NCBI GenBank assembly: GCA_030841035.1
Contig: JAVEDI010000070.1
Coordinates: 1-63,663 of the forward strand
Direction: 5' to 3'
DNA from: Actinomycetota bacterium
GTDB lineage: Bacteria; Actinomycetota; Actinomycetes; JACCUZ01
Length of the DNA stretch: 63,663 nucleotides
In this document: piece by piece, positions 1 to 63,663 of the stretch
Position numbering within the stretch: position 1 is the first letter of the stretch
Layout of the letters: every line of letters begins with the position of its first letter
Position numbers and translations under genes: made by a program
Notes under the pieces: generated by a model
What the model saw: the letters and a program-made list of their open reading frames with translations, nothing else
What the model was told of the DNA's origin: nothing
Databases searched by the model: none

Positions 1-1551
<1,551 letters not shown>

Positions 1552-1556
1552 GACCA

Positions 1557-1585
1557 TGATTAGCACTCTGCCCCCCCGAGTGCAA
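1557..1585 (-). promoter_or_regulatory. Predicted vegetative promoter of groEL
   Basis: On the minus strand TTGCAC (1585-1580), a 17-nt spacer and TAATCA (1562-1557) fit a housekeeping-sigma promoter. It is embedded in CIRCE operator 2, with operator 1 immediately downstream, so bound HrcA would block RNA polymerase. The resulting leader to the ATG at 1392 would be about 155-160 nt. Confidence 0.6.
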
Positions 1586-1586
1586 G
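1560..1586 (-). promoter_or_regulatory. CIRCE operator 2 (HrcA site) overlapping the groEL promoter
   Basis: A perfect half-site TTAGCACTC, a 9-nt spacer TGCCCCCCC and GAGTGCAAG (7 of 9 to GAGTGCTAA). The half-sites of operators 1 and 2 that face each other are both perfect, while each outer half-site is degenerate. Confidence 0.85.
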
Positions 1587-1609
1587 GCGGGGGGGTCCGG
1601 CGGGAGTGC

Positions 1610-1810
1610 TCAGACCGCGCGGACCGAGTCGGCCTGCGGACCCTTCTGCCCCTGCGAGATCTCGAACTCGACGCGCTGGCCCTCCTCGAGGGAGCGGTAG
1701 CCGTCCATCTGGATCGCGCTGTAATGGACGAAGACGTCCGCGCCACCGTCAACGGCAATGAAGCCGTAGCCCTTTTCGCTGTTGAACCACTTGACGGAGC
1801 CCTGAGCCAT
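1610..1810 (-). CDS. cspA: Cold-shock domain protein, CspA family
   Basis: A 66-residue single-domain nucleic-acid-binding protein that acts as an RNA chaperone in the cytoplasm. It starts [13 protein letters not shown]1 (KGYGFI, residues 13-18) and RNP2 (VFVHY, 26-30) are intact, and the length is normal for the family. The ATG at 1810 is preceded by a GGAGTAGG ribosome-binding site; an upstream in-frame extension exists but has no family similarity. The gene lies between groEL and the thrC-family gene, all on the minus strand but separated by gaps of 180-220 bp, so it is probably transcribed separately. Confidence 0.96.
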
Positions 1811-1991
1811 TCCTACTCCTGTTGTGCTGGGCCGAACGGGCCCGTACCGCACGGGACCGGGTGGGGCTCGACCCACCCTGAAGAGGTGGTAAGTGCTTGT
1901 TCGTCACGCGGCGCCGAGGCCCGACCGAGCGGCAGCGTAACGCCCGCACGGGCGGCTGCACAGGTGATCACTGCAGATATCGAAGCAAAGA

Positions 1992-3257
1992 TCAACCGAG
2001 GCCGGTGGCCTCGAATGCCGCAGCCGAGGCCTTGATCGTCGCGGCCGGGCCCACGACCGGTGACACGGCGCCGAGCGTCTTGAGGCCCTCGCCGGTGTTG
2101 AAGACCACGGTGTCCGCCTCGGGGTCCAGCTCGCCCGCGGCCAGCAGCTTGCGCAGCGTCGCGATGGTCACCCCGCCGGCCGTCTCGGCGAAGATGCCCT
2201 CGGTCTCGGCCAGCAGCCGGATGCCCTCGACGAGCTCCTCGTCGGTGACGTCCTCCACCCGCCCACCGGTGCGCCGCGCGGTGTCGAGGACGTAGGGGCC
2301 GTCGGCGGGGTTGCCGATGGCCAGCGACTTGGCGATGGTGTCCGGGCGCACCGGGCGCACGACGTCGTGTCCCGCCTTGAAGGCGGCCGAGACCGGCGAG
2401 CAGCCCGTGGCCTGCGCGCCGAAGATGCGGTACGGCGAGTCGTCCACCAGACCGAGGGTGACCAGCTCCCGGAACGCCTTGTCCACCTTGGTCAGCTGGG
2501 AACCGCTGGCGACCGGGATCACGACCTGCTGCGGCAGTCGCCACCCCAGGCCCTCGGCGACCTCGTAGCCGAGGGTCTTGGACCCCTCGGCGTAGTAGGG
2601 CCGCACGTTGACGTTGACGAACGCCCAGTCGTCGTGGTCGCCGGCCAGCTCGGACGCGACCCGGTTGACGTCGTCGTAGGTGCCCTCGACGGCCACCAGC
2701 GTGCCGCCGTACACGGCCGTCGTCACGATCTTCTGCTGCTCGAGGTCGGCCGGGATCAGCACGACCGACCGGATGCCGGCGCGGGCCGCGGCGGCGGCGA
2801 CCGCGTTGGCCAGGTTGCCGGTCGAGGGGCAGGCCAGCGTCGTGAACCCCAGCTCGCGCGCCGCGGCCAGCGCACAGGCGACGACCCGGTCCTTGAAGGA
2901 GTGGGTCGGGTTGGCGCTGTCGTCCTTGACCCACAGGGCGCGCATGCCGAGCGCGCGGGCCAGGTTGTGCGCCCGCACCAGGGGTGTGGCGCCGGGCTCG
3001 AGGTTGGGGATGTCCGCCACGTTGGAGGGCACCGGCAGCAGCTCGCGGTAGCGCCAGATGTTGTGCGGACCGGCCTCGATGGACTCCCGGGTGATCGCGG
3101 GGCCTGCCGAGAAGTCGTAGGCGACCTCGAGGGGCCCGAAACACTCGCCACACGCATAGTGCGGCCCGAGCGGGGTGCTGGTCGCGCACTCGCGACAGAC
3201 CAGCTCGGTGGCACGACCGAGGTCGGGCGTGGTGATGACGGGGGACGTGACGGACAT
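1992..3257 (-). CDS. thrC: Threonine-synthase family PLP enzyme under a SAM-I riboswitch
   Basis: A 421-residue fold-type II PLP enzyme. The PLP lysine lies in NPTHSFKDR (Lys122), and an N-terminal zinc-ribbon-like pair CREC (21-24) and CGEC (36-39) is present. The family reaction converts O-phosphohomoserine to threonine. The 5' leader, however, carries a SAM-I riboswitch, which fits a methionine-pathway enzyme better than threonine synthesis, and neither hom nor thrB is nearby. It may therefore be a paralogue that makes homocysteine from O-phosphohomoserine, as reported for actinobacterial 'MetM' (recalled from memory). No ThiS-like sulfur-carrier gene is adjacent. The family assignment is certain, the exact product is not. 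The ribosome-binding site GGAGAGAGG lies just 3' of the riboswitch. Confidence 0.9.
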
Positions 3258-3274
3258 GCGCGGAGGCCTCTCTC

Positions 3275-3398
3275 CTCATCTTTCCCGCGCGCGTTCGCGC
3301 CGGGACGGAGTTGGCACCGTGACCGGACTCGGCTGAACGAGTGCTCGGTGCGGTTGCCGGGGCTTCAACGGGCCGTTCCCTCTGCCCCTCTGGATGAG
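3275..3398 (-). promoter_or_regulatory. SAM-I (S-box) riboswitch aptamer
   Basis: Read on the minus strand, the 124 nt begin with P1 strand CTCATC, then CAGAG, GGGAACGGCCC, GTTGAAGCCCCGGCAACC, GGTGCCAACTCC, a GC-rich P4 hairpin capped by GAA, and AAAGATGAG closing P1. These are the conserved blocks of the S-box, in order. P1 abuts the ribosome-binding site of the thrC-family gene, and the GGAG can pair with a downstream CTCC, so translational control is likely: high SAM should lower expression. Confidence 0.93.
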
Positions 3399-3511
3399 CG
3401 GTGTTCAGTTGTGCCCGCCACTGTAGGTCCCGGGCCGGGCAGCGGCACCGGCGTCCGTGACGTGAGACGACATCGCCCCGGGCCTGACGGGTCGGGTGAG
3501 ACAGTACGGCG

Positions 3512-3931
3512 GTGCGCGCCGCCCACGTGCTGCGACTGGTGACGAACGTCGTCAACCTGTCGACGCCCCTCGGGCTCGCCGTGGCGCTGGCCGGGGGTGC
3601 GCGGCTGCGCCCGGGCGGCGCCGGGCTGCTCGTGGCCAGGGGCTACCGGCTTCCGGTGCCGTCCGCGCCCGCGTTCACCATCGGCAACGTCATCGTGCTG
3701 CGCCTCGACGACGCAGCCCTGGCGCGCCGTCCGCACCTGCTGGTGCACGAGGCTCGGCACGCGACGCAGTACGCGTGCTGCCTCGGCGTGGTGATGGTCC
3801 CCCTGTACGTCGTGGCCGCCGCGTGGTCCTGGCTACGGGTCCGGGACTTCGCGTCGCACAACGTCTTCGAGCGGCTTGCCGGCCTCGAGGACGGCGGCTA
3901 CCCGCCGCCCGGCCGACGCCGAGTTGCTTAG
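3512..3931 (+). CDS. Conserved hypothetical protein with an HEARH metalloprotease-like motif
   Basis: A 139-residue actinobacterial protein of unknown function. It has a hydrophobic stretch near residues 15-30, a beta-rich middle, the motif HEARH at 79-83 (an HExxH zinc-binding signature) followed by ATQY, and a second hydrophobic segment at about 91-107. The layout suggests a small membrane-associated protein with a zincin-like site, but no third ligand can be assigned. The GTG start lacks a Shine-Dalgarno site; GACAGT sits 6 nt before it, as at other apparently leaderless genes here. otsA follows after 28 bp on the same strand. Confidence 0.75.
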   Translation: MRAAHVLRLVTNVVNLSTPLGLAVALAGGARLRPGGAGLLVARGYRLPVPSAPAFTIGNVIVLRLDDAALARRPHLLVHEARHATQYACCLGVVMVPLYVVAAAWSWLRVRDFASHNVFERLAGLEDGGYPPPGRRRVA

Positions 3932-3959
3932 GGACCTCGGTTACGGGAAGGTCGCCGAC

Positions 3960-5429
3960 ATGCCTCAGAGCGGCCAGCCCCGCGACGGACGAGCCCGGCT
4001 GCTTGTCGCCTCCAACCGCGGCCCCCTGTCCTTCAGCGAGCAGCTGGACGGCAGCCTGGTGGCCAGCCGCGGCGGTGGCGGCCTCGTCTCGGGGCTGATG
4101 AGCATGGAGGGCGGTGACGAGGCGGTATGGGTCTGTGCGGCCCTCTCCGACGCCGACCGCCTGGCCGCACGCCGCGCCACGGACGGCCGCCTGGACCTCG
4201 ACGGGCACGACACCGGCGGCACCGCGGTTCGCATGCTCGACATCGACCCGGCCACGTTCAACCGGGCCTACAACGCCATCGCCAACTCGACGCTGTGGTT
4301 CGTGCACCACCTGCTCTACGCGATCCCGACCGCGCCGGTCTTCGACGCCCCCTTTCGGCGCGAGTGGGCGTCGTACCTCGCCTACAACCGCGAGTTCGCC
4401 GAGGCGCTGGCCGAGGACGCGGCCCCGGGCGCCAAGGTTCTCGTGCAGGACTATCACCTGACGCTCACGCCGCGGCTGTTGCGCGAGCTGCGCCCCGACC
4501 TACGCATCGGGCACTTCACCCACACGCCCTGGGCGCCGCCGGAGTACTTCCGTGTGCTGCCCGCAGCGGTCGCGCGCGAGACGTTGCTCGGCATGCTGGG
4601 CAGCGACCACGCCGGCTTCCACTCGCCGCGGTGGGCGCGGGCCTTCGCCGACTGCTGCATCGACGTGCTGGGCGCCGAGTGCGGCGAGGACGAGGGCTGC
4701 CTCACCGTCACGTGCGACGGTCACACGACCCGCCTCGGGATCCACCCCCTCGGCGTGGACGTCGAGGGGCTGCGCGAGCGGGCCGGTCAGCACGACGTCG
4801 CGAGCCGCCTGGCCACGACCCGCGAGTCGATCGGCGACCGGCAGGTGATCGTGCGCGTCGACCGCACGGAGCTGTCGAAGAACATCGGGCGAGGGCTGCT
4901 CGCCTACGCCGAGCTGTTGCGGCGCTACCCCCAATGGCGCGACAAGGTCGTGCACGTGGCGTCGGCGTACCCCAGCCGGCACGACCTGCCGGAGTACCGC
5001 GAGTACACCGGTCACGTGCAGCGGCTGGCGGCCGAGATCGAGGACGAGTTCGGCACCGACGACTGGCGGCCGGTCGTGCTGCACGTCACCGACGACTACG
5101 CGCGATCGCTGGCGCTGTACCGGATCGGGGACGTGCTGCTGTGCAACCCGGTGCGCGACGGCATGAACCTCGTCGCCAAGGAGGTGCCCGTGCTCTCGGA
5201 GAACGGCTGCACCGTCGTGCTCTCGACGGAGGCCGGGGCCGCCGACGAGCTGGGCGCGGAGTCGCTGCTGGTCAACCCGTTCGACGTGTCGGCCACCGCC
5301 GACGCGCTGCACGAGGCGCTGAGCATGACCCACGAGGAGCGCCGCGCGCGGACCGACCGGATGGCCGTGACGGCAGGCAAGCTGCCCCCTGCGCAGTGGC
5401 TCGCCGACCAGGTCAGCGCCCTGGGCTGA
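3960..5429 (+). CDS. otsA: Trehalose-6-phosphate synthase (GT20)
   Basis: A 489-residue glycosyltransferase that makes trehalose-6-phosphate from a nucleotide-glucose donor and glucose-6-phosphate in the cytoplasm. GT20 landmarks are visible: SNRGP near the N-terminus, VQDYHLTLTP, HTPWAPPEYFR, RVDRTELSKNI, and the C-terminal donor region RDGMNLVAKE. The ATG at 3960 is chosen because it has a GGGAAGG ribosome-binding site and places SNRGP at the usual position; a TTG at 3876 would overlap the preceding gene by 56 bp. The phosphatase gene otsB is the next gene but lies convergently, so the two steps are not in one operon. Confidence 0.95.
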   Translation: MPQSGQPRDGRARLLVASNRGPLSFSEQLDGSLVASRGGGGLVSGLMSMEGGDEAVWVCAALSDADRLAARRATDGRLDLDGHDTGGTAVRMLDIDPATFNRAYNAIANSTLWFVHHLLYAIPTAPVFDAPFRREWASYLAYNREFAEALAEDAAPGAKVLVQDYHLTLTPRLLRELRPDLRIGHFTHTPWAPPEYFRVLPAAVARETLLGMLGSDHAGFHSPRWARAFADCCIDVLGAECGEDEGCLTVTCDGHTTRLGIHPLGVDVEGLRERAGQHDVASRLATTRESIGDRQVIVRVDRTELSKNIGRGLLAYAELLRRYPQWRDKVVHVASAYPSRHDLPEYREYTGHVQRLAAEIEDEFGTDDWRPVVLHVTDDYARSLALYRIGDVLLCNPVRDGMNLVAKEVPVLSENGCTVVLSTEAGAADELGAESLLVNPFDVSATADALHEALSMTHEERRARTDRMAVTAGKLPPAQWLADQVSALG

Positions 5430-5449
5430 CCGGCCGGGCTCAGGTCAGC
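5425..5449. terminator. Possible bidirectional terminator between otsA and otsB
   Basis: GCTGACC (5425-5431) and GGTCAGC (5443-5449) form a 7-bp stem with an 11-nt loop that covers both convergent stop codons. There is no T-tract, so the evidence is limited to position and pairing. Confidence 0.35.
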
Positions 5450-6264
5450 TCGTCGGCCACGGCAGCGAGCCACGCGGCCACGCCCTCGGGCCCGTCCACG
5501 ACCAGGTCGGCCCGGTCGGCGACCTCGTGCACCTCCGTCGACCCGCTGCAGACCAACAGCCCTGCGACGCCCTGCGCCCGCAGCTGCTCGACCGCCTCGA
5601 ACGCGGGGAGGTCGCCGAGGTCGTCGCCGACGAAGACCACCGAGGAGGGACCCGGCGGCGTCATCTGCGCGACCAGGGCGCGCAGGGCGTCGCCCTTGTC
5701 ACCGCCCGGCGGGCGCAGCTCGAGGACCATCCGGCCCGGCTCCGCGAGCAGGCCGAGCTCGTCGGCCAGCGCCAGCAGCGGAGCGCGAAGGAGCGCATCG
5801 GCCCCGGCGGGATCGGGTGCCCGGCGTACGTGCACGGCCACCGACCGTCCCTTGTCCTCGACGTGGACCCCCTCGGGGCGACCGAGGTCCTCGAGCAGCG
5901 CGGGCACCCGGCTGCGGGCCGCCTCGACGCCCGGGTGCTCGCCCGGCGTGGTGAGCGCGCCGTCCTCCCACCGCTCGAGCCCGTAGTGACCGAGGACGAC
6001 CAGACCCGGCACGCCCGCCAGGTCGGCGTAGTCGACGGCGAGCGCGGCCGGCCGTCCCGTGACGACCGCGAGCCGGCCCAGGTGCCCGGCGAGCCGTCGC
6101 AGGGCCGGGGGTATGTCGGGGTGGGCGCGCGCCGCGTCGGGCTCCGCGACGATCGGCGCCAGCGTGCCGTCGAAGTCGAGGCCGACCAGGGCGCGGCCCG
6201 GATCGGCGAGCAGGGCGCGCAGACCCTCGCGACCCTGGGGGGTGGCGGGGTCCGGCAGCGGCAT
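5440..6264 (-). CDS. otsB: Trehalose-6-phosphate phosphatase (HAD superfamily)
   Basis: A 274-residue HAD-fold phosphatase that dephosphorylates trehalose-6-phosphate to trehalose. HAD motif I is LDFDGTLAPI (Asp30 nucleophile, Asp32 general acid), motif II is the VVTGR region, the late lysine sits in GGDKGDALR, and motif IV is VFVGDDLGD. All catalytic positions are present and the length is normal. It is the last of three minus-strand genes (DUF3263, LytR_C, otsB); its ATG follows the LytR_C stop after 2 bp, indicating co-transcription and translational coupling. Confidence 0.94.
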   Translation of the reverse strand: MPLPDPATPQGREGLRALLADPGRALVGLDFDGTLAPIVAEPDAARAHPDIPPALRRLAGHLGRLAVVTGRPAALAVDYADLAGVPGLVVLGHYGLERWEDGALTTPGEHPGVEAARSRVPALLEDLGRPEGVHVEDKGRSVAVHVRRAPDPAGADALLRAPLLALADELGLLAEPGRMVLELRPPGGDKGDALRALVAQMTPPGPSSVVFVGDDLGDLPAFEAVEQLRAQGVAGLLVCSGSTEVHEVADRADLVVDGPEGVAAWLAAVADELT

Positions 6265-6266
6265 GG

Positions 6267-6869
6267 TCAGCCCGGGTAGCTGGTCGTCACGACGACCGTC
6301 AGCCGCGAGGTGGACAGGTTGCCGAACCGGGGCCGGATACGTGGCGTGCCGGGCAGGCTGTGCGCCGCGGCCAGCGCCTGCGCCTGGGCGCCGGACGGGT
6401 AGTAGACGGTGGTCGACGGTACGACGCCGCGGAAGTTGCCGACCCCCGCGACGACCCAGCCGCGGGCGCGCAGCCGGTCGGCGACCGTGCTGGCCAGGCC
6501 CTTGCGGGTGCTCTGGTTGAGCACGACGACGCCGATGCCGCGTGCCGCGCCCGTCGCGCCGGACGACGTGCTCGACGAAGGCGTCGCGCTGGGCGTGGCG
6601 GTCGTGCTCGTCGTGGCGGTCGTGCTCGTCGTGGCGGTCGCCGCCGCGGACGCGCTCGCGCTGGTCGAGGGTGCCCGGCTCGCCGCGGCGCTGGAGCTCG
6701 TGGCGGTGCTCACCGCGCCGGCGCCGGGATCCTCGCCGCGCCAGACGTTCACCGCCGTGATCAGCGCCGCGACCGCGACGACGGCCAGGACGGAGGGCAC
6801 CAGGGTCGCGCTCAGGTCACGGCGCGTGCGGTGAGCCCCCCGCCGGAGACGGGGCTCGGAGACGTTCAT
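6267..6869 (-). CDS. Membrane-anchored LytR_C domain protein
   Basis: A 200-residue protein with a basic cytoplasmic N-terminus, one transmembrane helix (about residues 22-42), an Ala/Ser/Thr low-complexity linker (about 50-105) and a C-terminal LytR_C domain (about 110-197) starting at GIGVVVLNQS. The LytR_C fold is thought to act in the cell envelope, but no catalytic LCP domain is present, so this is not a wall-polymer transferase. The linker DNA is locally repetitive. It is co-transcribed with otsB and DUF3263. The function is unknown. Confidence 0.85.
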   Translation of the reverse strand: MNVSEPRLRRGAHRTRRDLSATLVPSVLAVVAVAALITAVNVWRGEDPGAGAVSTATSSSAAASRAPSTSASASAAATATTSTTATTSTTATPSATPSSSTSSGATGAARGIGVVVLNQSTRKGLASTVADRLRARGWVVAGVGNFRGVVPSTTVYYPSGAQAQALAAAHSLPGTPRIRPRFGNLSTSRLTVVVTTSYPG

Positions 6870-6890
6870 CAGGGGGTGACGCTACCGGCG

Positions 6891-7187
6891 TCAGACCTCG
6901 ATGCCGAGCCGACGGGCCGAGCGGGCTCGCTGTCGCGCGGAGCGCAGCCGCCGCAGCCGCTTGACCAGCATGGGGTCGCAGGCCAGCGCCTCGGGCCGGT
7001 CGATCAGGGCGTTGAGCACCTGGTAGTAGCGCGTGGCGGACATGTCGAACAGCTCGCGGATCGCCTGCTCCTTGGCACCGGCGTACTTCCACCACTGGCG
7101 TTCGAAGGCGAGGATCTCCTGGTCGCGCGTCGAGAGCTGCGCCGCGGCGTCCGGACTGGTCGGACGGTAGGCGTTGGCAGCGTCCAT
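6891..7187 (-). CDS. DUF3263 family protein
   Basis: A 98-residue actinobacterial protein. The conserved core is LSTRDQEILAFERQWWKY followed by a helical segment resembling a small DNA-binding helix-turn-helix (KEQAIRELFDMSATRYYQVL, residues 38-57). It ends in an Arg-rich tail. The fold suggests a sigma-like or wHTH binding module, but no function is established. It is the first gene of the DUF3263-LytR_C-otsB group, and a GAGGAGC ribosome-binding site precedes the ATG. Confidence 0.88.
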   Translation of the reverse strand: MDAANAYRPTSPDAAAQLSTRDQEILAFERQWWKYAGAKEQAIRELFDMSATRYYQVLNALIDRPEALACDPMLVKRLRRLRSARQRARSARRLGIEV

Positions 7188-7364
7188 CGTGCTCCTCGCG
7201 GGTGGACCATGGGGTGCGGTACTCGGCTGGGCGGGCGGCAGTGTTCGTCCCGGGCGTCATCGTAGGGGGAAATCACAGCGCTGTCATTCACCGCGCGGCG
7301 GATCGCGGGCGGTCGGGTGGCCGCCGACCGGAATCGTGGCGACACAGTAGTTGTTGGAGCAAAC

Positions 7365-8324
7365 ATGCCTGCAGTCACCGTGGACGACGTACTGGCCCTG
7401 CCCCGCCTCACCCGGCCCGACACCGCGACGGCCCGCGAGCGCCCGGTCGCGTCGGTGACCACCGCCCCCCGGGGCTTCGAGGGCGAGGGCTTCCCGGTCC
7501 GGCGCGCCTTCGCCGGCGTCGACCTGCGGCTGCTCGACCCCTTCGTGCACCTCGACCAGATGGGCGAGGTCGACTATGCCCCGGGCGAGCCCAAGGGCAC
7601 CGCGTGGCACCCCCACCGCGGGTTCGAGACCGTCACCTACATGATCGACGGCCAGATGGCCCACCAGGACTCCAACGGCGGCGGCGGCCTGATCAGCAAC
7701 GGCGACACGCAGTGGATGACGGCCGGGGCCGGCATCCTGCACATCGAGACCCCGCCCGAGGCGCTGGTGGCCAGTGGCGGCCTCTTCCACGGCTTCCAGC
7801 TGTGGGTCAACCTGCCGCGCGCGCAGAAGTGGGCCGATCCCCGCTACCAGGACATCCGCGGCTCGAAGGTCGCGCTGCTCTCCTCCCACGACGGCGGCGC
7901 CCTGATCCGGGTGATCGCGGGCGTCCTCGACGGGCACGCCGGACCGGGATCGACGTACACGCCGATCACCCTGGCGCACGCGACGCTGCACGCCGGGGCC
8001 GAGCTGAGCCTGCCCTGGCGGCCCGACTTCAACGCGCTCGTCTACGCGCTGTCCGGGAAGGGGACGGTCGGCGCGACGCGCCAGCCGCTCTCCAGCGGCC
8101 AGCTGGCCGTGTTCGGCGCGGGCGACACGCTGACGGTGCGCGCCGACGCGAGCCAGGAGTCCCACGAGCCGGAGCTGGACGTGCTCGTGCTCGGCGGTGC
8201 CCCGATCCGCGAGGCGCTGGCGTGGGGCGGCCCCTTCGTCATGAACAGCGAGGCCGAGGTGCGCCAGGCGTTCGTCGACTTCCAGGCCGGTCGCTTCGGT
8301 ACGGTCCCCGCCGCCCGTAGCTGA
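7365..8324 (+). CDS. Pirin family protein
   Basis: A 319-residue bicupin of the pirin family. The N-terminal cupin metal-binding motif is WHPHRGFETVTYM (HPHRGFE at 82-88), followed by GDTQWMTAGAGILHIE, both characteristic. Bacterial pirins include quercetin dioxygenases and redox-sensitive regulators of metabolic enzymes; the substrate here is unknown. The ATG at 7365 has a GGAG site 7 nt upstream and is preferred to a GTG at 7317. allB follows after 24 bp but appears to have its own promoter. Confidence 0.93.
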   Translation: MPAVTVDDVLALPRLTRPDTATARERPVASVTTAPRGFEGEGFPVRRAFAGVDLRLLDPFVHLDQMGEVDYAPGEPKGTAWHPHRGFETVTYMIDGQMAHQDSNGGGGLISNGDTQWMTAGAGILHIETPPEALVASGGLFHGFQLWVNLPRAQKWADPRYQDIRGSKVALLSSHDGGALIRVIAGVLDGHAGPGSTYTPITLAHATLHAGAELSLPWRPDFNALVYALSGKGTVGATRQPLSSGQLAVFGAGDTLTVRADASQESHEPELDVLVLGGAPIREALAWGGPFVMNSEAEVRQAFVDFQAGRFGTVPAARS

Positions 8325-8348
8325 TCCACCGGCCCCACAATCGAGGCC

Positions 8349-9668
8349 ATGGGGTCGGACGTGGAGCTGGTCGTGCGGGCCCGACGCGCCGTCGTGGACG
8401 GTGCGCTCCGCGGCGTCGCGGTCGGTGTGCGGGCCGGGCTGATCACCGAGGTCCGGCCCTACGACGACCCGCCCGCGGGCGTCGCGGTCGTGGACCTCGC
8501 CGACGACGAGGTGCTGCTGCCCGGACTGGTCGACACCCATGTGCACGTCAACGAGCCCGGCCGCACGGAGTGGGAGGGCTTCGCCACGGCGACCCGCGCC
8601 GCGGCCGCCGGCGGGGTCACCACGCTGGTCGACATGCCGCTCAACTGCATACCGCCGACGACGACGGTCAGCGCCCTCGAGGTCAAGCAGGCGGCAGCGC
8701 GGCGGAGCGTCGCCGTCGACGTCGGCTTCTGGGGCGGCATCGTGCCGGGCAACGTCGGCGAGCTCGCCGCCCTGCACGAGGCCGGTGTACTGGGCTTCAA
8801 GGCATTCCTCGCACCGTCGGGTGTCGAGGAGTTCGGGCACGTCTCCTACGCCGAGCTCGAGCAGGCGCTGCACGTCCTGGCCGGCCTCGGCGCGCTCACC
8901 GCCGTGCATGCCGAGGATCCCGACGTGCTGGCCGCCGCAGCCGCTCCGGCAGGTCGTGACTACCGCCGCTTCCTCGGCGGCCGCCCGAGCGCGGCCGAGG
9001 ACACCGCAGTGGCGCGGCTGGTGGAGCTGGCCCGGTCGACCGGCGCCCGCATCCACGTGCTGCACGTCTCGAGCGCCGGGGCCCTGGACCTGGTCGCCGC
9101 CGGGCGCGCCGAGGGGCTGGCGCTGTCGGCGGAGTCCTGCCCGCACTACCTCACGCTCGCTGCCGAAGCAGTGCCCGACGGCGCGACGCCGTACAAGTGC
9201 TGCCCGCCCATCCGCGACGCCGCCAACCGCGACCGGCTCTGGTCGGCGCTGCGCGCCGGCACCCTCTCGAGCGTCGTCTCGGACCACTCGCCGTGCACGC
9301 CCGACCTCAAGGCGCTCGACACAGGGGACTTCGACCGGGCGTGGGGCGGCATCGCGTCGCTGCAGCTGGGCCTGCCGCTGGTCTGGAGCACGGCCCGCCG
9401 GCAGGGCATCGAGCTGCCCGAGGTGCTCCGCTGGATGGCGCAGGCGCCGGCGGAGCTGGTCGGCCTGAGCGCCAAGGGCCGCATCGCGCCGGGCGCCGAT
9501 GCCGACCTGGTCGCCTTCGCCCCCGACGAGCGGTTCACCGTGGACGCCGCCCGGCTCCTGCACCGCAACCCCGTCTCGCCCTACGACGGCGCCTCGCTGA
9601 CCGGCGTCGTACGTCGCACCTGGCTGCGCGGTGCGGCGCCGGGGACCGGCACCCTGCTGCGCCGCTGA
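8349..9668 (+). CDS. allB: Allantoinase (cyclic amidohydrolase)
   Basis: A 439-residue zinc amidohydrolase opening the allantoin ring to allantoate in purine-nitrogen salvage. Metal ligands are seen in DTHVHVNEPG (His64, His66), the presumed carbamylated lysine in GFKAFL (Lys151), and later histidines in TAVHAED and HVLHVSS; the catalytic Asp is in VVSDHSPC. The HVNEPG motif separates it from dihydropyrimidinases. No other allantoin genes are nearby. There is no clear Shine-Dalgarno site; CACAAT 7 nt before the ATG suggests a leaderless transcript. Confidence 0.92.
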   Translation: MGSDVELVVRARRAVVDGALRGVAVGVRAGLITEVRPYDDPPAGVAVVDLADDEVLLPGLVDTHVHVNEPGRTEWEGFATATRAAAAGGVTTLVDMPLNCIPPTTTVSALEVKQAAARRSVAVDVGFWGGIVPGNVGELAALHEAGVLGFKAFLAPSGVEEFGHVSYAELEQALHVLAGLGALTAVHAEDPDVLAAAAAPAGRDYRRFLGGRPSAAEDTAVARLVELARSTGARIHVLHVSSAGALDLVAAGRAEGLALSAESCPHYLTLAAEAVPDGATPYKCCPPIRDAANRDRLWSALRAGTLSSVVSDHSPCTPDLKALDTGDFDRAWGGIASLQLGLPLVWSTARRQGIELPEVLRWMAQAPAELVGLSAKGRIAPGADADLVAFAPDERFTVDAARLLHRNPVSPYDGASLTGVVRRTWLRGAAPGTGTLLRR

Positions 9669-9731
9669 CCCGACCGATCGGGGCATACCGCCACCAGTCG
9701 CGCCCGGGCGTCCGCGACGCGAGACAGCTCC

Positions 9732-9778
9732 CGGACACCACCCCCACGTGGCCGTATAGTCCATCGAGAAAAGTTTCT
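9732..9778 (+). promoter_or_regulatory. Promoter and candidate operator of the sulfate transporter operon
   Basis: CGGACA (9732-9737), a 17-nt spacer and TATAGT (9755-9760) form a plausible promoter. A perfect 12-bp palindrome AGAAA-AG-TTTCT (9767-9778) lies exactly at the expected transcription start, a good position for a repressor. The Rrf2 regulator encoded at the far end of this cluster is the obvious candidate binder. Confidence 0.5.
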
Positions 9779-9798
9779 TAGTGGAGAAAGGTAAAGAC

Positions 9799-10842
9799 AT
9801 GCAGATACGACGACGCCGGCGTGTCGCGCTGGTCGCGGCCGGGCTCGCGGCCGGGCTGGCCCTGACGGCGTGCGCCAGCACCGACCCGCCCGCCTCCGCG
9901 AACAGCACGGGCGCAAGCGCGAAGGCGGTGACCCTCTCGCTGGTCGCCTACTCCACTCCACAGGCGGCGTACGAAAAGATCATCGCCGCGTTCCAGAAGA
10001 CGCCGGCCGGCAAGGACGTGAAGTTCACCCAGTCCTACGGCGCCTCGGGCGACCAGAGCCGGGCGGTCGAGTCCGGGCTCCCGGCCGACTTCGTCATGTT
10101 CTCGCTCGAGACCGACATGACCCGCCTCGTCAAGGCCGGCCTGGTCGCCGAGGACTGGAGCTCCGACCAGGACAAGGGCATCATCACCGACTCGGTCGTA
10201 GCCCTGGTGACGCGCAAGGGCAACCCGAAGGGCATCAAGAGCTTCGCCGACCTGACCAAGCCCGGCGTCGACGTGATCACGCCCAACCCCTTCTCCTCCG
10301 GTGGTGCCCGCTGGAACATCATGGCGGTGTACGGCTCGCAGACCCAGACAGGGAAGTCGCCCGCGCAGGCGGCCGCATTCCTTACCAAGGTGCTCAAGAA
10401 CGTGTCCGTGCAGGACGACAGCGCCCGCGCCTCGTTGCAGACGTTCACCGGCGGCAAGGGCGACGTGCTCATCTCCTACGAGAACGAGGCGATCTTCGCC
10501 CAGCAGAAGGGTCAGGACATCGACTACGTCGTGCCCGACAGCACCCTGCTGATCGAGAACCCGGCCGCAGTCACCAAGAACAGCAAGCACCCGAAGGAGG
10601 CCAAGGCCTTCCTGGACTTCGTGCACACGCCGCAAGCGCAGCGGATCTTCGCCGAGAACGGCTACCGGCCCGTCGTCAAGGGCGCCGACACCGCGGGCCA
10701 GAGCTTCCCGACACCGTCGGGGCTGTTCACCATCGCCGACCTCGGTGGCTGGCCGGACGTCGCAACCAAGTACTTCGACGTGGACAAGGGCATCGTCACC
10801 GACATCGAGCGAAAGCTCGGTGTCTCCGTGGAGAAGAAGTAG
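9799..10842 (+). CDS. Sulfate/thiosulfate ABC transporter binding lipoprotein
   Basis: A 347-residue extracytoplasmic solute-binding protein. It has an Arg-rich n-region, hydrophobic core and lipobox LTAC with Cys25 as the lipidated residue. The mature part has Sbp/CysP features: QSYGASGDQSRAVESGLPADFV, NPFSSGGARWNIMA and LISYENEA. It would deliver sulfate or thiosulfate to the CysT/CysW channel. The ATG at 9799 has the site GAGAAAGG; a GTG at 9781 is too close to the predicted transcript start. It is the first gene of a four-gene operon with cysT, cysW and cysA. Confidence 0.93.
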   Translation: MQIRRRRRVALVAAGLAAGLALTACASTDPPASANSTGASAKAVTLSLVAYSTPQAAYEKIIAAFQKTPAGKDVKFTQSYGASGDQSRAVESGLPADFVMFSLETDMTRLVKAGLVAEDWSSDQDKGIITDSVVALVTRKGNPKGIKSFADLTKPGVDVITPNPFSSGGARWNIMAVYGSQTQTGKSPAQAAAFLTKVLKNVSVQDDSARASLQTFTGGKGDVLISYENEAIFAQQKGQDIDYVVPDSTLLIENPAAVTKNSKHPKEAKAFLDFVHTPQAQRIFAENGYRPVVKGADTAGQSFPTPSGLFTIADLGGWPDVATKYFDVDKGIVTDIERKLGVSVEKK

Positions 10843-10843
10843 C

Positions 10844-11773
10844 TTGCCCGACACCCACACCGTCAGCGGCGCGGGCGTGACCCTCGTGGAGGCCACGCCC
10901 GCGCCGGGTGTCCCACCCGTCCCCGGTGCCGCGGAGACCTCGCGCGGGCGGCGACGGCGCAGCGCGCCGACGGGTCGCCCGCTGGTCTCCCACGGCCGTC
11001 GCGCGCCCGCCATCGGGCTCGGCATCGTGGTGCTCTACCTCAGCCTCGTCGTCCTGATCCCCCTGGCGGCGGTGGTCTGGCGCTCGGGCGAGGGCGGCGC
11101 CTCGGGCTTCTGGCACGCGGTCACGCGCCCGGAGGCCTCGTCGTCGCTCAAGCTGACGATCGGCGCCTCGCTGCTGGTCGCGGTGGTCAACCTCGTGATG
11201 GGCACGGCGATCGCCTGGCTGCTGGTGCGCGACCGGCTCCCCGGCGGGGCCGTGCTCGACACCCTCATCGACCTGCCGTTCGCACTGCCCACGATCGTGG
11301 CGGGCCTCGCGCTGCTCACGGTGTACGGCGTCAAGAGCCCGGTCGGGCTGAACCTGGCCTACGCCCGCACCGGTGTCGTCGTCGCGCTGCTGTTCGTCAC
11401 GCTGCCCTTCGTCGTGCGCACGGTACAGCCGGTGCTGCTCGAGCTCGACCGCGACATGGAGGAGGCAGCCGCCTCCTTGGGGGCCAACCCGACCGTCGTC
11501 TTCCTGCGGATCATCCTGCCCAACATCATGCCGGCCATGGCGGCCGGGACGGCGCTCGCGTTCGCCCGGGCGATGAGCGAGTTCGGCTCGACCGTGCTGA
11601 TCTCGGGCAACCTGCCCTTCAAGACCCAGGTGGCCTCGGTGCACATCTTCAACCAGCTCGAGAGCGACAACGTCGGCGGTGCGGCCGCGGTCGCTACCGT
11701 CCTGCTGCTCGTCTCGATGCTCGTGCTCGTCGCGCTCGACCTCCTGCAGCGCTGGGCAGGCCGTCGTGGTTAA
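10844..11773 (+). CDS. cysT: Sulfate ABC transporter permease CysT
   Basis: A 309-residue inner-membrane permease with a roughly 50-residue disordered cytoplasmic N-terminus and about six transmembrane segments. The coupling motif is EEAAASLGANPTVVFLRI, which contacts the ATPase. The TTG start at 10844 lies one base after the stop of the binding-protein gene, with GGAGAAG just upstream, so I prefer it to internal GTG codons. It pairs with CysW to form the channel. Confidence 0.92.
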   Translation: MPDTHTVSGAGVTLVEATPAPGVPPVPGAAETSRGRRRRSAPTGRPLVSHGRRAPAIGLGIVVLYLSLVVLIPLAAVVWRSGEGGASGFWHAVTRPEASSSLKLTIGASLLVAVVNLVMGTAIAWLLVRDRLPGGAVLDTLIDLPFALPTIVAGLALLTVYGVKSPVGLNLAYARTGVVVALLFVTLPFVVRTVQPVLLELDRDMEEAAASLGANPTVVFLRIILPNIMPAMAAGTALAFARAMSEFGSTVLISGNLPFKTQVASVHIFNQLESDNVGGAAAVATVLLLVSMLVLVALDLLQRWAGRRG

Positions 11774-12557
11774 GGTCGGCCTACGGGTCACGGTGCTCGC
11801 CTATCTGACGATGCTGCTCGTCCTGCCCGTCGCGGTCGTCCTCTGGCACACCTTCCACTCGGGCGTGGGCCCGGTGCTCCGCGCGCTCGGCACACCGGCC
11901 GCCGCGCACGCCTTCCAGATCACGGCGGTGGTGACCTTCTACGCCGTACTGGCCAACACGCTCTTCGGGGTCCTCGCCGCGATCCTGCTGGTGCGCTACC
12001 GCTTCCCGGGCAAGCGCGTCCTCAACGCGCTCATCGACCTGCCGCTCGCGGTCAGCCCGGTCATCGTCGGCCTCGCGCTGGTGTTGGTCTACGGCCGCAC
12101 GACCGGCACCGGCAAGGCGCTCGCCCAGCTCGGGGTCAGCATCATCTTCTCGATCCCCGGCATGGTGCTCGCCACCGTGTTCGTCTGCATCCCCCTGGTC
12201 GTCCGCGCGGTGGCACCGGTGCTCGAGGAGATCGGTGACGAGCAGGAGCAGGCCGCGTCGACACTCGGTGCCGGAAGCTGGCAGACCTTCCGGCGCATCA
12301 CCCTGCCGGCCATCCGCGGCGCGCTCGCCTACGGCGTCGTGCTGGCGCTGGCCCGTTCGCTCGGTGAGTACGGCGCCATCGCGGTGGTGTCCGGCCGGCT
12401 CGTCGGACGCACGCAGACCGTCACGTTGTTCGTCCAGGAGCGCTACCAGAACTTCGACCAGCAGGCGGCGTACGCCGCCGCGACGGTGCTCGTCGCGACG
12501 GCCGTGATCGCCCTGCTGATCAGCCGCTTGTTGCGACCGAAGGAGCTGGCCCGATGA
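11766..12557 (+). CDS. cysW: Sulfate ABC transporter permease CysW
   Basis: A 263-residue permease with about six transmembrane helices and the coupling motif [19 protein letters not shown]. The C-terminal region [14 protein letters not shown] is typical of CysW. The GTG start at 11766 overlaps the end of cysT by 8 bp, which implies translational coupling and a 1:1 ratio of the two permeases. An earlier start would overlap cysT further and adds no conserved sequence. Confidence 0.92.
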
Positions 12558-12591
12558 GGTTCTACCCGAGACCCCCGAGGACACCCCAGTC

Positions 12592-13557
12592 ATGAGCATC
12601 CAGGTCCGCAACGTCCGCAAGACCTTCGGCGACTTCGTCGCACTCGACGACGTCTCGGTGGAGATCCCCTCGGGATCGCTGACGGCGCTGCTCGGCCCCA
12701 GCGGCGGTGGCAAGTCCACGCTGCTGCGCGTCGTCGCGGGCCTGGAGCAGCCCGACTCGGGGCTGGTCGAGATCGAGGGTCGCGAGGCCACCCGGCTGCC
12801 GGCACAGGAGCGCGGGGTGGGGTTCGTGTTCCAGCACTACGCGGCCTTCAAGCACCTGTCCGTCTATCGCAACGTCGCCTTCGGACTCGAGATCCGCAAG
12901 CGGCCCAAGGCCGAGATCAAGAAACGGGTCACCGAGCTGCTCGAGCTGGTGCACCTCGAGAACTTCGCCGACCGGTACCCCTCGCAGCTCTCCGGCGGCC
13001 AACGCCAGCGCATGGCCCTCGCCCGCGCCCTCGCGGTGGAGCCCGCCGTACTGCTGCTGGACGAGCCGTTCGGCGCCCTGGACGCCCAGGTCCGCAAGGA
13101 GCTGCGGGTCTGGCTGCGCAACCTGCACGACCAGGTGCACGTGACGACCGTGTTCGTCACCCACGACCAGGAGGAGGCGATGGAGGTCGCCGACTCGATC
13201 GTGGTGATGGCCAACGGCAGGGTGGAGCAGATCGGCTCGCCGGACGACCTCTACGACCAGCCGGCCAACGACTTCGTCATGAGCTTCCTCGGGCCGGTGA
13301 CGCAGCTGGCCGGTCGCCTGGTGCGTCCGCACGACCTGGAGCTGTTCACGACCCCCGACGTCGACACGGTCCCGGCAGAGGTCCAGCGGGTGACCCGCCT
13401 CGGCTTCGAGGTGAAGGTCGACCTCAGGATCGACGGCCGGGACGCCTGGGCGCAGGTGACGCGCGGCACCGCGGAGCAGTTCGGCCTCGAGGCCGGTCGC
13501 ACCGTGCACGTGCGCCGGGCGCCCGACCGGATCGCGCTGCCCGTGCGATCGGCCTGA
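12592..13557 (+). CDS. cysA: Sulfate ABC transporter ATP-binding protein CysA
   Basis: A 321-residue ABC ATPase that energises sulfate uptake. Walker [10 protein letters not shown] (35-43), signature LSGGQRQR, Walker [13 protein letters not shown] and the switch histidine in VTHDQEEA are intact. After residue 240 a short TOBE-like domain follows; the protein is somewhat shorter than enterobacterial CysA (about 350-365), so the regulatory tail is reduced. It is the last gene of the operon, 34 bp after cysW, and converges with the Rrf2 gene 12 bp away. Confidence 0.94.
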
Positions 13558-13569
13558 GCGTCGCCCGGT

Positions 13570-14028
13570 TCAGGGCCGCTCGTCCAGCCCGTACTCGTCG
13601 GCCGTGGCGACCACGTGCTTGGGCAGGTTGCCGGTGCGCACGTCCTCGAGGGTCACCTTCTCGAGCACCTCGCGAAGGCTGCCACGCACCGCGATCCACA
13701 CGGTGGCCAGGCTCGCCGTCGGACCCTCGTAGGAGAGCTTGGCCGGGCTCACGTCGCGCACCGTCGCCAGAGGGCCCTCGACGGCGCGGATGACGTCGGC
13801 GATGCTGATCTCCGCCGCCGGCCGGGCCAGCACGTAGCCGCCCTCGGGACCGCGCCGGCTGACCAGCACCTTCTTCTGCTTGAGCTGGCGCAGGATCTCG
13901 AGCAGGAACTTCGGCGGGATCTCCTGCGTGGTGGCCAGGTGCTCGGCCTTCACCGGCATCCGTGACTCGTCGGCGGCAAGCTGGACGAGCGCCCGGACGG
14001 CATAGTCGACCCTGGCAGAGACGCGCAT
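13570..14028 (-). CDS. Rrf2-family transcriptional regulator, cysteine-free
   Basis: A 152-residue winged-helix regulator. It has the Rrf2 N-terminal core RVDYAVRALVQLA, the recognition region IPPKFLLEILRQL and the wing SRRGPEGGYVLARP. The protein has no cysteine, so it cannot bind an Fe-S cluster as IscR or NsrR do; it is CymR-like in that respect. CymR senses cysteine status through CysK/O-acetylserine. Its position beside the sulfate operon points to control of sulfur uptake. No Shine-Dalgarno site is seen; CAGAGT 6 nt before the ATG suggests a leaderless transcript. Confidence 0.88.
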   Translation of the reverse strand: MRVSARVDYAVRALVQLAADESRMPVKAEHLATTQEIPPKFLLEILRQLKQKKVLVSRRGPEGGYVLARPAAEISIADVIRAVEGPLATVRDVSPAKLSYEGPTASLATVWIAVRGSLREVLEKVTLEDVRTGNLPKHVVATADEYGLDERP

Positions 14029-14083
14029 GGGGCCACTCTGTCAGCAATCCACACCCATCACGCAGCCAGGATCGTCGGGCGTG

Positions 14084-14953
14084 TCAGCGCGGCTCACGCG
14101 CCGTCAGCCGGTCGAAGGACTCCAGTCGGCGACGCAGCCGCGGCCCGGACGCCTCGACGACCCCGAGCACGATCGACTCGACCACCGCGAGGGCCGGCGT
14201 CAGGGTGAGGAACGGGCGGGGCCCCTCGACGACGGTGGTGAGCAGGACGGTGGCCGACGAGGCGAGCGGGCTCAGGTAGCGGTCGGTGAACAGCACGACC
14301 TTGCCGCCGCGCCGGACGCCCTCCCGGCCGAACTCCACGACCTCGTCGTCGTAACGGCGGTAGTCGAAGACCACCAGCGTCGAGCGGCGGCCGACGTCGA
14401 GAAGAGCCGCGTCGCGGACCGCCCGGTCCGGCTGCAGGTAGCGCACCCCGGGCCGTAGGAGCGAGAGGTAGCGGGCGAGGTACTCCGCGTGCGTCGAGGA
14501 GACCCGCCCACCGGTGAGCACGACCTCGCGGTCGCGGTCGGCGATCAGTGCCACCGCGCGGTCGAGCTCGACCGGGTCGAGCTCCCGCAGGCTCTGGGTG
14601 ACCGCGCGACCGATGGTGCGCTGGCAGCGACGCAGCAGCGGGGTCACCGCGCCGTCGGGCCCGGGTTCGGGGTAGAGCTCGACCGGGCCGGCGGAGCGGG
14701 CCGACAGCTCGGCCCGCAGCCGTTGCTGGAGCGTCGCGAAGCCCGGGAAGCCGAGCTTCGCCACGAGTCGCACCACGGTGGGGGCGCTGACACCCGCGGT
14801 CGAGGCGAGGCCGGCGACGGTCTGCAGCCCCGCGGCCGGGTAGTCGGCCAACAGCGCCTGGGCGACGAGCAGCTCCGAGGGCGTCAGGTCCGCGCGGCAG
14901 GCGCGCAGCAGCTCGGCGACGGTCGTGCGCGGGCGCGTGGTGATGGCGGCCAT
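14084..14953 (-). CDS. RpiR/MurR-family transcriptional regulator (HTH-SIS)
   Basis: A 289-residue regulator. The N-terminal HTH_6 domain (about residues 5-80) contains LTPSELLVAQALLAD and SAPTVVRLVAKLGFPGF. The C-terminal SIS domain (about 120-260) normally binds a phosphorylated sugar or related ligand. The ATG at 14953 has GAGGA upstream. It lies 20 bp downstream of the glutamine-synthetase-like gene on the same strand, so it probably belongs to that transcript and controls the divergent amine locus, perhaps through the palindrome at 16430-16445. The ligand is unknown. Confidence 0.88.
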   Translation of the reverse strand: MAAITTRPRTTVAELLRACRADLTPSELLVAQALLADYPAAGLQTVAGLASTAGVSAPTVVRLVAKLGFPGFATLQQRLRAELSARSAGPVELYPEPGPDGAVTPLLRRCQRTIGRAVTQSLRELDPVELDRAVALIADRDREVVLTGGRVSSTHAEYLARYLSLLRPGVRYLQPDRAVRDAALLDVGRRSTLVVFDYRRYDDEVVEFGREGVRRGGKVVLFTDRYLSPLASSATVLLTTVVEGPRPFLTLTPALAVVESIVLGVVEASGPRLRRRLESFDRLTAREPR

Positions 14954-14973
14954 CCGAGGTCCTCGTGCTGCCC

Positions 14974-16353
14974 TCAGTAGCGCCAGCGCACGGCCGCGGC
15001 AACGTCCTCGGGGGTGGCGTCCGCGAAGAGCTCCGCCTCCGCGCGGCGTACGTCGACGATGGTGTCGGCGAGCTCGGTGCCGAAGGCCCGCGTGAGCACC
15101 GGATCGGCCTCGAACGCGTCGGCGACGTCGCCCAGCGAGCTCGGGAGCGCGAGGATGCCGCGCCGTGCGCGTTCGTCGTCGGACAGGGTCGCCGGGTCGA
15201 CGTCGACCGAGGGGGGCAGCCGTGCACCGTCGCGCAGCCCCGCGAGCCCGGCATAGATCAGCGCCGCGACCACCAGGTACGGGTTGGCGGCCAGGTCGAA
15301 GGCCTTGACCTCCAGGTTGGCCGCCCGTCCCTGGTTCCCGGGTGACCCGGCGACCACCCGTAGCGCGGTCTCCCGGTTCTCGGGGCCCCATGCCTGGAAC
15401 GCGCCCGCCCAGTGGTGGGGGACCAGCCGCAGATAGCTCGCGACCGACGGTGCTCCGACGGCGAGCAGGGCCGGCAGCCGCAGCAGGATGCCCGCCGTGA
15501 ACGCGCCGGCCTCCTCGGTCAGCCCGTGCTGCCCCGCGCCCCCGGTGAACAGGTTCTGGTCACCGCGCCAGAGGGAGAGATGGACGTGGCCGCCGTTGCC
15601 GACATCTTCGGCCAGCACCTTGGGGGAGAACGAGGCGCGCATGCCGTGCCGGGCGCTGGTCGCGCGGACCGTCTCGCGCACCAGCACGAGGGTGTCCGCA
15701 GCCCCGACCGGGTCCTCGGCGGCCACCGAGACCTCGAACTGTCCCGCGCCGTACTCCGGATGGATCTGCTCGACCACGACGCCCTGGCGCTCGAAGGCGA
15801 CGAGCAGGTCGCGCACGTAGTCCGAGCGCTCCGAGAGGCGGGTGTAGCCGTAGGCGGGGCCGCGCGCCGCCGGCACGAAGGCGTCTCCTGCGCCCGCCTC
15901 GCCCACCGCCCACTCCACCTCGAACGCGGCCATCGCGGTCAGGCCCGCGCCGGCCAGCTCGGCGACCGCGCGCTTGGCCAGGCTGCGCTGGTCCTGGGGG
16001 TGCACGCTGCCGTCCTGTCGGTGGCGGTCGGCCGGCGCCCAGGCCCAGCCCGGCTGCTCCGCGAGGACGGTGAGCCGGCTCAGGTCCGGGTGCAGCCGCA
16101 AGTCACCGACCGGCCCCCCGGCGTGGCGGCCGGAGGTGATGGAGTCGTCGACGAGGAAGGCGTCGAAGACCGGCGACGCACCGATGCCCCACGCCGCGGC
16201 CGCCGGCAGCCGCCGCAGCGGCACGGCCTTCACCCGGGTGACGCCGCTGTTGTCCACCCAGGTGGCCGCGACACCGACGACTCCCTGCTCGGCCAGCTTC
16301 TCGAGGACGCTCTCCGCCGCTGCCGCCTGCTGGTTGCGCTCCTGCTGCTCCAC
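14974..16353 (-). CDS. Glutamine-synthetase-like ligase (FluG C-terminal / GlnA3-GlnA4 type)
   Basis: A 459-residue member of the GS-I superfamily. ATP/metal-site blocks are FEVEWAV, HPEYGAGQFEVS and GNGGHVHLSLW, with ENRETALRV and NLEVKAFD later. It differs from true GlnA in the N-terminal domain and has no recognisable adenylylation loop, so it more likely makes gamma-glutamyl-amides of amines (compare polyamine or ethanolamine ligases GlnA3/GlnA4). The next divergent genes include an amidohydrolase of the type fused to this ligase in fungal FluG. The GTG at 16353 is chosen because GAGGAG precedes it; upstream ATG codons give an atypical extension. Confidence 0.87.
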   Translation of the reverse strand: MEQQERNQQAAAAESVLEKLAEQGVVGVAATWVDNSGVTRVKAVPLRRLPAAAAWGIGASPVFDAFLVDDSITSGRHAGGPVGDLRLHPDLSRLTVLAEQPGWAWAPADRHRQDGSVHPQDQRSLAKRAVAELAGAGLTAMAAFEVEWAVGEAGAGDAFVPAARGPAYGYTRLSERSDYVRDLLVAFERQGVVVEQIHPEYGAGQFEVSVAAEDPVGAADTLVLVRETVRATSARHGMRASFSPKVLAEDVGNGGHVHLSLWRGDQNLFTGGAGQHGLTEEAGAFTAGILLRLPALLAVGAPSVASYLRLVPHHWAGAFQAWGPENRETALRVVAGSPGNQGRAANLEVKAFDLAANPYLVVAALIYAGLAGLRDGARLPPSVDVDPATLSDDERARRGILALPSSLGDVADAFEADPVLTRAFGTELADTIVDVRRAEAELFADATPEDVAAAVRWRY

Positions 16354-16429
16354 AGCCGCTCCTCGCGTAGAGACGGCGCCGCCTGAGGCGACTCTGCCGG
16401 CGGCCATTGTCCACGAACGCGCCCCCGTG

Positions 16430-16465
16430 TGAAACATCTGTTACAAGCAGTGGTGGCTCTATCTT
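16430..16465 (+). promoter_or_regulatory. Palindromic operator and -10 element in the divergent amine locus promoter region
   Basis: TGAAACA-TC-TGTTACA (16430-16445) is a 16-bp palindrome with one mismatched pair. TATCTT (16460-16465) resembles a -10 for the permease transcript, which puts the palindrome over the -35 region. It lies between the GS-like gene and the permease gene, the natural place for the RpiR-type regulator to act on both directions. Confidence 0.5.
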
Positions 16466-16540
16466 TTGGCGTTCAGATCGCCCAGGATGCTGGCTGCGCA
16501 CGGTTCGCACGGCTCCGCCTCGTCGTTCTCGGAGGACCCC

Positions 16541-18031
16541 ATGGCCGGACCCACCAACGGTCGTCTTCGTCGCAACCTCACGGTCTGGCAGGCCGTCGGG
16601 CTCTCGGTCGCCCTGATGGCACCCAGCATGGCCGCGAACATCAACCCGCAGTTCACCGCCGCGACCGTCGGCCGCGCCGTTCCGCTGGCGTTCCTCTTCG
16701 CCGCGATCGGTGTCCTGCTCGTGGGCTATGGCTTCGTGCGGCTCTGCCAGTACTACCAGCACTCCGGATCGGTCTACGCCTTCGTCGGTTCCACCCTCGG
16801 GCCGCGGACCGGTGTCGTGAGCGGCCTGGCACTGTTCGCGACGTACGTCTTCTACGGCGTCGTCACCGCCTCGGCCACGGGCATCCTCGGCACCGACTTC
16901 CTGAACAAGATCGGCGTCTGGGACAACCCGGGACGGTGGGGGCCCTTCGTGCTCGCCGCACTCGCGTTGGTGGGCTCGCTCGCCCTCACGATCGCCCCGG
17001 CGCGGCGCGGCACGACTGCCCTGCTGCTCATCGAGGGCGCGACGATCGCCCTGATCCTGCTGGTGTGCGCGGTGGTCCTCGTCCGGGTCATCGACCACTC
17101 CGCACCCAACGGCGGCACCCAGCACTTCACCCTCGACCCGTTCACCGTGCCGGCGGGCATCGGTGCCTCGACGGTGTTCCTCGGCATCGTGTTCGGCTTC
17201 TTGTCCTTCGCCGGGTTCGAGGCTGCCTCGACCCTCGGTGAGGAGACCCAGAACCCGCGCCGCGACATCCCGCGCGCGATCCTGGGGACCGCGATCTTCG
17301 GTGGCATCTACTTCGTCGTCGTCACCGCCATCGAGATGATGGGCTTCGGCTCGGACGCCGCCGGGGTCAAGGCGTTCACCAGCTCGTCCTCGCTCGTCGG
17401 CGACCTCGGACACTCCTACATCGCTTCGTGGGTCGGTGACCTCGTCAGCCTCGGCGCGGCCATCAGCGCGTTCGGCTGCTGCCTGGCCTGCGTGGTCGGC
17501 GCGTCGCGGCTGCTGTTCGCGATGAGCCGTGACCTCACCGACGGCGGCCGCGGTCTCTCCGCGGTATCGCCGCAGGGGACACCGGCCCGCGCCGCCCTCG
17601 TCGTCGTCGGGCTGATGGCGGGGATCATCGTGGTCTCAGTCGTCGCGTTCGACGCCCAGGCCACCGACACGTTCGGCTGGTCGGGCACCATCGGCACGCT
17701 GATCCTGCTGGTGGCCTACGTCCTGACCACTATCGGTGCCATCCGGCTGGTGTTCGTGCAGCACAAGATCCGGGTGCCGCAGTGGGAGATCGTCATACCG
17801 CTCGCCGCCCTCGTGGTGCTGGGCTACACGATCTACCGCAACGTGATCCCGTACCCCACGTCCGGACCGGCGCAGTGGTTCCCGGTCGTGGCCGGCGGTT
17901 GGCTGGCGCTGGCCGTCATCGCGGTGCTCGCCGCGCCGCGCGCCGCGGCACGGCTCGGTGAGCGGTTGGCCGCCGAGGAGGGGATCAGGGCGCACCAGGA
18001 CGACGCCCCGGTGCGCCTCACCGATGCCTGA
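16541..18031 (+). CDS. APC-superfamily amino acid/amine permease
   Basis: A 496-residue integral membrane transporter with about twelve predicted helices. The APC signature region near helix 1 reads VWQAVGLSVALMAPSMAANINP, and FLSFAGFEAASTLGEET is the conserved helix 6-7 segment. Substrates of this family include amino acids, polyamines and ethanolamine. The ATG at 16541 has a GGAGGA site 6 nt upstream. It is the first gene of a tight operon: the amidohydrolase start overlaps its stop by 8 bp. The substrate is inferred only from the neighbours to be an amine or amino acid. Confidence 0.92.
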   Translation: MAGPTNGRLRRNLTVWQAVGLSVALMAPSMAANINPQFTAATVGRAVPLAFLFAAIGVLLVGYGFVRLCQYYQHSGSVYAFVGSTLGPRTGVVSGLALFATYVFYGVVTASATGILGTDFLNKIGVWDNPGRWGPFVLAALALVGSLALTIAPARRGTTALLLIEGATIALILLVCAVVLVRVIDHSAPNGGTQHFTLDPFTVPAGIGASTVFLGIVFGFLSFAGFEAASTLGEETQNPRRDIPRAILGTAIFGGIYFVVVTAIEMMGFGSDAAGVKAFTSSSSLVGDLGHSYIASWVGDLVSLGAAISAFGCCLACVVGASRLLFAMSRDLTDGGRGLSAVSPQGTPARAALVVVGLMAGIIVVSVVAFDAQATDTFGWSGTIGTLILLVAYVLTTIGAIRLVFVQHKIRVPQWEIVIPLAALVVLGYTIYRNVIPYPTSGPAQWFPVVAGGWLALAVIAVLAAPRAAARLGERLAAEEGIRAHQDDAPVRLTDA

Positions 18032-19157
18032 CCCCGCGCTTCTCGCGGACCTGCCGCTCGTCGACCACCACTGCCACGGCGTCGCGCGGGACGCGTTGGA
18101 CCGCGCAGGCTTCGAGGCGCTGCTGTGCGAGGCCGACGGGCCCGGACGGTGGCACGGGTCGCTGTTCGACTCGCAGGTGGGACTCGCCGTACGCCGCGTG
18201 TGCGCACCGCTGCTGGACCTGCCGGTCCACTCACCGGCCGAGCACTACCTGGCCCGCCGCGCCGAGCTGGGCCCCGAGGAGGTCAACCGGCGGCTGGTCA
18301 CCTCGACCGGCATCACCGACTTCCTGGTCGACACCGGCTACCTGGGGGCAACGGTCACCAGCCCCGAGGAGCTGGGCCGGCTGGCCGGCGCCCGGGCGCG
18401 GCGCATCGTGCGCCTCGAGGCGGTCGCCGAGCAGGCGGTCACGACGACCACCGCCACCGGTTTCGCCGAGGCCTACCGGGGCGCGCTGGCGGAGGCCGCG
18501 GCGGGCGCGGCCGGGCTGAAGTCGATCGCGGCCTACCGCGTCGGGCTCGACCTCGACCCGAGCCGCCCCGGTCCGCGGGAGGTCGCGGACGCGGCCGGCC
18601 GCTGGCAGGCCCGTCTCGAGGCCGGGGCACCGCTGCGCATGGTCGACGAGGTGCTCACCCGGTTCGCCTTCTGGACCGGGGTCGATCTGGGGCTGCCAGT
18701 GCAGTTCCACGTGGGCTACGGCGACGCCGACATCGACCTGCACAGGTGCGACCCGCTGCTGCTGACACCGCTGCTACGGGCCACCGCCGGGGCCGGCGTA
18801 CCGGTCATGCTGCTGCACAACTACCCGTTCCACCGGCACGCGGGCTACCTCGCACAGGTCTTCGACCACGTCTTCGTCGACATCGGCCTCACCGTGCAGG
18901 GCGTCGGCACCCGCGCGCGCGAGGTGCTCGAGGAGCTCTTCGAGCTGGCCCCGTTCGGTGCCGTGCTGTTCTCGACCGACGCCTTCGGGCTCGCGGAGCT
19001 GTACGCCGTCAGCACCTCCCTCTTCCGCGACGCGCTCGGCGGCCTGCTCGACGACGGTGTCGCCGCCGGCGCGTGGTCGACGGACGACGCGCGGCGCATC
19101 GCGCGGCTGGTGTGCGCGGAGAACGCGCACCGTGCCTATGGCCTGGACGGCGCGTGA
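18024..19157 (+). CDS. Amidohydrolase_2 family hydrolase (FluG N-terminal-like)
   Basis: A 377-residue TIM-barrel metal hydrolase. The N-terminal metal motif is VDHHCHG (residues 13-19); later ligands are likely in QFHVGYGD and LLHNYPFHR, with the catalytic Asp in LFSTDAFGL. This subfamily is found fused to a GS-like ligase in fungal FluG and beside such ligases in bacteria, so it may hydrolyse gamma-glutamyl-amides or a related intermediate. Its start overlaps the permease stop by 8 bp, and its own stop overlaps the M20 start (GTGA). It is the middle member of a translationally coupled trio. Confidence 0.88.
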   Translation: MPDPALLADLPLVDHHCHGVARDALDRAGFEALLCEADGPGRWHGSLFDSQVGLAVRRVCAPLLDLPVHSPAEHYLARRAELGPEEVNRRLVTSTGITDFLVDTGYLGATVTSPEELGRLAGARARRIVRLEAVAEQAVTTTTATGFAEAYRGALAEAAAGAAGLKSIAAYRVGLDLDPSRPGPREVADAAGRWQARLEAGAPLRMVDEVLTRFAFWTGVDLGLPVQFHVGYGDADIDLHRCDPLLLTPLLRATAGAGVPVMLLHNYPFHRHAGYLAQVFDHVFVDIGLTVQGVGTRAREVLEELFELAPFGAVLFSTDAFGLAELYAVSTSLFRDALGGLLDDGVAAGAWSTDDARRIARLVCAENAHRAYGLDGA

Positions 19158-20320
19158 CCGGCTCCGCCGTAGCGCTGACCGGCGCGCTGCGTGCTGCCCT
19201 GCGCGAGGAGCTGGACTCCGCCCGCGCGCTTCGCAGGCGGCTGCACGCACATCCGCGGGTCTCCGGGGACGAGGCAGACACGACAGATCTGGTCGTCGAC
19301 GCGTTGGGCGCCGGCCCCGGGCTGCCGGCAGCGGAGACCGGGCGGGTCGTCCTGCTCGGCGGCGGCCGCGCGGCCGAGGGCTGCATCGCGCTGCGCGCAG
19401 AGCTGGACGCGCTCCCGGTCACCGAGGCGACCGGCGTGGCCTGGGCGGCCACCGGCGGCGCGATGCACGCGTGCGGGCACGACGTGCACCTGGCTGCCAC
19501 CGTCGCGGCCTGCCGGGCTATCGACCGCGTCGGTGCCCCGCTGCCGGTCGCGGCGCTGCTGCAGCCGCGCGAGGAGACCGCGCCCTCGGGCGCGCGTGAG
19601 ATCGTGGCCTCCGGGCTGCTCGACGCGATCGGCGCGCGGGCCGTGGTCGGCGCGCACGTACAGCCCCACATCGACGCGCGGCGCATCGCGGTGACACCGG
19701 GGCTGGTCAACGCCTCGGTGGACGAGTTCGAGATCACGGTGCACGGCGGCGGCGGGCATGCCGGCTACCCCCACACCGTGCGCGACCCGGTCGTCGCGCT
19801 CGCCAGCATCGTGCTCAACCTGCAGCAGATCCCCGCCCGCCGCATCGACCCCGTGCACGGTGCGGTCTGCCTGGTGGGCGGCCTGTCCGCCGGCACCGCC
19901 CCCAACGTCGTACCGTCCAGCGCCCGGGCGATCGGCTCGTTGCGCCTGATGCGCGCCGAGGACCGGCAGCAGGCCGCGCGCGAGCTGGTCGAGATCGTCG
20001 AGGCGAGCGCGGCCGCCTACGGCTGCCGCGCCGACGTACGCCTCGTGGACGGGGAGCCGGCGCTGCGCAACGACCCGACGCTGGCGCACCGGGCGGCCGC
20101 CGCGCTGCACGCCGAGGGCTACGACGTGGTGACCGACTTCCGCTCCTTCGGAGCCGACGACTTCGCCCACTACAGCGAGCGGCTGCCGGCTCTGATGATG
20201 TTCGTCGGCGTGGACGGCGGCGCCGGCCTGCACGACCCGCGCTTCCTCCCTCCCGACGATGCGGTCGACACCGTGGCCGAGGTCCTGCTGGCGGGGTACG
20301 TCGCCGCGCTGGCCGGCTGA
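19154..20320 (+). CDS. M20-family amidohydrolase/peptidase (hippuricase-like)
   Basis: A 388-residue di-metal hydrolase that cleaves N-acyl amino acids or related amides. Metal ligands and catalytic residues are visible in HACGHDVHLA, REETAPSGA and, near the C-terminus, RSFGADDFAHY; the dimerisation-domain motif is HGGGGHAGYPH. The GTG start at 19154 overlaps the previous stop as GTGA, placing it in the permease-amidohydrolase operon. The in-frame upstream sequence is only a shadow of the amidohydrolase gene. A role in releasing an amino acid or amine from an amide precursor is inferred from context. Confidence 0.9.
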   Translation: MTGSAVALTGALRAALREELDSARALRRRLHAHPRVSGDEADTTDLVVDALGAGPGLPAAETGRVVLLGGGRAAEGCIALRAELDALPVTEATGVAWAATGGAMHACGHDVHLAATVAACRAIDRVGAPLPVAALLQPREETAPSGAREIVASGLLDAIGARAVVGAHVQPHIDARRIAVTPGLVNASVDEFEITVHGGGGHAGYPHTVRDPVVALASIVLNLQQIPARRIDPVHGAVCLVGGLSAGTAPNVVPSSARAIGSLRLMRAEDRQQAARELVEIVEASAAAYGCRADVRLVDGEPALRNDPTLAHRAAAALHAEGYDVVTDFRSFGADDFAHYSERLPALMMFVGVDGGAGLHDPRFLPPDDAVDTVAEVLLAGYVAALAG

Positions 20321-20360
20321 TGGCTGATGCCGCAGCGCCGGGCCTGACACGCTGGGCGGG

Positions 20361-21815
20361 ATGATCGACGAACCGGGTGACTTCGGGCGGGACGCGCCGC
20401 TGCTGCAGGCATGGGCGCGCTTCGCGGCGAGCCCGTCGAGGCCCTTCACGATCCCGGGGCACCACCGCCGCGGCGGCACCGTGTCCGACGTACTCGGCGA
20501 GCTGTTGAGCGGTGACGTGCCGCTGTTCGGCGGCATCGCCGACATCAAGACGGCGCACGGCGCGCTGGCCGCGGCGGAACGGTTGGGCGCGCAGCTGTGG
20601 GGCGCCGACTGGTGCCGTTACTCCACCGGCGGCTCGACGCACGCCAACCAGGTGGTCGCGCTCGCCGTCGGCCGCCCCGGCGACACGGTGCTGGTGTCGC
20701 GTGCGGCGCACCGCAGCACGCTCTCCGGCCTGGTGCTCGCGGGCCTGCGGCCCGTGTGGCTGCCCGTGGACATCGACGAGCGGCTCGGCCTGCCCACGGG
20801 CGTGGCGCCCGCGACCGTCGAGCAGGCGCTTGCCGAGCACCCCGAGGCCGTCGCGCTGTTCTGCGTCGAGCCGGGCTATGTCGGCACGCTGTCGGACCTG
20901 CCGAGCGTCATCGCGCTCGCGCGGCAACGGGGCGTGCCGGTGGTGGTCGACCAGGCCTGGGGTTCGCACCTGGGCTTCCACCCCGACTACCCGCCGCACG
21001 CCTTGTCGCTGGGCGCCGACGCGATGGTGCTCAGCGCGCACAAGACCCTGCCGGCGTACAGCCAGGCGTCGGTGGTGGCGGCATGCACCGGGCGGCTGGA
21101 CCCCGACCGGCTGGACCGGGCGTTCGAGGCATCGGCGACGACCAGCCCGGCCGGCACGATCCACGCCAGCACGGACGCCGCTCGTGCGCTGCTCGCGAGC
21201 CCTCTGGCACAGGGGCTGCTCGACCGGCTCGTGCGCGTCGTGGACGATGCCCGCGGGCGGCTGCAGGAGGAGATTCCCGGTCTGCGGACGCCGGGGCCGA
21301 AGGACTTCGCACCGGGCCGCTTCGACCCCGCGAAGCTCGTGCTGCAGCTCGACGGGTGCGGCCTCGACGGCAACCAGCTGGAGCGCGCGCTGATCGCCAC
21401 CGGGATGCCGGTGGAGCTCGCCGACCGCGACACCGTCGTCCCCATCGTGACGATGCTCGACGACGCCGACACTGTGGCTGCTCTGGTGGATGCGGTGGTC
21501 GAGGCGGCCGCGTGGCTGGAGCGCGCACCGCGGCCGCGCACCGTCTTCGCGCCGTGGACGCAGGACATCCCGGTGGCCGCGCTGACGCCGCGGGAGGCCT
21601 TCTTTGCGCCGCACGACACGGTGCAGGCCAGCCGGGGCGTCGGGCGGATCAGCGCCGAGCTCGTCGCCCCGTACCCTCCGGGCGTCCCCGTGCTCGTGCC
21701 GGGCGAGGTCATCAGCCGCGAGGCGCTCACCCTGCTGCGCGAGGCCGCAGCGGGCGGCACGCGGATCGCCTATGCCGCCGACCCGACGCTGTCCACCCTG
21801 CAGGTCCTCGCCTGA
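20361..21815 (+). CDS. Orn/Lys/Arg decarboxylase family PLP enzyme
   Basis: A 484-residue fold-type I PLP enzyme of the Orn/Lys/Arg decarboxylase major-domain family, like B. subtilis SpeA. The PLP lysine is in SAHKTLPAYSQAS (Lys228); IPGHHRRG is a variant of the usual PGHKxG N-terminal motif, and VVDQAWGSHLGFH contains the cofactor Asp. It would produce a diamine or agmatine, which fits the neighbouring ligase and amidases. It lacks the N-terminal wing domain of inducible enterobacterial enzymes. CACGCT lies 7 nt before the ATG, so this gene may have its own leaderless promoter besides read-through. Confidence 0.9.
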   Translation: MIDEPGDFGRDAPLLQAWARFAASPSRPFTIPGHHRRGGTVSDVLGELLSGDVPLFGGIADIKTAHGALAAAERLGAQLWGADWCRYSTGGSTHANQVVALAVGRPGDTVLVSRAAHRSTLSGLVLAGLRPVWLPVDIDERLGLPTGVAPATVEQALAEHPEAVALFCVEPGYVGTLSDLPSVIALARQRGVPVVVDQAWGSHLGFHPDYPPHALSLGADAMVLSAHKTLPAYSQASVVAACTGRLDPDRLDRAFEASATTSPAGTIHASTDAARALLASPLAQGLLDRLVRVVDDARGRLQEEIPGLRTPGPKDFAPGRFDPAKLVLQLDGCGLDGNQLERALIATGMPVELADRDTVVPIVTMLDDADTVAALVDAVVEAAAWLERAPRPRTVFAPWTQDIPVAALTPREAFFAPHDTVQASRGVGRISAELVAPYPPGVPVLVPGEVISREALTLLREAAAGGTRIAYAADPTLSTLQVLA

Positions 21816-21889
21816 CTGCCTCGTGCGCGTCCTGTCCCCGGCCGGGTGTCCTCACGCGTGCCGGTGACGACCTGCCCGTCACAGCCCAC

Positions 21890-22050
21890 CCCGCGCCCCC
21901 ACCGGCCCGCCCCGCCCGCACTTCCGGCCCGCCCCGCCCGCCGCCCGCCCCCGCCCGGCCCCCCCGCCCGCCGCGCCCGCTCGCACTTCCGGCCCGCCCC
22001 GCCGCCCGCCCGCCGCGCCCGCTCGCACTTCCGGCCCGCCCCGCCCCGGC
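21890..22050. repeat. C-rich low-complexity repeat tract
   Basis: A strongly strand-biased C-rich stretch built from CCCGCCCCGCC-type words. The segment GCACTTCCGGCCCGCCCC occurs three times (beginning at 21918, 21983 and 22025), the last two 42 bp apart. It is the first part of a 669-bp gene-free interval (21816-22484). I see no credible coding sequence in it: open frames here are low-complexity and unsupported. Confidence 0.75.
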
Positions 22051-22059
22051 CCCCTTCCG

Positions 22060-22123
22060 GTGATCGTGAGGGGAACCAGCACCGTTTCGGTGCCGATCCC
22101 CCTCACGATCACGGCCCCGGGGT
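22060..22123. repeat. Palindromic hairpin element, copy 1
   Basis: A 53-nt near-palindrome (22060-22112) with 25-nt arms and a 3-nt loop, followed by an 11-nt conserved flank. The arms begin GTGATCGTGAGGGG and end with its complement. The three non-complementary positions become G-U wobbles only in RNA read from the minus strand, where the stem is fully paired. An identical copy lies 187 bp away. It resembles a dispersed palindromic (REP-like) element or a strand-specific RNA hairpin. Confidence 0.85.
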
Positions 22124-22246
22124 GGCAACCGACCAGGGGGCGCCGACCAGCGAGTGCCGCCCCGGGCCCGCGCTGCCAGCTCCGTCGGCCCCGCACGCCC
22201 GGCGCACCCCGTGGGCCCCGCCCGCCTGCCCCGGCCGCAGTTCGGG

Positions 22247-22310
22247 GTGATCGTGAGGGGAACCAGCACCGTTTCGGTGCCGATCCCCCTCACGATCACG
22301 GCCCCGGGGT
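22247..22310. repeat. Palindromic hairpin element, copy 2
   Basis: An exact copy of the element at 22060-22123, with the same 53-nt hairpin (22247-22299) and the same 11-nt right flank GGCCCCGGGGT. The left flanks are similar only for a few bases, so the repeated unit is the hairpin plus its right flank. Both copies are in the same orientation. Confidence 0.85.
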
Positions 22311-22378
22311 CACGGCCCGGGGTGGCGCGTGAGCAGCGCGCGGCGTCGCCAGGCCCGCACGGAAGGGCGCGGCGCCTC

Positions 22379-22438
22379 AGCGACCGGGTGGCCAGCGACC
22401 GGGTGGCCAGCGACCGGGCCGTCAGCGACCGGCTGGGT
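22379..22438. repeat. 15-bp tandem repeat, four units
   Basis: Four head-to-tail units of AGCGACCGGGTGGCC, the first two identical and the last two diverging at their 3' ends. It is the last structured part of the gene-free interval, about 45 bp beyond the stop codon of the minus-strand gene at 22485-22994. Confidence 0.85.
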
Positions 22439-22484
22439 CACGGCTGTGGCCGAGCGGGAACGACACTGGCGGTGGAGGAAACGC

Positions 22485-22994
22485 TCATCCGAAGACGGCG
22501 ACGGCACTCTGGCGGCGCAGCGACTCGAGGGTCCCCGACTGGGCGTCCGCGCGCGCGATCAGCTCGTCCAGCCGGGTCTCGTCGAGCCGATCATCGCGCG
22601 CCGCCAGCACCTTCAGCGCCTGCCAGCCGGAGGCCTTGCCCCGGACACCGAGCAGGAGCGCCTCGATCTCGACAAGGTCGCTCAACGGCGACCGCGACAG
22701 GACGTGCCCGTTGGGCTTGACCCGAGCGATCTTCTCGCTGAGCCAGCCTGCGACCACCTTGTAGTGCCGGACGGGCACGTCGAGCGCGGCCATGATCGCG
22801 AGCAACGCCTCACGGTCCTGCGAGACCTCGCGGGTCAGGCGCTCGAGGACGGTGCGCCGTTCGCCGGACGCCGCCGAGGTCGCCCGCCGGAACAACTCGA
22901 GCCCGGCCGTGGAGCCGGCCAGGTGGTCGTTGAGGTAGATGTGCAACGGGTCGGTGTCCGGCAGCAGGTGCCGCGAGAGCGGTAGAGCGACCAC
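22485..22994 (-). CDS. Conserved hypothetical helical protein
   Basis: A 169-residue soluble protein that I do not recognise as a characterised family. It appears almost entirely alpha-helical, with a pattern (HIYLNDHLAGSTAGLELFRR; later ERLTREVSQDREALLAIM) resembling small ferritin-like or four-helix actinobacterial proteins, but no clear metal-ligand set is present. The GTG start at 22994 has GGGGAG about 6 nt upstream. It stands alone between the repeat region and the TauE-type gene. Confidence 0.7.
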   Translation of the reverse strand: MVALPLSRHLLPDTDPLHIYLNDHLAGSTAGLELFRRATSAASGERRTVLERLTREVSQDREALLAIMAALDVPVRHYKVVAGWLSEKIARVKPNGHVLSRSPLSDLVEIEALLLGVRGKASGWQALKVLAARDDRLDETRLDELIARADAQSGTLESLRRQSAVAVFG

Positions 22995-23134
22995 GGCGAC
23001 TCCCCGAGGAGGTGTGACGAGCCCGCGGTGTCGGTACGACGGCGCGGGCGGCAGGGACGTCTCACGCTACGCCGGGCGGCGAGGGGACCCAACGGTGGCG
23101 GGGGGGGTCACCGCGGCTGCGCGTCAGTGCAGCG

Positions 23135-23905
23135 TCAGTGCAGCAGCGGCACAGCGGCGACGCCGACGAGGGCCAGCGCCGCCCACTCGAACTGTCGCTG
23201 CCCGAGCCGCCGGACCGTGAGGATCCCGACCAGCCCGCCGATCACCACCAGCGGTGCCAGGGTGAGGTCCAGCACCAACGCGGAGCGGTCGAGCAACCCC
23301 AGCGCGACGCTGAACGGCACCTTGAAGCTGTTGACGATCAGGAAGAACCACGCGCCCGTGCCGAGGAACTCCAGCATCAGCAGCCCGGACATCAGCAGAT
23401 AGAGCGTCATGACCGCGCCGGCGGAGTTGGCCACCATGGTCAGTACGCCGGCGGCGATGCCGACCACGGCGGAGACGACCCGCCGACCGGCGACCGAGCG
23501 TTCCTGGCGCTGCGCGAGCTGTTGCAGCCGCCCACCGCGGCCCAGCAGCTGCAGCCCGACGAGCACGAGCAGCACCACCCCGATACAGCGGCGCATCAGG
23601 TCGTCGTTGGCGTGCGCGACGAACACCGCCCCGAGCACCGTGCCGACGGCCACCCAGGGGAAGAGCCGCCACAGGAGCCGCCAGTTGGTGTGCCGGCGGT
23701 AGACGATCACCGCGATGACGTCACCGACGAGCAGCAGCGGCAACAGGGTGCCCGTGGACTCACGCGCCGGCAGAACGGCGGCGAACACCGCCACCGCGAT
23801 CGACGCCACTCCCCCGATGGACGTCTTGGCGAAGCCGACCAGGAACACCGCCGCCGCGATCAGCAGCCAGGCAGTCACCGTCAGGTCGGGCACACCGGTC
23901 AGCAT
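23135..23905 (-). CDS. TauE/SafE family membrane exporter
   Basis: A 256-residue integral membrane protein with about eight helices in two homologous halves. The family motif GFAKTSIGG is near the N-terminus, and VANSAGAVMTLYLLMSG marks the second half. Members export sulfite or organosulfonates or take up related anions; the substrate here is unknown. The ATG at 23905 removes a 22-residue non-hydrophobic extension. It diverges from the MetE-core gene; shared sulfur metabolism is possible but unproven. Confidence 0.88.
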   Translation of the reverse strand: MLTGVPDLTVTAWLLIAAAVFLVGFAKTSIGGVASIAVAVFAAVLPARESTGTLLPLLLVGDVIAVIVYRRHTNWRLLWRLFPWVAVGTVLGAVFVAHANDDLMRRCIGVVLLVLVGLQLLGRGGRLQQLAQRQERSVAGRRVVSAVVGIAAGVLTMVANSAGAVMTLYLLMSGLLMLEFLGTGAWFFLIVNSFKVPFSVALGLLDRSALVLDLTLAPLVVIGGLVGILTVRRLGQRQFEWAALALVGVAAVPLLH

Positions 23906-24008
23906 CTCGTGGCCCGGTGATCCACGGTGACACGGACCACGGACCGGGCACCCTGCCGTGCCGGGGGACACTGGGGCGCCGCGCCGTCAACGCACAGGAG
24001 GCCCGTCC

Positions 24009-25130
24009 ATGTCCGTCCGAACCGCCCCGCCGTTTCGCGCCGACCACGTCGGAAGCCTGCTGAGGCCGCCCGCCCTGATGGCCGCGCGGGAGCAGCACGC
24101 CCGGGGCACGATGACCGACGACGCGCTGCGCGAGGTCGAGGACGTGAGCATCCGCGACGCCGTACGTCTCCAGCAGGAGGTCGGGCTGCAGTCCGCGACC
24201 GACGGCGAGTTCCGCCGTACCGCCTGGCACATGGACTTCATCTACCAGCTCGAGGGCATCGACCGCACCGATCAGCAGCTGATGGTGCACTTCCGCAACG
24301 AGGCCGGCGAGCTCGACTTCAGCTCGGCCGCCCTGCAAGTGCACGACAGGGTCAGCCTGGGGCACACCATCTTCGGCGACGCCTTCACGTTCCTGCGCGA
24401 CACCGTCGGCGCCACGGCGACACCCAAGCTCACGATCCCGTCGCCGAGCATGGTGCACTACCGCGGTGGTCGCGCCGCCATCGACGAGGGCGTCTACCCC
24501 GACCTCGAAGCGTTCTGGTCTGACCTGACCGCCGCCTACGCCGAGGAGGTACGTCGGCTCGGCGAGCTCGGCTGCACGTACCTGCAGCTCGATGACACCA
24601 GCCTCGCCTACCTCAACGACCCGAAGCAGCGCGCGATGGTCGCAGAGCAGGGCGGCGATGCCGAGCACCAGCACGAGCTCTACATCCGCAACATCAACGC
24701 GGCCATCGCGGGGCGGCCGGAGGGGATGCGGATCACCACCCACATGTGCCGTGGCAACTACCGTTCGTCGTGGGCGGCCGAAGGCGGATACGACTTCGTC
24801 GCCGAGTCGTTGTTCACGCAGCTCGACGTCGACGGCTTCTTCCTCGAGTACGACGACGAGCGCTCGGGTGGCTTCGAGCCCCTGCGCTTCGTGCCGGCCG
24901 GCAAGACCGTCGTGCTCGGCCTGGTGACGACGAAGAAGGGCGCCCTCGAGGACAAGGACAGGCTCAAGCGGCGCATCGACGAGGCGGCCAAGCACATCCC
25001 GCTCGACCAGCTGTGCCTCTCGCCGCAGTGCGGCTTCTCCTCGACCGTCGAGGGCAACGCGCTCACGGTGGAGGAGGAGCTCGCGAAGCTGGCCCTCGTC
25101 GTCGAGACAGCCGCGGAGGTGTGGGGTTGA
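24009..25130 (+). CDS. MetE-core protein (cobalamin-independent methionine synthase family, YxjG-like)
   Basis: A 373-residue single-barrel homologue of the MetE C-terminal domain. The N-terminal motif is RADHVGSLLRP; zinc ligands are likely in THMCRGN and LSPQCGFSS. It lacks the N-terminal barrel of full MetE. Such short proteins (YxjG/YxjH type) are linked to methionine synthesis from alternative methyl donors. The ATG at 24009 is preceded by a strong AGGAGG site. No SAM riboswitch is visible in the 100-bp leader, unlike the thrC-family gene at 3 kb. Confidence 0.9.
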   Translation: MSVRTAPPFRADHVGSLLRPPALMAAREQHARGTMTDDALREVEDVSIRDAVRLQQEVGLQSATDGEFRRTAWHMDFIYQLEGIDRTDQQLMVHFRNEAGELDFSSAALQVHDRVSLGHTIFGDAFTFLRDTVGATATPKLTIPSPSMVHYRGGRAAIDEGVYPDLEAFWSDLTAAYAEEVRRLGELGCTYLQLDDTSLAYLNDPKQRAMVAEQGGDAEHQHELYIRNINAAIAGRPEGMRITTHMCRGNYRSSWAAEGGYDFVAESLFTQLDVDGFFLEYDDERSGGFEPLRFVPAGKTVVLGLVTTKKGALEDKDRLKRRIDEAAKHIPLDQLCLSPQCGFSSTVEGNALTVEEELAKLALVVETAAEVWG

Positions 25131-25246
25131 GTCGCTCGATGGAGTGATGTGCGCGCACCGACGGCACGCAAGAGTCGGGGCCTGACAGGGACGCGTCCGC
25201 TTCGTCCTCGCGGGCGCGCCCATGGGTGCCCGACCGAGGAGTGAGC

Positions 25247-25843
25247 ATGTCCGACGACGATGTCCTGTCCAGCACCCGGCGCGCCGGGTGGATCGCCACC
25301 GGCGTGGGCCTCCTGCTCGTGCTGGGTGGTGTCGCGGGTCTGCTCTACGTCGTCATCGCGACGATCACCTCGGCGATCCTGTTCGCCTGGTTGCTCCTTG
25401 TGGCAGGTTTCGCTGCGCTGATCGACGCATGGCGCGAGCGCGGGCGGGACAGGTTCTGGCCCAGCGCGCTCACGGGGGCGGCCAACATCGCCGCCGGCAT
25501 CGTGATCCTGTGGAAGCCCGGTGTGTCGCTGCTGGCGCTCACGACGCTGGTGGCCGTCTTCTTCCTCGTCGGCGGCCTGTTCCGGCTGATAGTGGCCTCG
25601 GCGCGGCCGGTGCCCGGCCGGGTCTGGATGATCCTGCACGGACTCGTCGACGTGGTGCTGGCCGTGCTCATCATCGCCAACCTGCCGGTGGCCAGCTTCT
25701 ACGTGCTGGGCACGCTGCTGTCGGTGTCCCTGCTGGCGGACGGCCTCGCACTGATCATGGTCGGCTCGGCAGCGCGGCATGCGATCGCCGAGCCGGCAGC
25801 GCACCGCCGGGTGGCCCCCGGCACCCCGCACCCGGCTGTCTGA
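25247..25843 (+). CDS. HdeD/DUF308 family membrane protein
   Basis: A 198-residue protein with about six short transmembrane helices and internal two-helix repetition (for example GWIATGVGLLLVLGG and WMILHGLVDVVLAVL). This matches the HdeD (DUF308) family, associated with acid resistance in enterobacteria but uncharacterised in actinobacteria. The ATG at 25247 has GAGGAG upstream; an in-frame GTG two codons earlier is also possible. It converges with the eRF1-fold gene 19 bp downstream. Confidence 0.87.
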   Translation: MSDDDVLSSTRRAGWIATGVGLLLVLGGVAGLLYVVIATITSAILFAWLLLVAGFAALIDAWRERGRDRFWPSALTGAANIAAGIVILWKPGVSLLALTTLVAVFFLVGGLFRLIVASARPVPGRVWMILHGLVDVVLAVLIIANLPVASFYVLGTLLSVSLLADGLALIMVGSAARHAIAEPAAHRRVAPGTPHPAV

Positions 25844-25862
25844 CCGGACGGGACCTTCCGGC

Positions 25863-27026
25863 CTACTCGGCGGAGGGCGCCGCCGGAAGCGGGAACCGCA
25901 GCACGGCGGCGCACAGGTGTTCGGCCAGGCGGGTCTGCGCACTCACGTGCTCGACGGTGCCGCTGTTGTCGATGACCGCCTCGGCGAGCTCTTCGAGGAC
26001 GTCGCCCGTCGCCGACGTCGGCGCGCCGCACACGGGACACGGTCCCCGCGTCTGTCCTCGTGCACCCAGCCACCCGCAACGCGGGCAGACCAGGCCGGGG
26101 ACCGTCGCCTCGTCCTGCACGAGCAGCAGCTGGACGGCCTTGACGCTGGCGGCCCACAGACAGTCCTCCACGCCGACCACCGCGAGTCCGCCCGCCGCGT
26201 GCAGACCCAGCGCGTCCTCCACCCAGCGGACCTCCTCCAGGCGCTCGTAGTCCTCGACGACCTTCGCGGCGGCCTGCTGCACCTCTGCCGGTCGCACCGT
26301 CCCGGGGTCGGCGGCGAACGTGCCCGCGACGCGCTCCCGCAGCCCGTGCGGCAGGAAGGGGACGAACAACGACACCTCTTCGTGGTGCCCCCCGACGACG
26401 AGCAGCTCCCAGCCGCGTTCCCGCGCCAACGTGCGAACCGTGTCGGCCACGCGACTGAAGTGCCGCTTCCGCAGCTCCTCGGCCTTGTCATGCACGTGAC
26501 GCTCGTCCAGGCCGTGCCATCCCGCGTAGCGCGAACCGCGCAGCGCCGTGTCGTGCAGCGCCAGCTCGTCACCGAGCTCGTCCTGGAAGAGCTCCCACAA
26601 CCGGGCGTCAGCCCGGTCCAGGACCACCACACCGGCCCGGTGGAACTCGTCGAGGACGGCGAGCATGGGACGGGTCCAGGGCGTCCCGTCGACCACCAGC
26701 CGGTCACGTACGTGCCGCGGCAGTCGCACCTGCTCGAAGAACCCGCGCCCGCTGCACGCGAACAACGCGACCGCGCCCGCACCGGGGGGACCGGTGGGTG
26801 CGGCCTCCCGGATGCGTGCCAGGTCCTCTCGCACCGACAGCCGGGCGTCGTGGTCGAGGTCGCCGTCCGACGTGGTGGCCTCGGTCTCGCTGAGCATGCT
26901 CGACAGCCGGCTGCGCGCCGCCCGCGGTGACTCCGAGCGCGCGGGCAGTCCGACGTACGCCGACACCACCGGCAGGCCTGCGCTGTCGAAGTGGGCGATG
27001 CGCCGAAGCGTGTCGCTCGTGATCAC
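25863..27026 (-). CDS. eRF1-fold (baeRF-type) protein with C-terminal zinc ribbon
   Basis: A 387-residue protein related to bacterial/archaeal eRF1-like proteins. An N-terminal domain (SAYVGLP...) is followed by an eRF1 domain-2-like middle containing SRYAGWHGLDERHVHDKAEE and ELLVVGGHHEEVS, and an eRF1 domain-3-like part with ALGLHAAGGLAVVG. A zinc ribbon CPRCGWLG...CPVCG sits near residues 313-332. Related proteins are proposed to act on stalled ribosomes or hibernating ribosomes. It carries no GGQ release-factor motif, so peptide release by the classical mechanism is unlikely. It is co-transcribed with the 81-residue coiled-coil gene 6 bp upstream. Confidence 0.82.
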   Translation of the reverse strand: MITSDTLRRIAHFDSAGLPVVSAYVGLPARSESPRAARSRLSSMLSETEATTSDGDLDHDARLSVREDLARIREAAPTGPPGAGAVALFACSGRGFFEQVRLPRHVRDRLVVDGTPWTRPMLAVLDEFHRAGVVVLDRADARLWELFQDELGDELALHDTALRGSRYAGWHGLDERHVHDKAEELRKRHFSRVADTVRTLARERGWELLVVGGHHEEVSLFVPFLPHGLRERVAGTFAADPGTVRPAEVQQAAAKVVEDYERLEEVRWVEDALGLHAAGGLAVVGVEDCLWAASVKAVQLLLVQDEATVPGLVCPRCGWLGARGQTRGPCPVCGAPTSATGDVLEELAEAVIDNSGTVEHVSAQTRLAEHLCAAVLRFPLPAAPSAE

Positions 27027-27032
27027 CTGTCC

Positions 27033-27278
27033 TCACCCCTCCCGGTCACCCAGCTCGTCGAGGATCACCTCGCGACGCTCCTCGAGGGTCGCGATGACCG
27101 CCTCCTGCTCCTCCACGAGGGTGAGCGCGGCGGAGACGTCCGCCTCATCACCGGGCATGTCCCATTCCTCGGCGATGCGTCGCCGCGCCTCGGCAACCTC
27201 CTGGCGCAGCTGCGCGAGCAGCCCGTCGACCGAGCGGAGCTCTTCGCGCAGCTCGTGCGTGGCTTCGCGCGACCCCAT
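27033..27278 (-). CDS. Small coiled-coil protein upstream of the eRF1-fold gene
   Basis: An 81-residue, charged, helical protein (MGSREATHELREELRSVDGL...), with two heptad-like segments around residues 8-38 and 50-75 and many Glu/Arg pairs. I do not recognise a named family. A strong GAGGAGG ribosome-binding site precedes the ATG at 27278. It ends 6 bp before the eRF1-fold gene, so the two are almost certainly made together and could form a complex. Confidence 0.75.
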   Translation of the reverse strand: MGSREATHELREELRSVDGLLAQLRQEVAEARRRIAEEWDMPGDEADVSAALTLVEEQEAVIATLEERREVILDELGDREG

Positions 27279-27434
27279 GGGGACCTCCTCGTCGAGACCC
27301 GGCCACCACACTGGCCTGCGTCGGCCCGCCGGGGAATCCCCCGATCGCGCCACCGACGGGACGTCTCGCCGGCCGCGGGCCTGTCGAGGACCCGTAGACT
27401 CGCCACGACAGGCCCGGTACGTCGGCGTCTGCCG

Positions 27435-27506
27435 GCCGGAGTGGCGCAGTGGTAGCGCAACCGCCTTGTAAGCGGTAGGTCGTCGGTTCGAACCCGACCT
27501 CCGGCT
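27435..27506 (+). tRNA. trnT: tRNA-Thr (anticodon UGU)
   Basis: A 72-nt cloverleaf. The acceptor GCCGGAG pairs with CTCCGGC, the D stem is GCGC/GCGC with loop AGTGGTA, the anticodon stem ACCGC/GCGGT holds loop CTTGTAA with anticodon TGT, and the T arm is GTCGG-TTCGAAC-CCGAC, with discriminator U. CCA is not encoded. It reads ACA (and by wobble ACG) threonine codons, rare in this genome. Confidence 0.97.
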
Positions 27507-27621
27507 CTGGGCACCCCGGGCGGCGCCATCCGGGCATCGAGCCGCTAACCGGGCCGCAACCCTGGGATAACGCAGGGCAAACGGTGTGGTTCTCACCAGG
27601 CGGCGGGAACAGGCTGCACAT

Positions 27622-27644
27622 GTCGCGGCGAGAGCCGCCGCGAC
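27622..27644 (+). other. Hairpin in the leader of the small secreted protein gene
   Basis: GTCGCGGCG and CGCCGCGAC form a perfect 9-bp stem with loop AGAGC, ending 8 nt before the GGAGG ribosome-binding site of the next gene. It may be an mRNA-stabilising leader structure. No known riboswitch class is recognisable in the 156 nt between the tRNA and the start codon. Confidence 0.5.
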
Positions 27645-27662
27645 CATCCCACGGAGGACGTC

Positions 27663-28043
27663 ATGTACACGAAGACCATCGGCACTCTTGCCCTTGCCAG
27701 CACCCTCGTCCTGGGCGCCGCGGCGCCCGCCCTGGCGAAGGGCCGGGTGGAGCGCGCGGGCGGTTCGTGCGCCACGGGCGTCTGGAAGCTGAAGGCGAAG
27801 GCGGACAACGGCGGGCTCGACGTCGAGTTCGAGATCGACACCAACCGCAACGGGCAGACCTGGCGGGTCCGGGTCTTCGACAACGGCACCCGCGTCATCA
27901 AGACGCGAGCCACCACCCACGCCCCGAGCGGCTCCTTCACCATCCAGAAGGTCGTCGCCAACCGGATGGGCAGCGACCGCATCACCGCCCGCGCCACGAA
28001 CGTCGCCACCGGCAAGGTGTGCGGCGGCTCGGTCACCTTCTAG
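27663..28043 (+). CDS. Small secreted protein with Sec signal peptide
   Basis: A 126-residue protein: a 25-residue signal peptide (MYTKTIGTLALAST... ending near PALAKG) and a mature beta-rich domain of about 100 residues containing two cysteines (in GGSCATG and KVCGGS) that probably form a disulfide linking N- and C-termini. The mature part is basic. I do not recognise the family; an immunoglobulin-like fold is plausible. A GGAGG site precedes the ATG. A strong hairpin terminator follows, so it is monocistronic. Confidence 0.85.
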   Translation: MYTKTIGTLALASTLVLGAAAPALAKGRVERAGGSCATGVWKLKAKADNGGLDVEFEIDTNRNGQTWRVRVFDNGTRVIKTRATTHAPSGSFTIQKVVANRMGSDRITARATNVATGKVCGGSVTF

Positions 28044-28063
28044 GTCCCACTCCCGTCCCGTGG

Positions 28064-28104
28064 CACCGGGGCCCGGGGCCGCAGCTGGCCCCCGGGCCCC
28101 GGTG
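28064..28104 (+). terminator. Strong GC-rich hairpin terminator
   Basis: CACCGGGGCCCGGGGCC (28064-28080) pairs with 28087-28104, leaving one bulged C and a 6-nt loop. It lies 21 bp after the stop codon of the secreted-protein gene and has no T-tract, as is common in high-GC actinobacteria. Confidence 0.7.
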
Positions 28105-28148
28105 AGGGCGGGCAGACGTAGGCGCAGCACCGCCCTAGGATCGCGCCG

Positions 28149-30122
28149 ATGTCCCCGCTGCCCTCCGACCGCGTTCGGCGAGCGCATGCCCGTGACACCG
28201 TCCAGGCGCTGCTGCCTTCGGTGCAGTCCCGCGTGGCACAGTCACTCGGGGAGCTCGAGGCCGAGGCGCTCGTCGCCCGCATCCGGCAACACCTGTTCGA
28301 CATGGTGGAGCCCCTGCAGCTGCTGTACGGCAGGACCACCGACGTCGCGGCCCTGACCGGGCGACTGCTCGACCTCGTGGTCGATGCCGCGCTGGAGCGG
28401 CCGCCGGGCCTGCGGCGCATCGACCGGCGGCGCGAGGTGGACCCCCGGTGGTTCCAACGCTCCCGTGTCATCGGCTACGTCTGCTACGCCGGCCGCTTCG
28501 CCGGCACCCTCGACGGCGTACGGCACAAGCTGGACTACCTCGCCGAGCTGGGCGTGACCTACCTGCACGTGATGCCTCTGCTCAAGCCGAGAGAGGGGGC
28601 CAACGACGGTGGCTACGCCGTCGCCGACTACCGCCAGGTCGACCCGCGGCTGGGCACGATGGCCGACCTCGAGGCGCTGGCCGCGGACCTGCACGACCGC
28701 GACATGTCCCTGTGCGTCGACCTGGTGCTCAACCACACCGCGGCCGAGCACCCGTGGGCCCTGGCAGCCCGGGCCGGTGACCCGACGTACCGCCGCTTCT
28801 ACCGCGTCTTCCCCGACCGCACGGCGCCCGACCGCTACGAGCGCACGATGCCCGAGGTGTTCCCCGACACCTCGCCGGGCAGCTTCACGCACGTCGAGGG
28901 ACTCGGGTGGGTGTGGACCACGTTCGAGAGCTTCCAGTGGGACCTTGACTGGACCAACCCTGACGTCTTCGCGGCCATGCTCGACACGATGCTGTTCGTC
29001 GCCAACCGCGGCGTCGACGTGCTGCGGCTGGACGCGGCACCGTTCCTCTGGAAGCGCGAGGGGACCGACGGTCAGAACCAGCCCGAGGTCCACCTGATCC
29101 TGCAGGCCCTGCGCGCGCTGGTCGCCGTTGCCGCGCCGGGCGTGGTGTTCAAGGCCGAGGCCATCGTCTCGCCCGACCAGCTGGTCACCTACCTCGGCGC
29201 GCACGAAGGGTTCCGCCCCGAGTGCGACATCGCCTACAACAACCAGCTGATGGTGATGCTCTGGTCGTCGCTCGCGTCGCGCGACAGCCGACTGGCGACG
29301 GCGTCGTTGCGCCGGATGCGCGAGATCCCCCCGGGCACGGCGTGGGTCACGTACCTGCGCTGCCACGACGACATCGGCTGGGCCGTGTCCGACGAGGACG
29401 CCCACCGCGTAGGCCTCGACCCTGCAGCGCACCGCTCGTTCCTCAGCGACTACTTCAGCGGCGTGCACCCCGGGTCGTTCGCCCGAGGTCGCGTCTTCCA
29501 GCACAACCCGCGCACCGGTGACCGACGCATCTCGGGCACGGCGGCCGCGCTGTGCGGCCTCGATGCCGCGCGGGAGACCGGTGACGACGAGGCGGTGGAC
29601 ATCGCCGTACGCCGGCTGGTGATGCTCTACTCGGTCGTCTACTCCTACGGCGGCATCCCGCTGCTCTACATGGGCGACGAGCTAGGTCTGCCCAACGATC
29701 CGCACTGGGCCGACGACCCCGAGCACGTGGGGGACAACCGTTGGATGCACCGGCCGCCGATGGACTGGGCGGCCGCGGCACGACGTCACGACCCGGCCAC
29801 CGTGGAGGGCCGGCTCTTCGCGAGCCTGCAGTCGCTGGCCCGCGCCCGTGCCGGCCTGCTGGCCCTGCGGGCCGGCACCGGCACGACGCTGCTGGACACG
29901 GCGAGCCGGCACGTGCTGGCGTTGCGTCGGCGGCACCCGCGCGGCCCGGCGTTCGTCGGCCTGGCGAACTTCTCCGACGGCCCGAGCGAGGTGGGCGAGG
30001 ACGTGCTGCTGCCGCAGTTCACCGCACGGCCCGAGCTACGGCTCTCCTCCGACGGCGTCCGCCTGACCGGTCCCGGGGTGCGGCTGCCCGCGTGGGGCTG
30101 GGCCTGGCTCGCCGACCACTGA
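28149..30122 (+). CDS. Amylosucrase (GH13 subfamily 4)
   Basis: A 657-residue glucansucrase that transfers glucose from sucrose to growing alpha-1,4-glucan, releasing fructose. An N-terminal helical domain (about 1-90) typical of amylosucrase precedes the barrel. The GH13 nucleophile is in DVLRLDAAPF (Asp295), the acid/base in FKAEAIV (Glu337) and the stabiliser in RCHDDIGW; NHTAAEHPWA is conserved region I. It is cytoplasmic, with no signal peptide. TAGGAT exactly 7 nt before the ATG suggests a leaderless transcript. A sucrose isomerase or hydrolase is less likely because the N-domain and active-site motifs match amylosucrase. Confidence 0.9.
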   Translation: MSPLPSDRVRRAHARDTVQALLPSVQSRVAQSLGELEAEALVARIRQHLFDMVEPLQLLYGRTTDVAALTGRLLDLVVDAALERPPGLRRIDRRREVDPRWFQRSRVIGYVCYAGRFAGTLDGVRHKLDYLAELGVTYLHVMPLLKPREGANDGGYAVADYRQVDPRLGTMADLEALAADLHDRDMSLCVDLVLNHTAAEHPWALAARAGDPTYRRFYRVFPDRTAPDRYERTMPEVFPDTSPGSFTHVEGLGWVWTTFESFQWDLDWTNPDVFAAMLDTMLFVANRGVDVLRLDAAPFLWKREGTDGQNQPEVHLILQALRALVAVAAPGVVFKAEAIVSPDQLVTYLGAHEGFRPECDIAYNNQLMVMLWSSLASRDSRLATASLRRMREIPPGTAWVTYLRCHDDIGWAVSDEDAHRVGLDPAAHRSFLSDYFSGVHPGSFARGRVFQHNPRTGDRRISGTAAALCGLDAARETGDDEAVDIAVRRLVMLYSVVYSYGGIPLLYMGDELGLPNDPHWADDPEHVGDNRWMHRPPMDWAAAARRHDPATVEGRLFASLQSLARARAGLLALRAGTGTTLLDTASRHVLALRRRHPRGPAFVGLANFSDGPSEVGEDVLLPQFTARPELRLSSDGVRLTGPGVRLPAWGWAWLADH

Positions 30123-30131
30123 CCGCTGCCG

Positions 30132-30159
30132 CCGGTCCCGGCTCACAAGAGGGGACCGG
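30132..30159. terminator. Hairpin between the convergent amylosucrase and anchored-protein genes
   Basis: CCGGTCCC (30132-30139) pairs with GGGACCGG (30152-30159) across a 12-nt loop. The right arm lies inside the 3' end of the minus-strand gene. This position fits a shared terminator for the two converging genes. Confidence 0.45.
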
Positions 30160-30760
30160 ACAGCTCCTTGCGCAACGCCGGGCTGACACCGCACAGGGTC
30201 TGGACCGCATCGATCAGGGGGGCGGCCCCCTCGAGGGTCGTGCGTACCCGTCGCGGCCGCCCGTTCGGCGGCACGGCCACCACGTCACCGCGCAGGGCGG
30301 GCGACCGGCCGATCGGGGGTCGCCGCGGGCAGTCCAGCCGGACGGAGAGGGACAGGTCCAGCGTCCCGCCGGGTCGCACCCGGTCCCCGAGCGCCCCGTG
30401 CCGGCTCTCGATGTCCAACCCGGGCTGCGTGACGCGCAGGCCGTCGACACGGATGACCCGCGGTCCCGCGTTGCGGATCGTCACCGAGTAGTCCACCCGA
30501 CCACCGGGAGGGGACATGGACGACGACGACACCTGCAGCGTGGCCCGCAGCTCGACGGTGTCGGCGAGTCGTCCCTGGGTACGCCACTCGCGCAGCTGGC
30601 CGACGCCCGCCGCTGCCGCCACGGTGCCGATGACAAGGGCAGCACCCGCGGCGGCCAACCTCCGTGACCGGCGCGGCCACGCCGACCAGCGGCCCCGGAG
30701 CCGGCCGAGAGCCGGCTGCGGGGTCTCGAGGACGTCACCCTCGCGACCGACTCCGGGCAT
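30143..30760 (-). CDS. Membrane-anchored hypothetical protein
   Basis: A 205-residue protein with an Arg-rich cytoplasmic N-terminus, one transmembrane helix (about residues 36-54) and an extracytoplasmic beta-sandwich-like domain (LQVSSSSMSPPGGRVDYSVTIRNAGPRVI...) reminiscent of DUF11/CARDB-type adhesin or carbohydrate-associated folds. Two mature cysteines (in LDCPRR and TLCGVS) may form a disulfide. The ATG at 30760 is preferred; a GTG at 30790 is possible. It diverges from the sugar-uptake operon. Function unknown. Confidence 0.72.
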   Translation of the reverse strand: MPGVGREGDVLETPQPALGRLRGRWSAWPRRSRRLAAAGAALVIGTVAAAAGVGQLREWRTQGRLADTVELRATLQVSSSSMSPPGGRVDYSVTIRNAGPRVIRVDGLRVTQPGLDIESRHGALGDRVRPGGTLDLSLSVRLDCPRRPPIGRSPALRGDVVAVPPNGRPRRVRTTLEGAAPLIDAVQTLCGVSPALRKELSGPLL

Positions 30761-30884
30761 GTCCGACCCGCCTGACACGTCGGAGCGCACCCTGCTCTTC
30801 TACCACTGCATAGCACCGTGTGGTGGGCGATGCGATGTCGCAGACCCCCGTCAGATCACGGCTCCGTAACGGTCCTCACCGCTC

Positions 30885-30913
30885 TTGACACGCCCCCAAG
30901 ATCAGGCTTGGTT
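30885..30913 (+). promoter_or_regulatory. Promoter region and palindrome upstream of the sugar-uptake operon
   Basis: A perfect -35 box TTGACA (30885-30890) is followed by the inverted repeat CCAAG-ATCAGG-CTTGG (30896-30911), with a weak -10 (TTGGTT at 30908). An operator between -35 and -10 would suit repression by a sugar-responsive regulator, but no LacI-family gene is encoded nearby. Confidence 0.45.
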
Positions 30914-31009
30914 TGTGCCCGGCAGCACGCGGTCAGACTGTGTGCTCAGGAGCGCGCCACCATGTCCATCGGGGAAGCGTCCAGCCTTTTCGTCGGTTAG
31001 GAGCCACAC

Positions 31010-32341
31010 ATGCGAGGCCCCATCCTCTTCAAGACGGTGACCGTGCTCGGTGCCGCGGCGCTACTGACGTCGGGCTGCATCAGCTCCGGCAGCAATGGTG
31101 CCAGCGGCGGCGGGGGCGGCGGAAACGGGAACACGAGCAAGAACGTCGAGATCATGCTGGGCTTCAGCGGTGCCCAGCTCGACGACTTCAAGGCCGAGGT
31201 CGACCCGTACGCCAAGTCGCAGGGCATCACGATCAAGTGGTCGCCCACCGACAACTTCAACCAGCTGATCAACACCCGGGTCCAGGGCAACAACCTGCCC
31301 GACATCGCGATGTTCCCGCAGCCCGGCATCCTGAAGGACCTCGCCAGCAAGGGAAAGCTCGCGCCGCTCGACAGCGTGCTGGACATGTCGACGCTCAAGT
31401 CGAGCATGACGTCCGGCACGCTCGAGGCGGGTAGCCTCAACGGCAAGCTGTACGGGCTGCTCGTCAGCATGAACGTCAAGAGCCTCGTCTACTACCCGAA
31501 GAAGGCGTTCGACTCCGCCGGGTACAAGGCCCCCACCTCCATCCCCGAGCTGCTCACCCTGACGAACAAGATCAAGGCGGACGGCAAGACGCCGTGGTGC
31601 ATGGGGATCGAGTCCGGTCCTGCCACGGGCTGGCCGGCCACCGACTGGTTCGAGGACCTGATCATGAAGTATGGCGGGATCGGTCAGTACAACGACTGGA
31701 TCTCCCACAAGATCAAGTTCGACTCACCTCTCGTGAAGAAGGCGGCCAACACCTTCCAGCAGATCGCCTTCACCCCCGGCAACGTGTCCGGTGGCCGTAA
31801 GTCGATCTCCAGCAACAACTTCGGCACCGCGGGCAACCCGATGTTCAAGTCCCCGCCCGGCTGCTTCCTGTTCAAGCAGGGCAACTTCGTCGCGGCCAAG
31901 GGCTTCTTCCCGGACTCCGTGATCGCCGACATCGACAACCAGGTCGGCGTCTTCGGCTTCCCGCCGGCGTCGGCGAGCGGCGACAACCCGGTGCTGGGCG
32001 GCGGTGACCTGGCCGGCCTGTTCAGCAAGGACAACAAGGCGGCCCAGACCATCCTCAAGTACATGAGCACGAGCACGTTCGGTGCCGGGGACGCCAAGAA
32101 GGGCGGCTACATCTCCCCGCACAAGGACTTCGACCTGAACAACTACCCCACCGAGACGATCAAGAGCATCGCCAAGGTGGCCTACGGGGCGACGGCCTTC
32201 GGCTTCGACGGTTCCGACGCGATGCCCGGCGCTGTCGGCTCGGGCAGCTTCTGGAAGGACATGACGGCGTGGATCAGCGGCCAGATGTCCCTCGATCAGG
32301 CCCTGAAGGACATCGATGACAGCTGGCCCGCCACCAGCTGA
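31010..32341 (+). CDS. aglE: ABC sugar-binding lipoprotein (alpha-glucoside AglE-like)
   Basis: A 443-residue extracytoplasmic solute-binding protein of the CUT1 class. The signal peptide ends in a lipobox LTSGC (Cys near residue 23), followed by a Gly/Asn/Ser-rich flexible linker and the binding domain (VEIMLGFSGAQLDDFKAEV...). Features such as GWPATDWFEDL and CFLFKQGNFVA match alpha-glucoside/trehalose-type binding proteins (AglE, ThuE). TAGGAG lies upstream of the ATG. It is followed by a strong hairpin and then two permease genes. Sucrose, raffinose or related alpha-glycosides are plausible ligands given the neighbouring GH36 and amylosucrase. Confidence 0.88.
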   Translation: MRGPILFKTVTVLGAAALLTSGCISSGSNGASGGGGGGNGNTSKNVEIMLGFSGAQLDDFKAEVDPYAKSQGITIKWSPTDNFNQLINTRVQGNNLPDIAMFPQPGILKDLASKGKLAPLDSVLDMSTLKSSMTSGTLEAGSLNGKLYGLLVSMNVKSLVYYPKKAFDSAGYKAPTSIPELLTLTNKIKADGKTPWCMGIESGPATGWPATDWFEDLIMKYGGIGQYNDWISHKIKFDSPLVKKAANTFQQIAFTPGNVSGGRKSISSNNFGTAGNPMFKSPPGCFLFKQGNFVAAKGFFPDSVIADIDNQVGVFGFPPASASGDNPVLGGGDLAGLFSKDNKAAQTILKYMSTSTFGAGDAKKGGYISPHKDFDLNNYPTETIKSIAKVAYGATAFGFDGSDAMPGAVGSGSFWKDMTAWISGQMSLDQALKDIDDSWPATS

Positions 32342-32358
32342 CCACGGGTGATGTCCAT

Positions 32359-32395
32359 GGTGCGTGGCCCCGCTCAGTCCGCGGGGCCACGCACC
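32359..32395 (+). terminator. Intra-operon hairpin between binding-protein and permease genes
   Basis: A perfect 15-bp stem: 32359-32373 (beginning GGTGCGTGG) pairs with 32381-32395 across a 7-nt loop TCAGTCC. There is no T-tract. Within an ABC operon such a hairpin commonly protects the upstream binding-protein mRNA or partially terminates, giving more binding protein than permease. Confidence 0.75.
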
Positions 32396-32467
32396 CCCGA
32401 TCTGGGTGCCACCGAACCCCGCGGCGGTCCCCCAGGTTGAGAGACGAGTCGGGAAGGAAGCGGTCCA

Positions 32468-33451
32468 GTGCTCATCAAGACGATTAATGCGATCCTGACA
32501 GTCCTCGCCGGAGTGGGAGCCGCGCTGGTCCTGTACTGGGTGCTCAACAAGCTCGTCGAGCTGCTGCCCGGGAAGTGGGAGGACCGGGTCAAGCCCTACT
32601 TCTACATCGCCCCTGCGTTCGCGGCGATCGCGCTCTACCTGATCTACCCCGCCATCCAGACGGTCGTCTACAGCTTCGCCAACGCGGACAGCACCGCGTG
32701 GGTCGGCCTCAAGAACTACTCGGCGTTGCTGGGCTCCCACAGCTTCCGGCAGACGCTGTTCAACACGGTGCTGTGGATCGTCGTGGTTCCGGCCGCGACG
32801 ATCATCCTCGGACTCGCCATCGCGGTGCTGGCCGACCGCCTCAAGCCGGGCAGCGAGAAGCTCGCCAAGACGACCATCTTCCTGCCGATGGCCATCAGCG
32901 CGGTGGGCGCAGGAACGATCTGGCGGTTCATCTACGCCACCAACCCGCCGAACGAGCCGCAGCTGGGCCTGCAGAACGCGATCGTGACCGGCCTGGGACA
33001 CGACCCGGTGAACTGGCTCCAGCTGAACACCCTGCACTTCAACAGCTTCGAGCTGATGGTCATCCTGCTGTGGGCGCAGGTGGGGTTCGCCATGGTCCTG
33101 CTCTCCGCGGCGATCAAGGGGGTGCCGACCGAGACCCTCGAGGCGGCCCGGATCGACGGGGCCAGCGAGCTGCAGATCTTCGGCCGGGTGATCGTCCCCC
33201 AGATCTGGGGCACCGTCATCACGGTCTTCATCACCGTCACGATCGGTGTCATGAAGATCTTCGACATCGTCTATGTGATGACCAACGGCAACTTCAACAC
33301 CAACGTGGTCGGTGTGGAGTTCTTCAACCAGCTGTTCACGAACTTCAACAACGGCTACGCGGCAGCCATCGTGGTCATGCTCATGCTCGCAGTGCTCCCG
33401 ATCATGATCTACCAGGTACGTCACTTCCGAGCCGATGAGGCAGTGCGATGA
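32468..33451 (+). CDS. aglF: ABC sugar transporter permease (AglF-like)
   Basis: A 327-residue permease of the CUT1 class with an extra N-terminal helix (MLIKTINAILTVLAG...) and six core helices. The coupling (EAA) motif is LEAARIDGASELQIFGRVIVPQIW. The N-terminal extra helix and the long periplasmic loop after NPPNEPQLG resemble AglF. The GTG start at 32468 has GGAAGG about 8 nt upstream. It overlaps aglG by 4 bp and is translated in a coupled way. Confidence 0.88.
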   Translation: MLIKTINAILTVLAGVGAALVLYWVLNKLVELLPGKWEDRVKPYFYIAPAFAAIALYLIYPAIQTVVYSFANADSTAWVGLKNYSALLGSHSFRQTLFNTVLWIVVVPAATIILGLAIAVLADRLKPGSEKLAKTTIFLPMAISAVGAGTIWRFIYATNPPNEPQLGLQNAIVTGLGHDPVNWLQLNTLHFNSFELMVILLWAQVGFAMVLLSAAIKGVPTETLEAARIDGASELQIFGRVIVPQIWGTVITVFITVTIGVMKIFDIVYVMTNGNFNTNVVGVEFFNQLFTNFNNGYAAAIVVMLMLAVLPIMIYQVRHFRADEAVR

Positions 33452-34386
33452 GCCCCACGACCCCAGCAGCCACCGTCGCCCCCGGCAAGGCCCGGGCCAC
33501 GAGCACGTCGTCGCGACGCTCGCGTCGCAACCAGGACACCGGCGGGCAGGGCGCGGCGAATCCGCTCGCCAAGCTCACCGTCCTGATCGTCTGCCTCCTG
33601 TGGATCGTCCCGACGTTCGGGCTCCTGATCACGTCCTTCCGCAACAGGGACGACGCCAACTCCTCGGGTTGGTGGAACGTCTTCACCAGCCCCTCCTCGT
33701 TGAGCCGGCTGACCTTCGACAGCTACCACGAGGTGTGGACCAAGGCCAAGCTCGGCGACGCCTTCATCAACAGCTTCGCGATCGCGCTGCCGGCGACCTT
33801 CATCCCGGTCCTGATCGCCGCCTTCGCCGCCTACGCGTTCGCCTTCATGCGCTTCCCCGGGCGCGATGTGCTGTTCATCCTGATCGTCAGCCTGTTGGTG
33901 GTCCCCAACTACGTGGCCCTCGTGCCACTGCTGAAGATCTACGGTGACTTCCACCTGACCGGCACGTTCCCGGCCGTGTGGCTCGCCCACATCGGGTTCG
34001 GTATGTCGCTGGCGATCTACATCTTCCGCAACTACATGTCCACGTTGCCCAAGGAGCTCATCGAGTCGGCGAAGATCGATGGAGCCAGCCACTTCACCAC
34101 CTTCTGGCGGCTGATCATCCCGATGTCGGTGCCGGCCCTAGCGTCCTTCGCCATCTTCCAGTTCCTGTGGGTGTGGAACGACCTGCTGGTCGCGCTGGTC
34201 TTCATCGGCACCGGTGACAACCAGCCGATCACCATCGCCGTCAAACAGCTCATCGGGCAGCAGGGCCAGGGCTGGCAGCTGGTCACCGCAGGCGGGTTCA
34301 TCTCGATGATCGTCCCGATCATCGTCTTCCTGTCGCTGCAACGCTTCTTCGTCCGCGGTCTCACGGCCGGGTCGGTCAAGGGCTGA
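33448..34386 (+). CDS. aglG: ABC sugar transporter permease (AglG-like)
   Basis: A 312-residue CUT1 permease. A Ser/Thr/Arg-rich cytoplasmic N-terminus of about 40 residues precedes six helices. The coupling motif is ELIESAKIDGASHFTTFWRLIIP. The protein ends in the typical QRFFVRGLTAGSVKG. The ATG at 33448 overlaps the aglF stop (ATGA). It forms the channel with AglF; ATP is probably supplied by the MsmK-type ATPase encoded 2.7 kb downstream. Confidence 0.9.
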   Translation: MSPTTPAATVAPGKARATSTSSRRSRRNQDTGGQGAANPLAKLTVLIVCLLWIVPTFGLLITSFRNRDDANSSGWWNVFTSPSSLSRLTFDSYHEVWTKAKLGDAFINSFAIALPATFIPVLIAAFAAYAFAFMRFPGRDVLFILIVSLLVVPNYVALVPLLKIYGDFHLTGTFPAVWLAHIGFGMSLAIYIFRNYMSTLPKELIESAKIDGASHFTTFWRLIIPMSVPALASFAIFQFLWVWNDLLVALVFIGTGDNQPITIAVKQLIGQQGQGWQLVTAGGFISMIVPIIVFLSLQRFFVRGLTAGSVKG

Positions 34387-34417
34387 GTCGGGCCGGAGGT
34401 TGAGTCGAGGACGACCA

Positions 34418-34654
34418 GTGGCCGACGACGGTTCAGCGGCGCCGGCGGCAACGCGGCAGAAGCACTGGGGCGTGCGCACTCTTGTGTGTCTGGGCGTCGC
34501 CGCTCTCTCGATCATCACGTCGAACGTGTTGTACGCCATGGACAACAACGACTACCTGCTCGTCACGTTCCTGGGGACCTACCTCGGGATCATCGGTGCG
34601 GTGGTGTGCAGCATCCGAGGTCTCCGTTCCCTGCGCCGTCAGCTGCGCCGTTGA
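34418..34654 (+). CDS. Small two-helix membrane protein
   Basis: A 78-residue protein with a short Ala-rich N-terminus, two transmembrane helices (about residues 17-35 and 42-64) and a basic C-terminal tail RGLRSLRRQLRR. It is unrecognised. It lies 31 bp after aglG and may be an accessory of the sugar-uptake operon or an unrelated small protein. The GTG at 34418 is chosen because GAGG lies 7 nt upstream; a TTG at 34400 sits directly on a GGAGG. Confidence 0.6.
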   Translation: MADDGSAAPAATRQKHWGVRTLVCLGVAALSIITSNVLYAMDNNDYLLVTFLGTYLGIIGAVVCSIRGLRSLRRQLRR

Positions 34655-34706
34655 CCGTCGAGGTGGCTCGGCGGTCCGACGACGAGGTGCCGATACGGTC
34701 TGACGC

Positions 34707-36947
34707 ATGAGCGCGTCCGTGCCGCAGCCCGACGTCGCGCCGGTGGAGCGCGAACCGGCCAGCGGCCTCCTGCACCTGCGCGCCTCGGGCGTGAGCCTGG
34801 TCCTCGATCTGCGGGACGACGGCCTGCCTCGGGTCGCGCACTGGGGGGCCGACCTCGGGGACCTCGACGCCGCCGCGCTGGAGAGCCTCGCGCTGGCCGT
34901 CGTCCCGCCCGCCACGTCCAACACCCTCGACGACCTCGGTCAGCTCTCGGTGCTCCCCGAGCACGCACGCGGCTGGTTCGGTGCACCGGGCCTGTCCGGG
35001 CACCGCGCGGGCGCGGACTGGTCGCCACTGTTCCGGGCCACCTCGGGCGAGCGGAGCACCGCAGGCGGGACGCAGCGACTTGTCGTGGAGGCGGTCGCCG
35101 ACGCCGCCCGACTGGGCCTCACGCTCGAGGTCGAGCTCACCGCCTCGGGGCTGGTGCGGATGCGCGGCACGGTCCGCAACGAGCACGACCGGCTCCCGTA
35201 CACGGTCGATGCGTTGATGCTGGCCCTGCCGGTGCCCTCAGAGGCCAACGAGCTGCTCGACCTCTCCGGGGGGCACATCCGCGAACGTACGCCGCAGCGT
35301 CAGCCGTTCGCGGTGGGCGCCCGGGTCCGCGACAACCGCCGGGGTCGCACCGGGACCGACGCCACGCTGGTGGTGGTGGCGGGCGCGCAGGGCTTCGGGT
35401 TCCGGCACGGCGAGGTGTGGGGGCTGCACGTCGGCTGGAGCGGCAACCACCGCACCTACGCCGAGCGACTCAACTCCGGCGAGGCGGTGCTCGGCGGTGG
35501 TGAGCTGCTGCTGCCCGGCGAAGTCGTCCTGGCACCGGGGGAGAGCTACGCCGGACCATGGCTGTTCGCGTCGTACGCCGAGGGCCTCGACCAGCTCTCG
35601 CACCGGTTCCACGAGTGGTTGCGCGCTCGTGCTGCGCACCCGACGAGGAGCAAGCCGCGGCCGGTGGTCCTGAACACGTGGGAAGCCGTGTACATGAAGC
35701 ACGACCACGAGCGGTTGTACGCCCTGGCGGATGCCGCGGCGGAGGTCGGGGCCGAGCGCTACGTGCTGGACGACGGCTGGTTCCGCCACCGTCGCGACGA
35801 CCACGCGGGGCTCGGCGACTGGTTCGTCGACGACGCGGTCTACCCGCAGGGGCTGCACCCGCTCATCCGGCACGTCCGCGACCTCGGCCTGGAGTTCGGG
35901 CTGTGGGTCGAGCCCGAGATGGTCAACCCCGACTCCGACCTGGCCCGGGCCCATCCCGAGTGGATCATGGCTACCGGTGGGCGGCAGCCGATGCTCTCGC
36001 GCCACCAGCAGGTGCTGGACCTGGGCAACCAGGCGGCCTACGACTACATCCTCGAGCGGCTGGACTCGCTACTGAGTGACCACCCGATCGACTACCTGAA
36101 GTGGGACCACAACCGCGATCTGCAGGACGCCGGGCACCAGCCCGGCGGTGAGGCCGGGGTGCACGCGCAGACGAGGGCCGTCTACCGGCTGATGGACGAG
36201 TTGAAGCGGCGCCACCCGGGCCTGGAGATCGAGTCCTGCTCCTCCGGTGGCGGGCGGGTCGACCTGGGCGTGCTCGAGCACGCGGACCGGGTCTGGGCCA
36301 GCGACTCCAACGACGCGCTGGAACGGCAGCGGATCCAGCGGTGGACCGGCCTGCTGCTGCCTCCCGAGATGGTCGGGAGCCACATCGGCCCGCCGCACTC
36401 GCACACCACCGGCCGCACCCACGACCTGTCCTTCCGGGCCGGCACTGCCCTGTTCGGGCACATGGGCATCGAGTGGGACATCAGCTCGACGACCGCCGAG
36501 GAGCGGGCCGAGCTGCGACGTTGGATCGCGTTGCACAAGAGGTTCCGCGACCTGCTGCACCGCGGGACGGTCGTGCGGGCCGACCATCCCGATCCCGACG
36601 TGTCACTGCACGGGGTCGTCGACCGCGACGGCCGCGAGGGCGTCTTCGCGGTCGTCTCCACCGGGCAACGCGCCTGGACCCGGCCCGGCCGCGTGCGGCT
36701 GCCCGGCCTGCTCCCCGGCACGCCCTATCGCGTCTCGCTGCTGCCGCCGGCCGACACGGCACCGACCAACGACACGTCTGCGCCACCGTGGCTCGCCGCC
36801 GTACCGCTCGTACTGGCGGGCAGCGTGCTGGGCAACGTCGGTCTCGAGCTGCCCGGCCTCTACCCGGAGCAGCTGCTGCTGCTGCACGTGGCGGCGCTGG
36901 AGACCGACGGGCCTCCCGTGAGCGGTGGCCATAGACGCCGCTCGTGA
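34707..36947 (+). CDS. Alpha-galactosidase (GH36)
   Basis: A 746-residue cytoplasmic glycosidase that removes alpha-galactose from raffinose, melibiose or stachyose. An N-terminal beta-supersandwich (about 1-300) precedes the barrel. The nucleophile is in YLKWDHNRD (Asp467) and the acid/base in WASDSND (Asp533); NTWEAVYMKHDH and CSSGGGRVD are typical GH36 blocks. There is no signal peptide, so substrates must be imported, presumably by the adjacent transporter. TACGGT exactly 7 nt before the ATG and the lack of a Shine-Dalgarno site suggest a leaderless transcript separate from the transporter. Confidence 0.92.
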   Translation: MSASVPQPDVAPVEREPASGLLHLRASGVSLVLDLRDDGLPRVAHWGADLGDLDAAALESLALAVVPPATSNTLDDLGQLSVLPEHARGWFGAPGLSGHRAGADWSPLFRATSGERSTAGGTQRLVVEAVADAARLGLTLEVELTASGLVRMRGTVRNEHDRLPYTVDALMLALPVPSEANELLDLSGGHIRERTPQRQPFAVGARVRDNRRGRTGTDATLVVVAGAQGFGFRHGEVWGLHVGWSGNHRTYAERLNSGEAVLGGGELLLPGEVVLAPGESYAGPWLFASYAEGLDQLSHRFHEWLRARAAHPTRSKPRPVVLNTWEAVYMKHDHERLYALADAAAEVGAERYVLDDGWFRHRRDDHAGLGDWFVDDAVYPQGLHPLIRHVRDLGLEFGLWVEPEMVNPDSDLARAHPEWIMATGGRQPMLSRHQQVLDLGNQAAYDYILERLDSLLSDHPIDYLKWDHNRDLQDAGHQPGGEAGVHAQTRAVYRLMDELKRRHPGLEIESCSSGGGRVDLGVLEHADRVWASDSNDALERQRIQRWTGLLLPPEMVGSHIGPPHSHTTGRTHDLSFRAGTALFGHMGIEWDISSTTAEERAELRRWIALHKRFRDLLHRGTVVRADHPDPDVSLHGVVDRDGREGVFAVVSTGQRAWTRPGRVRLPGLLPGTPYRVSLLPPADTAPTNDTSAPPWLAAVPLVLAGSVLGNVGLELPGLYPEQLLLLHVAALETDGPPVSGGHRRRS

Positions 36948-36973
36948 CATGGGCCTAGTGTCGCGTCACCGCT

Positions 36974-36989
36974 CCGGACAGCCGTCCGG
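36974..36989 (+). terminator. Weak hairpin after the GH36 gene
   Basis: CCGGAC-AGCC-GTCCGG forms a 6-bp stem with a 4-nt loop 26 bp after the GH36 stop codon. Short but perfectly paired; it could end the GH36 transcript. Confidence 0.35.
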
Positions 36990-37042
36990 GACCCTCCACT
37001 CGGATCGTCCGGCACGTTCCTGCCGGTGAAGGGAGCGCCGTC

Positions 37043-38131
<1,089 letters not shown>

Positions 38132-38157
38132 GGCACGGCTCGCCTGACGACCTGCCT

Positions 38158-38191
38158 GGGGCGGCCGCTCTCGTCCTGAGGCGGCCGCCCC
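38158..38191 (+). terminator. Hairpin terminator after msmK
   Basis: GGGGCGGCCGC (38158-38168) and GCGGCCGCCCC (38181-38191) form an 11-bp perfect stem with a 12-nt loop, 27 bp after the msmK stop. It ends just before CACAGT, the putative -10 of the next gene. Confidence 0.7.
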
Positions 38192-38207
38192 TGGCACAGT
38201 GGTGCGC

Positions 38208-39503
38208 ATGAGTCTGCAGATCCTGGCGGCCCCGGGCGACCCGGCGCTGCTCGACCTGCCCTGGCAGGCTCCGCTGGAGGACTGGCCGACCGATCAGCTG
38301 GTCGCCCTGCCGCGCGGCATCTCGCGCCACGTGGTGCGGTTCGTGCGACTCGAAGGGTCGGTCTACGCCGTCAAGGAGGTCAACGAGGCGCTGGCCCGGC
38401 GGGAGTACGGCCTGCTGCGCCAGCTCGAACGCCGTGACCTGCCCTGCGTCGAGGCCGTCGGCGTCGTGGTGGGCCGCGTCGACCGTGGCGGTCAACCGCT
38501 CGACCCTGCGCTGGTGACGCGCCACCTGCAGTTCTCGCTGCCCTACCGCGCGCTGTTCTCGACCACGCTGCGCCCGGACACGGCCGACCGGCTCGTCGAC
38601 GCCCTGTCCGTGCTGCTCGTGCGGCTGCACAACGCGGGCTTCTACTGGGGCGACTGCTCCCTCTCGAACACGCTGTTCCGCCGCGACGCCGGCTCGTTCG
38701 CCGCCTACCTCGTCGACGCCGAGACCGGCGAGCTGCACCCCGCCCTGTCCGACGGGCAGCGCAACCACGACCTGGACCTGGCCCGCACCAACATCGCCGG
38801 TGAGCTGCTCGACCTGGAGGCCGGCGGCCTGCTGCACCCGTCGACGGAGCCGGTGTCCGTCGCCGACCAGGTGGTCCAGCGCTACAACGGGCTCTGGGAC
38901 GAGCTCACGCACGCCGATGTGTTCGACTCGCACGAGCGGTACCGCGTGCAGCAGCGGGTCCGGCGGCTCAACGAGCTCGGCTTCGACGTGGCCGAGCTGG
39001 CGTTCACCGCCGGGGAGGACGGGCGCCGGGTCGAGCTGCACCCCAAGGTGGTCGACGCCGGCCACCACAGCAGGCGGCTGCTGCGGGTGACGGGCCTCGA
39101 CGTCCAGGAGAACCAGGCGCGCCGGCTGCTCAACGACCTGGACCACTTCCGGGCCGAGATCTGCGCCGACCAACCGGGTGAGCCGCAGGACAACGACGAG
39201 GAGATCATCGCGCACCGGTGGTTGACCGAGGTGTTCAACCCGGTCGTCTCGGCGGTGCCACGCGAGCTGCGTGGCAAGCTCGAGGCGGCCGAGATCTTCC
39301 ACGAGGTCCTGGAGCACCGCTGGTTCCTCGCCGAGCGGCTCGGCCGCGACGTGGGCCTGCTGCCGGCGGCCCGCTCCTACGTCGAGGACGTGCTGACCCA
39401 CAAGCCGGACGAGAAGGCCGTTCTCGGCTCGCGCATCGGCAGCCCCACCGTCGCGCACGAACCCTTCTCCGAGGTGACCTACGCCGACGAGCCCGCGGGC
39501 TAG
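38208..39503 (+). CDS. DUF4032 protein with lipopolysaccharide-kinase-like domain
   Basis: A 431-residue conserved actinobacterial protein. Residues about 30-215 look like a WaaP/LPS-kinase fold: a lysine in YAVKEVNE, then [18 protein letters not shown] (catalytic-loop-like) and [10 protein letters not shown] (DFG-like). The C-terminal half is the DUF4032 region. It could be a small-molecule or protein kinase, but activity is unproven. CACAGT 7 nt before the ATG and no Shine-Dalgarno site suggest leaderless expression. It converges with rlmB, overlapping its stop codon by 4 bp. Confidence 0.85.
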
Positions 39504-40486
39504 CCCGTCGCGCCGGCCCGGCGGGCTCGGGCCACCTCGTAGAGGGCGATGCCGGCCGCGACGCCGGCGTTCAGCGACTCGGTCGCCGCCGCGATCGGGA
39601 TGCGGGCGACCACGTCGCACGTCTCGCGCACCAGCCGGGACAAGCCCTTGCCCTCGGACCCGACGACGAGCACCAGCGGCCCGGTGGAGACCTCGAGGTC
39701 GGCCACCTCCACGTCGCCGCCGCCGTCGAGACCGACCACGAAGAACCCGGCGTCACGGTAGGACTCGAGGGCGCGGGTCAGGTTGGTCGCTCGGGCGACC
39801 GGCACCCGCGCCGCCGCGCCGGCGGACACCTTCCAGGCGGTCGCGGTGACACCGGCAGCCCGCCGCGCGGGCACGACCACCCCGTGACCGGCGAACGCCG
39901 CGGTGGATCGCAGCACGGCACCGAGGTTGCGCGGGTCGGTGACGCCGTCGAGCGCGACGACGAGCGGCGCGGCGGTGCCGGGCAGCGTCAGGAAGTCGTC
40001 CGGGTGCGCGTATTCGTAGGGCGGCACCTGGAGCATGAGCCCCTGGTGCGGGGAACCTCCGGCCAACCGGTCCAGCTCGCCGCGCGGCGCCTCGAGCACC
40101 GGGATCCGCGCCAGTCCGGCCAGCTTGAGGCTCTCGCGCACGCGGTCGTCGCTGTCGATGCGCTCGGCGACGTACAGCGCAGCGGCCGGTACGCCGGCCC
40201 GCAGCGCCTCGACCACGGGGTTGCGCCCCGCGACGACCTCGGGCGCGTCCGCCTCCCCGCGGGAGCGGGAGGAAGCCGAGCGGTTCGACGGCCGGGTGGT
40301 GGCCGCCGCCCGCTTCGCGACGGCCCGCGCGCGCCTCGCAGCCGGGTGCGCGGTGCGCTCGGTCGCCTTCGGCGTCGGCCCCTTGCCCTTCAACGCCTTA
40401 CGACGCTGGCCGCCCGAGCCGACGGACATGCCCTTCTTCGACCCGACGTTGCGCTTCGCGCCGCGTCGCGCGCTGTTGCCGGGCAT
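39500..40486 (-). CDS. rlmB: 23S rRNA 2'-O-methyltransferase RlmB (SpoU family)
   Basis: A 328-residue SPOUT methyltransferase that methylates a guanosine ribose in 23S rRNA. The three SpoU motifs are visible: [30 protein letters not shown] and [23 protein letters not shown] basic, disordered extension of about 80 residues (rich in Lys, Arg, Ala) precedes the L30e-like RNA-binding domain; it is longer than in E. coli. Its ATG overlaps the cysS stop by 1 bp, giving the cysS-rlmB coupling seen in mycobacteria and relatives. Confidence 0.95.
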
Positions 40487-41928
40487 CAGGACACCTCGTC
40501 GTCGGTCGTCGGCTGCGCAGGGTCCGCCAGGGTCCAGCGTGGTCCCTCGGGGGTGTCCTCGATGGCGACCCCCGCTGCCGTGAGCCGGTCACGGATGCGG
40601 TCGGCCGCGGCGTAGTCCTTGCGTGAGCGCGCCTGCGCCCGCTCGTCGAGGGCCACCGACACCAGCTGGCCGAGGACGGCGTGCAGGTCCGAGGACGACT
40701 CCGCCGCCTCCGACCACGGTGCCGACAGCGGGTCGAGGCCGAGCACGTCGAGCATGGCGCGCACCGACGCGAGGTTGCCGCGCAGCGCGTCGGAGGGACC
40801 ATCGACGACCAGCTTGTTGCCCTCGCGGATCACGCCCTGCAGCGTTGCGAGTGCAGCCGGCACGGACAGGTCGTCGTCCATCGCCTCGGCGAACTCGGCG
40901 CACAACATGGCGCCGGGCGCCGGCGTCACGAGCTCGGTGGCACGCCGTACGTAACCTTCGATACGGCGGAACGCCGCAGCCGCCTCCTCGAGCGCCTCGA
41001 AGGAGAACTCGACGTGCGAGCGGTAGTGGGCCGCGACGAGGTAGTAGCGCAGCTCGACCGGCCGCACCCGCTTGACGACCTCGCTCACCAGCAACGAGTT
41101 GCCCAGCGACTTGCTCATCTTCTCCCCGGACGTGGTCACCCAGGCGTTGTGCATCCACAACCGGGCGAAGCGCTGGCCGGCCGCCTTGGACTGGGCCAAC
41201 TCGTTCTCGTGGTGGGGGAACCGCAGGTCGATGCCTCCGCCGTGGATGTCGAACTCCGCGCCGAGGTACTTGCCGGCCATCGCCGAGCACTCGAGGTGCC
41301 AGCCGGGGCGGCCCCGGCCCCACGGCGAGGCCCACGAGGCCGTCACCGGCTCGTCGGGCTTGTGTCCCTTCCACAGGGCGAAGTCGCGCGGGTCGCGCTT
41401 GCCGCGGGGGTCGGCGTCGGCTGCCGGCTCCATCTCCTCGATGCGCATCCCGGAGAGCTCGCCGTAGGTGGGCCACGAGCCGACGTCGAAGTAGACGTCG
41501 CCGGAGCCGTCCTCGGCCGGGTAGGCGTGGCCGTTCTCCACCAGCGTGGCCATCAGCTCGACCATCTCGGGGATGTGGCCGGTCGCCCGCGGCTCGTACG
41601 TCGGCGCCACGCAGCCCAGGACGTCATAGGCGCGGTTGAGCAACCGCTCGTTGCCGTAGGCGAGCGCCCACCAGGGCCGGCCGGCCTCGGCCGACTTGGC
41701 CAGGATCTTGTCGTCGATGTCGGTCACGTTCGCGACGATGGTGACCTCGTAGCCCGAGCGCTCGAGCCAGCGGCGCAGGACGTCGAAGACCACCTCCTTG
41801 CGGATGTGGCCGACGTGCGGCTCGGACTGCACGGTGAGACCGCAGTGGTAGATGCCGACCCGGCCCTCGTGCAGCGGCTCGAAGTCGCGCACCGACCGGG
41901 TCGCGGTGTCGTACAGGCGCAGGCTCAC
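40486..41928 (-). CDS. cysS: Cysteinyl-tRNA synthetase
   Basis: A 480-residue class I aminoacyl-tRNA synthetase. It has the zinc Cys in YHCGLTVQ (Cys29), the HIGH equivalent HVGH (38-41), the Cys/His zinc ligands in WHLECSAM and HHENE, and KMSKS. The C-terminal part holds the DALR helical domain and the small CysS-C domain ending near [10 protein letters not shown], a module that also occurs at the end of the S51-family protein at 55.6-56.9 kb. The ATG at 41928 begins MSLRLYDT, the usual start. It lies in the conserved ispD-ispF-cysS-rlmB order. Confidence 0.97.
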
Positions 41929-41946
41929 CGGTCAAGGGTACGGGTG

Positions 41947-42435
41947 TCAGCGCTCCCGCCGGACCACCAGCGCGGTCGCGACCGCGGCCACGCCCTCGCC
42001 CCGCCCGGTCAGGCCGAGCCCGTCGGTGGTCGTCGCCGACACCGACACCGGCGCCCCGGCAGCGTCCGAGAGCACCGCCTCCGCCTCCACCCGGCGATCA
42101 CCGAGCCGGGGCCGGTTCCCGATCACCTGCACCGCGACGTTGCCGATCACGAACCCTGCCTCGCGCAACCGGCGCGCCGTCTCCGAGAGCAGCGTGGCGC
42201 CCGCGGCGCCGGCCCATTCCGGCTCGGCGGTGCCGAAGTTCGCGCCCAGGTCGCCCAGCCCGGCCGCGGCGAGCAGCGCGTCGCACACGGCGTGTGCGAC
42301 GACGTCGCCGTCGGAGTGCCCGGTGCAGCCGGCGGTCTCGTCGGGGAAGTGCAGCCCGGCGAGGTGCATCGCACGACCGGCCTCGAGCCGGTGCACGTCG
42401 ACCCCCACGCCGACCCGCGGCAGCGCGAACGTCAT
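41947..42435 (-). CDS. ispF: 2-C-methyl-D-erythritol 2,4-cyclodiphosphate synthase
   Basis: A 162-residue homotrimeric zinc enzyme of the MEP isoprenoid pathway. The metal ligands are in GVGVDVHRL (Asp13, His15), and [24 protein letters not shown] is the signature block; the C-terminal [17 protein letters not shown] closes the active site. The length is normal. The ATG at 42435 lies 4 bp after the ispD stop, so the two successive-pathway enzymes are co-translated. Confidence 0.97.
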
Positions 42436-42439
42436 GGCC

Positions 42440-43141
42440 TCAGCGTCCACTGCCGGGTCTCCGCCGGCTCCAGACGACCTCCGCCAGCAGCAGGTCCAGC
42501 GGCCGGGTGACCTTGAAGGCCTCGTCCGCACCCGCCACCACGACGACCGGGTGCCCGGCCCGTTCGACGAGGCCGGCGTCGTCGGTGGCGTCGAGCGCGT
42601 CCGGGAAGAGGTGAGCCTCCTCCAGCACGGCGCGGCGGAACCCTTGGGGTGTCTGCACGGCACGCAGCGCGCTGCGGTCGAGGGTCTCGACCACGACCTC
42701 ACCCTCCACCCGCTTGACCGTGTCGGTGACGGGCAGTCCCGGCACGACCGCGTCGGCACCGGCGCAGACGGCCGCGGCCACCGCGTCGACCAGCTCGACC
42801 GGCGCCAGCGGCCGGGCCGCGTCGTGCACCAGCACGATGCCCACCTCGTCGGGCAGCGCGGCGAGGGCGGCGCGCACCGACTCCCGACGGGTCGCGCCGC
42901 CGGCCACGACGCGCAGCGGTGCCCCCGCGTGGTGGTCGGCGAGGAGCGCCCGGACCTCGCCGGCCTGCTCGGGCGGGGCCGCCACGACGACGAGCGACAC
43001 GTGCCGCGCGGCGGCCAGGTTGCGCACGGCGTGGACCAGCATCGGTACGCCGCCGAGCAGCCGCAGCGCCTTGGGCGCACCTGGCCCGAGCCGCTCGCCG
43101 CGGCCCGCGGCCGGGACGATGCCCGCGACGATGTCGCTCAC
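42440..43141 (-). CDS. ispD: 2-C-methyl-D-erythritol 4-phosphate cytidylyltransferase
   Basis: A 233-residue nucleotidyltransferase that activates MEP with CTP. The N-terminal glycine-rich motif is [11 protein letters not shown], with PKAL following; [10 protein letters not shown] carries the substrate-binding Asp/Arg, and VQTPQGFRR is conserved. The length is normal. It is the upstream partner of ispF, and lies 7 bp after the PIN-TRAM gene, in the gene order known from other actinobacteria. Confidence 0.97.
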
Positions 43142-43148
43142 CGGTGGC

Positions 43149-44240
43149 TCACGAGCCGCCGCGGGTCCGACCGAAGACCATCCGGCCGTTGGCCGTCGTC
43201 AGCACGCTGGTGACCACCACGGGGACCTCGCGACCGACGGCGTCGCGGGACCGCTCGACCACCACCATGGTCCCGTCGTCGAGGTAGCCCACCGCCTGAC
43301 CCGGCTCCTTGCCCGGCTTGGTCAGCAGCACCGCCACCTCGTCGCCGGCCAGGACCGGCGGCCGCAGCGCCTGGGCCAGGGCGTGCAGGTTCATGACCCG
43401 GACCCCGGCCAGCGCCGCGGCGCGAGCCAGATTGGTGTCGAGGGTCAGCAGGGCGGCCCCGCGGTCGAGGCAGAGGCGCACCAGCTTGGCGTCGACCTCG
43501 ACCACCGCGGGCACGTCGTCGTCGAGCACCTCCAGCTCGACGCCCTCCTCACGACGCAACGCGTCCAGCAGGTCCAGCCCGCGTCGCCCGCGGTGCCTGC
43601 GGGTGTCGTCGCCGGCGTCGGCGAGGCCCTGCAGCTCGGCCAGCACCGGCGTGGGGACGAGCATCTTCCCGTGCAGGAAGCCGGAGCGGACCACGTCGAG
43701 CACGCGCCCGTCGATCGCCACCGACGTGTCGACGATGCGCGGCAGCGCCACCGGGGCGACCCGGCGCTCGGCCAGGCCGACGCGGGCGCCGAACATGCCG
43801 AGGACCGCCTCGCGCTTGCTGGTGCCGAGCCGGAAGCCGAGCAGCCCGAGAGTCACCACCATGAAGGCGAACACCGGGATGGTCAGGATCGGGCGGTTGA
43901 TCAGGAAGATCGGCCAGGTGACGCCACCGGCGACCAGCACCCCGATGACGGCGCCGACCCCTCCCGCGACGATCTGCTCGGCGGAGGTGGCCCGCAGGCT
44001 GGTCTCCGCGCGGCGTACGGCGGTGACGGTGCCGCGCCCGAGAACACCCCCGAGCACGTAGCCCAGCGCGCAGCCGAGCACGATGCCCAGGCCCAGCACG
44101 CTGAACGCGCCGAGAACCGGCCGATCGTTGCGGTCGAAGTGTTCGGCGACGTAGTAGCCGAGTCCGGCGAAGAAGACGACGACGCACAGCCGGAGCGTCT
44201 CGACGACCAGGTTGGGGACGCGGGACAACCGGGGCGCCAC
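43149..44240 (-). CDS. PIN/TRAM-domain membrane protein (YacL-like)
   Basis: A 363-residue protein with four predicted N-terminal transmembrane helices, a PIN nuclease domain (IVDTSVAIDGR, later acidic residues in LLTLDTNLARAA) and a C-terminal TRAM RNA-binding domain. It is the actinobacterial counterpart of Bacillus YacL, which has the same neighbours. An RNA-processing role at the membrane is likely but unproven. The GTG at 44240 is selected because GGGGAGG lies just upstream; longer starts have no conserved sequence. It is the first gene of a run to rlmB. Confidence 0.92.
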   Translation of the reverse strand: MAPRLSRVPNLVVETLRLCVVVFFAGLGYYVAEHFDRNDRPVLGAFSVLGLGIVLGCALGYVLGGVLGRGTVTAVRRAETSLRATSAEQIVAGGVGAVIGVLVAGGVTWPIFLINRPILTIPVFAFMVVTLGLLGFRLGTSKREAVLGMFGARVGLAERRVAPVALPRIVDTSVAIDGRVLDVVRSGFLHGKMLVPTPVLAELQGLADAGDDTRRHRGRRGLDLLDALRREEGVELEVLDDDVPAVVEVDAKLVRLCLDRGAALLTLDTNLARAAALAGVRVMNLHALAQALRPPVLAGDEVAVLLTKPGKEPGQAVGYLDDGTMVVVERSRDAVGREVPVVVTSVLTTANGRMVFGRTRGGS

Positions 44241-44366
44241 CGCTACCTCCCCTCGCTCAGCCGGACAGATCCCGACAAACATCTGCGCCGCCGACCCTAG
44301 TGGGGGTCGGCGGCGCAGCTGGTCCACGGGGTCGGACAGGCCGCGTGCGGCCGTGTCCGGCGGCGT

Positions 44367-44849
44367 TCAGGAGGCGAGGACCTCGTCGAGGATCGTCTCG
44401 GCCTTGTCTTCGTTGGTGTGCTCGGCGAGGGCCAGCTCGCTGACCAGGATCTGGCGGGCCTTGGCCAGCATCCGCTTCTCACCGGCGGACAGGCCGCGGT
44501 CCTTGTCGCGGCGCCACAGGTCACGCACGACCTCGGCCACCTTGATCACGTCGCCGGAGGCGAGCTTCTCGAGGTTGGCCTTGTAACGGCGTGACCAGTT
44601 GGTCGGCTCCTCGGTGTGCGGCGCGCGGAGCACCTCGAACACTCGGTCGAGGCCCTCCTGGCCGACCACGTCGCGGACGCCCACGAGGTCGCAGTTCTCG
44701 GCCGGCACCCGAACGGTCAGATCTCCTTGGGCTACCTTCAGGACGAGGTAGAGCTTGTCCTCGCCTCTGACGGTGCGTGTCTCGATGGACTCGATGAGGG
44801 CGGCCCCATGATGGGGGTAGACGACCGTCTCGCCGACCTTGAACGTCAT
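44367..44849 (-). CDS. carD: RNA polymerase-binding transcription factor CarD
   Basis: A 160-residue global regulator that binds the RNA polymerase beta subunit and stabilises open promoter complexes, especially at rRNA promoters. The N-terminal RID domain begins [15 protein letters not shown]; the DNA-contacting tryptophan lies in [15 protein letters not shown], and the C-terminal helical domain ends in ILDEVLAS. The ATG at 44849 has AAGGGG upstream. It is monocistronic, with its own promoter region. Confidence 0.97.
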
Positions 44850-44875
44850 ATAGTCAGACCCCTTTCGCGGCTTCC

Positions 44876-44900
44876 AGAATAACACGGCGAGTGACGTCAC
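44876..44900 (-). promoter_or_regulatory. carD promoter element with palindrome GTGACGTCAC
   Basis: On the minus strand TATTCT (44881-44876) is a good -10, about 27 bp upstream of the carD ATG. A perfect 10-bp palindrome GTGACGTCAC (44891-44900) lies 9 bp further upstream, where a regulator could touch RNA polymerase. No convincing -35 is seen, which suits a CarD-dependent or activator-dependent promoter. Confidence 0.5.
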
Positions 44901-45019
44901 GGATGACGACTGCGCGGCCGTTTGCGCAGGTCAGGGCCTTGACATACAGCGGTTCCTCATGCTTCGCCCGATGTCACGGTCCGCGTCGGACCCGTCCCCG
45001 ACCGGTGATACTGACCGTC

Positions 45020-45844
45020 GTGTCCCGCGTCTTCGCCCTGGTCAGGGCTGCGCATGCCGCCCCGACGGCGGCCGTCACGGCGTTGGCGACGGCCATCGCC
45101 GCGGCGGCCGGTCGCGGCGCGACGGGCTGCCTGCTCGTGGCCCTCACGGTGCTGTCCGGGCAGCTCTCGATCGGTTGGTGCAACGACGTGGTCGACCTGT
45201 CCCGCGACCGGGCCGCCGGTCGTCGCGACAAGCCGCTGGTGAGCGGCGAGCTGACTGCGCGAACGGTCGCCGTCGGCGCCGCCGTCGCCGCCACCTGCTG
45301 CGTTCCGCTGTCCTTGGCCAACGGGTGGCGGGCCGGCGTGAGCCACCTGGTGGTCGTGGGAGGGGGCTGGGCCTACGACCTGGGCGCCAAGCGCACCCCG
45401 CTGTCCTGGCTGCCCTACGCCGTGAGCTTCGCGATGCTCACCGCCTTCCTCTCCTTCGGCCAGCCGGGGCACCCGGCCCCGCACGGTTGGCTGCTCGCCG
45501 CGGGCGGCCTGCTGGGTGTCGGGGCGCACATGCTCAACGTGGTGCCCGACATCGACGCGGACCGCGCCGCCGGAGTCCTGGGGCTGCCCCAGCGCATCGG
45601 CGCACCGGCGTCGCGTACGACGGGTGCGGTCCTGCTGGGCGCGGCCGCCGCCCTGGTGGTGCTCGGTCCCCCGGGTGCACCCCCGGCCTGGGCCGCTGCC
45701 GGGCTCGGTGTCGCGGTGCTGCTCGCGCTGCTGGCGGCCGTGACCGGCCGCCGGGCCGGCTCGCGCGTGCCGTTCCTGCTGGCGCTCGCCACGGCAGCGG
45801 TGACGGTGGCCCTGCTCGTCGCCCGGGGCGGCGACCTCGGCTGA
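45020..45844 (+). CDS. UbiA-family prenyltransferase
   Basis: A 274-residue membrane enzyme with about eight to nine helices. The two Asp-rich motifs for prenyl diphosphate and Mg2+ are NDVVDLSRDRAAGRRDKPL and DIDADRAAG. The acceptor is unknown: menaquinone/quinone ring, or a decaprenyl-phosphate-type reaction. The start is uncertain. The GTG at 45020 has GATACT exactly 7 nt upstream and no Shine-Dalgarno site, fitting a leaderless transcript; GTG 45005 is an alternative. It diverges from carD. Confidence 0.86.
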   Translation: MSRVFALVRAAHAAPTAAVTALATAIAAAAGRGATGCLLVALTVLSGQLSIGWCNDVVDLSRDRAAGRRDKPLVSGELTARTVAVGAAVAATCCVPLSLANGWRAGVSHLVVVGGGWAYDLGAKRTPLSWLPYAVSFAMLTAFLSFGQPGHPAPHGWLLAAGGLLGVGAHMLNVVPDIDADRAAGVLGLPQRIGAPASRTTGAVLLGAAAALVVLGPPGAPPAWAAAGLGVAVLLALLAAVTGRRAGSRVPFLLALATAAVTVALLVARGGDLG

Positions 45845-45916
45845 TCGGCCGGTCGCCCGCTGACTAGTCTGGGCGCGTCATCCGCACGCCCCCGCCGTAC
45901 CGCGAGAGAGGCAGCC

Positions 45917-46489
45917 GTGAGCCGCATCCGCCCCTTCTTGGCGCCGACGCTGGCCGCCCTGGCCGCCCTGCTGCTCGTGTCGGGCTGTGGTGCGGGCTAC
46001 AACGCGCGCAGCATCCAGCCGTACGCGCCCTCCGACGGCATCGTGACCGACTCGGGGTCGCTGCGCGTCCTCGACGCCCTGGTCATCGCGGCTTCCGACG
46101 CCGACCGCGGCGTCCTGAGCATGAGGATCGTCAACCGGGGTGCCCGCGACGACGAGCTGACCGACATCACCAGCAACGCCGGGCAGGTCGACCTGACCGG
46201 CTCGCGCACGCTGCCGGCCCACCGCGCCGTGAGCTTCGGCGCCGACACCGACCCGTCGGCGACGATCGAGGGGCTCAAGCGGGCCGCAGGGCAGACCATC
46301 AGGCTGCGCCTGACGTTCGCGAACTCGCAGCCGCTGACGATCGACACAGTCGTGGTCAGCCCGGCCGGCGCCTATGCCGGTCTGACCCCGGGGCCGGCGA
46401 CCCCCGAGGAGCCCGCGTCACCGTCGAGCGGCCCGACCACGAGCGGGTCGCCGCCCAGCACCGCGTCACCGTCGCCCAGCGGCGGCTGA
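45917..46489 (+). CDS. lpqE: LpqE-like lipoprotein
   Basis: A 190-residue lipoprotein: signal peptide with lipobox VSGC (Cys near residue 24), a beta-sandwich domain of about 130 residues (YNARSIQPYAPSDGIVTDSG...) and a Pro/Ser/Thr-rich tail. It matches the LpqE gene position next to carD in mycobacteria. The function is unknown; the domain resembles copper-chaperone PCuAC-type folds but lacks a visible Met/His copper site. GAGAGAGG precedes the GTG start. It converges with regX3. Confidence 0.82.
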   Translation: MSRIRPFLAPTLAALAALLLVSGCGAGYNARSIQPYAPSDGIVTDSGSLRVLDALVIAASDADRGVLSMRIVNRGARDDELTDITSNAGQVDLTGSRTLPAHRAVSFGADTDPSATIEGLKRAAGQTIRLRLTFANSQPLTIDTVVVSPAGAYAGLTPGPATPEEPASPSSGPTTSGSPPSTASPSPSGG

Positions 46490-46510
46490 CCGGTCGCGCT
46501 CAGCAGCCGA

Positions 46511-47191
46511 TCAGGGCTCGAACTTGTAGCCCAGCCCGCGCACCGTGACGATGTGCCGCGGGGCGCCCGGGTCCGGCTCGATCTTGGCCCGCAGGCGCTT
46601 GACGTGCACGTCGAGCGTCTTGGTGTCCCCGACGTAGTCGGAGCCCCACACGCGGTCGATGAGCTGCCCGCGGGTGAGCACCCGGCCGGCGTTGCGCAGC
46701 AGCAGCTCGAGAAGCTCGAACTCCTTCAGCGGCATCGAGACCTGGGCACCGTCGACGCTGACGACGTGCCGGTCGACGTCCAGGCGCACCGGGCCGGCCT
46801 CCACGGTCGCCGTGATCAGCTCGTCGGACTCGCCCTGGCGGCGCAGCACCGCACGGATCCGGGCGACCAGCTCGCGCGCCGAGTACGGCTTGGTGACGTA
46901 GTCGTCGGCACCCAGCTCGAGCCCGACGACCTTGTCCACCTCGCTGTCCTTGGCGGTCAGCATGATGACCGGGACCGCGGACCTCGCGCGCAGCGCACGG
47001 CACACCTCGGTGCCGGACAGTCCCGGCAGCATGAGGTCGAGCAGCACCAGGTCGGCGCCGTGCCGGTCGAACTGCTCGAGCGCCTCCGGGCCGGTGGCCG
47101 CCAGCCCCACCTCGTAGCCCTCCTTGCGCAGCATGTAGGACAGCGGGTCGCTGAACGACCCCTCGTCCTCGACGACCAGGATCCGCGTCAC
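46511..47191 (-). CDS. regX3: Two-component response regulator RegX3 (PhoP-type, OmpR family)
   Basis: A 226-residue response regulator. The receiver domain has the phosphorylated Asp52 in VLLDLMLPG with the acidic pair at residues 8-9 and the lysine in VTKPYSA. The C-terminal winged helix includes LLRNAGRVLTRGQLIDRVWG and DVHVKRLRAKIE. In actinobacteria this regulator, with SenX3, controls phosphate starvation genes through PHO-box direct repeats, one set of which lies in front of phoU here. The senX3 gene lies 17 bp upstream on the same strand. Confidence 0.95.
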   Translation of the reverse strand: MTRILVVEDEGSFSDPLSYMLRKEGYEVGLAATGPEALEQFDRHGADLVLLDLMLPGLSGTEVCRALRARSAVPVIMLTAKDSEVDKVVGLELGADDYVTKPYSARELVARIRAVLRRQGESDELITATVEAGPVRLDVDRHVVSVDGAQVSMPLKEFELLELLLRNAGRVLTRGQLIDRVWGSDYVGDTKTLDVHVKRLRAKIEPDPGAPRHIVTVRGLGYKFEP

Positions 47192-47208
47192 TCGTGCTCC
47201 TTAGCTGC

Positions 47209-48375
47209 TCAGGGGGACAGGGGGGACCGGTGCCGGTCCGAAGGCGCCGCCGGCAGCCGAAGGGTGAACGTCGAGCCGGTCCCCTCGTCGCTCCACACGG
47301 TGGCCTCTCCCCCGTGCCCCGCGGCGACGTGCTTGACGATGGACAGCCCGAGCCCGGTGCCACCGGTCTCGCGAGACCGCGCCGCGTCGATGCGGTAGAA
47401 GCGCTCGAAGATTCGCTCCCGCTCGGCCTCGGCGATGCCGGGTCCCTCGTCGGTCACGCTGATCTCGGCGACGGCGCCCTCGGGCCGCTCCACCAAACGC
47501 ACCGCGACAGCGACGCGGCTGCTCTGGGGGGCATAGCGCACCGCGTTGTCGACGAGATTGCCCAGCGCCGTGACCAGCTGGCGCGCGTCACCGACCACCT
47601 TGACGCCGGCATCGCCGCCGCACACGAGGGTGATGTGACGCGTCTCGGCGGTCAGCCGGCTGCGGTCGGCCACCTCCGCGACGACGTCGTCGAGCGCCAC
47701 GAGGGTGGGTTGTTCGAGGGGGTCGTGGCCCTGCAGGCGCGACAGCTCGATGACGTCCTGCACCAGCCGGGAGAGCCGGTCCGCCTCGCGCTGCATGCGG
47801 CCCGCGAACCGGCGTACGGCGTCGGGGTCCTCGGCCGCGTCGAGCATCGCCTCGGCCAGCAGCGCGAGGCCGCCGACGGGCGTCTTCAGCTCGTGGCTGA
47901 CGTTGGCGACGAAGTCCCGGCGGACGGCGTCGACCCGGTGCGTGTCGGTGCGGTCCTCCACCAGCAGCAGCACCTGCGTCGAGCCGAGCGGGGCCACGCG
48001 GGCCCACACGGCCCTGGTGCTGCCGGGGATGGGTCCGCGCGGCAGCTCGAGGTCGGCCTCCCGGATCTCGCCGTCGCGGCGCACCTGGCGAACCAGGTCG
48101 AGCAGCTCGTCGGAGACCAGGTGGTCGTTGCGGACGATCCCGAGCGAGTAGGCCGCCGGGCTGGCCTTCACGACGGCGTCGGCCGCGTCGAGCACGACTC
48201 CGGAGGAGCGCAGCACGGCCAGCACGTCGGCCACACCCGGCGGCAGGGCGGGAGAGCTCGCCCGCGCGGGTAGGGCAGACTGCTGGTGCTCGCTGACGCG
48301 GACCGCCAGGGCGGCCGACGCGCCGACGAGGACGCCGATCACGCCCGCGAGCCCCGCCACCAGCTCCGCATCCAC
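47209..48375 (-). CDS. senX3: Sensor histidine kinase SenX3 (PhoR-type)
   Basis: A 388-residue kinase. One N-terminal transmembrane helix (about residues 4-27), a PAS-like domain (about 45-145), the H-box NVSHELKTPVGG and catalytic N (NLVDNAVRYAP), G1 (DEGPGI) and G2 (GGTGLGLSIV) boxes are present. Unlike many sensors it has almost no extracytoplasmic domain, so the signal is probably relayed through PhoU and the phosphate transporter. The GTG at 48375 has TACGAT exactly 7 nt upstream, indicating a leaderless transcript. Confidence 0.93.
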   Translation of the reverse strand: MDAELVAGLAGVIGVLVGASAALAVRVSEHQQSALPARASSPALPPGVADVLAVLRSSGVVLDAADAVVKASPAAYSLGIVRNDHLVSDELLDLVRQVRRDGEIREADLELPRGPIPGSTRAVWARVAPLGSTQVLLLVEDRTDTHRVDAVRRDFVANVSHELKTPVGGLALLAEAMLDAAEDPDAVRRFAGRMQREADRLSRLVQDVIELSRLQGHDPLEQPTLVALDDVVAEVADRSRLTAETRHITLVCGGDAGVKVVGDARQLVTALGNLVDNAVRYAPQSSRVAVAVRLVERPEGAVAEISVTDEGPGIAEAERERIFERFYRIDAARSRETGGTGLGLSIVKHVAAGHGGEATVWSDEGTGSTFTLRLPAAPSDRHRSPLSP

Positions 48376-48447
48376 AGCAATGATCGTAGGTGCCCCGTCG
48401 ACGTGGCCGTGGCCGTGGAGTTCCCCCGGGCGCCGGATTGGGGCAGT

Positions 48448-48480
48448 GTTCACCTGGAGGTGGGGGACCGTTCATCCCCT
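48448..48480 (+). promoter_or_regulatory. PHO box (phosphate-responsive direct repeats)
   Basis: GTTCACC at 48448 and GTTCATC at 48470 are spaced 22 bp apart, that is two 11-bp units, with a degenerate middle unit at 48459. Such 11-bp direct repeats bind the phosphorylated PhoP/RegX3 dimer. The box lies between the divergent senX3 and phoU genes and could autoregulate both. Confidence 0.7.
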
Positions 48481-48547
48481 GCTGCGAGCCTGCGGGCAGC
48501 GTGCGGGGAGCCCGCCGTGCCGACCTGCAGTGGGGAAAGGTAGCTGA

Positions 48548-49210
48548 ATGCGCGACGCGTACCACGAGGACCTCGACAGGCTCACCGGACAGCTGGTCGA
48601 GATGACCCGATTGGTCGGGTCGGCGATCTCCCGCGCCTCCACGGCCCTGTTGGACGCCGACCTCGTCCTCGCCGAGAGCGTGATCGTCGCGGACAACGCC
48701 GTCGACACCCTGCGCGACGAGCTGGACCGCAAGGCGATGGACCTGCTCGCCCGCCAGCAGCCGGTCGCCAGCGACCTGCGGGTGATCGTCGCGACGCTGA
48801 AGATGAGCGCCGACCTCGAACGCATGGGTGACCTCGCCCGGCACGTGGCGCGGGCCGCCCGGCGCCGGTTCCCGGAGCCCGCCGTCCCTGCGCCGCTGCG
48901 GGCCACCATCGTGGAGATGGGCCAGGTCGCGGAGCGCCTGGTGGCCAAGACCGGCAGCGTCATCTCCTCGCACGACGTGGAGGCGGCGTTGCAGATCGAG
49001 CGCGACGACGACGACATGGACCGCCTGCACCGCGCCCTGTTCACCGCGCTGCTGGACGTGTCGGCGCCCTACAGCGTCGAGGCGGCCATCGACGTGACGC
49101 TCGTGAGCCGCTACTACGAGCGGTTCGCCGACCATGCGGTGGCCGTGGCCCGGCGCGTCGTCTTCCTGGTCACCGGCCAGCAGGCCCGCGAGCTCGCCGA
49201 GACGCCCTAG
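48548..49210 (+). CDS. phoU: Phosphate signalling protein PhoU
   Basis: A 220-residue all-helical protein with two three-helix-bundle repeats. The metal-binding motifs are DLERMGDLARH in the first repeat and YYERFADHAVAVARR in the second (E/DxxxD type). PhoU links phosphate transporter state to the SenX3 kinase, repressing the response when phosphate is ample. The ATG at 48548 has GGAAAGG upstream. It diverges from senX3-regX3 as in Streptomyces, and a PHO box lies in between. Confidence 0.95.
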   Translation: MRDAYHEDLDRLTGQLVEMTRLVGSAISRASTALLDADLVLAESVIVADNAVDTLRDELDRKAMDLLARQQPVASDLRVIVATLKMSADLERMGDLARHVARAARRRFPEPAVPAPLRATIVEMGQVAERLVAKTGSVISSHDVEAALQIERDDDDMDRLHRALFTALLDVSAPYSVEAAIDVTLVSRYYERFADHAVAVARRVVFLVTGQQARELAETP

Positions 49211-49224
49211 GCCTGGCGGGGCCC

Positions 49225-49244
49225 GGCGGATCGGGCGATCCGCC
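49225..49244. terminator. Bidirectional terminator between phoU and gpmA
   Basis: GGCGGATC-GGGC-GATCCGCC is a perfect 8-bp stem with a 4-nt loop in the 34-bp gap between two convergent stop codons. The stem is short but GC-rich. Confidence 0.6.
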
Positions 49245-50009
49245 CTAGTGGCCCTGGTTCTTGACCGCCTCGATGGACGCCGCGGCCGCGTCGGGGTCGA
49301 GGTACTCCCCTCCCGGCGTGACCGGCCGCAGCTCGGCGTCGAGCCGGTAGAGCAACGGGATGCCGGTCGGGATGTTCAGCCCGGCGATGTCCTCGTCGGA
49401 GATGCCGTCGAGGTGCTTGACCAGGGCCCGCAACGAGTTGCCGTGGGCCGCCACGAGCACGGTCCGGCCCGCTCGCAGGTCGGGCACGATGGCGTCGTAC
49501 CAGTAGGGCAGCATCCGGACGACGACGTCGGCGAGGCACTCGCTGGGGGGCACGACCTCGCTCGGCAGCGTGGCGTAGCGCGGGTCGCCCACCTGGCTGA
49601 ACTCGCTGTCCTGCTCGATGGGCGGCGGCGGCGTGTCGTAGGACCGGCGCCAGAGCTGGAACTGCTCCTCACCGAACTGTTGCATCGTCTGCTTCTTGTC
49701 CTTGCCCTGCAACGCGCCGTAGTGGCGCTCGTTCAGCCGCCAGGACCGTCGGACGGGAAGCCACAGCCGGTCGGCCGCGTCGAGAGCGATCTCGCCGGTG
49801 CGGATGGCGCGTCGCAGCACCGAGGTGTGCATGACGTCGGGCAGCACCCGGTGCTCGCCGAGCAGCTCACCGCCTCGACGGGCCTCCTGCTCACCCACCG
49901 AGGTGAGGCCGACGTCGACCCAGCCGGTGAAGAGGTTCTTCTCGTTCCACTCGCTCTGCCCGTGGCGCAGCAGGACGAGGGTGTACGTCGACTCGCGCGG
50001 CTCGCTCAT
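49245..50009 (-). CDS. gpmA: 2,3-bisphosphoglycerate-dependent phosphoglycerate mutase
   Basis: A 254-residue glycolytic enzyme interconverting 3- and 2-phosphoglycerate. The phosphohistidine motif is [10 protein letters not shown] (His16), the second histidine is in [13 protein letters not shown], and [10 protein letters not shown] is a typical substrate block. The length is normal. The ATG at 50009 is preferred to longer in-frame starts that add unrelated sequence. In mycobacteria the same gene borders senX3-regX3, supporting the syntenic block. Confidence 0.96.
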
Positions 50010-50095
50010 GCGCCCGAGCCTGCCAGATCGGCCTCGCTGCGGGTCACGTGGTCTGGATGACGTCGAGGACCGGGATGAGGCACACCCGCACCGCT

Positions 50096-50596
50096 TCAGG
50101 TCGGGCCGGGTCGCTCCGGCGGCGCCAGGTGGCGGAACGCCTCCAGGTTGGACGTCGGCTCGCCGCGCAGCCGCCGCCACTGCCACTCCTTGCGGATCGA
50201 GGACGCGAAGCCGAGCTCGAGGATGGTGTTGAAAGAGGAGTCGGCGTACTCCAGCACGGCACCGAGGAGCCGGTCGACCTCCTCGGTCGTCACGGCGTGC
50301 AGCGGCAGCCGGCCGCTCAGGTAGATGTCACCGAGATGGTCGAGCGCGAACCCGACGGCGTACATCCGCGCGTTGCGCTCGAGCAGCCACCGGTAGACAG
50401 CCTCCTGGTTCTCGTCGGGATGCCGGGCGACGAAGGCATTCACCGACAGGCTGTGCGCGCCGACCACCAGAGAGACGGTGGTCGTCAGCTTGCGATCACC
50501 GGGAAGCACGGCGACGAAGGTGCCGGGCTCGGCCTCCTCGTAGTCGATGCCGGCCTCGGCCAGGCTCGCCCGCAACGTGGCCGCCGCGTCGGTCAT
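50096..50596 (-). CDS. YbjN-domain protein
   Basis: A 166-residue protein with the YbjN fold, which resembles type III secretion chaperones. Visible features are [32 protein letters not shown] and a conserved [14 protein letters not shown] near the C-terminus. In mycobacteria the same gene follows mshA. Function unknown; a protein-binding or regulatory role is likely. It lies 13 bp downstream of mshA and is probably co-transcribed. Confidence 0.9.
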
Positions 50597-50609
50597 CGAC
50601 GTACGCCGC

Positions 50610-51902
50610 TCACCGGTTGACGACGAGCGGCTGCTGCTCCCGCACGGCCAGGGCCTCGGAGTAGACCTCCAGCATGCCCGTGGCCGTCGCGGTCCAGCTG
50701 AACCCGGCGGAGTGCGCGAGCGCCCCCCGGCTCATCGCACGTCGCCGGCCGTGGTCGGCGAGCAGCTCGCCCAGCACCCGGGCGTAGTCGGCGGGATCGT
50801 GACCGTCGACGAGCACCCCGGACACCCCGTCGCGCACAGCGGTGCGCAGCCCCCCGACCCCCGCGGCGACGACCGGCGTGGCGCAGGCCTGCGACTCGAT
50901 GGCCACCAGGCCGAACGACTCGCTGTAGGAGGGCACCACGGTCAGGTCCGCGGCGCGGTACCAGTCGGCGAGGTCCGCCTGCGGTACGGCGGCGGTGACG
51001 CGGACGACGTCGGCCAGCCCCAGCGCGTGCGCGAGGCCGTGCAGCGAGTCCGGCCGGGTCAGCCCGCTGCCGGAGAGGCCGCCGACCACGGCGACGACCA
51101 GCTCGTCCCGCAGCGACGGCCGGGCCTGCAGCAGCCGGGCGACGGCGCGCAGCAGCACGTCGGGGGCCTTCAGCGGCTGGATGCGGCCCACGAACAGCAG
51201 CACGGACGCGTCGCCCGGCAGGCCGAGCCGACCGCGGGCGGCCGCCTGCGAGCCGGGGCGGAACCGCTCCAGGTCGACCCCCGGTGGCACCGTCGCGACC
51301 CGGGCAGGGTCCGCGTCGTAGAGCTCGATGAGGGCCTTGCCCTCCTCGTCGGTGTTGGCGACCAGCCGGTCGGCGGCGGCCACCACCTGGGCCTCGCCGA
51401 TCTCGCGCGCCACCGGCTCGGGCGCGTCGTCCTGCGCCAGCGTGAGGTTCTTGACCTTGGCCATGGTGTGCATGGTGTGCACCAGCGGCACGTCCCAGCG
51501 CTCGGCGGCCAGCCACGCGACCTGCCCGGAGAGCCAGTAGTGGGAGTGCACCACGTCGTACCAGCCCGGCTCGCGGGCGGCCTCGATGCGCAGCAGGCCG
51601 GAGGTGAACGCGCACAGCTGCGCGGGCAGGTCCTCCTTGGCCAGCCCCTCGAACGGGCCGGCCGTGACGTGGCGCACCGTCACCCCGGGAGCCAGCTCGA
51701 CGGCCGGCGGCAGCTCCGAGCTGGTCGCGCGGGTGATGACGTCGACCTGGACGCCCAGGGCAGCCAGGCGGCGGGAGAGCTCGACGACGTAGACGTTCAT
51801 GCCACCGGCGTCGCCCGTGCCCGGCTGGTCGAGCGGCGAGGTGTGCACGCTGACCATCGCGATGCGTCGGGGCAGCGGTGCACGCACCGGCACAACCGTC
51901 AT
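50610..51902 (-). CDS. mshA: D-inositol-3-phosphate glycosyltransferase MshA (mycothiol)
   Basis: A 430-residue GT4 enzyme that transfers GlcNAc to inositol-3-phosphate, the first step of mycothiol synthesis. The N-terminal motif [20 protein letters not shown], the phosphate loop [10 protein letters not shown] and the E-x7-E motif [13 protein letters not shown] are present. The ATG at 51902 has GGGAGG 7 nt upstream; a GTG at 51908 is too close to that site. Mycothiol restricts the host to the Actinomycetota. It is followed by a ybjN gene and gpmA as in mycobacteria. Confidence 0.95.
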
Positions 51903-52026
51903 CCGCACACCTCCCGGGCCCTAGGACACGTCGACCAATGGGCAACGCCGCAGCGATCCTGCCCGATTCCCGCCGGGCTGCGCTCACCGGACCCCGGGCC
52001 GGGGGGTCGCTGGCAGTATGTCCGCC

Positions 52027-52767
52027 ATGACGAGAGGCACCGCGGTCGTGACCGGGGCGAGCAGTGGGATCGGCGAGGCGACGGCCCGGCGGCTGGCCCA
52101 GGAAGGTTTCCAGGTGGTGGTGGCGGCGCGCCGTCGCGACCGCCTGGACAAGCTGTCCGAGGAGATCGGGGCGCGCGCCGTCACCCTCGACGTGACCTCC
52201 GACGAATCGGTCGCCGCCTTCGCGCAGGAGGTCGGCGCGTGCAACGTGCTGGTCAACAACGCGGGCGGGGCGTTCGGCCTGGACCCGGTCGCCGAGGCGG
52301 ACGTGGAGGAGTGGCGGCGGATGTTCGACGTCAACGTCCTCGGGGTCGTGCGGGTCACGAAGGCGCTGCTGCCGCGGCTGGTCGAGAGCGGGCAGGGCCA
52401 CATCGTGGTGATGAGCTCCACCGCGGGACGCATCGTCTACGAGGGTGGCGGCGGCTACACCGCGGCCAAGCACGGGACGACCGCGGTGGCCGAGACGCTG
52501 CGACTCGAGCTCAACGGGCAGCCCGTGCGGGTCAGCGAGATCGCGCCCGGCATGGTCGCCACGCCGGAGTTCTCGCTGGTGCGCTTCGGCGGTGACGCCG
52601 AGAAGGCGGCGGGGATCTACCGCGGGGTCGACCAGCCGCTCACCGCCGAGGACATCGCCGACTGCGTGGCCTGGTGCGTCACCCGGCCGCCGCACGTCGA
52701 CATCGACCTGCTGGTGGTCAAGCCGCTCGCCCAGGCCGCGCAGCACAAGGTGCACCGCACCAGCTGA
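52027..52767 (+). CDS. Short-chain dehydrogenase/reductase
   Basis: A 246-residue classical SDR. The NAD(P)-binding motif TGASSGIG, NNAGG, the catalytic Ser in VMSSTAG and the YTAAK motif are intact. The arginine doublet AARRRDRL after the second beta strand suggests NADP. The substrate is unknown. The ATG at 52027 (MTRGTAVV) has CAGTAT exactly 7 nt upstream and no Shine-Dalgarno site; an ATG at 52018 overlaps that hexamer and is less likely. Confidence 0.92.
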   Translation: MTRGTAVVTGASSGIGEATARRLAQEGFQVVVAARRRDRLDKLSEEIGARAVTLDVTSDESVAAFAQEVGACNVLVNNAGGAFGLDPVAEADVEEWRRMFDVNVLGVVRVTKALLPRLVESGQGHIVVMSSTAGRIVYEGGGGYTAAKHGTTAVAETLRLELNGQPVRVSEIAPGMVATPEFSLVRFGGDAEKAAGIYRGVDQPLTAEDIADCVAWCVTRPPHVDIDLLVVKPLAQAAQHKVHRTS

Positions 52768-52777
52768 GTGCGCGGCG

Positions 52778-53284
52778 TCACAGCCGGGCGGCGAAGGCGT
52801 CGTACGCCGCCTGGTTGAACAGCACGAAGCGCACCTCCTGCACCGAGTGCGCGTCGTGCGCCCGGACGGTCTCGAGCGCGATGCGGGCTGCATCGTCGAT
52901 CGGCCAGCCATAGACGCCGGCGCTCACGGCCGGGAACGCCACCGTGGTCGCGCCGAGCTCCTCGGCGACCCGCAGCGACTCGCGGTAGGCGGAGGCGAGC
53001 ACGGCCGAGCGGTCCTCACGGGTGGAGTGCACGGGCCCGACCGTGTGCACGACCCAGCCGGCCGGCAGGTCACCGGCCGTCGTGGCCACCGCCTGGCCCG
53101 CCGGCAGCCCGTCGGGCAGCCTGCTGCCACGCAGCTCCCGGCACTGCGCCAGGATCGCCGGTCCCCCACGACGGTGGATGGCCCCGTCGACACCGCCGCC
53201 GCCCAGCAGCGACGAGTTCGCCGCGTTGACCACGACATCGACGTGCTGCTCGGTGATGTCGCCCTGCACCAGCCTGATGTCCAT
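52778..53284 (-). CDS. Macrodomain ADP-ribose-binding protein
   Basis: A 168-residue macrodomain (Appr-1''-p processing/MacroD type). It begins DIRLVQGDITEQHVD and contains the conserved NAANSSLLGGGGVDGAIH, with the catalytic loop AVSAGVYGWP. Such enzymes deacetylate O-acetyl-ADP-ribose or remove ADP-ribose from proteins or tRNA-like ends. Its ATG overlaps the stop codon of the AlaX-type gene by 1 bp (TGATG), so the two are translationally coupled. It converges with the SDR gene. Confidence 0.92.
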   Translation of the reverse strand: MDIRLVQGDITEQHVDVVVNAANSSLLGGGGVDGAIHRRGGPAILAQCRELRGSRLPDGLPAGQAVATTAGDLPAGWVVHTVGPVHSTREDRSAVLASAYRESLRVAEELGATTVAFPAVSAGVYGWPIDDAARIALETVRAHDAHSVQEVRFVLFNQAAYDAFAARL

Positions 53285-54042
53285 CAGGCTCCGCTCCCGT
53301 CGGAGAGCCGGACGCGCAGCCGGCGGAAACCCTTGCCCTTGTTCTCCACCTTGACGATCTCGATCCGCCCGATCCTGGCGGTGGACGCGACGTGCGTGCC
53401 GCCGTCGGCCTGCGTGTCGAGTCCCACGATGTCGACGATGCGCACGACCTCTAGCTCGGGGGGCAGCAGGTCGGTCGCCGTGCGGATGAGGTCCGGGTGG
53501 CTGGCGAAGGCCTCGTCGCGCGGCAGGCTGCTGACCTGGATGGCGCGGTCGGCCGCCACCTCTGCGGCGCACGCCGCCGCCACCCGCTCCTTGAAGCCCT
53601 CCGGCACCTCGGGCAGGTTGAAGTCCATCCGGGCTTCCAGCGGCTGCATGCTGGCGCCGGTGACCAGTGCGCCGAAGTCGCGGAACACCACCCCCGAGAG
53701 CAGGTGCAGGCCCGAGTGGGTGCGCATCAGCGCCGTACGTCGCTCGTCCTCGACGGCGCCGCGTACGGCGGTGCCGGCGGGCGGCACGGGATCACCGTCT
53801 GCGGGCACGAGCATGACGTCGGCGCCCTTGCGCGAACCCACGATGCGGGTCTGCACACCGCCCCACAGCAGCACGCCGTGGTCGGGCGGCTGGCCGCCAC
53901 CGCCGGGGTAGAACGCCGACCGGTCGAGCACCACGCCCTCGGGCGACGAGTCGAGCACCGTCGCGTCCCACTCGCGCAGCGTCTGGTCGTCGAGGTCGAG
54001 CCGGAGGGTGCGGCCGGGCGAGTCTGGGTCCCCTGCGCTCAC
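53284..54042 (-). CDS. AlaX-type alanyl-tRNA editing protein
   Basis: A 252-residue free-standing homologue of the AlaRS editing domain that deacylates Ser-tRNA(Ala) and Gly-tRNA(Ala). The first zinc motif HSGLHLL is intact (HxxxH). The second motif reads QADGGTHV, so Asp stands where many editing domains have Cys (CGGTH). The N-terminal part holds FYPGGGGQPPDHG. The GTG at 54042 overlaps the DUF2516 stop as GTGA and is preferred to the GTG one codon upstream. Confidence 0.9.
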   Translation of the reverse strand: MSAGDPDSPGRTLRLDLDDQTLREWDATVLDSSPEGVVLDRSAFYPGGGGQPPDHGVLLWGGVQTRIVGSRKGADVMLVPADGDPVPPAGTAVRGAVEDERRTALMRTHSGLHLLSGVVFRDFGALVTGASMQPLEARMDFNLPEVPEGFKERVAAACAAEVAADRAIQVSSLPRDEAFASHPDLIRTATDLLPPELEVVRIVDIVGLDTQADGGTHVASTARIGRIEIVKVENKGKGFRRLRVRLSDGSGA

Positions 54043-54389
54043 CACGGGCCGTACGGGCCCATGTTGCGGCCTCCGCCGCCCCGACCGGATACCTGTTGCA
54101 GGGCCGGGCGCACGTCGACGAGGTAGACGATCGACGCGACGGTACCGGCGATGTTGATGAAGCCGATGGGGCCGGTGATGAGGTGGAACGCGAGCGACAG
54201 GCCGGTGAGCACCAGCCAGAGCGTGCGGCTGCGCTTGCCGGCGCTGACGAAGTGGGCGTTCTTGTAGCGCAGGCAGTCGACGAGCGCGAACACCTTCACG
54301 CCCAGCAGGCCCAGCCAGATCAGCAGGCTGATGTAGCCCGTGACGCCCAGCGTGGACAGCAGGGCGGGGTCCTTCACGTAGTCGAGCAC
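54039..54389 (-). CDS. DUF2516 family membrane protein
   Basis: A 116-residue protein with about three transmembrane helices (around residues 20-40, 60-80 and 82-98) and a Gly-rich C-terminal tail. The DUF2516 family is found in actinobacteria next to hbhA, as here. Function unknown. The GTG at 54389 has TAGGCT exactly 7 nt upstream and no Shine-Dalgarno site, indicating a leaderless transcript. It is coupled to the AlaX gene downstream. Confidence 0.88.
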   Translation of the reverse strand: MLDYVKDPALLSTLGVTGYISLLIWLGLLGVKVFALVDCLRYKNAHFVSAGKRSRTLWLVLTGLSLAFHLITGPIGFINIAGTVASIVYLVDVRPALQQVSGRGGGGRNMGPYGPW

Positions 54390-54431
54390 GTGGCCGAGCC
54401 TAGTGCTCGACCCCGCGCCCGAGGGCGGCCG

Positions 54432-54968
54432 TTACTTGCCGACCTTCCCCGCCCCGTCGGTGACGGCCTTGGCCGCGGCCTTGGAGGTCTTGCGCGCCGA
54501 GGTCACCGTCGACCTGGCCGACTTCCTGGTCGCGGCGGCGCGCTTCTTGGCCGTCGTGGTGGCACCGCGGCTGGCGCTACGGGTGTCGGCGAGGGCCTCG
54601 CCCGCGACGGTTCTGGTGGCCTTGCTGCGACGCACGGTCGTGGTGGCCTGACGCTTGAGGTCCTCGGTCGCCTTCTGGCGCCGGACGCGGGTCACGACGC
54701 TGCGGCCGCGGCCGAGCAGCTCGTCGTAGCCGGTTCCGACCCGTCCTGCGACGTCGGCCGCAAGAGTGACCGCAACGGTCTGGGCCTTGGCCGGCAGGGC
54801 CTTGGTCTCCGCCTGCAGGCTCGAGAACGTCGCCTCGACGTCCTTGCGCTCGATCCGCAGGGACGCGAGCTTCTCGCTGCCCTCGCGCACGGTCTTGACC
54901 GCGAGGTCACCGGCACCGGCGACGACGTAGAACGGCTTGCTGGTGGTGAGGGTCTTGACGATGGTCAT
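54432..54968 (-). CDS. hbhA: HbhA-like protein (heparin-binding haemagglutinin family)
   Basis: A 178-residue protein. The N-terminal part (about 1-95) is a helical, coiled-coil-prone domain; from residue 100 onward it is rich in Lys, Arg, Ala, Ser and Thr (for example TTAKKRAAATRKSARS). This matches mycobacterial HbhA, whose Lys/Ala tail binds glycosaminoglycans. Similar tails also bind DNA. The ATG overlaps the HTH gene stop (ATGA), and GGAGGACG precedes it. The order HTH-hbhA-DUF2516 is conserved with mycobacteria. Confidence 0.85.
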   Translation of the reverse strand: MTIVKTLTTSKPFYVVAGAGDLAVKTVREGSEKLASLRIERKDVEATFSSLQAETKALPAKAQTVAVTLAADVAGRVGTGYDELLGRGRSVVTRVRRQKATEDLKRQATTTVRRSKATRTVAGEALADTRSASRGATTTAKKRAAATRKSARSTVTSARKTSKAAAKAVTDGAGKVGK

Positions 54969-55513
54969 GAGTTCGTCCTCCTGGGTGCCGTCGCGGTGAC
55001 GGCCTTGGCTGGGGTGGTCGGGGTCGCGCGCTTCGTGCCCGTCTTCTCGGCAGCTGCGGTCTTCTTAGCCGCCCTCGTGGCAGCCGCGGTCGTGGTCGCG
55101 GGCTTGCGTGGCTGCTTGGTCGGCTGCTTGCGTGGTTGCTTGGTCGGCTGCTTGGTCGGCGCCGTGCTGCTGGACGCGTTCTCCCGGCGGAACGAGTCGT
55201 AGATGTCGAGGAGCACCCGCTTCTGCCGCTCGTCGAGCGTGGCGTCGGCCAGCACGGCGCCGACCACGTCGCTGGTCGTGGCCCGCTCCTCCAGGAAGCC
55301 GGCGTGCACGTAGAGCGTCTCGGCCGAGATGCGCAGCCCTTTGGCGATCTGCTGAAGCATCTCGGCGCTGGGCTTCTTCAGGCCGCGTTCGACCTGGCTC
55401 AGGTAAGGGTTCGACACGCCCGCGGACCTGGCGAGCTGACGCAGGGAGACCTGCGCATGCTGGCGCTGCTCGCGGATGTAGTCCCCGAGCGAACCGACCT
55501 TGATGCCTGCCAC
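54965..55513 (-). CDS. XRE-family HTH regulator with basic disordered tail
   Basis: A 182-residue protein. An N-terminal helix-turn-helix (about residues 8-66: LRQLARSAGVSNPYLSQVERG is the recognition region) is followed by a helical segment to about residue 110. The C-terminal 70 residues are disordered and Lys/Pro/Thr/Ala-rich, with near-perfect repeats of TKQPRKQP encoded by 12-bp DNA repeats (55100-55160). The GTG at 55513 has CAGACT exactly 7 nt upstream and no Shine-Dalgarno site. It is co-transcribed with hbhA. Confidence 0.86.
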   Translation of the reverse strand: MAGIKVGSLGDYIREQRQHAQVSLRQLARSAGVSNPYLSQVERGLKKPSAEMLQQIAKGLRISAETLYVHAGFLEERATTSDVVGAVLADATLDERQKRVLLDIYDSFRRENASSSTAPTKQPTKQPRKQPTKQPRKPATTTAAATRAAKKTAAAEKTGTKRATPTTPAKAVTATAPRRTNS

Positions 55514-55615
55514 AGGACCCAGTCTGACCCCTGGTGCTAACTCTGGCAAGCGCGTAGCAAGCAGATCGTGGTGAGGTGGGTCACAACGGCGTCAGCTGCA
55601 GCGACGGCACGATGG

Positions 55616-56890
55616 CTAGGGCCCGTCCCCGTTCCGCCGCAGCGACCAGGTCGCCCCGTCGGGCGTGTCGCGCACCTCGATGCCGGCCGCAGCGAGCCGG
55701 TCCCGCACCTGGTCGGCGGACCGGAAGTCACCGGCTGCGCGTGCCGTGGAGCGCAGCTCGAGCAGCAGGTCGAGCGCCGGGCGCAGCTGCGCCTCGGGGT
55801 CGGCTCCCACCTCGGCCAGCTCGCCGAGCCGCACGATCATGGCGCGCAGGGCCCGCCGGGCATGCCCGGCGTCGTCGCTCTGCAACGTGTCGGCCTGCCA
55901 GGCCTGCAGGGTGTCCTCGAGTCCCAGCGCCGCGGTGACGCAGCCGGCGACGTCGCGGCGCGCCAGGGCAGCCTCGAACTCCCGGTGCGCGGCGTCGGCG
56001 GCGGCGCGCAGCGACCCGCCGACACCAGGTACGTCGCCGCCGGCCGGTGCGCTCGTCGCCTCGACCGGCGCCGCGGCCGAGGCGGCTGCCGGCGCGGCAT
56101 CGGTGCCGCGCAGCAGGTCGGCGAGCCGGTCGAAGTCAAGGGCCTCTCCCGCGGCGAACGTGGCCGAGCGGCCGCGCCGGCGTACGGTCACCACTCCCGA
56201 CCCGGCGACGGTGAGGGTCCGAGCCTCGAGGTCGAACAGCGCGGCCGTGTGCTCGTCGACCCCCAGCACACCGGTCTCCTCGGGCAGCGACTGCTCGAGG
56301 AGGGCGAGTCGCTGCTCGCCGAGGTAGCAGAAGCGCGTGTCGTGGGTGCCGCCCTCGCGGTTGTCGTAGTGCGGCACGACGGCTGCCCGCAGCCCGGTCA
56401 GGTCATGGAGCAGGTCCAGCCCCTCGATCCACACCGGGTCGTCGCCGACCTTGTAGATCTCATAGACCGGGACGGCCAGCTCACCGAGGGTCACCGCGGC
56501 CGCGCTGCCCAGCACGAGCGTGCCGCCGCGCCGCACGACGCCCGCCACCGCGGCCGGCAGGGGCGTGTCGCGCCACTGGCGCAGGGCGTAGGACGGGCTG
56601 CCCGGTCCGGCGAACGCCCACCGGGCACGGGCCAGCAGCGCCAGCGCCCGCTCCCGGTCCGCCGACGAGGCGTCCCGGCGCGGCCAGCGCACGACCTCGA
56701 CCGACCGCCCGACGCTGTCGGCGAAGTAGGTGCGGGTCCGGGCGACCAGCTCGGCGGCGTTCATCTGGAACGCGAACGGCGTGTCCAGCAGGACGGCGGT
56801 CCCCTCTCCTGCGGTGGCGAACACCTCGCGGTGCACCCGCACCATGGTCGGGGCGGTCTCCCCGGAGCCCATCACGACCAGCCGGCTCAT
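55616..56890 (-). CDS. S51-peptidase/cyanophycinase-like protein fused to a CysS C-terminal-type domain
   Basis: A 424-residue two-part protein. Residues about 1-232 are a class-I glutamine-amidotransferase-like S51 domain: LVVMGSGETAP, the presumed nucleophile Ser129 in VLGSAAAV (GSSAGA in typical members), VVPHYDNREGG and GVDEHTAALFD. After an Ala/Pro linker (about 263-295), residues about 300-418 resemble the DALR and CysS-C parts of cysteinyl-tRNA synthetase, ending RDTPDGATWSL as CysS does with [11 protein letters not shown]. The protein lacks any synthetase catalytic core. Its function is unknown. It overlaps the alpha/beta hydrolase stop by 4 bp (ATGA). Confidence 0.86.
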   Translation of the reverse strand: MSRLVVMGSGETAPTMVRVHREVFATAGEGTAVLLDTPFAFQMNAAELVARTRTYFADSVGRSVEVVRWPRRDASSADRERALALLARARWAFAGPGSPSYALRQWRDTPLPAAVAGVVRRGGTLVLGSAAAVTLGELAVPVYEIYKVGDDPVWIEGLDLLHDLTGLRAAVVPHYDNREGGTHDTRFCYLGEQRLALLEQSLPEETGVLGVDEHTAALFDLEARTLTVAGSGVVTVRRRGRSATFAAGEALDFDRLADLLRGTDAAPAAASAAAPVEATSAPAGGDVPGVGGSLRAAADAAHREFEAALARRDVAGCVTAALGLEDTLQAWQADTLQSDDAGHARRALRAMIVRLGELAEVGADPEAQLRPALDLLLELRSTARAAGDFRSADQVRDRLAAAGIEVRDTPDGATWSLRRNGDGP

Positions 56891-57771
56891 GGGGCGCCCT
56901 GCCGCTGCGCCCGGGCGTCGGCCCGTTCGGCGAGCCGCCGCAGGTCGCTCGCCAGGCGCGCGGGCTGCTGGGCATGCAGGTCGTGGTCGGCGCCGACGTA
57001 CCACCGGACGCGCGCGTCGGGCAGCAGCGCGAGCGCGGCCTCGACGGCCTCGCGCTTGGCGGTGTCCGGCTCGGTCGGCGGCTCGGCGACCGCCGGCACC
57101 AGCAGCACCGGCACCCGGACGTCGGGGTAGAGCTGCTGCGGGTCGTCCTCGTAGAGCGAGCGGACGATCTCGCGATGGTGCTCGCGGCGCAGCCACGGGC
57201 GCACGGTCCCGTCGGGCAGCACCTCGACGTTGCCCATCGTCCCCGCGACCGCCCCGGGCGGCCAGTCCGCGTGCCGTTCGGCCAGGCCCCGGGCCATCGC
57301 GTCGGCAGGCATGCCCTCGAAGACCGGCGGGGCCAGCGCCGCCCAGCACTGCTCGAAGGACGCGAAGCGGTCCGACAGCCGGATCCACCCCCCGTCGACC
57401 AGGGCCGCCGCCCCGAGGCCGCCGTGGCGGGCGGCGAGGTCGACCACGACATTGCCGCCCCACGACTGGCCGGCCACGACCGGGGCGCGGTCACCGGTCC
57501 AGCCCAGCTGCCCGATCAGCGCCGCGAGGTCCGTGGCGCACTGCTGTGTGGTGTAGCCCTCGGCGGCCTGCTCGGAGCGTCCGTGCCCGCGCTGGTCCAC
57601 GGCGACGACCTCGTGACCGGCCTCGGCCAGGTGGCGGCTCACGCCGTCCCAGGTGCGGGCGTTGGAGGACAGCCCGTGCACGAGCAGGAAGGGCCGGCGC
57701 TCGCCGGCGTACCGGCGCAGCGCCAGCCGCGGCCCCCCGGGCAGCGCCACCTGGTCCTCGTACGCCTCCAT
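56887..57771 (-). CDS. Alpha/beta hydrolase
   Basis: A 294-residue alpha/beta hydrolase. The oxyanion region is FLLVHGLSSNARTWD, the nucleophile elbow is GQSWGG (Ser), and the late histidine is likely in VGADHDLHAQQP; the acidic residue sits near VPVLLVPAVAEPP. No close functional family can be named; esterase, epoxide hydrolase or peptidase-like roles are possible. It is followed by the S51-CysS-C fusion with a 4-bp overlap, so the two are co-translated and probably act together. Confidence 0.88.
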   Translation of the reverse strand: MEAYEDQVALPGGPRLALRRYAGERRPFLLVHGLSSNARTWDGVSRHLAEAGHEVVAVDQRGHGRSEQAAEGYTTQQCATDLAALIGQLGWTGDRAPVVAGQSWGGNVVVDLAARHGGLGAAALVDGGWIRLSDRFASFEQCWAALAPPVFEGMPADAMARGLAERHADWPPGAVAGTMGNVEVLPDGTVRPWLRREHHREIVRSLYEDDPQQLYPDVRVPVLLVPAVAEPPTEPDTAKREAVEAALALLPDARVRWYVGADHDLHAQQPARLASDLRRLAERADARAQRQGAP

Positions 57772-57810
57772 GAACCCTCCTGGTCGTTCCTCCGCGCGAG
57801 AACAGCCGCC

Positions 57811-58770
57811 CTAGAAGAGCGCGTGGACCTCGCCCACCACCACAGCACCGCCGTACAGCGGCATGCTTCCCTGTTCGGCCAGCACCGGGGCGTCCACGCC
57901 CAGCCGGCGCAGGGCAGCGGCCATCACGGGGGCCCGGGCGCGCGAGCTGCCGTCGTCGATCTTGAGCGCCACGGCCCGGCCGTCGTCGAGCGCCGCGGCG
58001 TAGACCGCCTCGGCCCCGTCCTTGGCGATCAGCCCGGGGACTCCGGCGATGAGGGCGGAGACGTCCCGGCGGGTGCCGCCCAGCCACCCCGGGTGGGCTC
58101 GGATGGCCGCAGCGACCCGGCCCGGCGGGCTGGCCTGGTCGGCGAGGGCGATGCGCTGGAACGCACGGGCGAGCCCGGTGAGCGTCAGGGCGAACAGCGG
58201 GGCGCCGCACCCGTCGACGCCCTCGGCCACGACGGGCTGCCCGGCGAGGTCCGCGACGGTGTCGCGCAGGGCGGCCTGCAGGGGGTGGTCGGGCCGACGG
58301 TAGGTCTCGGTGGGCCAGCCGTTGACCGCGCAGGTCGCGAGCATGGCCGCGTGCTTGCCGGAGCAGTTCATCGCGACCGGGGCCGGGGCGCCGCCCGCCG
58401 CGACGTAAGCGAGCTTCTCCTGCTCCTCGACCGGGTAGTCGGGCGGTGTCTGCAGGGCGGACTCGTCGAGGCCGGCGCCGGCGAGGATGCGCCGTACGCC
58501 CTCGAGATGGAAGGCCTCGCCGGAGTGGCTGGCGCAGGCGAGGGCCAGCAGCTCGCCGTCGAGGTCGAGGCCGGCGCGCAGCATGCCGACGGCTTGCAGC
58601 GGCTTGTTCGAGGATCGCGGGAATACCGGGCGGTCGGGGTCACCGAGGCGCCACAGCTCGCCGCCGTCCGGGGCCAGCGCGACGACCGAGCCACAGTGGG
58701 TGCCCTCGACGAAGCCGGACCGGACGACCTCGGCCAGCACGGCGGACCCGGCAGGGCGCGGCTGCGGCAC
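57811..58770 (-). CDS. L-asparaginase II family protein
   Basis: A 319-residue member of the asparaginase II family (PF06089 type, as in Rhizobium etli AnsA), distinct from E. coli type I/II asparaginases. Typical blocks are ACASHSGEAFH, MNCSGKHAAMLATC and VDGCGAPLFA. The serine in SHSGE and the Ser/Lys pair in CSGKH are likely catalytic. The GTG at 58770 has TACAGT 6 nt upstream and no Shine-Dalgarno site. It is upstream of the hydrolase gene on the same strand, with a 39-bp gap. Confidence 0.9.
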   Translation of the reverse strand: MPQPRPAGSAVLAEVVRSGFVEGTHCGSVVALAPDGGELWRLGDPDRPVFPRSSNKPLQAVGMLRAGLDLDGELLALACASHSGEAFHLEGVRRILAGAGLDESALQTPPDYPVEEQEKLAYVAAGGAPAPVAMNCSGKHAAMLATCAVNGWPTETYRRPDHPLQAALRDTVADLAGQPVVAEGVDGCGAPLFALTLTGLARAFQRIALADQASPPGRVAAAIRAHPGWLGGTRRDVSALIAGVPGLIAKDGAEAVYAAALDDGRAVALKIDDGSSRARAPVMAAALRRLGVDAPVLAEQGSMPLYGGAVVVGEVHALF

Positions 58771-58793
58771 CCCGCGACTGTAGGACGCGGCGC

Positions 58794-59363
58794 TCAGCCC
58801 TCGGCCAGCAGGTCGTCGACGTTCGCGGCACCGCTCTTGTAGCGACCGGCCACCTCTGCGGTCAGCTCGTCCATGACCCGCTGCACGGCCCGGCGGTCCT
58901 CGGACACGATGTGCTCGTAGCTCTCCAGCCGGCCCAGCGCCTCGCGGACCTCCTCGTCGGAGTGCCCCTCGACGTCGGAGACGGCGACATCGGCGATGAT
59001 CTGTTCCACACCACGGCGGTGCTCGTCGACCCGGGACGGCTCCACCCGCAGGTAACGGCCCAGCCCGTGGTCGTGGCGGCCCGAGTCGGCCAGGACCTCG
59101 GACAGGTGCTCGACGATCTTCTCGTCGATGGAGCCGTCGCCGTCGGCTCGGCGGGCCAGCTCGGCGCGCAGGATGTCCATGCGGCCCTGCAGCAAGCGGC
59201 GTACGTAGGACAGGTCGGCCTCCTCCTGCTCCGCCTCGTGCCGGAGGATCCGGACCTCGGCGAGCGGGAGCTCCGTGAGACCGGTGAGGAAGTCCGGGCC
59301 GAGCACCTTGTCGATGCGGCGGCGGCCGCCGGGCTGCACACCGCCATGGGCAGGGGTGGTCAT
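58794..59363 (-). CDS. rsiG: RsiG, c-di-GMP-responsive anti-sigma factor (of a WhiG-like sigma)
   Basis: A 189-residue helical protein. Both halves contain the RsiG c-di-GMP-binding signature E-x3-S-x2-R-x3-Q-x3-D: residues Glu48-Ser52-Arg55-Gln59-Asp63 and Glu150-Ser154-Arg157-Gln161-Asp165. In Streptomyces RsiG holds sigma WhiG inactive when loaded with c-di-GMP. No sigma factor gene is in this window. The two-motif arrangement indicates a protein that binds c-di-GMP through an antiparallel coiled coil. GGAGAG precedes the ATG. Confidence 0.9.
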   Translation of the reverse strand: MTTPAHGGVQPGGRRRIDKVLGPDFLTGLTELPLAEVRILRHEAEQEEADLSYVRRLLQGRMDILRAELARRADGDGSIDEKIVEHLSEVLADSGRHDHGLGRYLRVEPSRVDEHRRGVEQIIADVAVSDVEGHSDEEVREALGRLESYEHIVSEDRRAVQRVMDELTAEVAGRYKSGAANVDDLLAEG

Positions 59364-59451
59364 CGGCTCTCTCCGGTCCGTGGGTGCTCGATGGGGTGGG
59401 CTCGGTGGTCCCGGCCCGGTCTGGCCGGCCGCCCCGTGGGGGTCCGTCGTA

Positions 59452-60309
59452 TCACGGTCGGCCCGCGACCGCCGCCGTACGGCGATTCTTCACCCGCAGC
59501 AGGGCCCGCGCGTCGTCGGTGCTCATCGGCGGTCGCTGCGCGAGCGCCGCGAGCTCGGCCGCGCGCCGCACCAGCTGCGCGTTGTCGGTGACCGGCCGGC
59601 CCTTGGCGAAGGTCACGGTGTCCTCCATGCCGACCCGCAGGTGGCCGCCGGCCGAGAGGGCCGCGAGGGCCACCGGCAGCGTCGTACGGCCGATGCCGGT
59701 GGCCGACCACGACGCACCCTGCGGCAGGGCCGCCACGGCCGCCACCAGGGCCTGCGCCGTCCCGGGCATCCCGCCGGGGACGCCCATGACCAGGTCGCAG
59801 TGGATCTGTCCCCCGTACGGCGCCCCGTAGCTGTCCAGCAGCCGGTGCAGCGCGGCGACGTGGCCCAGGTCGAACAGCTCGAACTCGGGCACGACCTGCT
59901 GGGCCTGGGTGCGCTGGTAGAGCTCGGCCATGAACGGCCACGGGTTCTGGAAGACGTCGTCGCCGAAGTTCACCGTGCCGCAGGTCAGCGAGCAGGAGTC
60001 CGGCTCCGCGTCGAGGACCCTCAGCCGGTCGTCGAACGGATCGGTGACCGCGCCGCCGGTGCTGAGCTGGACGAGCAGGGTGGTGGCCTCCCGCAACGCC
60101 TCGACGGTGTCGCGCAGCCGGGCCAGGTCGAGGGTGGGGCGGGCGTGGTCGTCGCGGACGTGCACGTGGATGAGCGCGGCACCGGCGGCCTCGCAGGCCT
60201 GACCCGTCTCGACCAGCTCGTCGAGGGTCACCGGCAGCGCGGGGACGGCCGCCTTGGCCGTCTCTGCTCCGGTCGGCGCTACCGTGATCAGCGTACGAGC
60301 GGCGCTCAT
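59452..60309 (-). CDS. Beta-keto acid cleavage enzyme (BKACE, DUF849)
   Basis: A 285-residue TIM-barrel enzyme of the BKACE family, which condenses a beta-keto acid with acetyl-CoA and splits it to a CoA ester and acetoacetate. The zinc ligands are in IHVHVRDD, and VGMEDTVTF carries the late Glu/Asp. The substrate cannot be read from the sequence; known members act on 3-keto-5-aminohexanoate or dehydrocarnitine. The ATG at 60309 begins MSAARTLITVAPTGAE; CACCAT lies 6 nt upstream. It diverges from the PATAN protein gene. Confidence 0.9.
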   Translation of the reverse strand: MSAARTLITVAPTGAETAKAAVPALPVTLDELVETGQACEAAGAALIHVHVRDDHARPTLDLARLRDTVEALREATTLLVQLSTGGAVTDPFDDRLRVLDAEPDSCSLTCGTVNFGDDVFQNPWPFMAELYQRTQAQQVVPEFELFDLGHVAALHRLLDSYGAPYGGQIHCDLVMGVPGGMPGTAQALVAAVAALPQGASWSATGIGRTTLPVALAALSAGGHLRVGMEDTVTFAKGRPVTDNAQLVRRAAELAALAQRPPMSTDDARALLRVKNRRTAAVAGRP

Positions 60310-60477
60310 GACTGCATGGTGCCATGACGGTGGCGCCGAGGGGGCAGACCGGGACAAGCCAGTGGCCGGGAGCACTCAACAGTGCGGCCGTTCGTGCCGA
60401 TGCCATCACTGACCCAGGTGGGTGAGTCGACCCGGTCGTCCGTTCACCTGACCCCTGACGTGAAGAAGGAGCCACCA

Positions 60478-63216
60478 GTGCCCGAGGGCGCCGTCCTTGC
60501 CGGAACCATCGAGTCGGTACTGCTCGATCTGGCTGGGCAGTCGGCGAGCGGTTGCCTGACGGTTCGCGACCAGGAGGGCGACCAGGCGGAGGTCTTCCTG
60601 CGGGACGGCCAGGTGTACGCCGTCGCGGTGCCTGGCCGGCGCACGATGCTGGGCGTCCGGCTGATGTCGCGCGGCGCACTGACGCCCGAGGCGCTGGCCG
60701 AGGCGCTGGAGATCCAGCGCACCGAACTGCAGGGCTGGCGGCTGGGCGAGCTCCTGGTGCACCTGGGGTACGTCGACCTGGAGGTCGTCGAGGAGTTCGT
60801 CGTCGAGCACCTCAAGGACGCGCTCGCCGACCTGCTGGGCTGGCCGATAGCCGCCTGGAAGTTCCGCAAGAACAAGAAGACCCGTCAGGACATTGCCCCG
60901 CCGACGCCGGTCGAGACCCTGCTGCACGACTTGCACGACCGGGCGACCACCTGGGAGACCATCCTGGCGGCGACCGGTGGACCCGACGCGGTCCCGACGC
61001 TCGCCTCCGGCGGGCCGGAGGACGACGCGGCGCTGGGCCCCAACGACTGGGCGCTGCTGTGCAAGGTCGACGACGCCCGCACGGTGGCCGACCTGGCCAC
61101 GGAGTGCGGCTTCACCTTGTTCGAGGCCGGGCAGGTGGTCATGCGCCTGAGCGCGGCCGGGCTGGTCAACGTGCCGGTCGACCCCACCACGGCGGCCGCG
61201 GCGACGGAGCTGGTTCTTCCGGTTCGCCCCCTGGACCAGGCCGAGGGCGCGGAGGCGGCCTCGGCGGCGGTGACCAGGGCGGCTCCCGACGAGGCCGCTG
61301 AGCAGCACAAGGCCGCCCAGGCCGCCCAAGCCGTTCAGGAGGCGCAGGCCGCCCAGGAGGCGCAGGCCCTGGCCCGCGCCGCTGAGCAGCAGGAGGCGGA
61401 TCGGGTCGAGCTCGAGCACGACCACGAGAAGCGCCGGACCGCCGAGCGGCGCGCTGGTGAGCGCCGCGAGGGCGACCGCCGGGCGGCCAAGCGTGAGGCG
61501 AACGAGAGGGCCGACGCGGAGGCACGCGCCAAGGCCGAGGTCGACGCACGCGCCAAGGCCGAGGTCGAGGCCGTAGCGGCCGAGAGAATCAGGCTGCGCG
61601 CGGCCGCCGACAAGCGCCGCCTGCAGGAGGCGGAGCTGGTCCACCGCCAGCTCGAGGAGCTCTCCACCAAGGAGGCCGAGCGGCGAGCCGCCCGCAAGGC
61701 GGCGCGCGAGGAGGCGCGCCTGCAGGAGGAGGAGAACGCCCGCGCCGCCGCCGTTGCCGCGCAGCGAGCCGAGCGGGAGGCGAACCGGGCGCAGGAGGCG
61801 GCGGAGCGAGCGGTCGCCGAGGAGCCGGCGTGGGCCGACCACGCCGCATGGCTGGCTGCCGCCCGAGTGGCTGCCGAGGCCGGCGCCTGGGAGGAGCACG
61901 CCGCGTGGCTCGCGCTCGAGCGCGCCGCTGCCGAGGAGCCGGCGTGGGCCGACCACGCCGCATGGCTTGCCGCCGCCCGTGCGTCGGTCGAGGCCTGGGC
62001 GTGGGCCGCGCACGCGACGTGGCTGGCCCGGGAGCGCGCCGCTGCCGAGGAGCCGGCGTGGGCGGATCACGCGGCCTGGCTCGCTGCCGCGCGGGTCGCT
62101 GCCGAGGCCACGGCCTGGGAGGAGCACGCCGCGCGGCTGGCCGCCGAGCGCGACGCCGCCGCGGAGCAGGCCTGGGCAGAGCATGCGCAGTGGCTGGCGG
62201 AGCAGCAGCTCGCGGCCGAGCAGGCCGAACGCGCCGAGGCCGCCCGGCTGGCGGCCGAGCAGGCGGCCCGCGAACAGGCGGAGCAGGCAGCGGCCGAGCA
62301 GGCCGCCCGCGAACAGGCCGAACGCGCCGCCGCCGAGCAGGCCGCCCGCGAGCAGGCCGAACGCGCCGCCGCCGCCGAGCAGGCCGCCCGCGATGAGGCC
62401 GAGCAGGCCGCCCGCGAACAGGCGGAGCAGGCAGCGGCCGAGCGACGCGCCCGCCAGGAGGCCCAGCGCGTGGCGGCCGAGCAGGCCGCCCGCGAACAGG
62501 CCGAACGCGCCGCCGCCGAGCAGGCCGCTCGCGAACAGGCCGAACAGGCAGCGGCCGAGCGACGCGCCCGCCAGGAGGCCCAGCACGTGGCCGCCGAGCA
62601 GGTCGCCCGCGAGGAGGCCGAGCGCGCCCAGCGGGAGCAGGCTGCTCGCGAGGAAGCGGTCCGCGAGGAGGCTCAGCGCCAGCAGGTGCGGCGCCAGGAG
62701 GCAGAGCGGGCCGAGGCAGAGCGCGCCGAGCACGAGCAGGCGGAACGCCTCGCCCGCGCCGAGCTGTCCCGTGCAGCGGCCGAGCCGCTCCCCCTCGCGA
62801 CGCCCGAGCCGGTCGCGCCAGAGCCCGCCGAGGGCGGGGCGGTCGAGGAGCCGGCCGTCGACTTCGCGGCCCGGGGCGAGATCGCGGCGCAGGCGGCCAA
62901 CCTGCTCAGCGAGCTCACCCGCGAGGCGGCCGCCGCTCCGGCGCCCGCCCCGGCGGCCGACGAGGAGCCCGCCCCACCGGCCGCGGCCGAGGGTGACGAC
63001 GTACGCGGCGGCCTGGCCGACGACGGCGGGCCGGCCCCGATGGTCAAGCGCGACCAGGCCGACACCGCCATGCTGCTGCGCGAGCTGTCCAGCCTGGGCT
63101 TCAGCGAGGACGACAGCCGGCCGTTCACCCCCCCGCAGAGCGTGCCGCGCGCGGCCCCACCGCCCGGCAACGAGCAGACCAAGAAGAAGCGCAAGGGCCT
63201 CTTCGGCCGGGGCTGA
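60478..63216 (+). CDS. PATAN (DUF4388) domain protein with long Ala/Glu/Arg coiled coil and W-H-W repeats
   Basis: A 912-residue protein of unknown function. Residues about 5-160 form a PATAN/DUF4388 domain ([21 protein letters not shown]...), known to bind response regulators in other bacteria; about 195-250 resemble a winged helix. Residues about 255-450 and 584-790 are Ala/Glu/Gln/Arg-rich coiled coil. Between them, 451-583 hold seven 19-residue repeats with consensus AW-x-x-HAAWLA. The C-terminus ends in a short conserved segment (about 855-885, [16 protein letters not shown]) and a basic tail [11 protein letters not shown]. The GTG at 60478 has AAGGAG 7 nt upstream. A scaffold or polar-organising role is inference only. 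Confidence 0.85.
61828..62226 (+). repeat. Seven 57-bp in-frame repeats within the PATAN protein gene
   Basis: Each 57-bp unit encodes 19 residues of the pattern A-W-[AE]-[DE]-H-A-x-W-L-A, with alternate units most alike (units 1, 3 and 5 share [13 protein letters not shown]; 2 and 6 share AWEEHAA). The alternation shows that a two-unit block was duplicated. The DNA identity is high enough for slippage or unequal crossing over. Confidence 0.85.
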
Positions 63217-63241
63217 GCCGCCCTGCGGCACGATGTACGCC

Positions 63242-63663
63242 GTGCGAGCAGTGCTGCAGCGCGTGTCGCAAGCATCGGTCACGGTCGACGACCAGGTCGT
63301 CGGGCGCATCGACGAGCCCGGCTTGTGCGTCCTGGTCGGGGTGACCCACAGCGACGACGGCGCCGTCGCCGACCGGATGGCCGCCACGATCCACCGGCTG
63401 CGCATCCTGCGCGACGAGCGCTCGGCGGCCGAGACGGGCGCCCCGCTGCTCGTGGTGAGCCAGTTCACGCTCTACGGCGAGACGCGCAAGGGCCGCCGGC
63501 CGACCTGGAACGCGGCCGCCGGTGCTGCGGTCGCCGAGCCCCTCGTCGAGGCGGTCGTCGAGGGGCTGCGCCGTCGAGGTGCCCGGGTCCAGACCGGGCG
63601 GTTCGGGGCCGACATGCGCCTCGCACTGGTCAACGACGGGCCTGTCACCCTGATCATCGACCT
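63242..63663 (+). CDS. dtd: D-aminoacyl-tRNA deacylase, 3' end outside the window
   Basis: The first 140 codons of DTD, the homodimeric editing enzyme that removes D-amino acids (and Gly from tRNA-Ala). The signatures are VSQFTLYG and [10 protein letters not shown]; only a few C-terminal residues lie beyond the window. In many DTDs the cross-subunit motif contains GP at this site, as here. The GTG start at 63242 gives the canonical [17 protein letters not shown] lies exactly 7 nt upstream, suggesting a leaderless transcript, and an ATG at 63233 overlaps that hexamer. Confidence 0.95.

Follow-up and report, generated by a model that had tools for sequence, protein, structure and literature searches.

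The locus analysed here raises the question of what is done by a PATAN protein with a long, repeat-bearing helical arm, whose gene stands beside that of a c-di-GMP-dependent anti-sigma factor homolog, rsiG. The window is the whole 63,663-nucleotide stretch of DNA that was analysed, and its relevant features are collected in Table 1. An open reading frame is present where a sequence-only reading of this DNA had placed it, with the PATAN head that the reading proposed, and orthologs of the same family (f1) start at the same VPEG in the alignment. DUF4388 is the sole Pfam match of the protein at E up to 1. No receiver domain was found by Pfam at that threshold, and the protein is thus not of PATAN-REC type. 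We propose that it may be a cytoplasmic type IV pilus-motor adaptor, positioned at the pole or membrane, controlled by RsiG-WhiG and made together with the pilus, a role to which we assign a probability of roughly 0.6. Much of the following turns on features that are additional to the sequence-only reading: the promoter, the link to pili, the LLRELSSLG motif, the MshEN-like insert and the winged-helix-like segment.

Table 1 Features of the rsiG-PATAN locus, in window coordinates.
Feature	Position	Strand	Residues	Evidence or remark
rsiG, twin-motif c-di-GMP-dependent anti-sigma factor homolog	58794..59363	-		Pfam RsiG PF22802, E 2.5e-33, two stretches
BKACE (beta-keto acid cleavage enzyme) gene, lying between rsiG and PATAN gene	59452..60309	-		Pfam BKACE, E 5.3e-89
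WhiG/FliA-like promoter CTCAA-N16-GCCGATG (predicted)	60375..60402	+		One of only two exact genome matches
PATAN-helical-scaffold gene	60478..63216	+	912 aa	ORF, GTG start, AAGGAG ribosome site 60466-60471
PATAN/DUF4388 domain	60529..60957	+	18-160	Pfam PF14332, E 2.2e-11, 44.3 bits (cutoff 25)
MshEN-like helical insert within PATAN	60649..60801	+	58-108	NCBIfam NF053729, 38.6 bits (cutoff 38)
Winged-helix-like segment	61030..61179	+	~185-234	LLCKVDxxRxVADLAxECGFTxFEAGQVVxxLxxAGLV; conserved in 27 orthologs; fold assigned by eye
Ala/Glu/Arg/Gln helical region	61273..62784	+	~266-769	
Seven 19-residue W-x-x-H-x-x-W-L repeats	61813..62211	+	446-578	
Conserved C-terminal motif (LLRELSSLG)	63064..63099	+	863-874	
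Basic tail	63181..63213	+	902-912	Similar tail in every family with complete C-terminus except f29

The two RsiG stretches fit the twin-motif form of this anti-sigma factor (PMC8325347). RsiG-WhiG, which is described there as unique among sigma/anti-sigma pairs in being gated by c-di-GMP, controls pili in Rubrobacter. rsiG lies divergently just upstream of the PATAN gene at all 24 evaluable orthologous loci, drawn from 14 families, where a locus counts as evaluable if the ortholog contig is long enough to show the upstream neighbour. The BKACE gene occurs in the same place in many orthologous loci and is absent from others. The sequence-only reading had noticed the RsiG neighbour and called any link speculative; the neighbour is there, and its constant divergent position, with a WhiG-type promoter in common, speaks against that caution. 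In the openly accessible papers searched, the rsiG-PATAN pairing looks undescribed: DUF4388 surfaced in only one of them, whose subject is nitrite reductase, and the text of the RsiG-WhiG paper contains neither DUF4388 nor the gene neighbours (PMC8325347). One ortholog, L053 (JAJAYQ010000125.1), is filed as a Spirochaetaceae MAG. Its organism label is probably wrong, because it carries an actinobacterial rsiG-PATAN locus at 80% identity.

The predicted promoter is shared with a pilus operon. The exact motif CTCAA-N16-GCCGATG has two copies in the 3.95-Mb genome. One stands upstream of the PATAN gene; the other, on contig C77, precedes by 87 bp the Roadblock gene with which a type IV pilus operon begins, and within that operon pilT is immediately preceded by a copy with one mismatch. 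The core TCAA-N16-GCCGA precedes 25 of the 27 orthologs, with a chance expectation of about 0.0015 per sequence, and the ortholog footprint always reads CTCAA and usually TGCCGATG. A coding origin of this footprint was ruled out, as its distance to the start ranges from -69 to -163 and covers all three frames. Across 60 relatives the motif is far commoner than a reversed-pattern control. Exact hits number 105 in genomes that have RsiG or pili; 18 of these are at the rsiG-linked PATAN gene, and 17, the window's own genome counted, fall no further than 1.5 kb from pilus genes or from a pilus-cluster PATAN paralog. Copies in family f28, at G034:C2:113174, G051:C10:501857 and G034:C1:871306, precede pilM or a second pilT by ~80-110 bp; this family has RsiG and pili and gave no DUF4388 match.

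The GCCGAT core of the motif matches WhiG/FliA promoters. Against the published WhiG consensus (Rubrobacter; TAAA / GCCGATAA) the motif agrees at 9 of 12 positions with a spacer of 16, which is over the two mismatches allowed in PMC8325347; the differences are the -35 element (TCAA), the spacer and the end of the -10 element. Since the -35 element and the spacer depart from the Rubrobacter consensus, WhiG dependence is something that we infer. The genome encodes both WhiG (286 bits) and RsiG. Because the PATAN gene adjoins rsiG and has the rare promoter of the pilus operon, its product is probably a pilus regulator controlled by the switch.

The operon on C77 runs in the order Roadblock, DUF4388 paralog, Ras-like GTPase, PilB (MshEN), PilT, PilC-like, prepilin-like genes and PilM, so that type IV pilus motor genes are present in the genome. 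At G000:C77:22993-29291 (L105, L106), Roadblock/LC7, the DUF4388 paralog and the Ras-like GTPase form a conservon-like trio before PilB. PATAN genes have been found near MglA GTPases (PMC4316618), and Ras-like GTPase and Roadblock genes, which here flank the DUF4388 paralog, are also those of MglA/MglB and the actinobacterial conservons (PMC4316618, PMC13343842). In contrast to conservons, the annotated part of the pilus cluster contains no CvnA kinase or DUF742 protein, and the PATAN gene of the window lies outside the operon. Across genomes PilT accompanies the PATAN gene (26 of 27 genomes, against 14 of 32; p=1e-5), as does RsiG (p=4e-7), both statistics ignoring kinship among the genomes.

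These data also bear on a different role, in which the protein would act within the RsiG/WhiG switch itself, binding RsiG or WhiG (both helical) and tuning sigma release, with no part in the pilus. No feature of the locus is more conserved than the adjacency to rsiG, which suits such a role, as would a partner gene autoregulated from the switch's own promoter. However, 11 of the 37 RsiG-positive genomes do not have the PATAN gene, its presence tracks PilT, and its PATAN relatives act on pilus motors; we consider this role improbable. Among these RsiG-positive genomes, G024 and G044 are without both pilT and the PATAN gene. Several others do have PilT and yet no PATAN gene, which, like the position of the gene outside the pilus operon, speaks against the adaptor role.

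The PATAN relatives in question are regulators that act on the pilus motor PilB1 (PMC7690835, PMC9090330). The domain had been called response-regulator-binding in the sequence-only reading, which does not agree with the studied cyanobacterial cases, where PATAN is itself part of the response regulator and contacts PilB1 (PMC7690835). Our protein shares with the cyanobacterial PATAN-CheY regulators PixE, PixG and LsiR (PMC7690835) the PATAN/DUF4388 domain and a link to type IV pilus motor and c-di-GMP physiology. In contrast to these, it is actinobacterial and rsiG-linked, and instead of a receiver it has a long helical arm with 19-residue repeats, a C-terminal motif and a basic tail.

The head, in which DUF4388 is matched in all 27 orthologs, suggests how contact with a motor might be made. 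A helical insertion in PATAN was reportedly described in 2006. NF053729, the c-di-GMP motif of MshE-type domains, matches 26 of the 27 orthologs at E<=0.01, and a profile of the 27 ortholog heads searched against the PDB retrieves Thermus PilF (7.3e-14), Vibrio cholerae MshE (1.8e-5) and several PilB structures. By sequence, the helical insert is firmly identified as a homolog of the c-di-GMP domain of pilus motor ATPases. The two-motif, four-helix sequence of MshEN/GSPII in PilB, PilF and MshE (PMC5013675, PMC11731258) is recognisable in it, without the ATPase fusion, with a spacer of 7 and with at least one ligand residue altered. This suggests that the PATAN insertion is an MshEN-like module, at least in the rsiG-linked actinobacterial family, which would help to explain contact between PATAN proteins and pilus motors. 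AlphaFold2 modelled the head from three input sequences with a pLDDT of 44.

Whether such an insert would bind c-di-GMP, adding post-translational control to the transcriptional control exerted by RsiG, depends on its ligand site. A complete MshEN set comprises R, L, G, L, L and Q in both motifs with a spacer of 5. The window protein, although homologous to the 53-residue MshEN module, does not have this set: motif I reads MLG...L...L..Q and motif II RLG...V...V..H. L10, G11, L25, L29, Q32, R38, L39 and G40 are retained, while R9 is replaced by M, L54 and L58 by V and Q61 by H, and the spacer is 7. The second Gln (Q61) is retained in most other families. The firm homology and the eight retained residues would favour a true receptor, as would PilF GSPII-B, in which nM binding persists when the first Arg is replaced by Leu or Lys and single Gln mutants still bind at 0.5-1 uM (PMC11731258). 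On the other hand, the window family has His at the second Gln, Val at both motif-II Leu positions and the longer spacer, the NF053729 score is barely above its cutoff, and in the non-binding PilF GSPII-A a Q-to-H exchange, together with loss of an Arg, contributes to the loss of binding (PMC12002112). In the profile alignment the first two motifs of PilF GSPII-C are also 7 residues apart, and this domain binds at ~500 nM; since a third motif is present in it, it is an unsure precedent for the 7-residue spacer. We regard receptor function as quite possible, while leaning against it.

Beyond the winged-helix-like segment, the protein continues as a long Ala/Glu/Arg helical region, as originally proposed. 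A, E, R and Q make up 78% of residues 266-805, and AlphaFold2 predicts residues 420-600, modelled alone, as all helix (mean pLDDT 78), with breaks near three EEP prolines 38 residues apart. The seven repeats also hold up: their W-x-x-H units start at residues 452, 471, 490, 509, 528, 547 and 566, a spacing of exactly 19, six times over, whereas in 20,000 shuffles that preserved composition runs reached 2 at most. W0 and H+3 are present in all seven units and W+6 in six (R in unit 547). No second copy of the repeat was found elsewhere in the genome, and a PDB sequence search with the repeats gave no match.

At the DNA level the repeats are a 57/114-bp tandem array with units alternating in two types. 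Such an array would fit a low-complexity spacer produced by replication slippage, whose function is length only, as would the wide variation in length between families, several of which have no repeats. However, dN between repeat pairs is mostly well below dS (0.02 against 1.2-1.3 for type-A units); with synonymous sites near saturation, this means that the protein sequence of the repeats has been held. The exact 19-residue phase, with near-invariant positions across four families, is equally hard to reconcile with slippage, and a mere spacer is an explanation to which we give little credence. The W-H-W repeats are real and under protein-level selection.

The sequence-only reading would have failed had orthologs been wholly without the repeats and shown a disordered linker in their place, and here the result is divided: four of 15 families (f1, f20, f24 and f27) keep the 19-residue period, with 5-14 complete copies, while other families have a variable linker instead. 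Spacing in the four is 19 or multiples of it, with a few 23- or 30-residue steps. Families f11, f13 and f9 have AWxEY units in place of W-H-W, and f10, f5 and f23 have neither type; in repeat-less families the linker is helical or acidic and of variable length. Since these other families keep head and tail without the repeats, the repeats are a lineage-specific elaboration of a variable arm and not part of the core. The PATAN tree, in which deep branches are weak, does not recover a single origin of the repeat and requires at least 3 changes. In the f9 ortholog L025 the head is followed, at residues 253-273, by a distinct pentapeptide repeat, A-W-E-P-S.

Across 82 units collected from the orthologs, A-1 occurs in 82, W0 in 81, H3 in 80, E-4 in 80, L7 in 71, R11 in 65 and W6 in 64, the counts for W and H reflecting a seed pattern that favours them. 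At 3.8 residues per turn (19/5), E-4, A-1, W0, H3, L7 and R11 line up along one side of the helix, and we read this predicted stripe as a helix-packing face. It had been suggested earlier that the repeats might form a metal-binding or stacked array, and the near-constant His and Trp, subject to the same seed bias, would suit such an array or a heme/aromatic-stacking one. Neither Cys nor any second conserved ligand accompanies the His, the region is predicted to be helical, E-4, W0, H3, L7 and R11 are confined to ~95 degrees of the helix surface, as residues of a packing stripe would be, and many families have no repeats at all, which makes an array of this kind highly improbable.

The far end of the protein is more constant than the arm. 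TAxxLRELxxL is present in most aligned proteins with a complete C-terminus, most of the others being cut by contig ends, and two f5 proteins read SxxLMRELSSL. In almost all families whose C-terminus is complete, the basic tail, already remarked upon from the sequence alone, is conserved. Complete orthologs vary widely in length between families, from ~370 to 940 aa, and the shortest, which belongs to f2 and measures 372 aa when counted from the aligned start, retains the head, LLRELSSLG and the tail RRKRGLFGGH. In f29, two short DUF4388 genes stand in tandem beside rsiG (L060:9276-11512), the second with LRELKSLGD as its C-terminal end and no basic tail; this arrangement suggests a local duplication.

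Taken as a pilus-motor adaptor, the protein could work as follows. Promoter and synteny suggest that at low c-di-GMP RsiG would release WhiG, and that WhiG, using promoters of one kind, would then transcribe both the PATAN gene and the pilus operon. Judging from its family, the PATAN head may then, together with the four-helix MshEN-like insert that it carries, engage the PilB/PilT motor or the Ras-like GTPase/Roadblock pair of the pilus operon. From its sequence, the long helical region would form a rod or coiled coil of lineage-variable length, on which W-H-W units, where present, might provide a regular packing face for self-association, and LLRELSSLG and the basic tail may tether the far end to the membrane or a partner. 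The proposed partners, localisation and direction of effect are taken by analogy from relatives (PMC7690835, PMC9090330, PMC11580455, PMC4316618). A similar layout, a small signalling head with a large coiled coil, is seen in FrzS of Myxococcus xanthus, which acts on pili and whose coiled coil alone is sufficient for polar localisation (PMC11580455); its head is a pseudo-receiver and not PATAN, and the likeness is one of layout only.

As in the RsiG-WhiG system of Rubrobacter and Streptomyces (PMC8325347), an RsiG homolog, WhiG and GCCGAT-type promoters at pilus genes occur together here; in contrast to that system as described, the PATAN gene is a constant divergent partner of rsiG. A bolder version, which we hold tentatively and think rather unlikely, is that the insert is a working c-di-GMP receptor, placing the pilus under double control through RsiG-WhiG transcription and motor engagement, and that the W-H-W helix is a new positioning repeat. 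If this were true, one second messenger would control the pilus twice from one locus, through a protein that the switch itself expresses. The conserved partner gene and its promoter point to a link between RsiG-WhiG and type IV pili in many families of the class; this would extend the reach of the switch outside Streptomyces and Rubrobacter, and it provides a list of testable targets.
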